Shown here in pieces: positions 1 to 30,686 of a stretch of 30,686 nt of DNA. The number at the start of each line of letters is the position of its first letter. Position 1 is the stretch's first letter. Source of the DNA: a virus; IMG/VR virus record IMGVR_UViG_3300022924_000026, positions 1 through 30,686 of that record; one strand, given 5' to 3'. A program made the position numbers and the translations under genes. The notes under the pieces are model-generated. The model was not told the origin of the DNA, did no database searches, and worked only from the letters and a program-made list of their open reading frames with translations.

Positions 1-82
1 AGGTCGCGGATGCGCTGGGTGAACTTGCGGATGTTCACGGCCCAGAAGCGCTGCGTGACGTCCGGGATCACGACATGCTTTG
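1..82. other. probable prophage-host junction (attL side)
   Basis: This short stretch lies just beyond the 3' end of the integrase gene, the usual place for an attachment site. On the minus strand it has an open frame without a start that reads VVIPDVTQRFWAVNIRKF and then runs off the left edge; upstream, that frame meets a TAG near the integrase stop. This fits the downstream part of a host gene split by integration. I do not recognise the host protein. The core crossover sequence cannot be fixed because the other prophage end is not in the window. Confidence 0.3.
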
Positions 83-1555
83 TTATTCGCTAACCGCAGG
101 ATCCCAGACTGGCGTTATCTGCACGCGTTGTCGCCAGACGCCGGCGCCCATTCGTGTCGGCGGGATGATGACGACGCGGGCGATCATCTCGCGGAGTGCG
201 TTCCGTTTCTCGCGCGCGGTCATTTTCTCCCAGTGGTGGCTGAGGTCGACCGATAGCCGGCGGACGTCGACCTCGCGTCGGGCGGCGCGGTCGTTCACAG
301 TCGTGCGCGCGGCGAGGCTGGCCTGCTCCGCGGCCAGCTGCGATGCCGTCGCTTTGTAGGCGGCATCTTCCATCTCCCCGTCGAGCCACTTCACGGTGAG
401 CTTTGCGAGCCGCTCGTCGATGCGCTTCATCCTCGCGTCGACGGCGGACTGGCTGTTGATTGCTCGGATCTTCGTGTCGAGAGTCTTCGCCTCGGCCTCC
501 GCCAGGGCGTTGATGTCGCCGGCGAGGTCGTCGACCCAGAGCCGGACCGCTTCCTCTGCTCGAGCACGGTTGATCACCTGCCCCTTTTCGAGACGGCCCT
601 GCGATTTTGCCGAGCACTTATAGTCGACCAGCCCGGCGTTGCCGACGTGCATCGGTGCGCCGCAGTCGCAGAAGATCAGCCCGGCGAGCATGTACTTCGG
701 CTCGATGACGGCCGAGGCGCGTGGCGCGTCAGCCCGCAGGTCGAGGTACCGCGCCCATTCGTCGCTGTTGATGACGGCCTCGTGCGCGCCGTCGTGGAAT
801 GTCGCATCGGCGGTGCGCCGCGATCGGCGCCCGGGGCGATGGATGATCTTGCCGGCACCGAACCCGGAGTCGAGGATCTGCATGACCGTGATACGGATCC
901 ACGCGGACCCCGCTGTCGTGCGCAGCCCTGCAGCGTTCAGCCCGCGGGCGATGCTGGTGAACCCTTCGCCTCCTAGGTACCGCTGGTACATTTCGGCGAC
1001 GACGGGCGCGGTCTCGGGATCGAGCGCGTAGGTGCCATCGGCCGTCTTGGTGTAGCCGTAGCGTGGGCCGCCCTCAGCGGTGAGACCGAGCGAGCGGCGG
1101 CGCTCGTGCGTCTCCTTCCACTGCTCACCGATGCGCTCGGACTCGAACGCGGCGAGCTCGGTCATCACGCCGCGCGCGAAGCGCCCCGCCGCGGTCACGT
1201 CGTTCGGCTCGGTGGCTGATTCGATGCGGCCGCCGGCGACGTCGGCGCGGTCCGCGGCCAGCGCCCAGTCCTTCCGCGAGCGGGACAGGCGGGACCAGCG
1301 CCAGAGCACGATGACCTCGGCCTCGCCCTGCTCGATCATGTCCATGACTCGCTGCACGGCAGGCCGCTGCCAGGTGCGGCCGCTGATGCCCGGGTCGGCG
1401 AGCACGCCGACTACGTTGTAGCCGCGCTTCTCGGCGTGCGCTCGCCCGGCTGATTCCTGCAGCTCGAGCGAGATGGACTCTTCGCGGTAGGTCGACTGGC
1501 GGAGGTAGATGACCGCGCGTAGAGGCGCGGTAGCGGGGCGCAGTGCTGGCTTCAT
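83..1555 (-). CDS. int: large serine recombinase (phage integrase)
   Basis: 490 aa. It catalyses site-specific integration between attP and attB through a 5'-phosphoserine intermediate. The N-terminal resolvase domain (about residues 10-145) carries YLRQS with the likely nucleophile Ser21 and an arginine-rich WRWSRLSR motif near 84-92. A recombinase domain follows (about 150-270), then a zinc-ribbon-like region with Cys296, Cys298 and Cys314; the expected fourth cysteine is not obvious. A long charged coiled coil follows (about 345-425). The ATG at 1555 is chosen because it overlaps the ImmA stop as ATGA and leaves the resolvase motif near the N terminus; longer upstream starts would run into immA. 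It is the last gene of the leftward lysogeny operon and points at the junction. No excision factor was recognised. Confidence 0.95.
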   Translation of the reverse strand: MKPALRPATAPLRAVIYLRQSTYREESISLELQESAGRAHAEKRGYNVVGVLADPGISGRTWQRPAVQRVMDMIEQGEAEVIVLWRWSRLSRSRKDWALAADRADVAGGRIESATEPNDVTAAGRFARGVMTELAAFESERIGEQWKETHERRRSLGLTAEGGPRYGYTKTADGTYALDPETAPVVAEMYQRYLGGEGFTSIARGLNAAGLRTTAGSAWIRITVMQILDSGFGAGKIIHRPGRRSRRTADATFHDGAHEAVINSDEWARYLDLRADAPRASAVIEPKYMLAGLIFCDCGAPMHVGNAGLVDYKCSAKSQGRLEKGQVINRARAEEAVRLWVDDLAGDINALAEAEAKTLDTKIRAINSQSAVDARMKRIDERLAKLTVKWLDGEMEDAAYKATASQLAAEQASLAARTTVNDRAARREVDVRRLSVDLSHHWEKMTAREKRNALREMIARVVIIPPTRMGAGVWRQRVQITPVWDPAVSE

Positions 1556-1920
1556 GCTGTCTCCCGTCGGTCCTGCAGGTAGCGGTCGAGGATGTCGGCC
1601 GAGACGTTCAGCTCGTGGCACCACGCGCCGATGTCGTCGGTCGTGCGGGCGACGCCGCGCACGAGGTCGGGATCGATCAGCTTGCGCACGGCCCAGCGGT
1701 CGGCTTGCACCTCATGCTTCGGCGTGGACTGGCGGTGCCCCAGGACGGCGTGGCCGATCTCGTGCGACAGCACCGATCGTTCGTGGATCGCGCGCATCCG
1801 CTTCTGCAGGAAGATCACCCGGAGGTCTGGGAGCCAGAGTCCGTTCGCCGTGGTCAGGTTCCTGTAGATGACCTGCAGGCCCAGCGCCTCAGCGTGGGCG
1901 AACGGGTCGTATCCAGTCAC
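1552..1920 (-). CDS. ImmA/IrrE-type metallopeptidase
   Basis: 122 aa from a GTG start at 1920. The zinc metallopeptidase motif HEIGH is at residues 53-57, followed about 13 residues later by EVQAD, which can supply the third ligand. Family members such as ImmA of ICEBs1 cleave the neighbouring phage or ICE repressor. Here the gene starts 4 bases after the repressor stop and overlaps the integrase start, so the three genes should be co-transcribed. The frame stays open upstream, but that part is a low-complexity shadow of the repressor gene, so the GTG is preferred. That it cleaves the upstream repressor is inferred from context. Confidence 0.9.
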   Translation of the reverse strand: MTGYDPFAHAEALGLQVIYRNLTTANGLWLPDLRVIFLQKRMRAIHERSVLSHEIGHAVLGHRQSTPKHEVQADRWAVRKLIDPDLVRGVARTTDDIGAWCHELNVSADILDRYLQDRRETA

Positions 1921-1924
1921 CGTG

Positions 1925-2380
1925 TCAGCCTTCTTCCGTCGGCGTGCGGTCGTTGCGGTCGTCGGCGGCGAGGTCCCATGAGCTCTTGCGGTCGGCGGCG
2001 CGGGCGTCTTCGACCTCGCGGAGGACTGAGTCGATGATCTCTTCGGAGACGGGGCTGGTGATCGAGTCGCCGGCAGAGCCCGCGGCGACGCGTCGCAGCA
2101 TCTCTTTCGACAGCTCGAGGTCGGACACGCTTGCCAGCTTGAAGGAGCGGTTGAAGCGGAGGGCTTCGTCCATGGTGAGGAACTCGACGGCGACGAACAC
2201 CTCGGCCATGTCGAGCTGGTAGGCGCGGCAGATGGCCACAACCGTTTCGACCTTCAGGCCGCTCGCCCCGTTGAGCTGGCGGGTGGTGACGGACGAGTCC
2301 AGCCCCGACTTCTCGGCGATGGCTCGGATGCTGCGTTCGCCGGTCTTAGCCGTGAAGTATTCGCGGGCGTTGATGTTCAT
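1925..2380 (-). CDS. HTH immunity repressor
   Basis: 151 aa, likely the repressor that maintains lysogeny. A helix-turn-helix of the XRE/Cro type lies at about residues 15-55 (IAEKSGLDSSVTTRQLNG, with S and T/R residues in the recognition helix). The C-terminal half is acidic and helical and may mediate oligomerisation or be the ImmA target. It has no LexA-type Ser-Lys protease motif, consistent with induction through ImmA instead of RecA. The ATG at 2380 is chosen because a TTGACG-17-CAAAAT promoter ends 6 bases before it; an upstream ATG in the same frame lies inside the divergent control region. It is divergent from the Cro-like gene at 2546. Confidence 0.88.
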   Translation of the reverse strand: MNINAREYFTAKTGERSIRAIAEKSGLDSSVTTRQLNGASGLKVETVVAICRAYQLDMAEVFVAVEFLTMDEALRFNRSFKLASVSDLELSKEMLRRVAAGSAGDSITSPVSEEIIDSVLREVEDARAADRKSSWDLAADDRNDRTPTEEG

Positions 2381-2386
2381 AGGTTC

Positions 2387-2415
2387 ATTTTGATGCACTT
2401 TTGCCACAACGTCAA
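2387..2415 (-). promoter_or_regulatory. repressor promoter, predicted leaderless
   Basis: On the minus strand, TTGACG (2415-2410) is followed by exactly 17 bases and then CAAAAT (2392-2387). Six bases (GAACCT) separate the -10 from the repressor ATG. The start point expected from a sigma-70-type promoter therefore falls on or next to the A of the ATG, and no Shine-Dalgarno sequence can fit. Leaderless mRNAs are common in actinobacteria and known for phage repressors. Confidence 0.7.
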
Positions 2416-2515
2416 GTCGATAACGCTGCATTTCTCTGAGGTTGCGCTGCGAGTTTGCATCATGCGACGCATTATTGCTGCACGATTCTTCAAACCGTGG
2501 CACTATTGCTACACG
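2399..2515. promoter_or_regulatory. immunity control region with repeated operator-like motif
   Basis: The 165-base space between the divergent repressor and Cro-like genes is AT-richer than its surroundings. It contains TATTGCTGCACG (2473-2484) and TATTGCTACACG (2504-2515), direct repeats 31 bases apart that differ at one position. A weaker relative, TTTTGCCACAACG (2399-2411), overlaps the spacer and -35 of the repressor promoter. This layout suits operators for the repressor and/or the Cro-like protein. No convincing rightward -35/-10 pair was found. Confidence 0.5.
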
Positions 2516-2545
2516 TTGAAGCAATAAAGCCTCGAAAGGAATCAC

Positions 2546-2815
2546 ATGTCAGCATCACTCCGCATCAAGCCGGGGCTGCTCCCTCGCCTCCGAGAGGTGC
2601 GCAACATTCCCTCCGAGGCACATCAGGCCCGACTCATCGGGGTCGACCGCACAACGCTGCGACGTGTCGACGATGGGGCGCAGCCGTCCGGCGCGTTCAT
2701 GACCGGCCTGTGCCTCGCCTTCGGGCTGGGTCTCGGCGAGGCCTTCGAGATCGTCGAGTCGCAGCCGCTCGCGGCGACCGCCCCGCGCCGCGAGCACGTA
2801 TCGGCGGCGGCCTGA
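2546..2815 (+). CDS. Cro-like XRE-family DNA-binding protein
   Basis: 89 aa, first gene rightward from the immunity region. Residues 8-70 read as an XRE-type helix-turn-helix: LLPRLREVRNIPSEAHQARL followed by a recognition helix with RTTLRRVDDG. The last 20 residues are Ala/Arg-rich and probably unstructured. A clear ribosome site (GAAAGGA) lies just before ATG 2546. By position it is the Cro or early-regulator counterpart of the repressor; an excision role is possible but less likely from sequence alone. Confidence 0.8.
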   Translation: MSASLRIKPGLLPRLREVRNIPSEAHQARLIGVDRTTLRRVDDGAQPSGAFMTGLCLAFGLGLGEAFEIVESQPLAATAPRREHVSAAA

Positions 2816-2916
2816 TGGCCAAGTCGAAAGAGGACTGCCTCGCGGCCGCCGCACACGTGGTCCTGATGGCGGTCATCCGCATCGAACAAGAACAGCTCGA
2901 CGCCGAGGCCGCCTGA
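2815..2916 (+). CDS. hypothetical small protein
   Basis: 33 aa, starting MAKSKEDCLAAAAHVVLMAV and ending in an acidic tail. Its ATG overlaps the stop of the Cro-like gene (TGATG), which indicates translational coupling. It is probably a single amphipathic helix. No known family is recognised. It is supported by the overlap at its start and by the next ATG overlapping its own stop. Confidence 0.5.
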   Translation: MAKSKEDCLAAAAHVVLMAVIRIEQEQLDAEAA

Positions 2917-2993
2917 TGGTCCGCGTCTAGGGTATCCCGCTCGTCTGCAGCGTGCTCTTCGTGATCTGGCTCATAGCCATCACCAATCAGTAA
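2916..2993 (+). pseudogene. mini membrane-peptide ORF interrupted by a TAG codon
   Basis: ATG 2916 overlaps the previous stop as ATGA. The frame reads MVRV, then TAG (2928-2930), then GIPLVCSVLFVIWLIAITNQ and TAA (2991-2993). Without the amber codon this would be a 25-residue single-pass membrane peptide, a kind of gene common between actinophage early genes. Either the gene is broken, translation restarts at GTG 2943 or 2952, or the TAG is suppressed. The hydrophobic segment ahead of a natural stop is the main support. Confidence 0.35.
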
Positions 2994-3432
2994 CACCCTC
3001 CATCTTCCCTCGTCACGTGCGAGGGGTAGCGACGCTGTACCCGAAAACGGGTAGTCGCTGGCACCACAACTACATACGCACGACGACCCGAAGAGGCCCC
3101 GACGCACTGGGGACAGATAGGGCACCGACTGGTGAAGGCCCCTGAATAGGCCCGATGACCGCCGTGCGACATACATGCAGCGCCCGGTCTGTCCCGGTGA
3201 CGCTGCAGGGAGTGCGGCTTTCAACGCCGCCTGCACTCAATCGACCCGGCTTAGCAGGGCGTCCCACCCGCGGAGTGCTCGTGCCGCAGCAGAAAGACGA
3301 GCCCCTAGGTGCGGGGTAACGCATGGCCGTCGCGCCGTCATAAGCGCGGCGGTCACGAGCCGCATCCCCCAGCGGCCCACGGGCGCCGAGTCCCCCACTC
3401 GGCGCCCACCCCACAACTCCAGAGAGGCACCG
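2994..3432. other. gene-free, hairpin-rich region
   Basis: About 440 bases with no convincing protein gene on either strand. Several inverted repeats can fold: CCCTCG/CGAGGG (3007-3025); GCGAC plus TACCCG around an AAAA loop and back to GTCGC (3029-3058); TGCAG and GCGGC arms closing 3204-3235; and a perfect 11-base stem at 3381-3407. It lies between the immunity genes and the main early operon, so a long structured leader, an antitermination or attenuation region, or a small RNA are possible. The GC content is high, so single weak hairpins are expected by chance. Confidence 0.5.
3381..3407 (+). promoter_or_regulatory. perfect 11-bp hairpin in early-operon leader
   Basis: GGGCGCCGAGT (3381-3391), a CCCCC loop, then ACTCGGCGCCC (3397-3407). 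The stem has no mismatch and ends 25 bases before ATG 3433. No U-run follows, so it is not a classical intrinsic terminator. It could act as an attenuator, an RNA-stability element or a protein-binding site; the role is not known. Confidence 0.55.
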
Positions 3433-3813
3433 ATGACGACGACGATCCTCCCCGACGACACCGCCCGCACGCGCCGCACCGACCCTGTCACCTCGCACAT
3501 CGCCGGCGACCGGTCGCAGCAGACCATCAAGGCCGTCCGCGCTGCGGTCGCCTGGCTGTTCACACAGGTCACCTCAACCACCGGCTCAGAGCTGAACGAG
3601 ATGTACCGCATCCTCCGCGCCGAGCAGGGCTGGCCCGAGTGCCACTTCGACAGCCCCCGCAAGCGCGCCGGCGAATTGTACGCCGACGGCGAGCTCGCCC
3701 TCATCGACGGGGGCCACGGCCGGAACCCCGAGCGCACCTTCTCCTTACCAACGGTTGCGACCGCAGCCATAGCTAAGCACTTCGCGAACGAACGGATCCG
3801 CAATGACGAGTAG
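3433..3813 (+). CDS. conserved-type actinophage early protein, winged-helix-like
   Basis: 126 aa. The start ATG 3433 follows AGAGAGG; the frame is open upstream but that part looks non-coding. After a TARTRRTDPVTSH segment comes a helical region (about residues 35-70) and a DSPRKRAGELYADGEL stretch with a probable winged-helix shape, the pattern of small phage proteins that sense or bind DNA. No catalytic motif is visible. It is the first gene of the main early operon, downstream of a strong hairpin, and overlaps the following membrane-protein gene by 11 bases. Confidence 0.6.
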   Translation: MTTTILPDDTARTRRTDPVTSHIAGDRSQQTIKAVRAAVAWLFTQVTSTTGSELNEMYRILRAEQGWPECHFDSPRKRAGELYADGELALIDGGHGRNPERTFSLPTVATAAIAKHFANERIRNDE

Positions 3814-3946
3814 CACCAATCGGAAGCGCCGCGCCACCTACGTCGACCCGCACGGCTACGTCCGTGGGGCGACCATCCTGCTGGTGGTCGTGATCGCCGT
3901 GCTCGCCTGCCTCGGGCTGCTCGTCGTGAAGGCGTGGGCGCTGTGA
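3803..3946 (+). CDS. small single-pass membrane protein
   Basis: 47 aa. A basic N terminus (TNRKRRATY) is followed by a hydrophobic helix at about residues 24-44 (GATILLVVVIAVLACLGLLV), then a short tail. It should insert in the cytoplasmic membrane with the N terminus inside. It overlaps the end of the previous gene and its stop overlaps the next GTG. Function unknown. Confidence 0.6.
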   Translation: MTSSTNRKRRATYVDPHGYVRGATILLVVVIAVLACLGLLVVKAWAL

Positions 3947-4032
3947 TCGTCGACTGGCGGGACATCGCCGCGTGGGTGTTCATCGGCTGCGTCGTCATCG
4001 CGGGCGTCATCGGATCGGTGGTGTTCGCATGA
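3943..4032 (+). CDS. very small membrane protein
   Basis: 29 aa from GTG 3943, which overlaps the previous stop as GTGA; its own TGA overlaps the next ATG. The peptide begins MIVDWRDIAAW and continues as one hydrophobic helix. Coupled overlaps on both sides are the main evidence that it is translated. Function unknown. Confidence 0.45.
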   Translation: MIVDWRDIAAWVFIGCVVIAGVIGSVVFA

Positions 4033-4364
4033 GTGTCGTCGAGGAGATCATGGCTGCGATCGTGAAGCTGATCGAGTTGCGGGAGGCCAGCCTCGAAGGG
4101 CCATGGACTCGCACAGACGAGCTTTGGGAGGGAGCCGGTCGGTACGACGTGCACGGGATCGACGGGCCGGTCACGACGGACGGCGATGGTATCGGCTCTA
4201 TCGGAAACGTGGCCGAGGCCGACCTGATCGTCACGCTGCACCGCACCATTGACGCGCAGCTCACTGTGATGCGCGACGCAGTGGCCGAATACGACTACTC
4301 GATGTGGCTGGTTGACCATCAGACCGCCATCCATTTCGCCCGCGCCATCAACGGGGATGCATGA
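4029..4364 (+). CDS. conserved actinophage hypothetical (GPW-type early protein)
   Basis: 111 aa. An N-terminal helix ends in LREASLEGPW, close to the LREAATPGPW pattern of small actinophage proteins. A short beta region follows (YDVHGIDGPVTTDG), then an acidic C-terminal helical half (NVAEADLIVTLHRTIDAQL). ATG 4029 overlaps the preceding stop as ATGA. The biochemical role of this kind of protein is not known to me. Confidence 0.65.
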   Translation: MSVVEEIMAAIVKLIELREASLEGPWTRTDELWEGAGRYDVHGIDGPVTTDGDGIGSIGNVAEADLIVTLHRTIDAQLTVMRDAVAEYDYSMWLVDHQTAIHFARAINGDA

Positions 4365-4474
4365 TGAGCGACCTCGAGCACACCGACCGGGTAGCCGAGG
4401 AGCTGATCCTCGCCGACGAGCAGCGAGAGCGCGACGAGCGCATGGCTCGGCTCGCTGCGGAGGCGCGCCTGTGA
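4361..4474 (+). CDS. small charged helical protein
   Basis: 37 aa, almost entirely Glu, Arg, Asp, Leu and Ala, so probably one charged helix (VAEELILADEQRERDERMAR). It starts MMSD at 4361, overlapping the previous stop; the second ATG at 4364 could serve equally well. Its stop overlaps the next GTG. Function unknown. Confidence 0.5.
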   Translation: MMSDLEHTDRVAEELILADEQRERDERMARLAAEARL

Positions 4475-4659
4475 AGCACCTCCCGCCGCTTCCCGTCCTC
4501 GCCGTCCTCGCGCTCCTCGTGTGGGCGGCGTTCTCGTTCCCCGTCTCCATCACCTACGCCGGCGACACCGCCGCGCTGTTCCCCACCCTGATCGTCGCCT
4601 ACCTGGCGTCGATCGCATTCCTGCGCATCCGCGCAATTCAGAACCGGAGGAAGTCATGA
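4471..4659 (+). CDS. small two-pass membrane protein
   Basis: 62 aa from GTG 4471. There are two hydrophobic segments, about residues 5-24 (LPVLAVLALLVWAAF) and 34-53 (LFPTLIVAYLASIAF), and a basic C-terminal tail ending RNRRKS. The positive-inside rule suggests both ends are cytoplasmic. It overlaps both neighbours by 4 bases. It lies in the early region, so a holin role is unlikely. Confidence 0.55.
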   Translation: MKHLPPLPVLAVLALLVWAAFSFPVSITYAGDTAALFPTLIVAYLASIAFLRIRAIQNRRKS

Positions 4660-5324
4660 CCGCATCCAAAAAACCCACCGAGAACGTGCTCACCCTGACG
4701 AGGGGGGACGCCGCGTGGTTCATCGACACCGCGCTCTCGGCGATCAGCACCGACGACATCACGCCGGTCATCTGCGCTGCTCACGTCACGGTCACCGGGA
4801 CGGTCGCGAAGGTCATCTCGACCGACCGCTACCGGGTGACACTCGCGAACGTGGCCGTCGAGTCCACCGCCGACCACGAGTTCCTCATCCCGCGAGCCGC
4901 ACTGATCTGGATGAAGAAGAACCAGTCGGTCTTCGGCAGCTACATGAGTGACCAGCAGCGCATCACGATCACCACCGGCGAGGACGGCGGCCTCGCAATC
5001 AGCATCATCGACGGCGCGCAGATCGAGAAGCGCACCGCGCTGACGTGGCGCGGCTTCGTGGTCGTCGGCAACTTCCCGCCGGTCGAGCGCCTGTTCGAGA
5101 CGGCACGCGCCGCCGAGCACAGCTCCGGCGCCCGCGTCAACCTCGACTTCATCGCCAAGGTCAAGCACCTCGCGCCCCGCCACGACGCGCCCACCGTCAA
5201 GTTCACCGCCACCGAGAACCCGAACAAGCCGGGCCCGCTGCTGATCACCTTCGAGAAGGGCGACCGCGGCCACCGCGAGGTCACCGCCGAGGTGCTCATT
5301 CAGCCCAACCTCGAACTCCGCTAA
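4656..5324 (+). CDS. dnaN-like: DNA polymerase III sliding-clamp-like protein
   Basis: 222 aa, starting at an ATG with a good GGAGGAAG ribosome site. It has the clamp-type pattern of repeated beta strands and helices, including STDRYRVTLANV, which matches the ATDRYRL segment of bacterial beta clamps, and FLIPRAALIWMKK. At 222 aa it is well short of the usual about 370 aa clamp, so it would have two clamp domains instead of three and would need a higher-order oligomer to make a ring. It would tether a polymerase or repair enzyme to DNA. It precedes the SbcC-like and nuclease genes. The assignment rests on short motifs. Confidence 0.65.
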   Translation: MTASKKPTENVLTLTRGDAAWFIDTALSAISTDDITPVICAAHVTVTGTVAKVISTDRYRVTLANVAVESTADHEFLIPRAALIWMKKNQSVFGSYMSDQQRITITTGEDGGLAISIIDGAQIEKRTALTWRGFVVVGNFPPVERLFETARAAEHSSGARVNLDFIAKVKHLAPRHDAPTVKFTATENPNKPGPLLITFEKGDRGHREVTAEVLIQPNLELR

Positions 5325-5352
5325 CCCACCACGAATCGAAGGGCACCACATC

Positions 5353-6585
5353 ATGACGCAGGAAATTACCAAGGTCACTGTGACCGACTTCATGGGCATC
5401 GGCGGCACCATCGAGCTGTTCCCCTCCGGGGCGCTGCAGCTCATCGCCGGGCCGAACGGCTCCGGCAAGTCGAGCTTGATGCACGCGATCGAGGAGGTCT
5501 TCGACCCGGAGGGCACGCGCCTCATCCCGAAGCCGATCCACCACGGCGCGAAGGAGGCGCGCGTCGAGATCACCACGACGACCGCCCGCCTGGTGCGCGT
5601 CTACCCGAAGGACGGGCCGGGCACACTCTCCGCCTACGCTCTCGACGGGGCGAAGTACCCCTCCGGCAAGGAGTTCGTGGTCGCGGCCACCGGCGGCGCG
5701 CTGTTCGACCCGGACGACTTCGTGCTCCTCGACGACAAGAAGCAGCGCGAGCAGCTGCTCGCCCGCGTTGCGCTGCCGTTCGATCTCGACGAGATCACCG
5801 CGAAGCGCAAGGGCTTCTTCGACGCTCGCACCGAGGCGACCCGGGAGGTGAAGCGCCTCGACGCGTATCTCGCCAGCTACCCGGCCGCTGACCCGAGCGT
5901 GCCCACCGAGGAGGTGTCGGCCGCCGCGCTGCTCGACGAGCACAACGAGGCGACGCAGCGCAACCGCGGCATCGAGGTGGCGAACGCCGAGCTCGACAGG
6001 CAGAACGCCCGGATGCGCGCGATCGACTCGGAGATCCTCTCGCTGAACGCCGAGCGCACCCGGGCAGAGGAGGCGGCGGCCATCGCGGCGAAGGGTGCCG
6101 ACGGGCAGCCGGTCGACACCGCGGCGATCACCGCCCGCCTCGGTGAGGTAGAGGAGACGAATGCTGCCGTGCGCTCGCAGCGGGCGCGGGCCGAGGTTGC
6201 CGCTCAGCTCGACGAGCAGATGGAAGCCGAGGCAGCGCTCACGGCGAGCATCGACGCGATCGATAAGCAGAAGGCCGCAGGCCTCGCCGCCGCCGCGTTC
6301 CCCATCGAGGGACTCGGCATCGACGACAGCGGCATCGTCTTCGACGGCATCCCGTTCAAGCAGGTCAACTCGGCCTTGCAGGACACGATCGCATTCGACC
6401 TCGCGACGAGCGGCAACCCCGACCTGAAGGTGGTCGTGATGAAGCACGGCGACCGCCTCGACACCGAGCGCCTCGAGGGCATCCGCAAGCTGGCCGACGA
6501 GCGCGGCTACCTCGTGTTCATGGAGCGTGACCGTGAGGAGTCCCGCGAGGTCGGCTTCCTCGTCAACGGCACGACGGCCGCCTGA
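5353..6585 (+). CDS. SMC/SbcC/RecN-like ATPase
   Basis: 410 aa. An N-terminal ABC-type nucleotide-binding segment has Walker A GPNGSGKS at residues 33-40. A long Ala/Glu-rich coiled coil spans about 130-300 (DEHNEATQRNRGIEVANAEL and similar), followed by a C-terminal lobe from about 310. In place of a clear Walker B hhhhDE the C-terminal lobe has VVVMKHGDRLD, so the catalytic Glu seems absent or displaced. It probably acts with the neighbouring nuclease on DNA ends. It is shorter than host SbcC because of its short coiled coil. Confidence 0.8.
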   Translation: MTQEITKVTVTDFMGIGGTIELFPSGALQLIAGPNGSGKSSLMHAIEEVFDPEGTRLIPKPIHHGAKEARVEITTTTARLVRVYPKDGPGTLSAYALDGAKYPSGKEFVVAATGGALFDPDDFVLLDDKKQREQLLARVALPFDLDEITAKRKGFFDARTEATREVKRLDAYLASYPAADPSVPTEEVSAAALLDEHNEATQRNRGIEVANAELDRQNARMRAIDSEILSLNAERTRAEEAAAIAAKGADGQPVDTAAITARLGEVEETNAAVRSQRARAEVAAQLDEQMEAEAALTASIDAIDKQKAAGLAAAAFPIEGLGIDDSGIVFDGIPFKQVNSALQDTIAFDLATSGNPDLKVVVMKHGDRLDTERLEGIRKLADERGYLVFMERDREESREVGFLVNGTTAA

Positions 6586-6842
6586 TGGCCGCCGCGGAAG
6601 TAGCTGCCGGGTACCTCGAAGCGTGTGTCTTCGAGACCCAGGCGATGACCAACGCTGAGAAGGTCGCGCTCGCGCTCGTGCACGCCACGCTCGCCGTCGC
6701 CGAGCAGCAGCACATTGCGAACCTCACCGCTCGCTGGGCCGCGCTGACCGACCTGCGCCCGGGCGAGCAGTTGACGCCCGATGGGCGCGCCGAGGTGGAT
6801 CGTCTCAACGACATGATCTGTGAAGGGCTGGGGCTCGAGTGA
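6585..6842 (+). CDS. hypothetical helical protein
   Basis: 85 aa; ATG 6585 overlaps the stop of the ATPase gene. It is predicted to be mostly helical (MTNAEKVALALVHATLAVAE near residues 21-40) with a short loop LRPGEQLTPDGRAEV. No motif is recognised. Position suggests a role linked to the recombination set, but nothing in the protein shows it. Confidence 0.55.
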   Translation: MAAAEVAAGYLEACVFETQAMTNAEKVALALVHATLAVAEQQHIANLTARWAALTDLRPGEQLTPDGRAEVDRLNDMICEGLGLE

Positions 6843-7021
6843 GCGACATCGCAGGGTACGAGCCGTGCGCCCCGAAGTCGCCCGACTACGCGGACCGCAT
6901 CACCACCCGCGCGGACGAGCGCCGAGCCGAGCACCCCGACGTCGTCTTCGATGACGACGGGGCCGCGCTCGGGATCGGCTGGGAGCGCGTGCTGGGCGAC
7001 ATGGAAATGGGGCTCGCATGA
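6839..7021 (+). CDS. hypothetical acidic small protein
   Basis: 60 aa from GTG 6839, overlapping the upstream stop and coupled downstream to the nuclease gene by an ATGA overlap. It is rich in Asp and Glu (DVVFDDDGAALGIGWERVLG) and has one cysteine. No family recognised. Confidence 0.5.
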   Translation: MSDIAGYEPCAPKSPDYADRITTRADERRAEHPDVVFDDDGAALGIGWERVLGDMEMGLA

Positions 7022-7842
7022 CCGCCGAGATCACCCACGACATGCCGGACACCGAGTACCACGCCCGCCCGGAGCTGTCGTCGACGCAGGCGCGACAGCT
7101 GCTCGACTCCCCCGCCCGCTACGCCTACGCCAGGACGCACCCGCAGGGGCACAAGGCGTCGTTCGATCTCGGCACCGCCGTGCACTCCCGGGTGCTCGGC
7201 ACCGGCGCCCAGATCATTCCGATCCCGGTCGAGCTGCTCGCGACCAACGGTGCCGCGAGCACCAAGGCGGCGAAGGAGTTCATCGAGCAGGCGCGAGCGG
7301 ACGGCCTGATCCCCGTGAAGGAGGAGATGGCCGTCGAGGTGCACGAGATGAGTGAGGCCGTCCTCGCCCACCCGAACGCCCGCCTGCTCTTCGAGCAGGA
7401 GGGCGGGCACGCCGAGGCGTCCGTGTTCGCGACCGACCCCGACACGGGGGTGGAGATGCGCGCACGTTTCGACTTCCTCGGCAAGCACGCGGTCGACCTC
7501 AAGACCACGGCGAAGGAGGCATCCGCCAGCGGCTTCGCGAAGTCGGCGGCGAACTTCCAGTACGAGGTGCAGCAGGGGCACTACCTAGACACCCTCGAAT
7601 TCGCCACCGGCGAGACACGCAAGTTCGTGTTCGTGGTGGTCGAGACCGCCCCGCCCTACCTCACCGCCGTGCACATGCTCGACCGCGACTTCGCCGAGAT
7701 GGGCAAGGTCAAGGCCCGCCGTGCTCGGGAGATCTACGCCGAGTGCACGGCCTCCGGGATCTGGCCCGGCTACCCCACTGACATCGGCCTCATCCCCCCG
7801 CCGATGTTCGCCGTCTACGACTTTCAGGACAACTTCTCATGA
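7018..7842 (+). CDS. RecE/Cas4-like PD-(D/E)XK exonuclease
   Basis: 274 aa. The layout matches the nuclease domain of phage exonuclease VIII-like proteins: an N-terminal SSTQARQLLDSPARY segment, GTAVH at residues 52-56, the catalytic core FDFLGKHAVDLKTT with Asp152, Asp160 and Lys162, and the Q/Y motif QYEVQQGHYLD near 181-191. Such enzymes resect double-stranded DNA ends to give 3' single strands for annealing. No four-cysteine iron-sulphur cluster of true Cas4 is seen, so RecE-like is the better name. It is coupled to the RecA-like gene downstream by a 4-base overlap. Confidence 0.82.
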   Translation: MTAEITHDMPDTEYHARPELSSTQARQLLDSPARYAYARTHPQGHKASFDLGTAVHSRVLGTGAQIIPIPVELLATNGAASTKAAKEFIEQARADGLIPVKEEMAVEVHEMSEAVLAHPNARLLFEQEGGHAEASVFATDPDTGVEMRARFDFLGKHAVDLKTTAKEASASGFAKSAANFQYEVQQGHYLDTLEFATGETRKFVFVVVETAPPYLTAVHMLDRDFAEMGKVKARRAREIYAECTASGIWPGYPTDIGLIPPPMFAVYDFQDNFS

Positions 7843-8699
7843 CCGATTCGCTCACTCTCCCCGACAACAAGCAGTCCGCGCCACGCGCCCGAACCACCCG
7901 CAGGCCGACCGGCAAGCCCTCATGGCCGGTGACGCTCCTCGCCGGCAGGGAGAAATCGGGGAAGTCATTCCAGGCTGCGCTCGCTTCCGCCTCCCCCCTC
8001 ATCGACCGCACCTTCTGGGTCGGCTTCGGCGAGCAGGACCCAGACGCGTACGGCGCGATCCCCGGCGCCCGGTTCGAGATCGCCGAGCACGACGGATCGC
8101 TGAGAGATCTGAAGGAGACCATCCGCTACATCAACGCGGAGCCCGTCGTCGACAAACCGCACCTGCTGGTCATCGACTCGGCCACCCGCATCTGGAACAC
8201 GCTCGGCGACAAGGCCACCTACCTCGCGGTGAAGCGCGGCAGCGTCGACCGCAACGGCGAGCCGATCGTCGGCATGGACCTGTGGAACAAGGTCACCCGC
8301 GAGTGGATGGAGATCATGACCCTCGTGCGCCAGCACAACGGCCCGGTCATCCTCACCGCCCGACTCGACACCGTCACCGTCATGGACGACCACGGCCGCC
8401 CGACGAAGGCGAAGTCGGAGAAGGTGAAGGGACAGAAGGACCTCGCCTACGACGTCGACGCGATCGTGGAGATGCCCGCCCGCGGCACCGCCGAGCTCGT
8501 CGGCGCACGCTCGGTGATCTTCAACCTGACCGAGCGCACGACCATCCCCGACTTCACCGTCGAGGGGCTGTGGCGGATGCTCGGCCTCGACATCACCGCA
8601 ACCGCGCAGCCGACCTACGCGGAGCCGGCGCCCATCGCGGAGCAGGTCGAGCCCGAGCCGACGGCCGGCGAGATGATCGCCGCCGCCCCGCCCGCGTGA
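7839..8699 (+). CDS. RecA/Sak4-like ATPase (phage recombinase)
   Basis: 286 aa. Walker A is AGREKSGKS (residues 35-43) and Walker B is HLLVIDSA with Asp113. The core is RecA-like, single-domain and lacks a long C-terminal region. It resembles the Sak4 group of phage single-strand annealing or recombination ATPases, which work with an SSB; an SSB gene is present at 15136. The N terminus is basic and the last 30 residues are Pro/Glu/Ala-rich. Right after a RecE-like nuclease, it completes a two-component recombination module. Confidence 0.78.
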   Translation: MTDSLTLPDNKQSAPRARTTRRPTGKPSWPVTLLAGREKSGKSFQAALASASPLIDRTFWVGFGEQDPDAYGAIPGARFEIAEHDGSLRDLKETIRYINAEPVVDKPHLLVIDSATRIWNTLGDKATYLAVKRGSVDRNGEPIVGMDLWNKVTREWMEIMTLVRQHNGPVILTARLDTVTVMDDHGRPTKAKSEKVKGQKDLAYDVDAIVEMPARGTAELVGARSVIFNLTERTTIPDFTVEGLWRMLGLDITATAQPTYAEPAPIAEQVEPEPTAGEMIAAAPPA

Positions 8700-9037
8700 C
8701 CGGGCGGCAGGCGTGGTGGTTCGAACTCGACTACCCCGCCGCCCCGCCTGCCACCTCGCCACTCACCGCCGACCGAGTCCGGGCACACGTCGCCGCGCTC
8801 GCCGCGGCGGCCGGGGTTCCTGTGCTCGATCGGTGCCGGGTCGACGTGACCTGGCACGTGCGCACCAACCGCGAGCACACCCCCGACAGCCTCGACCCGC
8901 TGCTCGACGCGATCTACAGCGGCATCGGCGACCACACGCGCCACGTAACGGTCGAGCCGGCCGCGACCATCCACCTCGACAGGGCGTGCACCCCGCACTT
9001 CCTCGTCACCATCACCCGACTGGACGGTGACGCATGA
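8696..9037 (+). CDS. small protein, possible RusA-like resolvase
   Basis: 113 aa from GTG 8696, overlapping the previous stop as GTGA. A beta-rich N terminus (AWWFELDYPAAPP), a central VDVTWHVRTN strand, then TPDSLDPLLDAIYSGIGDH and a terminal strand. The PDSLDPLLDAIYSGI block recalls the DxDNLxKxxxDAL helix of RusA-type Holliday junction resolvases, and the site next to recombination genes fits. The conserved aspartates are only partly present, so this is tentative. Confidence 0.45.
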   Translation: MTGRQAWWFELDYPAAPPATSPLTADRVRAHVAALAAAAGVPVLDRCRVDVTWHVRTNREHTPDSLDPLLDAIYSGIGDHTRHVTVEPAATIHLDRACTPHFLVTITRLDGDA

Positions 9038-9192
9038 CGACCCATTCGGAGCTGAACCTGTCTGCTCGCAAAGCTGCAGGGCTGCCGGTGATTGCCTGCC
9101 CGAACTGCGGCGACATCGCCGCGCACTGGGCGCCCGAGTCTCTCGGAGCGCCCGGCCACTTCACGTGCACCGCGAATGGAATGACGCCATGA
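9034..9192 (+). CDS. small zinc-ribbon-like protein
   Basis: 52 aa. It contains a CPNCGD knuckle at about residues 24-29 and a single later cysteine (FTC). With nearby histidines it could bind one zinc ion. It overlaps both neighbours by 4 bases. Function unknown. Confidence 0.5.
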   Translation: MTTHSELNLSARKAAGLPVIACPNCGDIAAHWAPESLGAPGHFTCTANGMTP

Positions 9193-10145
9193 CCACTCCA
9201 GTACCCGAGCGGTTCATCTGCCCGCCCGATCACAAGCACGCGGCGACCGGCACCTGCTACGTCTTCCACAAGTGCCGGTGCGACGCATGCCGAGCCGGTC
9301 GCTCTGCCGCTGCGACGAGTCGCAACCGGCAGAAGGCCTACGGCCGATACGACCACGGACTGGTGGACGCCGCGCCCGTGCGCGAGCACATCCAGTACCT
9401 GCAGTCGTGCGGCCTCGGCTGGAAGCGCATCGCGGAGATCTCCGGGGCAGGGACGACCGCTATCGGCTCGCTCATATACGGGCGAAAGGGTGGCACCAGC
9501 GACCCGCGCAAGGGTGAAGTGATCAAGCGGACGACTCGGGAGAAGGCCGACCGCATCCTCGCCGTAAAGCCCGACCTTTCCCTTCTGGCCGCGGGCGCGT
9601 ACATCTCGTCCCGCGGCGTGCACCGCCGCGTCCAGGCACTCGTCGCCCGCGGGTGGTCGCAATCGAAGCTGAGCGCGATGGTCGGTCGCGAACCCGGCAA
9701 CTGGTTCACGATGATGCAGGCGCCCAGCGTCACCGTGGCGCTGCATCGCGAGTTCGCTGAAATCTACGAGCGCCTCTGGAACGAAGAGCCGCCCCACGCA
9801 GACCACCGGGACAAGATCGCCTACTCGCGATCCATCAACTACGCCGCGGCCCGCCGGTGGCTTCCGCCCCTCGCCTGGGACGACATCGACACCGACGTGG
9901 AACCTCCGGCGCAGGAAGAAACCGTTGGCATCGACGAGGCGCTGGTCTTGCTCGCGATCGCAGGCGAGCAGGTCCGACTCACGCCGGAAGAACGGCGAGC
10001 TGCGGTCACCGAACTGAACGCTTCACGCCTGAACGACTCGGTGATCGCGGAACGCCTCCACGTCACCACGCGAACGGTCCTGCGCATCCGCCAGGAGCTC
10101 GACTTAGCGGCCGCCGTTGGTGCCGACAAGCAGATCGTGGCCTGA
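9189..10145 (+). CDS. HTH DNA-binding protein with N-terminal Cys motif
   Basis: 318 aa. ATG 9189 overlaps the previous stop as ATGA. Residues 20-45 carry GTCYVFHKCRCDACRAGR, a Cys/His signature seen at the N terminus of many actinophage regulatory proteins. Helix-turn-helix-like segments follow: WKRIAEISGAGTTAIGSLIY (about 78-98), WSQSKLSAMVGREPGNW in the middle, and a C-terminal SVIAERLHVTTRTVLRIRQE. Three potential DNA-binding units in one chain suggest a regulator of early or middle transcription. The target is unknown. Confidence 0.7.
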   Translation: MTTPVPERFICPPDHKHAATGTCYVFHKCRCDACRAGRSAAATSRNRQKAYGRYDHGLVDAAPVREHIQYLQSCGLGWKRIAEISGAGTTAIGSLIYGRKGGTSDPRKGEVIKRTTREKADRILAVKPDLSLLAAGAYISSRGVHRRVQALVARGWSQSKLSAMVGREPGNWFTMMQAPSVTVALHREFAEIYERLWNEEPPHADHRDKIAYSRSINYAAARRWLPPLAWDDIDTDVEPPAQEETVGIDEALVLLAIAGEQVRLTPEERRAAVTELNASRLNDSVIAERLHVTTRTVLRIRQELDLAAAVGADKQIVA

Positions 10146-10174
10146 GCCACAACCCGACAGAGAAGAAGAGAGCA

Positions 10175-11590
10175 ATGAGCACTGGAATCATCAAGCAGGT
10201 CGCCCCGACGTCGCTGATCGTCGCCGCGAACGTTCGCACCGACACGAAGCTGACGCCCGAGTTCGTGGCGAGCATCAAGGAGCACGGCGTGTACGTGCCG
10301 ATTACCGTCCACGAGACGCCGGACGGACTCGCGGTCATCGACGGGCAGCGGCGCACGCTCGCGGCCGTCGACGCCGGCGTGAAAGCCGTCCCGGTTTACG
10401 TGGTCGCTCCGCTCGCCGACGAGGGGCAGCGAATCGTCGAGCAGCTGGTGGTAAACGACCACCGCGCCAGCATCAACGAGACTGAGCAGGTCGCCGCCTA
10501 CCAGCAGCTGGAGCTGTTCGGGATGCCACTGGCCGCGATCGCCAAGAAGACCGGCGCGACGAAAGACGTCGTGATCAAGGCGCTCGGGGTCGCCAAGAAC
10601 GAGTCGGCGCTGCAGGTGCTGGAGGAGCACGAGCTCACGCTCGACCAGGCCGCGGTGATTGTTGAGTTCGCCGATGACGAGAAGATCGTGAAGGAACTGG
10701 TGAAGGCCGCGGGCGCCGGCCAGATCGAGCACATCGCAGCGAAGCACCGCGCCGCGCGCATCCTCGCCACCGAGGTGGCCTCGCTCGCCGCGGAGCTCGA
10801 CGCGGAGGACGTGATTCGCCTCACCGACACAGGCAACAGCTGGGAGCCCTCGAGCGAGGCCGACAAGACGCACGGCACTTGGACGCGTGTCGATCGACTC
10901 GGCAAGCCCGGGGAGCCGACTGCTCACCTCGAGGTCTCCGACGTCGCCGGGAAGCCGTTCCTCGGCGCACGCGTCACGAGGGACCACATGCAGCGCGCCG
11001 ACGGCAGCTATGGGCTCGTCCCGTTCAAGCAGTACTTCGTGCTCGACTACGAGGCCAACGGGGTCCCGAACTTCGAGCACGCTGTGATCCAGCGCGAGCA
11101 GACCCCCGAGGAGATCGCCACAGCCGAGGAGCGCGCGCGCGAGCGTGCCGCGGAGGAGGCGACCGCGGCCGCGCTGAGCACCGCGAAGACCGTGCGCGAC
11201 GCGTGGATCGAGGAGCTGCTCCAGCGGAAGACAATCCCGGGCGTCGTCCCGTTCGTGGCGAAGATGTCACTAGTGGTCGACCCGATGTACCAGGACCTTG
11301 CGTTGTCGCTCGTCAGGGTGACGAGGCCGACTGCTGCGGAGGAAAGCGCCGGCGACGACCTCGAGGCGCGACTGATGCGCTTCGTCGACATGAACGCGAA
11401 GAACGGTCAGCTGCTCCTGCTCGCCGGCATCATCGCCGCGGCCGAGCACCAGGTCGCCCCGACGGTGTCGTGGAAAGCCCCGAGCGATGAGGTCGCGCGT
11501 CGCTACCTGCCACAGCTCGCCGCGTGGGGCTACGGCCTCTCCGAGGCTGAGCAGACACTCATCCAGGTCGAGGCGGACGCGGCAGCGTGA
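10175..11590 (+). CDS. ParB/Srx-domain protein
   Basis: 471 aa, with a purine-rich ribosome site before ATG 10175. The N-terminal ParB box is clear: VRTDTKLTPEFVASIKEHG, ITVHETPDGLAVIDGQRRT (the ERR motif of ParB becomes QRR) and AGVKAVPVYVV. A central helical region contains a KorB/ParB-like HTH (MPLAAIAKKTGATKDVVIKA, about 112-131). The remainder is Glu/Ala-rich and long. No ParA gene is seen nearby. In phages such proteins are thought to be nucleases, CTP-binding regulators or partition proteins; which applies cannot be decided here. Confidence 0.82.
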   Translation: MSTGIIKQVAPTSLIVAANVRTDTKLTPEFVASIKEHGVYVPITVHETPDGLAVIDGQRRTLAAVDAGVKAVPVYVVAPLADEGQRIVEQLVVNDHRASINETEQVAAYQQLELFGMPLAAIAKKTGATKDVVIKALGVAKNESALQVLEEHELTLDQAAVIVEFADDEKIVKELVKAAGAGQIEHIAAKHRAARILATEVASLAAELDAEDVIRLTDTGNSWEPSSEADKTHGTWTRVDRLGKPGEPTAHLEVSDVAGKPFLGARVTRDHMQRADGSYGLVPFKQYFVLDYEANGVPNFEHAVIQREQTPEEIATAEERARERAAEEATAAALSTAKTVRDAWIEELLQRKTIPGVVPFVAKMSLVVDPMYQDLALSLVRVTRPTAAEESAGDDLEARLMRFVDMNAKNGQLLLLAGIIAAAEHQVAPTVSWKAPSDEVARRYLPQLAAWGYGLSEAEQTLIQVEADAAA

Positions 11591-11609
11591 CTCACCTTAA
11601 GGCGCGCAC

Positions 11610-12089
11610 TTATAGTCCTATCGGAATTGCAACGGATCGCCTCGAGCCGTCAGGGGTGGCCCATGAAATTGTGGCCCTCTGCACCCGTTCCTGCTGGAAG
11701 ATCCACATTCTGCTGAAGTCCGGAAGCGTTTCCTGGCTTGGCTTCATCCAAACCTTCGAGCCCCCTTCGATGCGTTCGAAGTTGAAACGCCCGTGCCGGA
11801 GAGCATCTTCATCGAACTCGAGCGTGACTGAGACGCTAAGCGCGAGTCCCTTTCCGTTGTTCTCCAGGAACCAGATCGCATCAGTAGGGCCGCCTTCCCC
11901 GTATTGGCCCTCTTCAAGCTCGAACCTGCTCTTGATCACGATTTTGAATCTCGCCTCTGTTTCGTGCTCCAGCAACCCTTTCGCCGACTTGGCCTGGGAC
12001 CGCACGAACAAAGCGGACGCACCCGCTGCAATCAGGGCAAGAACGCTAATTACCAGGGCAACCACGGACACTATCTCGCTTGTATTCAC
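11610..12089 (-). CDS. membrane-anchored moron protein A
   Basis: 159 aa from GTG 12089. A hydrophobic helix fills about residues 4-26 (SEIVSVVALVISVLALIAAG), then a basic linker and a beta-rich soluble domain with NNGKGLALSVSVTLEF and a C-terminal RATISWATPDGSRRSVAIPI. It is antisense to the surrounding operon and convergent with the ParB gene. A frame-matched ATG at 12098 is an alternative start, but a TACAAT hexamer overlaps it and sits 7 bases before the GTG. GC is about 52-57% in two hand-counted 60-base lines, against 77% in a line of the ParB gene, which suggests transfer. It resembles moron B remotely. Function unknown; superinfection exclusion is a guess. Confidence 0.75.
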   Translation of the reverse strand: MNTSEIVSVVALVISVLALIAAGASALFVRSQAKSAKGLLEHETEARFKIVIKSRFELEEGQYGEGGPTDAIWFLENNGKGLALSVSVTLEFDEDALRHGRFNFERIEGGSKVWMKPSQETLPDFSRMWIFQQERVQRATISWATPDGSRRSVAIPIGL

Positions 12090-12096
12090 GGGGGTC

Positions 12097-12102
12097 ATTG
12101 TA
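12097..12102 (-). promoter_or_regulatory. -10 element of moron A, predicted leaderless
   Basis: TACAAT on the minus strand (12102-12097), followed by 7 bases and the GTG at 12089. It overlaps the alternative ATG, which would make that ATG untranscribed. No good -35 lies 16-18 bases upstream; TTGACG is present but 25 bases away, so the promoter is uncertain. Confidence 0.4.
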
Positions 12103-12116
12103 GGCGAGCGTGCCTC

Positions 12117-12273
12117 ATGAGCATCACCGTCAAGTCACGACGCATTGTGATAGCCCGCGAAAAGCAGACCTGCCAGTGGTTCGGCGTCTGGGTCGACGTC
12201 ACTGCCGGCGGCCCGCGACCTCATTGCTATCTGTGTCGAAGCCCTCGGAATCGACATCGAGAGGGCAGCGTGA
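12117..12273 (+). pseudogene. possible remnant of an early gene
   Basis: Between the two leftward morons, ATG 12117 opens MSITVKSRRIVIAREKQ and continues to about 12210 in a plausible coding style. From about 12211 another frame reads ARDLIAICVEALGIDIERAA and ends at TGA 12271-12273, a typical C terminus. A +1 shift near the GC-rich run at 12205-12215 would join them into one protein of about 52 aa. The first frame instead stays open far into the antisense of moron B. It may be a gene damaged when the morons arrived. Confidence 0.35.
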
Positions 12274-12277
12274 GCCG

Positions 12278-12745
12278 CTATGCCCTGGGCTTCAGCGGGA
12301 TCGGGTGCTGCCACCGGAAGGTGCCTTCCGCTCCTTCGCGTCGCCAGGTCACAACGATGTTGCGCTCAAACGGGGTGTTCAGCATGGCAACGAACATGAA
12401 TTTGACGGCGCTTTTCGCTCCCACCGTCTGGGGTTCAATGTTCGTCATCTGGATAGTGACCTCGGGCGAGTCTGAATCGAACACCACGTCAAGCGCATCG
12501 ACGGGGCTGTTGTTCGTGACGATGTACGTGTCGCCACCGAAGTACGCGACCGTCCAAGGCGGACCGTCGAAGATGCGGCTTTGGATGGTCGCCATCTTCT
12601 CCGTCGCGATGGTCGCCCTGTTGGCAGCCGCCTCCGCATCCACGCCAGCCTTCTGCGAGTCATTGCGCGCGATGACCGCGACCACTACGGCCGCGACTGC
12701 AGCTAGGGAACTGAGAACGGCAAAGACAAAGGCGGCTACATCCAT
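12278..12745 (-). CDS. membrane-anchored moron protein B
   Basis: 155 aa. Residues 4-26 form a membrane helix (FAVLSSLAAVAAVVVAVIA), then an Ala/Glu/Thr helix (about 30-55) and a beta-rich domain with TYIVTNNSPVDALDVVFDSD and ERNIVVTWRREGAEG near the end. It shares its architecture and sparse motifs with moron A: NN followed by AL.V, and an ER...W...IP[IL] ending, so the two may be distant paralogues. The soluble domain should face the cytoplasm or periplasm depending on anchor orientation, which is not clear. It starts 57 bases from the divergent HNH gene. No family recognised. Confidence 0.75.
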   Translation of the reverse strand: MDVAAFVFAVLSSLAAVAAVVVAVIARNDSQKAGVDAEAAANRATIATEKMATIQSRIFDGPPWTVAYFGGDTYIVTNNSPVDALDVVFDSDSPEVTIQMTNIEPQTVGAKSAVKFMFVAMLNTPFERNIVVTWRREGAEGTFRWQHPIPLKPRA

Positions 12746-12752
12746 GCGTCTG

Positions 12753-12781
12753 AACGTAAGGCTCCCCTCCGTCGGTGTCTG
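12753..12781 (-). promoter_or_regulatory. promoter of moron B, predicted leaderless
   Basis: Minus strand: CAGACA (12781-12776), a 17-base spacer, TACGTT (12758-12753), 7 bases, then the ATG at 12745. Both hexamers match the sigma-70 consensus at 4 of 6 positions. A GGAGGGGAG run lies within the spacer, 18 bases from the ATG, so a leadered transcript from a different promoter is not excluded. Confidence 0.5.
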
Positions 12782-12802
12782 CCCCTCGTTGGGGGCGGCC
12801 GC

Positions 12803-13186
12803 GTGATCGGCCCGAAGGTGCCGCGCCCGACTCCTGCCGAGTCGCGCGCGGCCTACGCCGAGGTGCGCAAGCGCGCCGCCGGCATCTGCGAGGGGTGCGG
12901 TGCTGCTCCGGCGACGGAGTTCCACCACCGCATCTACCGCTCCCGCGGCGGCCTCGACACCGTAGTGAACCTGCTGCACCTGTGCGGCTGGGGCAACCAC
13001 ACCGGCTGCCACGGCATCGCGCATACCATCGTCGGCGCGCAGACCGGTTGGTCGGTGCACGGCTGGAACGATCCCGCCCTCGTGCCCGTCTTCAACAAGC
13101 GCACCGGCCTTTGGACGCGGGGCGCCGAGGTACTCAACCCGATCAACGCTGTCGAGTACATGCTGCTCGTCGCTCAGATGAAGTGA
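12803..13186 (+). CDS. HNH endonuclease
   Basis: 127 aa from GTG 12803. Zinc ligands CEGC at residues 29-32, then FHHRIYRSRGGLDTVVNLLHLC with the catalytic His pair (41-42) and Asn56, and GCHGIAH at 68-74 completing the fold. It is a nicking or cutting endonuclease of the early region. A second HNH gene sits beside the terminase at 17940 and is the more likely packaging partner, so this one may serve recombination or homing. Confidence 0.88.
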   Translation: MIGPKVPRPTPAESRAAYAEVRKRAAGICEGCGAAPATEFHHRIYRSRGGLDTVVNLLHLCGWGNHTGCHGIAHTIVGAQTGWSVHGWNDPALVPVFNKRTGLWTRGAEVLNPINAVEYMLLVAQMK

Positions 13187-13196
13187 AAGGAATGAT

Positions 13197-13958
13197 GTGA
13201 CTACCCCAACCACGGCGATGATCTACGTCGTGCACTGGCCCGAGCTGGGTGTGCTGAAGGTCGGCCGGGCGTGGAAGATGTCGCGGCTTCGCGGCCTCGC
13301 CGCGACCGGCGGGCAGATCATGCTGCTGATGCGCGACCGCCCCGTCTATGAGGAGACCGCCGCGCTCGCCGCACTGCGCGACACCTACGACCGTGCGTTC
13401 GCGACCGAGCACGACGGAGAGCTCATCCTCCCCCGCGGCCGCGGCTTCACCGAGTGCTTCGTCGTCGCGACGTCGGAGCTCGCACACGCAATCAGAACGA
13501 TCTTCAAGGGAATAGCGCGCTATGGCAATGAGCAGGCAACGGATGCTGCCGCCGGACATCTTCACCGACGAGCTGCTCATGGACCTCGACATCGAGTTGA
13601 AGTGGACGGCGATCGGGTTGCGGATGAACGCGGACGATCACGGCCGGGAGTCGGCGAACCCGCGGCTGGTGGCCGCGGCGGTGTGGCCTCTGGACTCGTC
13701 GAAGACCAGCGCGGTGATCGAGGACCATCTCCTCGCTCTCGACTACGCCGGGTACATCGGCCTGTACAACGTCGACGGCCGCACCTACTACGCGCTCGCG
13801 GACTGGCCGGCGGTCAGCCACGCGGCCCGCTCGCGGCTCCCAGCGCCCCCGCCAGGGACCTTCCGGAAGTCCTCCGGAGGATCGCCGGAGTTCCTCTCGG
13901 CTGGGGAGAGAGGGAGAGAGCGAGAGAGGGAGTGGGTGAGCGAGGGTGCCGAGGGTGA
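13197..13958 (+). CDS. GIY-YIG/Mug113-like protein, 3' end run-on into next gene
   Basis: 253 aa as it stands, GTG start 13197 after GAAAGGA. The N-terminal 100 residues are convincing: MIYVVHWPELGVLKVGRAWK with a following RLRGLAA matches the T5orf172/Mug113 branch of the GIY-YIG fold. After IFKGIA (near 13512) the chain becomes Arg/Gly-rich because it reads the next gene (13522) in a different frame. A TAG at 13513-13515 would end the protein at about 105 aa if one base were missing from AAGGGAA. Either the stop was lost by a 1-base insertion or the tail is real; the tail shows no coding character. Confidence 0.6.
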   Translation: MTTPTTAMIYVVHWPELGVLKVGRAWKMSRLRGLAATGGQIMLLMRDRPVYEETAALAALRDTYDRAFATEHDGELILPRGRGFTECFVVATSELAHAIRTIFKGIARYGNEQATDAAAGHLHRRAAHGPRHRVEVDGDRVADERGRSRPGVGEPAAGGRGGVASGLVEDQRGDRGPSPRSRLRRVHRPVQRRRPHLLRARGLAGGQPRGPLAAPSAPARDLPEVLRRIAGVPLGWGERERAREGVGERGCRG

Positions 13959-14109
13959 CGAGGAGAGACCCGCTGGAATTCCTCCGTCGGCCTTCTGCAA
14001 AATGCACCAGCCCGCCGGGACCAAAGACAACTGCCGCCACTGCGGGACTGCCCGCCTCGCCCAGAAGCAGTGGGAAGACGAGCAACGAGCAGCCGCGCAC
14101 GACGACTGA
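13522..14109 (+). CDS. replication-protein-like, DnaD-type N terminus
   Basis: 195 aa. The N-terminal half has the layout of phage replisome organisers: MLPPDIFTDELLMDLDIELK, then GLRMNADDHGRESANPRLVA, VIEDHLLALDYAGYIGLYNV and YYALADW, a winged-helix unit that would bind origin DNA. A low-complexity Arg/Glu/Ser linker follows. The C terminus carries CKMH...CRHC, a possible zinc knuckle. It is shorter than most replication initiators and no helicase loader is seen nearby. It has AAGGGA about 10 bases upstream, and its first 437 bases overlap the run-on tail of the preceding gene. Confidence 0.7.
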   Translation: MAMSRQRMLPPDIFTDELLMDLDIELKWTAIGLRMNADDHGRESANPRLVAAAVWPLDSSKTSAVIEDHLLALDYAGYIGLYNVDGRTYYALADWPAVSHAARSRLPAPPPGTFRKSSGGSPEFLSAGERGREREREWVSEGAEGDEERPAGIPPSAFCKMHQPAGTKDNCRHCGTARLAQKQWEDEQRAAAHDD

Positions 14110-14137
14110 GCCACCGACCGATGACGACTGGAATCCG

Positions 14138-14269
14138 ATGAACAACGACGACCGCCCCGTACCGCCCATCCCTGCCGGCCTGTGTGGGGTCAAGGGCTGC
14201 GTGTTCATCGCCGGGCATGACGACTATGCCCTGACCGGTGCCGTGCACTCGTGGGGAGTTGGGTCATGA
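14138..14269 (+). CDS. small Cys/His protein
   Basis: 43 aa. A Pro-rich start (DRPVPPIPAG) precedes LCGVKGCVFIAGHDDYALTG, in which two Cys and a His could hold a metal. ATG 14138 is the only sensible start, since the 28 bases after the previous stop contain no in-frame alternative. It overlaps the next gene as ATGA. Function unknown. Confidence 0.5.
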   Translation: MNNDDRPVPPIPAGLCGVKGCVFIAGHDDYALTGAVHSWGVGS

Positions 14270-14568
14270 GCGAGCCAGCGGTCGTGTCGGCCGAGAAGGA
14301 TCTCGCGGGCTTCCTGTCCGGGGTGCGCCTGATGGATCTCGAGCCCGAACGGTTCACCGTCTCGCACGAGGTCGCGAAGACCCGCCGGTACGACGAGAAC
14401 ACCCAGTGGTGGCGCGACCGGGCAGCACGGTCCCTGTCGATGGAGGCAGGGCTCAGGAGTGCGCCCGAGTTCACCGACATGGAATTGCGTGTCGCCCGAC
14501 GCGTCGAAGAACGCCGGGCAATGGCCCGCAAATACGAGCAAGAGCTAGCAGAAACGAGAGCATCATGA
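14266..14568 (+). CDS. hypothetical early protein
   Basis: 100 aa, helical, basic C-terminal half (MELRVARRVEERRAMARKYE). ATG 14266 is preferred to an in-frame upstream start because it overlaps the previous stop as ATGA, like most genes here. It contains NTQWWRDRAARSLSM in the middle. No family recognised. Confidence 0.55.
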   Translation: MSEPAVVSAEKDLAGFLSGVRLMDLEPERFTVSHEVAKTRRYDENTQWWRDRAARSLSMEAGLRSAPEFTDMELRVARRVEERRAMARKYEQELAETRAS

Positions 14569-14798
14569 CCGACAACACCGACACCTACATCGGGGTGACC
14601 TTCCTCGACACCGACCCGCGCGTGTTGGGCCGGCGCATCCGAGTAATCGAGAGGCACGAGAAGCAGGGCACCTCCGGGCGAACCGCCTATCGCGCTGAGG
14701 TTGTCGAGCACCGCGAGGCGCCCGATGCGGTCGGCCGTCGCGCGAAGATCAGCGACCGCACCCTCGACGAGAAGTATCGGCGGGTGAGCGCACGATGA
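14565..14798 (+). CDS. hypothetical small beta-rich protein
   Basis: 77 aa. [16 protein letters not shown] and [14 protein letters not shown] look like strands of a small barrel, with a basic C-terminal tail ([12 protein letters not shown]). It overlaps both neighbours by 4 bases. Nucleic-acid binding is possible from the charge pattern only. Confidence 0.55.
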
Positions 14799-15136
14799 CC
14801 AAGCCCACCAGCCCGCCCGCGGAGTTCAAGCTCGGCGAGCGCGTCGTCATAAGTCAGATGCTCCACCGCGAGCACAGCGGCCCGTGGAATGGCGAGGAAC
14901 GGCTGTGGAAGCCGGTCGTGGTCGCCCCGTCCGAAGGCGTGGTCGTCGGCAAGCGCACTCTCCGCGACGGCAAGCGGATCTGGCTCGGCGAAGACGAGGG
15001 CTCGGGGTTCGCGCCGAACGGCACAACGCACGAGGCCTACATGATCGCCTTCGATATCCGCCACAACCCCATCCCGGCACTCGCCGAGCACATCCTCACC
15101 ACGAAGCAGCACATCGAGAAGAACGGAGCTATCTGA
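14795..15136 (+). CDS. hypothetical early protein upstream of SSB
   Basis: 113 aa. The beta-rich core [40 protein letters not shown] suggests a small SH3- or KOW-like barrel. A helical tail follows ([17 protein letters not shown]). Its last base is shared with the SSB start codon. Function unknown. Confidence 0.55.
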
Positions 15137-15624
15137 TGGCAGGCGAAACGATCATCACCGTCGTGGGCAACCTGACCGCCGACCCGGAGCTGCGCTACAC
15201 GCAGACCGGCCTGGCGGTGGCGAACTTCACCATCGCGTCGACGCCGCGCAACTTCGACCGGGCCGCGAACGATTGGAAGGACGGCGATGCGCTGTTCCTC
15301 CGGGCGTCGGTGTGGCGCGAGTTCGCCGAGCACGTCGCCGGCAGCCTCACGAAGGGCAGCCGGGTGATCGCCACGGGCCGCCTGAAGCAGCGCTCGTACG
15401 AGACGAAGGAGGGCGAGAAGCGCACGTCGATCGAGTTGGAGGTCGACGAGATCGGCCCGTCGCTGAAGTACGCGACCGCGCAGGTGACGCGCGCTGCGTC
15501 GTCGCGGGACGGCGGCGCCCGCGGCGGGCAGCAGCAGTCCGAGCAGCAGTGGGCGCAGCCGGACCCGGCCGCAGCGCAGGAGCCGTGGGCTGCCGGAACC
15601 TACACCGACGAGACGCCGTTCTAG
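15136..15624 (+). CDS. ssb: single-stranded DNA-binding protein
   Basis: 162 aa. The OB fold occupies residues 1-108: [65 protein letters not shown] Gln/Gly-rich linker leads to the acidic tip DETPF, the docking site for replication and repair proteins. It would coat single strands made by the RecE-like nuclease and serve the RecA/Sak4-like ATPase and phage replication. It is convergent with moron C, 20 bases away. Confidence 0.95.
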
Positions 15625-15644
15625 TGCTGACTCAGGCCACCCGG

Positions 15645-16190
15645 TTACTCGTCACGAGGAATCTCGGTTGCTTCAAGGGCGACCGGAACGTGATCGACGA
15701 ACCACGCCAGGTCCTTTCGGCCGGACAGCCAGTCGATCAGGGTGCTCGAGAAGTGACCCGAACGCCAGACGATCTGCTCGAGATTCACCGGCAGAAAGTA
15801 GGCGTCGCGATTCTCGAGCCCACCAGAGATCACGCCGAGTTCGTTCGCGATCCAATCGGCCACGGGCTCGTCTTCGGCCTTCATCACGGAGTAGATCCTC
15901 GACACGTTTCGCGCGGCCCGGAGGCGAATCGCGGCGGCTTTGCGGACGTCGTCCGTGTATCCCGCCTCGACGAGGTTGTTCATCGCATCGAGCGCGTGTT
16001 CGATCGCTTCCTCGGTCCGTTCTTCCTCGCGGCGGCGCTCTTCTTCGCCACGCTGTTCAGCTTCCCGCCTTTGCGATTCGACCCGCTCCTCCGCAGCTGC
16101 ACGGCGCTCAGAACGCGCCAACCAAATAGCAACCACCGTGGGCACGAGGATCGAAAAAACAGGGATCAATACATTGCCAGCGAAATCCAT
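15645..16190 (-). CDS. membrane-anchored moron protein C
   Basis: 181 aa from ATG 16190; an ATG at 16211 would add 7 residues but lies upstream of the -10 element. A membrane helix (about residues 4-24, NVLIPVFSILVPTVVAIWLA) is followed by a highly charged coiled coil of Arg and Glu (about 25-60), then a helical domain (EHALDAMNNLVEAGYTDDVR and onward) ending near a WLSGRKDLAWFVDHVP segment. It differs from morons A and B in its soluble part. GC falls to 45% in the line 16141-16200. Leftward and isolated within the rightward operon, it looks like a lysogen-expressed accessory gene. A sensor, effector or superinfection-exclusion role is possible; no family recognised. Confidence 0.75.
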   Translation of the reverse strand: MDFAGNVLIPVFSILVPTVVAIWLARSERRAAAEERVESQRREAEQRGEEERRREEERTEEAIEHALDAMNNLVEAGYTDDVRKAAAIRLRAARNVSRIYSVMKAEDEPVADWIANELGVISGGLENRDAYFLPVNLEQIVWRSGHFSSTLIDWLSGRKDLAWFVDHVPVALEATEIPRDE

Positions 16191-16196
16191 ATTCGA

Positions 16197-16225
16197 AGTG
16201 TATCGACGCATGTTGATGTTTCCGA
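16197..16225 (-). promoter_or_regulatory. promoter of moron C, predicted leaderless
   Basis: Minus strand: TACACT (16202-16197) lies 6 bases before ATG 16190. At 17 bases upstream is TCGGAA (16225-16220), a weak -35 (3 of 6). A perfect dyad (16231-16253) abuts the upstream side and could hold a regulator. Confidence 0.5.
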
Positions 16226-16230
16226 GAATC

Positions 16231-16253
16231 GCTTATATCCCGCCGATATAAGC
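16231..16253. promoter_or_regulatory. perfect 9-bp dyad between divergent genes
   Basis: GCTTATATC, a CCGCC spacer, then GATATAAGC: both arms match completely. It sits between moron C and the rightward gene at 16286. The right arm contains TATAAG (16247-16252), a good -10 for the rightward gene, and the left arm gives the same hexamer on the minus strand. It may be an operator with built-in divergent -10 elements. AT-rich arms in GC-rich DNA make chance unlikely. Confidence 0.6.
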
Positions 16254-16285
16254 CCTGCACCACTACCCGAACAGGAGAACACCTG

Positions 16286-16699
16286 ATGCCTCGATTCATC
16301 GTCGGCCACGGGCTGCAGCACGAAGGCGCACCGCACGACACCGCGGGGAGGTCCATGGCCCGCTACCAAGGCCGCAAGGGGCGGGCGAAGTGCAGGTGCG
16401 GCACGCTCTCCGACGTCCTTTCGAGCAACGGCGCCCGCAAGCGCTGGCACCGCGAGCACAAGGCTGCGGTGATCGTCGCGACGCTAGAGGTCGAAGCCGC
16501 CACGTTCAACGCCACCTACCCGCTCTGGACGCCGGTCACCTTCTGGCCGGGACTCCGCGAGGGGCCGGGCCGCGACAGCATCACGACCACGCCCGCATGG
16601 GTGATGGGCGGCCACACCGTCATGGTCACCGTCCGGGACTACTCGGGCGGCATCATCCTCAGCCACATCGAACAGAAGGAGGCCAGCGATGGCAGGTGA
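16286..16699 (+). CDS. zinc-finger-like actinophage early protein
   Basis: 137 aa, ribosome site CAGGAG before ATG 16286. Residues 30-60 hold KCRCGTLSDVLSSNGARKRW plus HREH, a possible Cys2-His2 zinc site. The C-terminal half (TPVTFWPGLREGPG, TPAWVMGGHTVMVTVRDYSG) is beta-rich, of a type common among small actinophage proteins. It looks like two small modules fused in one chain. Function unknown. Confidence 0.65.
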   Translation: MPRFIVGHGLQHEGAPHDTAGRSMARYQGRKGRAKCRCGTLSDVLSSNGARKRWHREHKAAVIVATLEVEAATFNATYPLWTPVTFWPGLREGPGRDSITTTPAWVMGGHTVMVTVRDYSGGIILSHIEQKEASDGR

Positions 16700-17351
16700 C
16701 AGAGACAACCCGCTGCTCGAGGCGGTGGAGGCGCTGGCGAAGCCGAACCGCTCGAAGGTGCTCGTGGGCGCCGACCTAAAGACCGTCAGCCTGCCCCCGC
16801 TGCTCGAGCAGCTGGAGAACGCCATCCGGGGCAGCATCGTCGGTATAGGCGGGTCGGGGTCGCTCGCCAACGAGCGCAACGTGCTCGACGGCGACGCCCT
16901 CTTCCGGTTCATGAAGATCAGCACGACGATCAAGGAGTGGGCGCGCATGGCCGGCAGCGAGGTGGCGGCCGAGGACATGGGCCACACCCTCACCGCCTGG
17001 TATCTCGCGTACACGTCGAGGGCGGTGACGCTCGATCAGGAGCGCTTTTACACCCGGCAGATGGAGAGCTGGGCCCGCGCGATCGTCGACAAGCTCAACC
17101 CGAAGGTGACGCTGCTGCTCTCGGACCGCTGCCCGGTGTGCGACGCCGAGACGTGGTGGAACGCCTCCGACCGGCTCGAGTACACGCACCCGCTGATCTC
17201 GTCCTACCCCGAGGGCAGCGAAGACCCGGTGAACGATGCGACCGCGATGTGCCGGGCGTGCGCCACCGTGTGGGGTGCGCGCGAGCTCGCCTTCGCCCTC
17301 GAGGAGAGAGCGAGGATCGAAGCAGTCGACACGCCCGATGTAGTGGTGTAG
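16689..17351 (+). CDS. conserved-type actinophage protein with C-terminal Cys4 motif
   Basis: 220 aa. The N-terminal part has DNPLLEAVEALAKPNRSKVL and PPLLEQLENAIRGSIVGIGG with Gly/Ser spacing, then a helical middle. Two cysteine pairs, DRCPVCDAETWW and AMCRACATVWGARELAFAL, form a likely zinc ribbon. The pattern matches a protein family frequent upstream of terminase in Microbacterium-type phages (I believe of the DUF7341 kind, not verified). It is the last gene before the terminator; its stop codon lies inside the first RNA stem. Confidence 0.65.
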   Translation: MAGDRDNPLLEAVEALAKPNRSKVLVGADLKTVSLPPLLEQLENAIRGSIVGIGGSGSLANERNVLDGDALFRFMKISTTIKEWARMAGSEVAAEDMGHTLTAWYLAYTSRAVTLDQERFYTRQMESWARAIVDKLNPKVTLLLSDRCPVCDAETWWNASDRLEYTHPLISSYPEGSEDPVNDATAMCRACATVWGARELAFALEERARIEAVDTPDVVV

Positions 17352-17415
17352 CGGAACGACGCGCCGTCCATGTAGTATTCGAGGTGCGTTCCTACACTTG
17401 TCTGGATTTCCAGAC
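17346..17415 (+). ncRNA. candidate structured RNA upstream of terminator
   Basis: GTGTA (17346-17350) and GGAACG (17353-17358) pair with CGTTCC (17387-17392) and TACAC (17393-17397), giving an 11-bp stem with a 2-base bulge. A second perfect hairpin, GTCTGG-ATTT-CCAGAC (17400-17415), follows. With the terminator hairpin the whole is about 118 bases. A TACACT hexamer at 17393-17398 could also be the -10 of a short RNA of about 58 bases ending at the terminator. Either a structured 3' UTR or an independent small RNA; no known family is recognised. Confidence 0.45.
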
Positions 17416-17430
17416 GGGATGCGGATAGAG

Positions 17431-17463
17431 AAAGGGTCAGGCCTCACGGTCTGGCCCTTTTTT
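17431..17463 (+). terminator. strong intrinsic terminator of the early operon
   Basis: A 12-bp stem, AAAGGGTCAGGC with GTCTGGCCCTTT (two G-U pairs), a 6-base CTCACG loop and a run of six T. It ends early transcription 80 bases after the last early gene and separates the early and late regions. Confidence 0.9.
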
Positions 17464-17733
17464 GCGTTAACAGACTTCCGACCCCAGCAGCACACATGCC
17501 GCCATGAGCGAGCGCACCTGGGCGAGTCGGAACAGCAGGGGCTGGTGACAGCGCAAGCGGCGGACAGTGGCCCTCGGGCTCATTGGTACGGCCAGCCCCC
17601 AACCTGACTTCGGTGAGTAGCGCGTCAACGGGATTGGTAATGCCCGAAGGCCGCGCACCCAGCGCCTGCACCTTCACTCAGGCGTCGCGGACCTGCGCGC
17701 TACCACCGGACACCTCCACGACAGGGGCACACG
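17464..17733. other. intergenic region between early and late genes
   Basis: About 270 bases without a convincing gene on either strand. It contains an 8-bp inverted repeat GGGGCTGG (17538-17545) / CCAGCCCC (17592-17599) about 46 bases apart. That pair looks like a tRNA acceptor stem, but no D, anticodon or T arm fits. A packaging start site or late promoter could be here; neither is identified. Confidence 0.4.
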
Positions 17734-17883
17734 ATGACCTCCGACGACCTCCACACTGCGCACCTCATCGCCACAGCGGGTATCGAGGCGAGGGCGGCCG
17801 CGTCCGCACGGCTCATCGTCGCCCGCCTGGACGCCGGCGAGGTCGAAGACGACGGCTTCGGCGCCCCGATCACTTCCGCCTGA
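17734..17883 (+). CDS. hypothetical small protein
   Basis: 49 aa, MTSDDLHTAHLIATAGIEAR then an Ala-rich helix and an acidic tail. AGGGG lies about 7 bases before ATG 17734. It is the first gene after the terminator. No family recognised. Confidence 0.5.
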   Translation: MTSDDLHTAHLIATAGIEARAAASARLIVARLDAGEVEDDGFGAPITSA

Positions 17884-17939
17884 ACACTGGGCAAGGTCAC
17901 CATCGCCCACCGACCGGTAAGCAGCACACGGGAGTGACG

Positions 17940-18260
17940 ATGGCCCGCACCAACACGCGCCGCATGCACGCCCTGCGAGACGAGTTCTTCGCCGCAGGCA
18001 AGGCGCAGTCGCAGTCCGACGACACCGCGGTGCGCGAACTGTCCGACTGCTGGCTGTGTGACAGCGCCATCGACTACGTCGCGGACCCGCACACGACGCC
18101 CGACTCGCACAACCTCGACCACTACAAGACCGTCAAGGACTTCCCCGAGCTTCAGGACGACCCCGCGAACTTCCGCCACGCACACATGGCCTGCAACCTC
18201 GCACGCGGGGCGAAGGCACCCAGCCTCGGCCTAGGCGAAGCAGTCGACGACTGGTGGTGA
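17940..18260 (+). CDS. HNH endonuclease near terminase
   Basis: 106 aa. Zinc ligands CWLC at residues 37-40, catalytic block SHNLDHYKTVKDFP (57-70) and FRHAHMACNLARG (78-90). HNH proteins beside terminase genes are known to be needed for packaging in several phages, by nicking at the cos site or assisting the large subunit. ATG 17940 follows GGGAG; an in-frame GTG two codons upstream (17934) is possible. Terminase is about 550 bases further right. Confidence 0.88.
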   Translation: MARTNTRRMHALRDEFFAAGKAQSQSDDTAVRELSDCWLCDSAIDYVADPHTTPDSHNLDHYKTVKDFPELQDDPANFRHAHMACNLARGAKAPSLGLGEAVDDWW

Positions 18261-18306
18261 GCGAGGCCATGACCGACGACCAGCCCACAGACGACCGGAG
18301 CACCCC

Positions 18307-18636
18307 GTGAACAAGTACACAGCCGCAGGGCTACTGACAGCAGCAGTCGGAGGCAAGCGCGTCCTCGTGGTGTCGCCGCATGGCCGTGCAGTCCAGGAAG
18401 CCGTGCGAGTGGTGCACGACGTAGTGCCGGACCTTACGTGGCGACGAGCCAACGGAGACGCACGGGTCACACTCCCATCAGGGGGCTCGATCGTCTTCGT
18501 CACCTGTTCACAGCTACGCGGAGCCTCCGCCGACATCGTCCTGGTCGAAGACGACCGAGACCTGAATGCCGAGCTGCTGCACGAGCTACGTCGAGTCATC
18601 CACGGAAGCGAACACGGCGAGATCGTCCGCTACTGA
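18307..18636 (+). CDS. orphan terminase/helicase-ATPase-like small protein
   Basis: 109 aa from GTG 18307. It reads like the middle of a DEAD or terminase ATPase domain: KRVLVVSPHGRAVQEAV, then RVTLPSGGSIVFVTCSQLRG, and a Walker B-like ADIVLVEDD. There is no Walker A, so it probably does not hydrolyse ATP alone. It may be a decayed domain or an accessory packaging factor. It is preceded by a 17-codon coupled reading frame (18257-18310). Confidence 0.6.
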   Translation: MNKYTAAGLLTAAVGGKRVLVVSPHGRAVQEAVRVVHDVVPDLTWRRANGDARVTLPSGGSIVFVTCSQLRGASADIVLVEDDRDLNAELLHELRRVIHGSEHGEIVRY

Positions 18637-18803
18637 GCCACCAGCACCCCGCACGGGTGTGATTCTGGCCCTCGTGACCCGGAATCGCCATAAAATCCAG
18701 CAATGCCCTAGGGGGCGGACCAGAGCCAAGGGGAGCTGTCCTCCCTCCCCGAGGTCCTGACCGGGGGTCGCCCGCGCGCGTGCGCGGGTAGAGGGGTACG
18801 AAA
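18637..18803. other. terminase upstream region, candidate cos/pac or late promoter
   Basis: Contains TAAAAT (18691-18696), a 5-of-6 match to a -10, without a good -35 at 17 bases. A perfect hairpin CCCGCGC-GCGT-GCGCGGG lies at 18771-18788, 15 bases before the terminase start. GC-rich runs (AGGGGGCGGACC near 18710) fit a region where packaging may begin, but no cos overhang can be read from sequence alone. Confidence 0.4.
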
Positions 18804-19157
18804 ATGGGCGATGTCGTCGATGCGACTCTGAAATCTGTCGCGGCCGCCGGTCACCTCGACGCGGATGGCAAAGACGCCGGCGCGATCGCGGCGCTGCTCG
18901 CTCTCGCTCGGAAGATCGACGACTACGACACGGTCATCGGTCACATCATGGAGCAGATCGAGATGGACCCGGAATCGAACGTTCGACCTCCGGCATCCGA
19001 CAACGTGTCCCTTCCGACGTACCTGAAGTACTGCGAGTCGCTCGGGCTGACGCCGGGCGGCCGCGGCGAGCTCTCCGCGTCGAAGAAACCGGGCGCCGCG
19101 GGCCCGCCAGATGACCTCGCGGCGTTCCGCGCCAACGCGCAGCAGCACATCAGCTAG
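18804..19157 (+). CDS. terS: terminase small subunit
   Basis: 117 aa, ATG 18804 behind GAGGGG. The protein is helical, with KDAGAIAALLALARKIDDYD, then PPASDNVSLPTYLKYCESLG and TPGGRGELS. This arrangement is typical of actinophage small terminases, which recognise the packaging site and bring DNA to the large subunit. No obvious HTH signature, so the call depends strongly on the gene being 18 bases upstream of the large subunit. Confidence 0.75.
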   Translation: MGDVVDATLKSVAAAGHLDADGKDAGAIAALLALARKIDDYDTVIGHIMEQIEMDPESNVRPPASDNVSLPTYLKYCESLGLTPGGRGELSASKKPGAAGPPDDLAAFRANAQQHIS

Positions 19158-19175
19158 TCCAAGCGGAGGTTTTCC

Positions 19176-20759
19176 ATGACCTCCGAGCTGCTTGGGTTCA
19201 CCGAGCCGCGCATTTTCACGAAGCCGCGCCGGGAATTGACGCCGGAAACGTCGCGCGGGTTCGAGGTAATCGACTTCGCGACCAACATTTTGCGGGTGCA
19301 TCTCTTCCCCTGGGAGATGTGGCTGCTGATTCACCTGCTCGAAATCGACGAGAACGGGCTGCTGCGCTTCCGCAAGGCGCTCGTTATCGTCGGTCGGCAG
19401 AACGGCAAGACCATGATGGCCGCAGTGCTGGCCGCTTTCTGGCTGTACGTCGACGCCGGCCGGTGGCCCGACCAGCTGCCCGAACAGAATTTCATCATCG
19501 TCGGCGGCGCGCAGAAGCTCGACATCGCGATGAAACCGTGGAAGGCGGTCCGTCGCTGGGGCGCTCCGGACGATCCGAAGATCGGAATCGCCCACGACCG
19601 GGTCCCGTCGCTGCAGCGATTCACCTACCCGCCGCGTACGACCAACGGCGAGACCGAGCTTCGGACCCTCGGCGGCGGCGCGTACCTCCCCCGCACCTTC
19701 GACGGCGCCCGCGGTCAGAGCGCTGCACGACTTCTCCTCGACGAGCTGCGCGAACAGTACGACTACGAGGGCTGGTCGGCAATCGAGAAGTCCGCCAACG
19801 CGATGTACGACTCGCTGCTGGTGGCCTTCTCGAACGCCGGAACGAAGCGCTCGCGAGTCCTCAAGGACGTGCGCGCGACCGCGCACGAAGGTGTCGACGA
19901 CCCGGACACGCAGTGGTTCGTGGCCGAGTGGTCGGCCGAGCAGGATGCTCCGCTCGATGATCCGCGTGCTTTCCAGCAGGCAAACCCGAGCGCGGGGTAC
20001 CTGCCTGGCATGACGATCGCCGGCCTGATGCGGTCGGCGGCCGAGGCCAAGGAGAAGAACGTCGAGCGCATCGAGGTGCTCGGCCAGTGGGTCACCGCCG
20101 AGGTGAACAACTTCATCGAGGCGCCCGAGTACCGCAAGCTCGTCCTGCCGGCCAAGAAGATCCGCATCCCGAAGGGCTCCCGCACGGTGTGGGGCGTCGA
20201 CGTTTCCGACGACCGGAACACGACCTGGCTGTCCTCGGCGGTCTACGACGAGGACGGCAAGCCGTTCCTGCACAGCAGGATCAAGCGCGCCGGCATGGTG
20301 TGGCTACCCCAGTACCTCGCCGACCTCGCTGAGGAATCGGGTCACCACGAGGTAGCACTGAACGCGAAGGGTTGCGCGGCGATGGAGTTCGTCGAGCCGC
20401 TCGAGAAGCTCGGCCTCACCGTGCACAAGTTCGACGGGCCCATGTTCGCGATCGCTACCGGCCGCCACCAGGACGCCGTGCGCGACAAGACCATCGTCGT
20501 CACCGACCAGCCCGACATCGACCTCGCAGTTCAAGGCGGCGTCGTCGTCCGGTACGGCGAGAACAAAGCGTGGTCGCGGTCGAAGTCCCTGCCGGTGGAC
20601 ATCGCCGGCCTGGTCGCCATGTCCATTGCGCTCTACGCCCTCGAGCTGCTCACCCCTCCCCCGGTGGAAGACACCCCGCCGCCCCCGCCGCCCGCCGAGA
20701 TGGTCACCCGTCACGACGCATCCGAGTCCGAAGTGAACCTCGCTACGGCCTCGTTCTAA
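19176..20759 (+). CDS. terL: terminase large subunit
   Basis: 527 aa, the packaging motor. Residues 46-240 form the ATPase: a variant Walker A VGRQNGKT (72-79) and Walker B ARLLLDE with Asp189-Glu190. The nuclease domain begins with TVWGVDVSDDRN (Asp342), followed by SRIKRAGMVWLPQYLADL and a Pro-rich C-terminal tail. Length is normal for a phage large terminase. It cuts concatemers and drives DNA through the portal. Confidence 0.93.
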   Translation: MTSELLGFTEPRIFTKPRRELTPETSRGFEVIDFATNILRVHLFPWEMWLLIHLLEIDENGLLRFRKALVIVGRQNGKTMMAAVLAAFWLYVDAGRWPDQLPEQNFIIVGGAQKLDIAMKPWKAVRRWGAPDDPKIGIAHDRVPSLQRFTYPPRTTNGETELRTLGGGAYLPRTFDGARGQSAARLLLDELREQYDYEGWSAIEKSANAMYDSLLVAFSNAGTKRSRVLKDVRATAHEGVDDPDTQWFVAEWSAEQDAPLDDPRAFQQANPSAGYLPGMTIAGLMRSAAEAKEKNVERIEVLGQWVTAEVNNFIEAPEYRKLVLPAKKIRIPKGSRTVWGVDVSDDRNTTWLSSAVYDEDGKPFLHSRIKRAGMVWLPQYLADLAEESGHHEVALNAKGCAAMEFVEPLEKLGLTVHKFDGPMFAIATGRHQDAVRDKTIVVTDQPDIDLAVQGGVVVRYGENKAWSRSKSLPVDIAGLVAMSIALYALELLTPPPVEDTPPPPPPAEMVTRHDASESEVNLATASF

Positions 20760-20781
20760 CCCAACTGAAAGTAGGTGCCAC

Positions 20782-22215
20782 GTGGCTGAAGAGCAGGGGT
20801 ACCAAGTAGATGTCTCCGGCCTCTCGTCTTGGGCGCAGATGGCCGACGAGTCCCACGAGACGAACCCAGATCTCATGTGGCCGAAGAGCCTCGAGGTCTA
20901 CGACAAGATGCGTCGCGAAGACTCGCAGGTCGGGTCGGTGCTGCGCGCCGTGACGCTCCCGATCCGTGGTGCTGAGTGGATGATCGACCCAGCCGCCGCG
21001 AGTGACGAAGTGGTCGAGCTGATCGCGACCGACCTCGGCCTGCCGATCAAGGGCCGCGAGGCCGTCCCCGCGCTCCGGACAAAGGGTCGCTTCCAGTGGA
21101 GCGAGCACCTGCGCATGGCGCTGCTCGAGCTGGTCCACGGCCACTCGTTCTTCGAGCAGGTCTACCGGCCCGAAGGCGACCGGCTACGGCTCAAGAAGCT
21201 CGCATGGCGCCCGGCCCGCAGCATCTCGAAGATCAACGTGGCGCGCGATGGCGGCCTGGTCTCCATCCAGCAGCACGGCGTCTCCCAGCCAATCCCCGTC
21301 GACCGGCTCGTGGCATACGTCAACGACCGCGAGGGCGGCAACTGGATCGGCATCTCGCTGCTCCGCATGGCCTACAAGAACTGGCTGCTGAAGGACCGGA
21401 TGCTTCGCGCTCAGGCGCTCACCGTGGAACGCAACGGTCTCGGCGTTCCCGTCTACACGGGCGCCGAGGTTCCCGAGAAGGCGGACGCCACCGAGCGCGC
21501 CGCTTGGCAGAAGTCCGAGAAGGAAGCAGGGCTGGCGCTCGCCAAGGGATTCCGCGCTGGTGAGGCTGCAGGCGCGTCGATCCCCAACGGCTCGACCCTC
21601 GAACTCAAGGGCGTGTCCGGGAAGCTGCCCGACACGGACGGTCCGATCCGCTACCACGACGAGCAGATCGCTCGCGGGCTGCTCGCTCACTTCCTGAACC
21701 TCGGCACCGAGACCGGGTCGTGGGCGCTCGGATCCACCTTCGCTGACTTCTTCACCAGCTCGCTCAACGCAGTCGCCGAGCACATTCAGGACACCACGCA
21801 GGCGCACGTCGTCGAAGACCTTGTCGATTGGAACTGGGGCGAGACGGAACCAGCACCGCGTCTCATCTTCAAGCCCATCGGTTCCGGCGGTTCTCTGACC
21901 GCCGAAGCGCTGAAGAGCCTCATCGAGGCTGGGGTCATCCACCCGGACGAGACGCTCGAATCGTTCATGCGCTCTGCGTTCAGCCTCCCCGTCAAGGACG
22001 AGGTCGACGACGACGCGGACGGCAATGCATCCAAGACGGACGCCGAGCTGGCGCGGTTCGCCGCCGAGGTAGTCCAGAAGGCCTACCTCGGCGTCGGCAA
22101 GGTGCTCACCGTTGACGAGGCTCGCGACCTGGTGCGCCGCGCCGGGGCCAACCTCGGCGACACGCCTCCCTCCGCAACGCCTCCCGCCACCGACACCTCA
22201 CAGGAGGAAGCATGA
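20782..22215 (+). CDS. portal protein
   Basis: 477 aa from GTG 20782. It has a Mu gp29-like portal layout: MRREDSQVGSVLRAVTLPIR near residues 45-64, HGHSFFEQVY, WIGISLLRMAYKNW, then a long RYHDEQIARGLLAHFLNLG segment. It would form the dodecameric DNA gate at one vertex. The C-terminal 40 residues are Pro/Thr-rich and probably disordered. The stop overlaps the protease start. Confidence 0.9.
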   Translation: MAEEQGYQVDVSGLSSWAQMADESHETNPDLMWPKSLEVYDKMRREDSQVGSVLRAVTLPIRGAEWMIDPAAASDEVVELIATDLGLPIKGREAVPALRTKGRFQWSEHLRMALLELVHGHSFFEQVYRPEGDRLRLKKLAWRPARSISKINVARDGGLVSIQQHGVSQPIPVDRLVAYVNDREGGNWIGISLLRMAYKNWLLKDRMLRAQALTVERNGLGVPVYTGAEVPEKADATERAAWQKSEKEAGLALAKGFRAGEAAGASIPNGSTLELKGVSGKLPDTDGPIRYHDEQIARGLLAHFLNLGTETGSWALGSTFADFFTSSLNAVAEHIQDTTQAHVVEDLVDWNWGETEPAPRLIFKPIGSGGSLTAEALKSLIEAGVIHPDETLESFMRSAFSLPVKDEVDDDADGNASKTDAELARFAAEVVQKAYLGVGKVLTVDEARDLVRRAGANLGDTPPSATPPATDTSQEEA

Positions 22216-23453
22216 GCACGAAGCACGACAACCGCTACTGGGCTGGCTTCGCCGCCCCGCAGCCCAAGGCCGAGTTCTTCAACGCGATCACCACGCCGGC
22301 GTCCGCCGGTGATGGCACCGTAGCGACGATCCGCATGTACGGGCCGATCGATTCCTACGGTGGCTGGTGGGGGATATCCGCGAAGGACATGGGCATCGTC
22401 CTCGATGCCCTGCCCGATTCGGTCACGCAGATCATCCTGCGGATCAACAGCCCCGGCGGAGAAGTGTTCGAGGGCGTGTCGATCCTGAACATGCTGCGCG
22501 CCCACAAGGCGACTGTGACAGCCGTGGTCGATGGCCTCGCCGCATCGGCCGCTTCGTTCATCGCCGCGGGCTGCGACGAGACGGTCATGTCTCCTGGAAC
22601 GCAGATGATGATCCATTCGCCATGGTCGTTCACCTACGGCAACGCCGTGGAGCTGCGCAAGACGGCCGAGATGCTCGATGGAATCGAGGCGTCCATCGTG
22701 GAGATCTACACGGAGAAGGCGGGCGAGAAGGACTGGACAGCCCTGCTCGCCGCCGACACGTGGATGACCGGTGCCGAGACGGTAGAGCTCGGTCTCGCTG
22801 ATCGCATCGCGGTCATCCCCGACGCCGGCGAAACAGAGACGGTCGGGCCTGACGAGCTGGTGCTCACCGCCCCCGATGACGACGACGACTACCTCGCCCG
22901 CGTCACCTCCCTCCCCAACCGGGCAGCAGCCCGGTCCCACAATCTCCCGAGCTCGTCCGAGCCGGGTGTCCCCAACCGAAAGGAGAACGCTGTGGCTTAC
23001 AGCGATCTGCAGGCTGGCATCCGCACGCGACTCGGCGTGACCGATGCCGCCGCCAATGACGAGACGCTGTTCGCAGCCCTCGACGAGGCGCTCGCGGAGC
23101 AGCCCGAAACCATCACGGCCTCCATCCCGGAGGGCACCGTCCTGATCGACTCCGCTGTGCTGACCGACCTGCAGGCATCCGCCGCGCTGGGTCGCAAGGC
23201 AAGCGAGGCACAGGATGCCGCCCGCCGCGAGGCCATCGTCGACGCAGCCGTGAACGAGGGCCGCATCGCCCCCGCCTCGCGCGACATGTGGCTGACGAAC
23301 CTCGCCGTGAACGAAGAGGGCACCGTGTCCCTCATCGGCTCGCTCGCGAAGAACACCGTTCCGGTGACTGAGGTCGGCAAGTCCGACGACGCCACCTCCG
23401 AAGCAGACAGCCTCTACGCCGCGGCGTGGGGCTCCGAAGAGAAGGCGGTCTGA
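22212..23453 (+). CDS. ClpP-like head maturation protease with C-terminal scaffold region
   Basis: 413 aa. The N-terminal 200 residues have a ClpP/S14 fold: ILRINSPGGEVFEG (about 75-88), the nucleophile in GLAASAASFIAAG (Ser112), and MMIHSPW with His135. After residue 205 comes a disordered acidic linker, then a helical scaffold-like domain (from about 261). It overlaps the portal stop as ATGA. An internal GTG at 22992 with its own ribosome site starts the scaffold part separately. The protease trims capsid precursors during head maturation. Confidence 0.9.
   Translation: MSTKHDNRYWAGFAAPQPKAEFFNAITTPASAGDGTVATIRMYGPIDSYGGWWGISAKDMGIVLDALPDSVTQIILRINSPGGEVFEGVSILNMLRAHKATVTAVVDGLAASAASFIAAGCDETVMSPGTQMMIHSPWSFTYGNAVELRKTAEMLDGIEASIVEIYTEKAGEKDWTALLAADTWMTGAETVELGLADRIAVIPDAGETETVGPDELVLTAPDDDDDYLARVTSLPNRAAARSHNLPSSSEPGVPNRKENAVAYSDLQAGIRTRLGVTDAAANDETLFAALDEALAEQPETITASIPEGTVLIDSAVLTDLQASAALGRKASEAQDAARREAIVDAAVNEGRIAPASRDMWLTNLAVNEEGTVSLIGSLAKNTVPVTEVGKSDDATSEADSLYAAAWGSEEKAV
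22992..23453 (+). CDS. internal in-frame scaffold protein (Nu3-like arrangement)
   Basis: 153 aa if started at GTG 22992, within and in frame with the protease gene. GAAAGGAG ends 6 bases before this GTG, a better ribosome site than many real starts here, and the change from disordered linker to a structured helical chain (AYSDLQAGIRTRLGVTDAAA) is exactly at this point. The arrangement copies lambda gpC and gpNu3. The scaffold would guide capsid assembly and be removed later. Expression is predicted, not shown. Confidence 0.55.
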   Translation: MAYSDLQAGIRTRLGVTDAAANDETLFAALDEALAEQPETITASIPEGTVLIDSAVLTDLQASAALGRKASEAQDAARREAIVDAAVNEGRIAPASRDMWLTNLAVNEEGTVSLIGSLAKNTVPVTEVGKSDDATSEADSLYAAAWGSEEKAV

Positions 23454-23455
23454 TC

Positions 23456-23821
23456 ATGGCTGACTACCTGCCCAAGTTCACCCCCGGCAAGGCCGTGACC
23501 TTCAACCCCTCGGCAGCCGTCACCGGCGGCCGCCTGGTTGAGGTCACCGGCAATCGCGAGGTCGGCCCCGCGGGCGCCGACGCTGCCGACGTGGTCGGTG
23601 TCGCTGGCTTCGACGCGGCGATCGGCGAGCCGGTCACCGTCTACACGCGCCCCACCGGCGTGCACCAGCTGGTCGCCAGCGGTGCCATCACCGCGGGCGC
23701 GAAGGTCATCTCGGCAGCAGCCGGGAAGGTCGCCACCATCGGTGCCGGCGTCAACCCCATCGGCATCGCCCTCGAGGCCGCTGCCGCCGATCTGGACGTC
23801 ATCGACGTCCTGTTCATCTAA
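23456..23821 (+). CDS. capsid decoration/stabilisation protein
   Basis: 121 aa. A small beta-barrel-like protein: FTPGKAVTFNPSAAVTGGRL, EVTGNREVGPAGADA, TVYTRPTGVHQLVASG, ending DLDVIDVLFI. The composition and place directly before the major capsid gene match DUF2190-type cement proteins that bind the mature shell. ATG 23456 is 2 bases after the protease stop. Confidence 0.75.
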   Translation: MADYLPKFTPGKAVTFNPSAAVTGGRLVEVTGNREVGPAGADAADVVGVAGFDAAIGEPVTVYTRPTGVHQLVASGAITAGAKVISAAAGKVATIGAGVNPIGIALEAAAADLDVIDVLFI

Positions 23822-23834
23822 GGAGCAAGAAGAC

Positions 23835-24749
23835 ATGGCGTCTTACACCTACCCGGTTCCGCGGCCGTCCGGCGCGCTGACCCCGGAGCAGACTCACCTT
23901 CTGCTCCGCAACCCGCTGCTGATCGCGAAGCGAGTTGCCTCGCTGACCGACCAGCGCTTCATCGGCGACTACCTGCTCGCGGGCCGCTACTCCGCTGAGG
24001 GCGGCGGTATCTTCTACGAGACCGGCGAGCAGATCTTCCCCTCCGACGTTTCGGAGTCGGTCGCCCCGAACGGCGAGTACCCGAAGACGGTGATGACCGA
24101 CGGTGAGATCGCCTCGGCCAAGACCGACAAGCGCGGACTCGAGACCGACGTGACCGACGAGCGGATCAAGCGCGGCTCGCAGGGCGCACTCGACCGCGCG
24201 CTCACCAAGATCGTCAACGGTCTGGTGCGCGACGTCGACAGCATCGCCATGGCAGTCGTCGCGTCCAAGGTCACCGACGCCTTCGCATCCAGCGCGTGGA
24301 CCACCGTCGCGAACGTCGTGCAGTCGCTCGCGGCGGCGAAGGCCAACCGCGAGGACCTGGCCCTCGGCCTGAACCTCGACACCGTCGCGCTCAGCGGCGC
24401 CCAGTGGGCGAAGGTCATGGGCCTGTTCGCTTCGGCCGGAGTCCTGCCCCGCGAGGACGGGAACCCGATCGTCAACGGCCAGTTCCCCGCGAACCTGCTC
24501 GGCTACACGTGGGTCACCTCGCCGCACATCGTCGGCAGCGACCCGCTCCTCGTGGACCGCGAGCAGCTCGGCGGCATGGCCGACGAAGACCTCGGCTCGC
24601 CCGACTACGCGCGCGCCGGAGACTTCAACGTGGAGACCTACTCGAAGCGCAACGACACGGACAGCTACACCGTCCGCGCCCGCCGCGTCGTGGTCCCCGT
24701 CGTCCTCGAGCCGCGTGCCGGCCTCCGCGTCACCGGAACGACCCTCTGA
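23835..24749 (+). CDS. major capsid protein
   Basis: 304 aa, with AAGGAG before ATG 23835. The protein starts MASYTYPVPRPSGALTPEQT and has an HK97-like N-arm/E-loop region (FYETGEQIFPSDVSE, GLETDVTDERIKRGSQGALD) and a C-terminal beta domain (NVETYSKRNDTDSYTVRARR). It forms the icosahedral shell. No proteolysis site could be assigned. Confidence 0.88.
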   Translation: MASYTYPVPRPSGALTPEQTHLLLRNPLLIAKRVASLTDQRFIGDYLLAGRYSAEGGGIFYETGEQIFPSDVSESVAPNGEYPKTVMTDGEIASAKTDKRGLETDVTDERIKRGSQGALDRALTKIVNGLVRDVDSIAMAVVASKVTDAFASSAWTTVANVVQSLAAAKANREDLALGLNLDTVALSGAQWAKVMGLFASAGVLPREDGNPIVNGQFPANLLGYTWVTSPHIVGSDPLLVDREQLGGMADEDLGSPDYARAGDFNVETYSKRNDTDSYTVRARRVVVPVVLEPRAGLRVTGTTL

Positions 24750-25051
24750 TGGCTGAGCGTTACGTCGTCGTCGGAGCAGTCGCGGTCCTTCCCACCGAAG
24801 GCGGAAGCGAGCGGTACCTGTACCGCGGCGCCCACATCGGCGAGGGATACACGGACGAGGGAATCAAGCACGCGCTTGGCCTCGGCCTGATCCAGAAGGC
24901 CAAGGCACCAGCGAAGCCCGCCGCCGAGAAGACCGCCGAGGAGAAGGCGGCAGCCGAGAAGGGTGCCGCCGACAAGGTTGCGGCCGAGAAGGCGGCTGCC
25001 GACAAGGTGGCCGCCGACGCAGCAGCAACAGCCAAGCAGCAGCTGAAGTAA
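24749..25051 (+). CDS. head-region protein with Ala/Lys repeat tail
   Basis: 100 aa; ATG 24749 overlaps the capsid stop. Residues 1-55 form a small beta domain (RYVVVGAVAVLPTEGG, YRGAHIGEGYTDEG). Residues 56-100 are a lysine/alanine repeat of the AAEKxAADKV type, likely one long helix binding DNA or a partner. Similar small proteins sit between capsid and connector genes in other phages. Confidence 0.6.
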   Translation: MAERYVVVGAVAVLPTEGGSERYLYRGAHIGEGYTDEGIKHALGLGLIQKAKAPAKPAAEKTAEEKAAAEKGAADKVAAEKAAADKVAADAAATAKQQLK

Positions 25052-25069
25052 CGAGAAGGGGGCGATGGA

Positions 25070-25432
25070 GTGATTATCAAGCCAGAGGAAATCAGCGCCG
25101 ACGACGATCTCGCGCGGCGCATCCTGGTGCGCGCGCGTTCCATCGCCCCCTGCCTCGCCTCGATACCTGACGACGACGACCGCAAGAAGGACGCGATCGC
25201 GATCCTGAAGGGCGTCGTCGCCGAGGTGCCGGCGCCCGGCGCGCGGCGAGTCCGCTCGCGAGGGCGAAACGGAACATCGATCAGCTACAGCGATCTCGGA
25301 GCAGCGTTCAGCGACGACGACATGGCGAGCCTCCGCTCGCTGTGTGAAGTCGCGCCCGTCGGCCTACCGGTCGGGAGCTTCCCGGAGGCGCGTCCGATCG
25401 AGCGCGAGTGGGCGGAGGGTCCGTACTCATGA
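25070..25432 (+). CDS. head-tail connector protein (adaptor)
   Basis: 120 aa from GTG 25070, with AAGGGGG upstream. Helical, DDDLARRILVRARSIAPCLA then DAIAILKGVVAEV, and a C-terminal GTSISYSDLGAAFSDDDMAS. The motif layout and position match gp6/gp15-type adaptors that bind below the portal. The specific connector role is inferred from gene order. Confidence 0.65.
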   Translation: MIIKPEEISADDDLARRILVRARSIAPCLASIPDDDDRKKDAIAILKGVVAEVPAPGARRVRSRGRNGTSISYSDLGAAFSDDDMASLRSLCEVAPVGLPVGSFPEARPIEREWAEGPYS

Positions 25433-25758
25433 GCTGGGACGATCCGTTCTTCTACCCGCACAAGGTGAGCATCCGCAACGCCCGACCGTCCGGCGGCATG
25501 GGCAGCGGCTACGCGGCGGCGCGCACCGTCAGCGCGGAGGTGAAGGACGAGCAACGTCTCGTCCGCACCGCCGACGGCCGCGAGGTCGTGTCCTCCTCGT
25601 CGGTCACCGTGCCGATCAGCGAGCACGTCCCGGTCGGCTCCCTCGTCACCGTGTGGCCCGGCACCGCCCGGGAGCGTGAGGCGGAAGTCCTCGCCGTCGC
25701 CGCCAACGAGAACGACCTCGACGACCTCGACTCGTTCCTCGTCCTGTCCCTGAAATAG
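25429..25758 (+). CDS. head-tail connector protein (stopper-like)
   Basis: 109 aa. FYPHKVSIRNARPSGGMGSG, then EVKDEQRLVRTADGREVVSS and a beta-rich end (VGSLVTVWPGTARERE). It is beta-rich like head-closure (stopper) proteins, and its length and order fit. ATG 25429 overlaps the preceding stop as ATGA. Confidence 0.65.
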   Translation: MSWDDPFFYPHKVSIRNARPSGGMGSGYAAARTVSAEVKDEQRLVRTADGREVVSSSSVTVPISEHVPVGSLVTVWPGTAREREAEVLAVAANENDLDDLDSFLVLSLK

Positions 25759-25767
25759 GAGGCCGTC

Positions 25768-26085
25768 ATGCAGATGCATGTGCCCATCGCGTCGATGGTC
25801 GAGAAGGCAGCGCAGGACGGGCTGCGCACCGCCGGGCGCCAGATGCTGAAGCGCGCCCGTGAGCTCAGCCCCACCGACAGCGGCGAGTCCGACAAGACCG
25901 GGTTCTCCCTGGTGGATGACCTCACCTTGCAGGTGGGGTTCAAGTCGCACGTGTCCCGCCTGCAGCACGAAGACCTCGACGCCCAGCACAAGCCGGGCGA
26001 GCAGGCGAAGTTCCTTGAAGCCGCGGCCGACGAGACGGACGTCGGCGCGATCATCGCCGCGAAGGTGCGGGCATCTCTTGGATGA
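25768..26085 (+). CDS. tail-completion protein, HK97 gp10-like
   Basis: 105 aa. GLRTAGRQMLKRARELSPTD is the typical N-terminal segment of gp10-like neck proteins, followed by SDKTGFSLVDDLTLQVGFKS and a helical C terminus. GGAGG lies just upstream. It joins the connector to the tail tube. Confidence 0.75.
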   Translation: MQMHVPIASMVEKAAQDGLRTAGRQMLKRARELSPTDSGESDKTGFSLVDDLTLQVGFKSHVSRLQHEDLDAQHKPGEQAKFLEAAADETDVGAIIAAKVRASLG

Positions 26086-26497
26086 CGCGACGCTCACGAT
26101 GCTCATCTGCGCCACCCTCGGCACGATCCCCGGGTGGGACTGGAACCCCGACGACCCCGAGCACGTCTACGCGAAAGACGCCGTGGTCATCTACTACGGC
26201 GCGCTTGGTACCGAGCCCGACAAGGGTGTTGGCGTCCGCGTGTACGGCACCACCGACGAGCGCGACCTCAGCTGGCGGCGCGTGCAGCTGAGGCTGCGCG
26301 GCGAACGCGGCCGCCCCGATGGTGCCGACCGGCTGTCTGCCCCGTCGTTCGCGATCCTCCATGGACTTTCCCGATTGGGAGGGATCAGCAGCATCACCAG
26401 ACAGTCGATGGCACCAGCCGGTGCCGACGACAACCGGCGCGAAGAGCGCACGGAGAACTACCTCATCATCCTCGACAACCAGGAGAGCCTCACATGA
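26078..26497 (+). CDS. tail terminator-like protein
   Basis: 139 aa from TTG 26078, or 132 aa from ATG 26099. TTG is chosen because it overlaps the previous stop and GAAGGTG lies upstream; no ribosome site precedes the ATG. The body (GWDWNPDDPEHVYAKDAVVI, VRVYGTTDERDLSWRRVQLR) is beta-rich, like tail-tube terminator proteins at this place in siphovirus genomes. Moderate certainty from order. Confidence 0.6.
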   Translation: MDDATLTMLICATLGTIPGWDWNPDDPEHVYAKDAVVIYYGALGTEPDKGVGVRVYGTTDERDLSWRRVQLRLRGERGRPDGADRLSAPSFAILHGLSRLGGISSITRQSMAPAGADDNRREERTENYLIILDNQESLT

Positions 26498-27255
26498 ACA
26501 CCAAAGTCCCCCTTCCCGCCGGCACGACCCTCGGCAAGAGCTTCGAGTACGGCCTCGACGTCAACCTCGGGACCTTCGCCAATCCGGACTGGCAGCCGTT
26601 CCGCCGGATCAGCGGATTCCAGCCGACGCCCACGCCGACGACGATGGACGCGCAGACGTACGACGACCAGGGCGCGCCCAACTCGGACGTGACTGGCTGG
26701 GGCTGGGCCGTGGCGTTCATCGCGCAGGTGAACCGCTCCCTCGCCACGGGGAAGTACCTGCCCGAGGTGGAGTACCTCCTCGCTCGCACCCGACCGAGCG
26801 CGAAGGCGGAGGCGGCGGTGGCCGATGTCCGCTGGTACCACAAGCCCGAGCTTGGAACCCCTAACCCGACTGACGCCGGCCGCGGCTTCTGCACCGTCGG
26901 CGCTCAGCGACAGAACACGGGTCCCGGCGGCGAGATCGAAAACCTGAACTTCACCCTCACCGGCAAGGGATCGTACGAGGAGATCGTGAATCCGTTCACC
27001 GGATGGGGCTCAACCGCCCCGACGATCTCCGGCATCCCCGAGGTTCTCGCGGGCGACGGTGATCTCTTCACCATCAACGGCACCGGCCTGATCGGCACCA
27101 CGGCGGTCACCATCGACGACATCGCCACGGAGTTCACCACCGTCGGTGCCGGATCCATCATCGCTCAGATGCTGCCGGGCGACGCCGGCAGCGTCGCCAT
27201 CGAGGTCACGACCCCGGGCGGCAGCGCCACGTTCAGCTACACGAGAGGGGCGTAA
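26494..27255 (+). CDS. major tail tube protein with Ig-like C-terminal domain
   Basis: 253 aa, with AGGAG before ATG 26494. Residues 1-170 form the tube core (GLDVNLGTFANPDWQPFRRI, WGWAVAFIAQVNRSLATGKY, PGGEIENLNFTLTGKGSYEE). The last 80 residues are an IPT/TIG-type Ig domain, starting APTISGIPEVLAGDGDLFTI and ending in GGSATFSY. Such domains decorate the outside of tails and may bind surface carbohydrate. Confidence 0.85.
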   Translation: MNTKVPLPAGTTLGKSFEYGLDVNLGTFANPDWQPFRRISGFQPTPTPTTMDAQTYDDQGAPNSDVTGWGWAVAFIAQVNRSLATGKYLPEVEYLLARTRPSAKAEAAVADVRWYHKPELGTPNPTDAGRGFCTVGAQRQNTGPGGEIENLNFTLTGKGSYEEIVNPFTGWGSTAPTISGIPEVLAGDGDLFTINGTGLIGTTAVTIDDIATEFTTVGAGSIIAQMLPGDAGSVAIEVTTPGGSATFSYTRGA

Positions 27256-27258
27256 GCC

Positions 27259-27660
27259 GTGGGCGCTGTCGACTTCTCCGAGGGGGCGGCGCCCGCCCTC
27301 GAGCTCACGTTCGGCGGCCGCACCTACGAGGTGCAGCCGCCGACCGTGGAGGGCTCGAAGCAGCTGATCGCAGCAGCCGTGCGCGCCGAGGTGAACCTCG
27401 GGCTGGTGAAGGGCGAGATCCCTCCCGCAGTGCTGGAAGTGCTCAGCACCATCGGCCCAGGCGAGCACCCGGCGCTGGGCGAGGCGTACGCGCTGCTCGC
27501 CGCCGACGGCGTCCCGCAGCAGTCCATCGACCGGATGGCCTACTACGCGACGTTCTACTGGGCGCGCGGCAAGGAGTACGCCGACAGCCTCGCCACGATC
27601 CTCTTCACCGCACGCGAAGCCGGGACTGCGCAGGGTGGCGAGCCTGTCCCAAAAGACTGA
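27259..27660 (+). CDS. tail assembly chaperone (G-like)
   Basis: 133 aa from GTG 27259. ALELTFGGRTYEVQPPTVEG, then QLIAAAVRAEVNLGLVKGEI and a helical end with MAYYATFYWARGKEY. It lies between tail tube and tape measure genes, where the lambda G/GT-type chaperones lie. Its end carries the CCCAAAA slippery site and a stop 3 bases after it, allowing a -1 shifted fusion. Confidence 0.8.
   Translation: MGAVDFSEGAAPALELTFGGRTYEVQPPTVEGSKQLIAAAVRAEVNLGLVKGEIPPAVLEVLSTIGPGEHPALGEAYALLAADGVPQQSIDRMAYYATFYWARGKEYADSLATILFTAREAGTAQGGEPVPKD
27648..27654 (+). other. predicted -1 ribosomal frameshift site
   Basis: CCCAAAA in the X XXY YYZ form: zero frame GTC CCA AAA GAC TGA; slipping back by one gives CCC AAA AGA CTG and continues to 27977. 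Together the product is about 239 aa. This is the expected place and polarity for a tail chaperone frameshift. Confidence 0.75.
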
Positions 27661-27977
27661 ACACCGCCGAGGACTGGGCCCCCTACGGCATCGGTGAGCC
27701 AGACGACGAAGGCTGGTATCCGGACTACCGTCCGGTGCCGGAAGCTCTCAAGCCCGAAGCAGCATCCGCTGTGGCGAAGCCGACCGAGACCGTCATCGAC
27801 GGCTCTTGGTTCGCGCTCGTCTCCAACTGGCGGCTGGTCGTCGCCGAGCTCGCCGAGCGCGGCATCGACCTCTACGACCCGCTGATCCTCGCGCGGCCGT
27901 GGCCCGGCATCCGGGCCGTCATCTTCTCGCTGCTCGATTCCAACACGCGCCTGCGTGCCGTTCTGACCCGGAGGTAG
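27654..27977 (+). CDS. tail assembly chaperone extension (T part of G-T)
   Basis: 107 aa made only by -1 frameshift from the upstream chaperone, since no start with a ribosome site is seen before 27735. It reads RLNTAEDWAPYGIGEPDDEG, then LVSNWRLVVAELAERGIDLY and a C-terminal PGIRAVIFSLLDSNTRLRAV helix. A GTG at 27735 could in principle start a shorter 80 aa protein. The extended chaperone binds the tape measure protein. Confidence 0.75.
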   Translation, partial: RLNTAEDWAPYGIGEPDDEGWYPDYRPVPEALKPEAASAVAKPTETVIDGSWFALVSNWRLVVAELAERGIDLYDPLILARPWPGIRAVIFSLLDSNTRLRAVLTRR

Positions 27978-27979
27978 CC

Positions 27980-30686
27980 ATGCCGACTCTCAGAGCAGCC
28001 GAGCTCGAAGTCCTTTTCACTGCCGACACCAACCAGGTCACGCAGGCGGAGAACGACGTGCAGACGATCGGGCGCCGGGTCGAAGCCAACCCGATCACTC
28101 AGACCATCGACGCCGACACCGCCGGCGCACTCGCAGGCATGGACCGTGTCGAGACCGCCGCGAAGAAGCTGGTCTCCGAGGCCACCGCACTCAAGCTCGA
28201 CGCGGACATATCCTCCGCCGACCGCAACCTCCTCAAGGCGCAGCAGCGCCTCGAGGACCTGCAGGTGCGAGCCCTCGGCGGACTCGACGTCACCGCCGAC
28301 GTGCGCCGCGCCGAGGCGAACCTGCAGCGCATCGAGCGCAACCTCGCCGGCCTGCAGACCGCGCGCACGCAGATCGAGATCGACCCCGCGCAGGCGCTCG
28401 CCAGCATGGACCGTGTCGAGAACGCGGTCCGCCGTGTGGTCTCGCAGGAGACCGCGCTGAAGCTCGACGCCGACGTGACCGGCGCGGAGACCGAACTCGA
28501 CAAGGCGAAGAAGCGCCTCGAAGAACTCGAGCTGCTCGCCCTCGGCGGCATGGACGTCTCGGCAGACGTCACTCGTGCCGAGACGAACCTGCAGCGGGTC
28601 GAACGCCGCCTGGACGCCCTGCGCTCGGCGCGCACTCTGATCGACATCGACGCCAGCACGATCGGCGTGGAGCAGTCCCTCGACGGCGTCGCGGACGACG
28701 CGGGCGAGACGGGCGCTGAAGCCGGGTCCAACCTCGGCGAGAACATCATCGCCGCGCTCGTGACGATACCGATCGCCGGCGCGGTGATCGGTATAGGCGC
28801 CGCGGCCGCGAAGGCTCTCGTCGGCGCGTTCAACGATGGCCTTCAGCAGGAAGCGTCGTACGACCGCCTGCAGGCGCTCACCGGCCTGTCAGAGTCCGAC
28901 ACGCTCCGCTTCGGCCGCGCCGCGGGCGAGGCCTACGCGAACGTGTACGGCGAGTCCATCGAAGCGAACATGGACACCGCGCGCCTCGCGCTGCAGTACA
29001 ACCTGATCGACGAGGAAGCCACCACCCGGTCCGCGCAGAAGGTCATCGAGGGTCTCTCCGGAATTGCAGACGTCCTCGACGAGGACGTGCGCCCCATTGC
29101 GGCGGCGGTCACCACCCTGCTCAGCTCCGGCGTGGCGACGTCGGCGCAGAACGCATTCGACCTGCTCGCCACCGGCGCCCGCCAGGGGGTGAACCGCGGC
29201 GAGGACCTGCTCGACACCTTCACCGAGTACCCCGCTGTGTTCGCACGGCTCGGCCTGTCCGGCGAGGAAGCACTCGGGCTCATCAGCCAGGGCCTCGACG
29301 CCGGCGCGCGGAACAGCGACATCGCGGCCGACGCGCTGAAGGAGTTCCAGATCCGTGCCACGGATGCTTCCAAGGCGTCGACTGAGGGCTACGAGCTGAT
29401 CGGCCTGAGCGCTGAGGACATGACGGCGAAGATCTCCCGCGGGGGTGTGGAGGCGCGAGACGGCCTCGAGCTCGTGCTCAACAAGCTGCGCGAGACCGAA
29501 GACCCCGTCGTGCGCAACGCCGCCGCCGTCGCGCTGTTCGGAACGAAGGCCGAAGACCTCGGCTCCGCCCTGTTTGCCATGGACCTGTCGACCGCTGTCG
29601 AGCAGCTCGACGGTGTGACCGGAGCAGCGCAGCTGATGTTCGACACCCTCGCCGACAACGATGCGAGCAAGATCGAGCAGGCGTCTCGCAACATCGAGGT
29701 CGCCGCAGACGGGATCAAGGGCGCCCTCGCGGCCGCCTTCTCGGAGCCGCTCGGCGAGCTGGCGACTTTCGTGTCTGAGAACCGCGGGCCGGTCATGCAG
29801 TTCATGCTCGACCTCGCGAACGGCGCGATCGACTTCGGCGTCTTCATGGTCGAGTCCGTAGCCGACGGCACCGAGGCGCTCGGCGAGTTCCTCGCCGGTC
29901 CCGGCGCGGACATGGTCGACCTGCTCATCAGTGTCCAGAAGTCCATCAACCCCTTCGCCGACACCTCGGCGCTCGAGGGGATGCGCGACGAGATGAAGAA
30001 CTTCGACGCCGTCGCAGCTCAGGCTGCCGACACGATGCGCACGAAGCTCATCGACGAGGGACTCGAGCCGGCACGTGTGAAGCTGAACGAGTTCGGCGAA
30101 GGCGCTGTCGCGATGGGGTTCCTCAACGACGCGTCGCTGCGGCTCGCCACCTCGATCGGCGAGGTAGGGGTCAATGCCGAGGGCGCCGCGGTCGGGCTCG
30201 ACGGCATCGACCTCGCGAACCTCCGCGCATCCGACTCGGGCAAGCTGCTCGAGGATCAGGTGCGCAACTCGATCGCCGCCATGGGCGACGAGGTCGAGGC
30301 CGCGGCCGCCGCCGGCGAGCAGCAGGAAGCACTCACCGAGCGCTACCGCATCGCGACCGACGCGCTCGTCGGGCAGCTCGAGCAGATGGGGCTGACCGAG
30401 GAGCAGGCGCGGGCGCTGATCGCGACCATGCTGACCACGCCGGAATCGGTGACCACCGAGTTCGATTCGAACGCGGTCGCCGAGCAGGGTCGAGTGCAGG
30501 CTCTGGCGGATCGGATCATCACACTCCCCGATGGGAGCGTGGTCGTCGTCGCCGACACGGCCAGCGCCTACGACAAGATCATGACCCTGCAGGCTGCGCT
30601 GCGCACCCTGACCGGCAACAAGTCGCTGCACATCGCGACGGGCCCCGGCGGACAGGGCGGCATGACGCTCGCCTCCGGTGCCGTCG
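27980..30686 (+). CDS. tape measure protein (3' end outside window)
   Basis: 902 codons are present and the frame is open to the edge. The first 230 residues are coiled coil and include two copies of an 89-residue repeat. A hydrophobic stretch follows near residues 253-283 (IIAALVTIPIAGAVIGIGAA), then a TMP core with GLSESDTLRFGRAAGEAYAN, RQGVNRGEDLLDTFTEYPAV and AAAVALFGTKAEDLGSALFA, typical of phage tape measures. It sets tail length and helps DNA entry. GGAGG lies before ATG 27980. Confidence 0.92.
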   Translation, partial: MPTLRAAELEVLFTADTNQVTQAENDVQTIGRRVEANPITQTIDADTAGALAGMDRVETAAKKLVSEATALKLDADISSADRNLLKAQQRLEDLQVRALGGLDVTADVRRAEANLQRIERNLAGLQTARTQIEIDPAQALASMDRVENAVRRVVSQETALKLDADVTGAETELDKAKKRLEELELLALGGMDVSADVTRAETNLQRVERRLDALRSARTLIDIDASTIGVEQSLDGVADDAGETGAEAGSNLGENIIAALVTIPIAGAVIGIGAAAAKALVGAFNDGLQQEASYDRLQALTGLSESDTLRFGRAAGEAYANVYGESIEANMDTARLALQYNLIDEEATTRSAQKVIEGLSGIADVLDEDVRPIAAAVTTLLSSGVATSAQNAFDLLATGARQGVNRGEDLLDTFTEYPAVFARLGLSGEEALGLISQGLDAGARNSDIAADALKEFQIRATDASKASTEGYELIGLSAEDMTAKISRGGVEARDGLELVLNKLRETEDPVVRNAAAVALFGTKAEDLGSALFAMDLSTAVEQLDGVTGAAQLMFDTLADNDASKIEQASRNIEVAADGIKGALAAAFSEPLGELATFVSENRGPVMQFMLDLANGAIDFGVFMVESVADGTEALGEFLAGPGADMVDLLISVQKSINPFADTSALEGMRDEMKNFDAVAAQAADTMRTKLIDEGLEPARVKLNEFGEGAVAMGFLNDASLRLATSIGEVGVNAEGAAVGLDGIDLANLRASDSGKLLEDQVRNSIAAMGDEVEAAAAAGEQQEALTERYRIATDALVGQLEQMGLTEEQARALIATMLTTPESVTTEFDSNAVAEQGRVQALADRIITLPDGSVVVVADTASAYDKIMTLQAALRTLTGNKSLHIATGPGGQGGMTLASGAV
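28139..28672 (+). repeat. tandem 267-bp duplication in tape measure gene
   Basis: Unit 1 starts at 28139 and unit 2 at 28406, each 89 codons. Both start with ATGGACCGTGTCGAGA and then differ at many bases, while the protein stays similar: MDRVE, TALKLDAD, LALGG[LM]DV and LQR[IV]ER are shared. Each unit is a coiled-coil segment bounded by short strands (LKLDAD, DVTADV). In-frame repeats of this kind change tail length by whole units. Confidence 0.85.

Follow-up and report, generated by a model that had tools for sequence, protein, structure and literature searches.

The window analysed here, an IMG/VR virus record taken over its whole length of 30,686 bases, reads by its gene order as a prophage or temperate phage: the left part carries an integrase and a pair of regulators, all on the minus strand, after which come a plus-strand early operon and, to the right of this, terminase, portal, protease and tail genes. 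The gene for the terminase large subunit (19176..20759, plus strand), which places the prophage type, matches Microbacterium phage Min1 over 926 bases at ~82% DNA identity, and contigs related to the window include a Microbacterium hydrocarbonoxydans genome. From the phage similarity we infer a soil bacterium of Microbacterium type as the host. Two genes on the minus strand, A (11610..12098) and B (12278..12745), lie between the early-operon genes for a ParB-like nuclease-domain protein (10175..11590, plus strand) and an HNH-type endonuclease (12803..13186, plus strand). The preliminary description had placed them there, on the strand opposite to the early operon, and this location holds, the HNH call being made from a motif and weak matches. 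A third reverse-strand membrane gene (15645..16211, minus strand) occupies a cargo position like that of A and B and encodes a membrane helix, a charged coiled coil and a helical C-terminal domain unrelated to either. Its GC content is low (0.60), its single weak relative is found in another prophage (L170 4292-4984, E 5e-4), and searches gave no match in phage or plasmid records and at best E 0.05 against PADLOC-DB 2.0.0.

For both A and B, minus frame 0 scored highest among the six frames, and the GC content by codon position is protein-like (A/B: GC2 0.44/0.46, GC3 0.67/0.77). A long plus-strand ORF overlying the two genes (11904-12806) was rejected as not protein-like (GC2 0.56). Homologues of A and B are present in the matching frame elsewhere, which confirms the minus-strand reading frame, and by this comparison both are confirmed as real reverse-strand genes. 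The lower GC content reported earlier was reproduced (0.56 for A and 0.61 for B, versus 0.67), the two values being the lowest among the 43 called genes; the base composition of A and B thus differs from that of the rest of the phage, as is typical of morons. This low GC, together with the weak codon score of A (0.06 per codon), is what would speak for chance open frames or decaying genes. However, the homologues keep their frame in other genomes, the W, N.G, A..V and W...P positions are conserved, and the charge pattern flanking the helix is common to them, which makes such an origin extremely improbable in general; for B it is already refuted.

The listed start of A (ATG 12098) gives a protein of 162 aa, and GTG 12089, nine bases inside the listed ATG, is the likely actual start (159 aa); B is 155 aa long. 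Each is predicted to be a single-pass membrane protein with a C-terminal beta-rich domain, and the single N-terminal membrane helix claimed for both was borne out (Kyte-Doolittle 2.78 and 2.82, respectively). In B, residues 27-58 form an Ala-rich helical linker ahead of the beta-rich domain (12281..12571, minus strand), which has ~95 residues and is the first member of the domain alignment A11 described below. The common domain size of about 125 residues proposed earlier is therefore approached by A only, since the B domain is shorter and preceded by this linker. Likewise, the proposed sequence motifs stand in part: at family level we recovered N-x-[GS]...A..V in the middle of the domain and W...[IL]P[LI] at its end, whereas the 'ER' element is not conserved. 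AlphaFold models made without an alignment were poor (mean pLDDT 43 for A and 58 for B); that of B contained one unbroken helix over residues 3-58 followed by a beta-rich stretch, with low confidence past the helix.

We asked on which side of the membrane the beta-rich domain would lie. In the B family, the positive charge after the helix exceeds that before it in 35 of 44 members and equals it in 6 of 44, and in the three ORFs left over the actual helix was not pinpointed. A fits this bias; B ties on net charge, yet has two basic residues after the helix and none before. Under the positive-inside rule these flanking charges place the soluble beta domain in the cytoplasm, and the soluble parts of A and B most likely face the cytoplasm at the inner face of the membrane. 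With a predicted cytosolic domain, receptor blocking at the cell surface is unlikely.

Upstream of each start lies a -10-like hexamer on the minus strand, TACAAT (12097..12102) 7 nt before GTG 12089 of A and TACGTT (12753..12758) 7 nt before ATG 12745 of B, and a leaderless start is proposed for both genes. Among the 43 called genes of the window, A and B are the only two in which TAnnnT precedes a start codon by exactly 7 nt. Across the family, TAnnnT was found 6-7 nt before the start in 19/43 genes, compared with 38/215 control genes (Fisher p 4e-4) and 99/597 neighbourhood genes (Fisher p 5e-5), with several candidate starts examined per gene in family and controls alike; as the control fraction indicates, leaderless-type starts are generally common in the sampled genomes. 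A scan with the sigma-70 consensus returned no promoter on the minus strand of the window, and of the 'private promoters' attributed to A and B it is the TAnnnT/7-nt pattern alone that stands. The simplest reading is that the A and B messages are leaderless and start from private promoters. Because a -10-like element in this position would place the transcript start at the start codon, each gene is probably transcribed singly. Combined with the alignment, the start-codon promoter pattern provides a simple finder of lysogen-expressed cargo in actinobacterial prophages, and would do so even if no phage exclusion were involved.

To define the extent of the family, an even sample of genomes was searched. 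B alone as the query produced weak but consistent matches of the same layout in 10 of 350 Microbacteriaceae genomes, and a profile built from these ten matches (A2), run at E<=1e-3 on 296 genomes of the Microbacterium genus group, detected the family in 55 of them and gave ~30 places below 1e-8. Across the phylum (296 genomes) the same profile gave two strong matches only. B itself matches the B profile (A2/A11) with E 1.5e-38 in a two-sequence test. The B family as collected here has ~45 members, mostly from Microbacterium, which are highly divergent (12-30% identity); the alignment of their domains (A11, 42 members) follows the pattern W...gd.y.l.N.g...A..V...pG...F...V.W. A-like genes are rare, and five were found, in the window and in loci L109, L172, L186 and L187.

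Neither A nor B had a meaningful match in Pfam, PHROGs, PADLOC (PADLOC-DB 2.0.0) or NCBIfam. The domain profile had no PDB relative by profile comparison and no NCBIfam match, and its members compared with Pfam gave isolated weak matches of single members only. The earlier statement that no described system of this form is known agrees with its absence from every family library searched. A clear family member is present in at least 25 of the 296 sampled Microbacterium-group genomes, yet none of these libraries holds the family. No convincing relative of A or B was found in 50,697 phage records, mycobacteriophages included (best E for B, 0.7), and none in plasmid records; the A-like gene of L109 similarly had no match in phage or plasmid records. 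Searches of close relatives in IMG/VR with A, B, ParB, the sub-family alignments and a WQA.EAR DNA pattern yielded no beta-domain relative, and the ParB query had no match in the genome contigs. A short match of A in L005 was rejected as antisense to an HNH-like gene. On viral contig L181 (696-1304, plus strand), the anchor and linker of a B sub-family (MEWIA...WQA.EAR) are fused to an unrelated helical domain, a fusion that suggests exchangeable C-terminal domains.

BLASTP detected no similarity between A and B. When their domain profiles were compared by hhalign with the membrane part removed, the two aligned end to end (probability 94%, score 41.5), and 250 column shuffles reached a maximum of 14.4; the shuffles were restricted to match columns and run after partial sequences had been dropped, under which conditions four outliers of an earlier shuffle vanished. 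A alone scored 16.4 against the B profile, inside the null range (maximum 22.5, 294 control fragments), and it directly matches only the helix part of that profile, joining through its own family, whose single members range from null-like (A) to strong (L172, 36.7). With A alone null-like, it is L109, L172 and L187 that carry the homology as intermediates. The proposal of distant paralogues is thus supported by the profile-profile alignment, stepwise via intermediates, with the direct comparison of A only not significant; the A and B domains are supported as remote homologues at the level of families. Our best explanation of the sequences is that A and B belong, as divergent relatives, to one uncatalogued superfamily of cargo proteins carried by prophages and islands. 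Two further genes that look alike by eye (L172 8360-8860 and L170 5760-6293) were set aside, their scores not being above the null, and a virus protein in L040 scored just above it against the B profile.

The same profile comparison pointed to gp6 of Microbacterium phage Min1 (EF579802, 2449-2964, minus strand; L002 2398-2916, minus strand), which is annotated as a hypothetical protein and scored 26.5 against the B profile, above the null maximum of 22.5. Like A and B, Min1 gp6 has a membrane helix followed by a domain that shows N.G...A..V and pG..f, and its gene lies on the reverse strand of the early region in the phage whose terminase is the closest to that of the window in the phage collection. 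Unlike A and B, it occupies another genome position, and it is very distant in sequence. It was absent from every other phage record.

Eight family members lie in prophages with a verified terminase, namely A and B of the window, two genes in L162 (terminase 38% identical to that of the window) and one each in L159, L170, L173 and L187 (A-like), and all eight are on the strand opposite to the terminase (two-sided sign test 0.008). L109 (A-like), L168 and L177 are prophage-like by appearance, and the L109 gene shares its strand with likely packaging genes. Other copies are found in chromosomal islands, and many stand alone in the chromosome, away from any phage; integrases or resolvases neighbour several members, and membrane-beta genes cluster together in L162, L167 and L172. 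In the window, A and B are placed as morons are, on the reverse strand amid early genes and without relatives in the contigs fetched for having the terminases closest to that of the window. Strand, GC content, private-promoter pattern and recurrence in other prophages and islands together bear out the view of A and B as accessory cargo. The same view had treated the two as a pair. One other locus, L172, has an A-like gene next to a B-family gene, in convergent orientation, and the pair recurs at no further locus; only window A and the L172 gene among the five A-like genes have a B-family neighbour, and the notion of A plus B as a unit was not supported.

Neighbouring genes, called with a simple in-house codon-score caller, were examined for links to defence. 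Individual members adjoin TIR (L155; also L187, in a prophage), SIR2 (L178) or, by eye, type III Res (L100) genes, and other chromosomal members adjoin Panacea, DUF4062 or integrase genes, or nothing notable. PADLOC searches of the six nearest genes gave plausible defence matches in roughly 6/117 cases near the family versus 2/113 at control sites, which is not significant; matches to mad3, mad8, SspA and DndA occur at control sites too and therefore were not counted. With no significant enrichment over matched control loci, a defence-island reading was not supported.

The layout of A and B has counterparts among known exclusion systems. PdpSau, from Sa2-type prophages of Staphylococcus aureus, and the lactococcal AbiP are defence proteins that each have one membrane helix at the N terminus and, in the cytoplasm, a C-terminal domain with a beta (OB-like) fold; PdpSau, a 278-aa protein with a positively charged C terminus encoded beside holin and amidase genes, is a prophage accessory gene product that causes abortive infection (PMC10127798). 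A and B share with them one N-terminal helix and a predicted cytosolic C-terminal domain, a likeness of layout and not of sequence; neither has a PADLOC match, and the proteins are set side by side by description of layout only. The mycobacteriophage prophage Charlie carries a single membrane protein that stops DNA injection (PMC6426606). It is a lysogen-expressed defence cargo of an actinobacterial temperate phage and in this resembles the role that A and B may have by analogy, and the phage records searched, with mycobacteriophages among them, contained no relative of A or B. Sbash gp30/gp31 and CarolAnn gp43/gp44 are RexAB-like, lysogeny-expressed actinobacterial prophage genes, each pair consisting of a cytosolic and a four-pass membrane protein, and those of Sbash are served by a promoter of their own (PMC6426606, PMC7542560). 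RexAB-like exclusion co-expresses a cytosolic DUF4747-like partner with the four-pass one. In contrast to these obligate pairs, A and B are both single-pass, are rarely found paired and do not form an obligate pair, and neither has a Pfam match.

Our tentative preference, a plausible reading built on analogy, is that A and B are lysogen-expressed morons acting as membrane-tethered exclusion or abortive-infection proteins in the manner of AbiP and PdpSau. Each would have its own transcript, read from the prophage in the direction opposite to the lytic operon, and the proteins would be made in the lysogen. At the inner face of the membrane, the tethered beta domain may then bind some part of an invading phage, or the complex through which that phage enters or replicates; the linker would perhaps let the protein oligomerise, and binding would stop the incoming infection as the single-pass AbiP or PdpSau do. 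A and B would represent two independent specificities rather than two subunits. If so, the family would give actinobacteria a defence repertoire that is common and simple to clone, within a genus for which many lytic phages have been sequenced. More speculatively, and in our view rather unlikely, they could typify a new actinobacterial defence class of cytosol-facing, tethered beta-domain receptors, each expressed by itself from a leaderless private promoter and combining a common anchor and linker with an exchangeable C-terminal domain in a diversifying prophage and island repertoire of Microbacterium. That the exchangeable domain of such a class would be beta in A and B, and helical in L181 and perhaps in the third reverse gene, is just as doubtful.

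A possible, somewhat less favoured alternative is that these are lysogenic-conversion genes that work for the host at its membrane or envelope (in stress, regulation of transport or timing of lysis), with no role in defence, and that islands would keep for this reason. Most members are orphan chromosomal genes without a fixed partner, the PADLOC enrichment is not significant, and a host membrane protein could serve as ligand of the beta domain. However, the distribution is patchy, mobile and near integrases, with the high divergence noted above, and the reverse-strand, private-promoter placement is as typical of phage-host conflict genes as of conversion genes. It is improbable that A and B form one two-component system of sensor and effector in the style of RexAB, Sbash gp30/31 or CarolAnn gp43/44: tandem arrangement on one strand, related domains and the adjacent A-like and B-like genes of L172 would fit, but most B-family genes lack an A-like neighbour and the other A-like genes lack a B neighbour, neither protein crosses the membrane four times as the channels RexB, Sbash gp31 and CarolAnn gp43 do (PMC7542560, PMC6426606), and the promoter pattern at the start site is present at each gene separately. 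We see little chance as well that they are accessory factors of the prophage's own lytic cycle, such as a lysis or tail-assembly membrane factor that came to lie on the other strand by happenstance. Small membrane proteins do occur in lysis modules, and a PHROG holin was matched, very weakly, by a single member of the family (E 0.012), whereas the structural and lysis genes are far away, A and B are antisense to the lytic operon, the nearest relatives of this prophage lack them, and the family is present in islands that are not phage.

Several genes near family members, or in comparable positions, were recorded in their own right. A different reverse-strand membrane gene lies upstream of the terminase in one of the closest-terminase contigs (L008 4578-5051, minus strand). 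In the L187 prophage, a TIR-domain protein (9688-10872, minus strand) is encoded on the reverse strand directly upstream of the A-like gene. At L188 7709-8332 (plus strand), a gene for a membrane helix and a helical domain lies beside a recombinase and, by eye, an McrBC pair. One recurring family near B-family genes (L104 5639-6334, L148 6056-6688 and 6738-7595, L149 6716-7558, L172 8998-9867) comprises proteins of 210-289 aa with 35-63% identity, with no PADLOC match and, for the two members scanned, none in Pfam. A second recurring neighbour (L151 5978-6838 and L160 5104-5958; ~285 aa, 30% identity) likewise had no PADLOC match. Finally, a TM2-domain protein with PPPGWY...WWDG repeats (L159 8510-8899, L162 7477-7860, L157 5896-6306) adjoins B-family genes in two prophages and is near one in a third locus.
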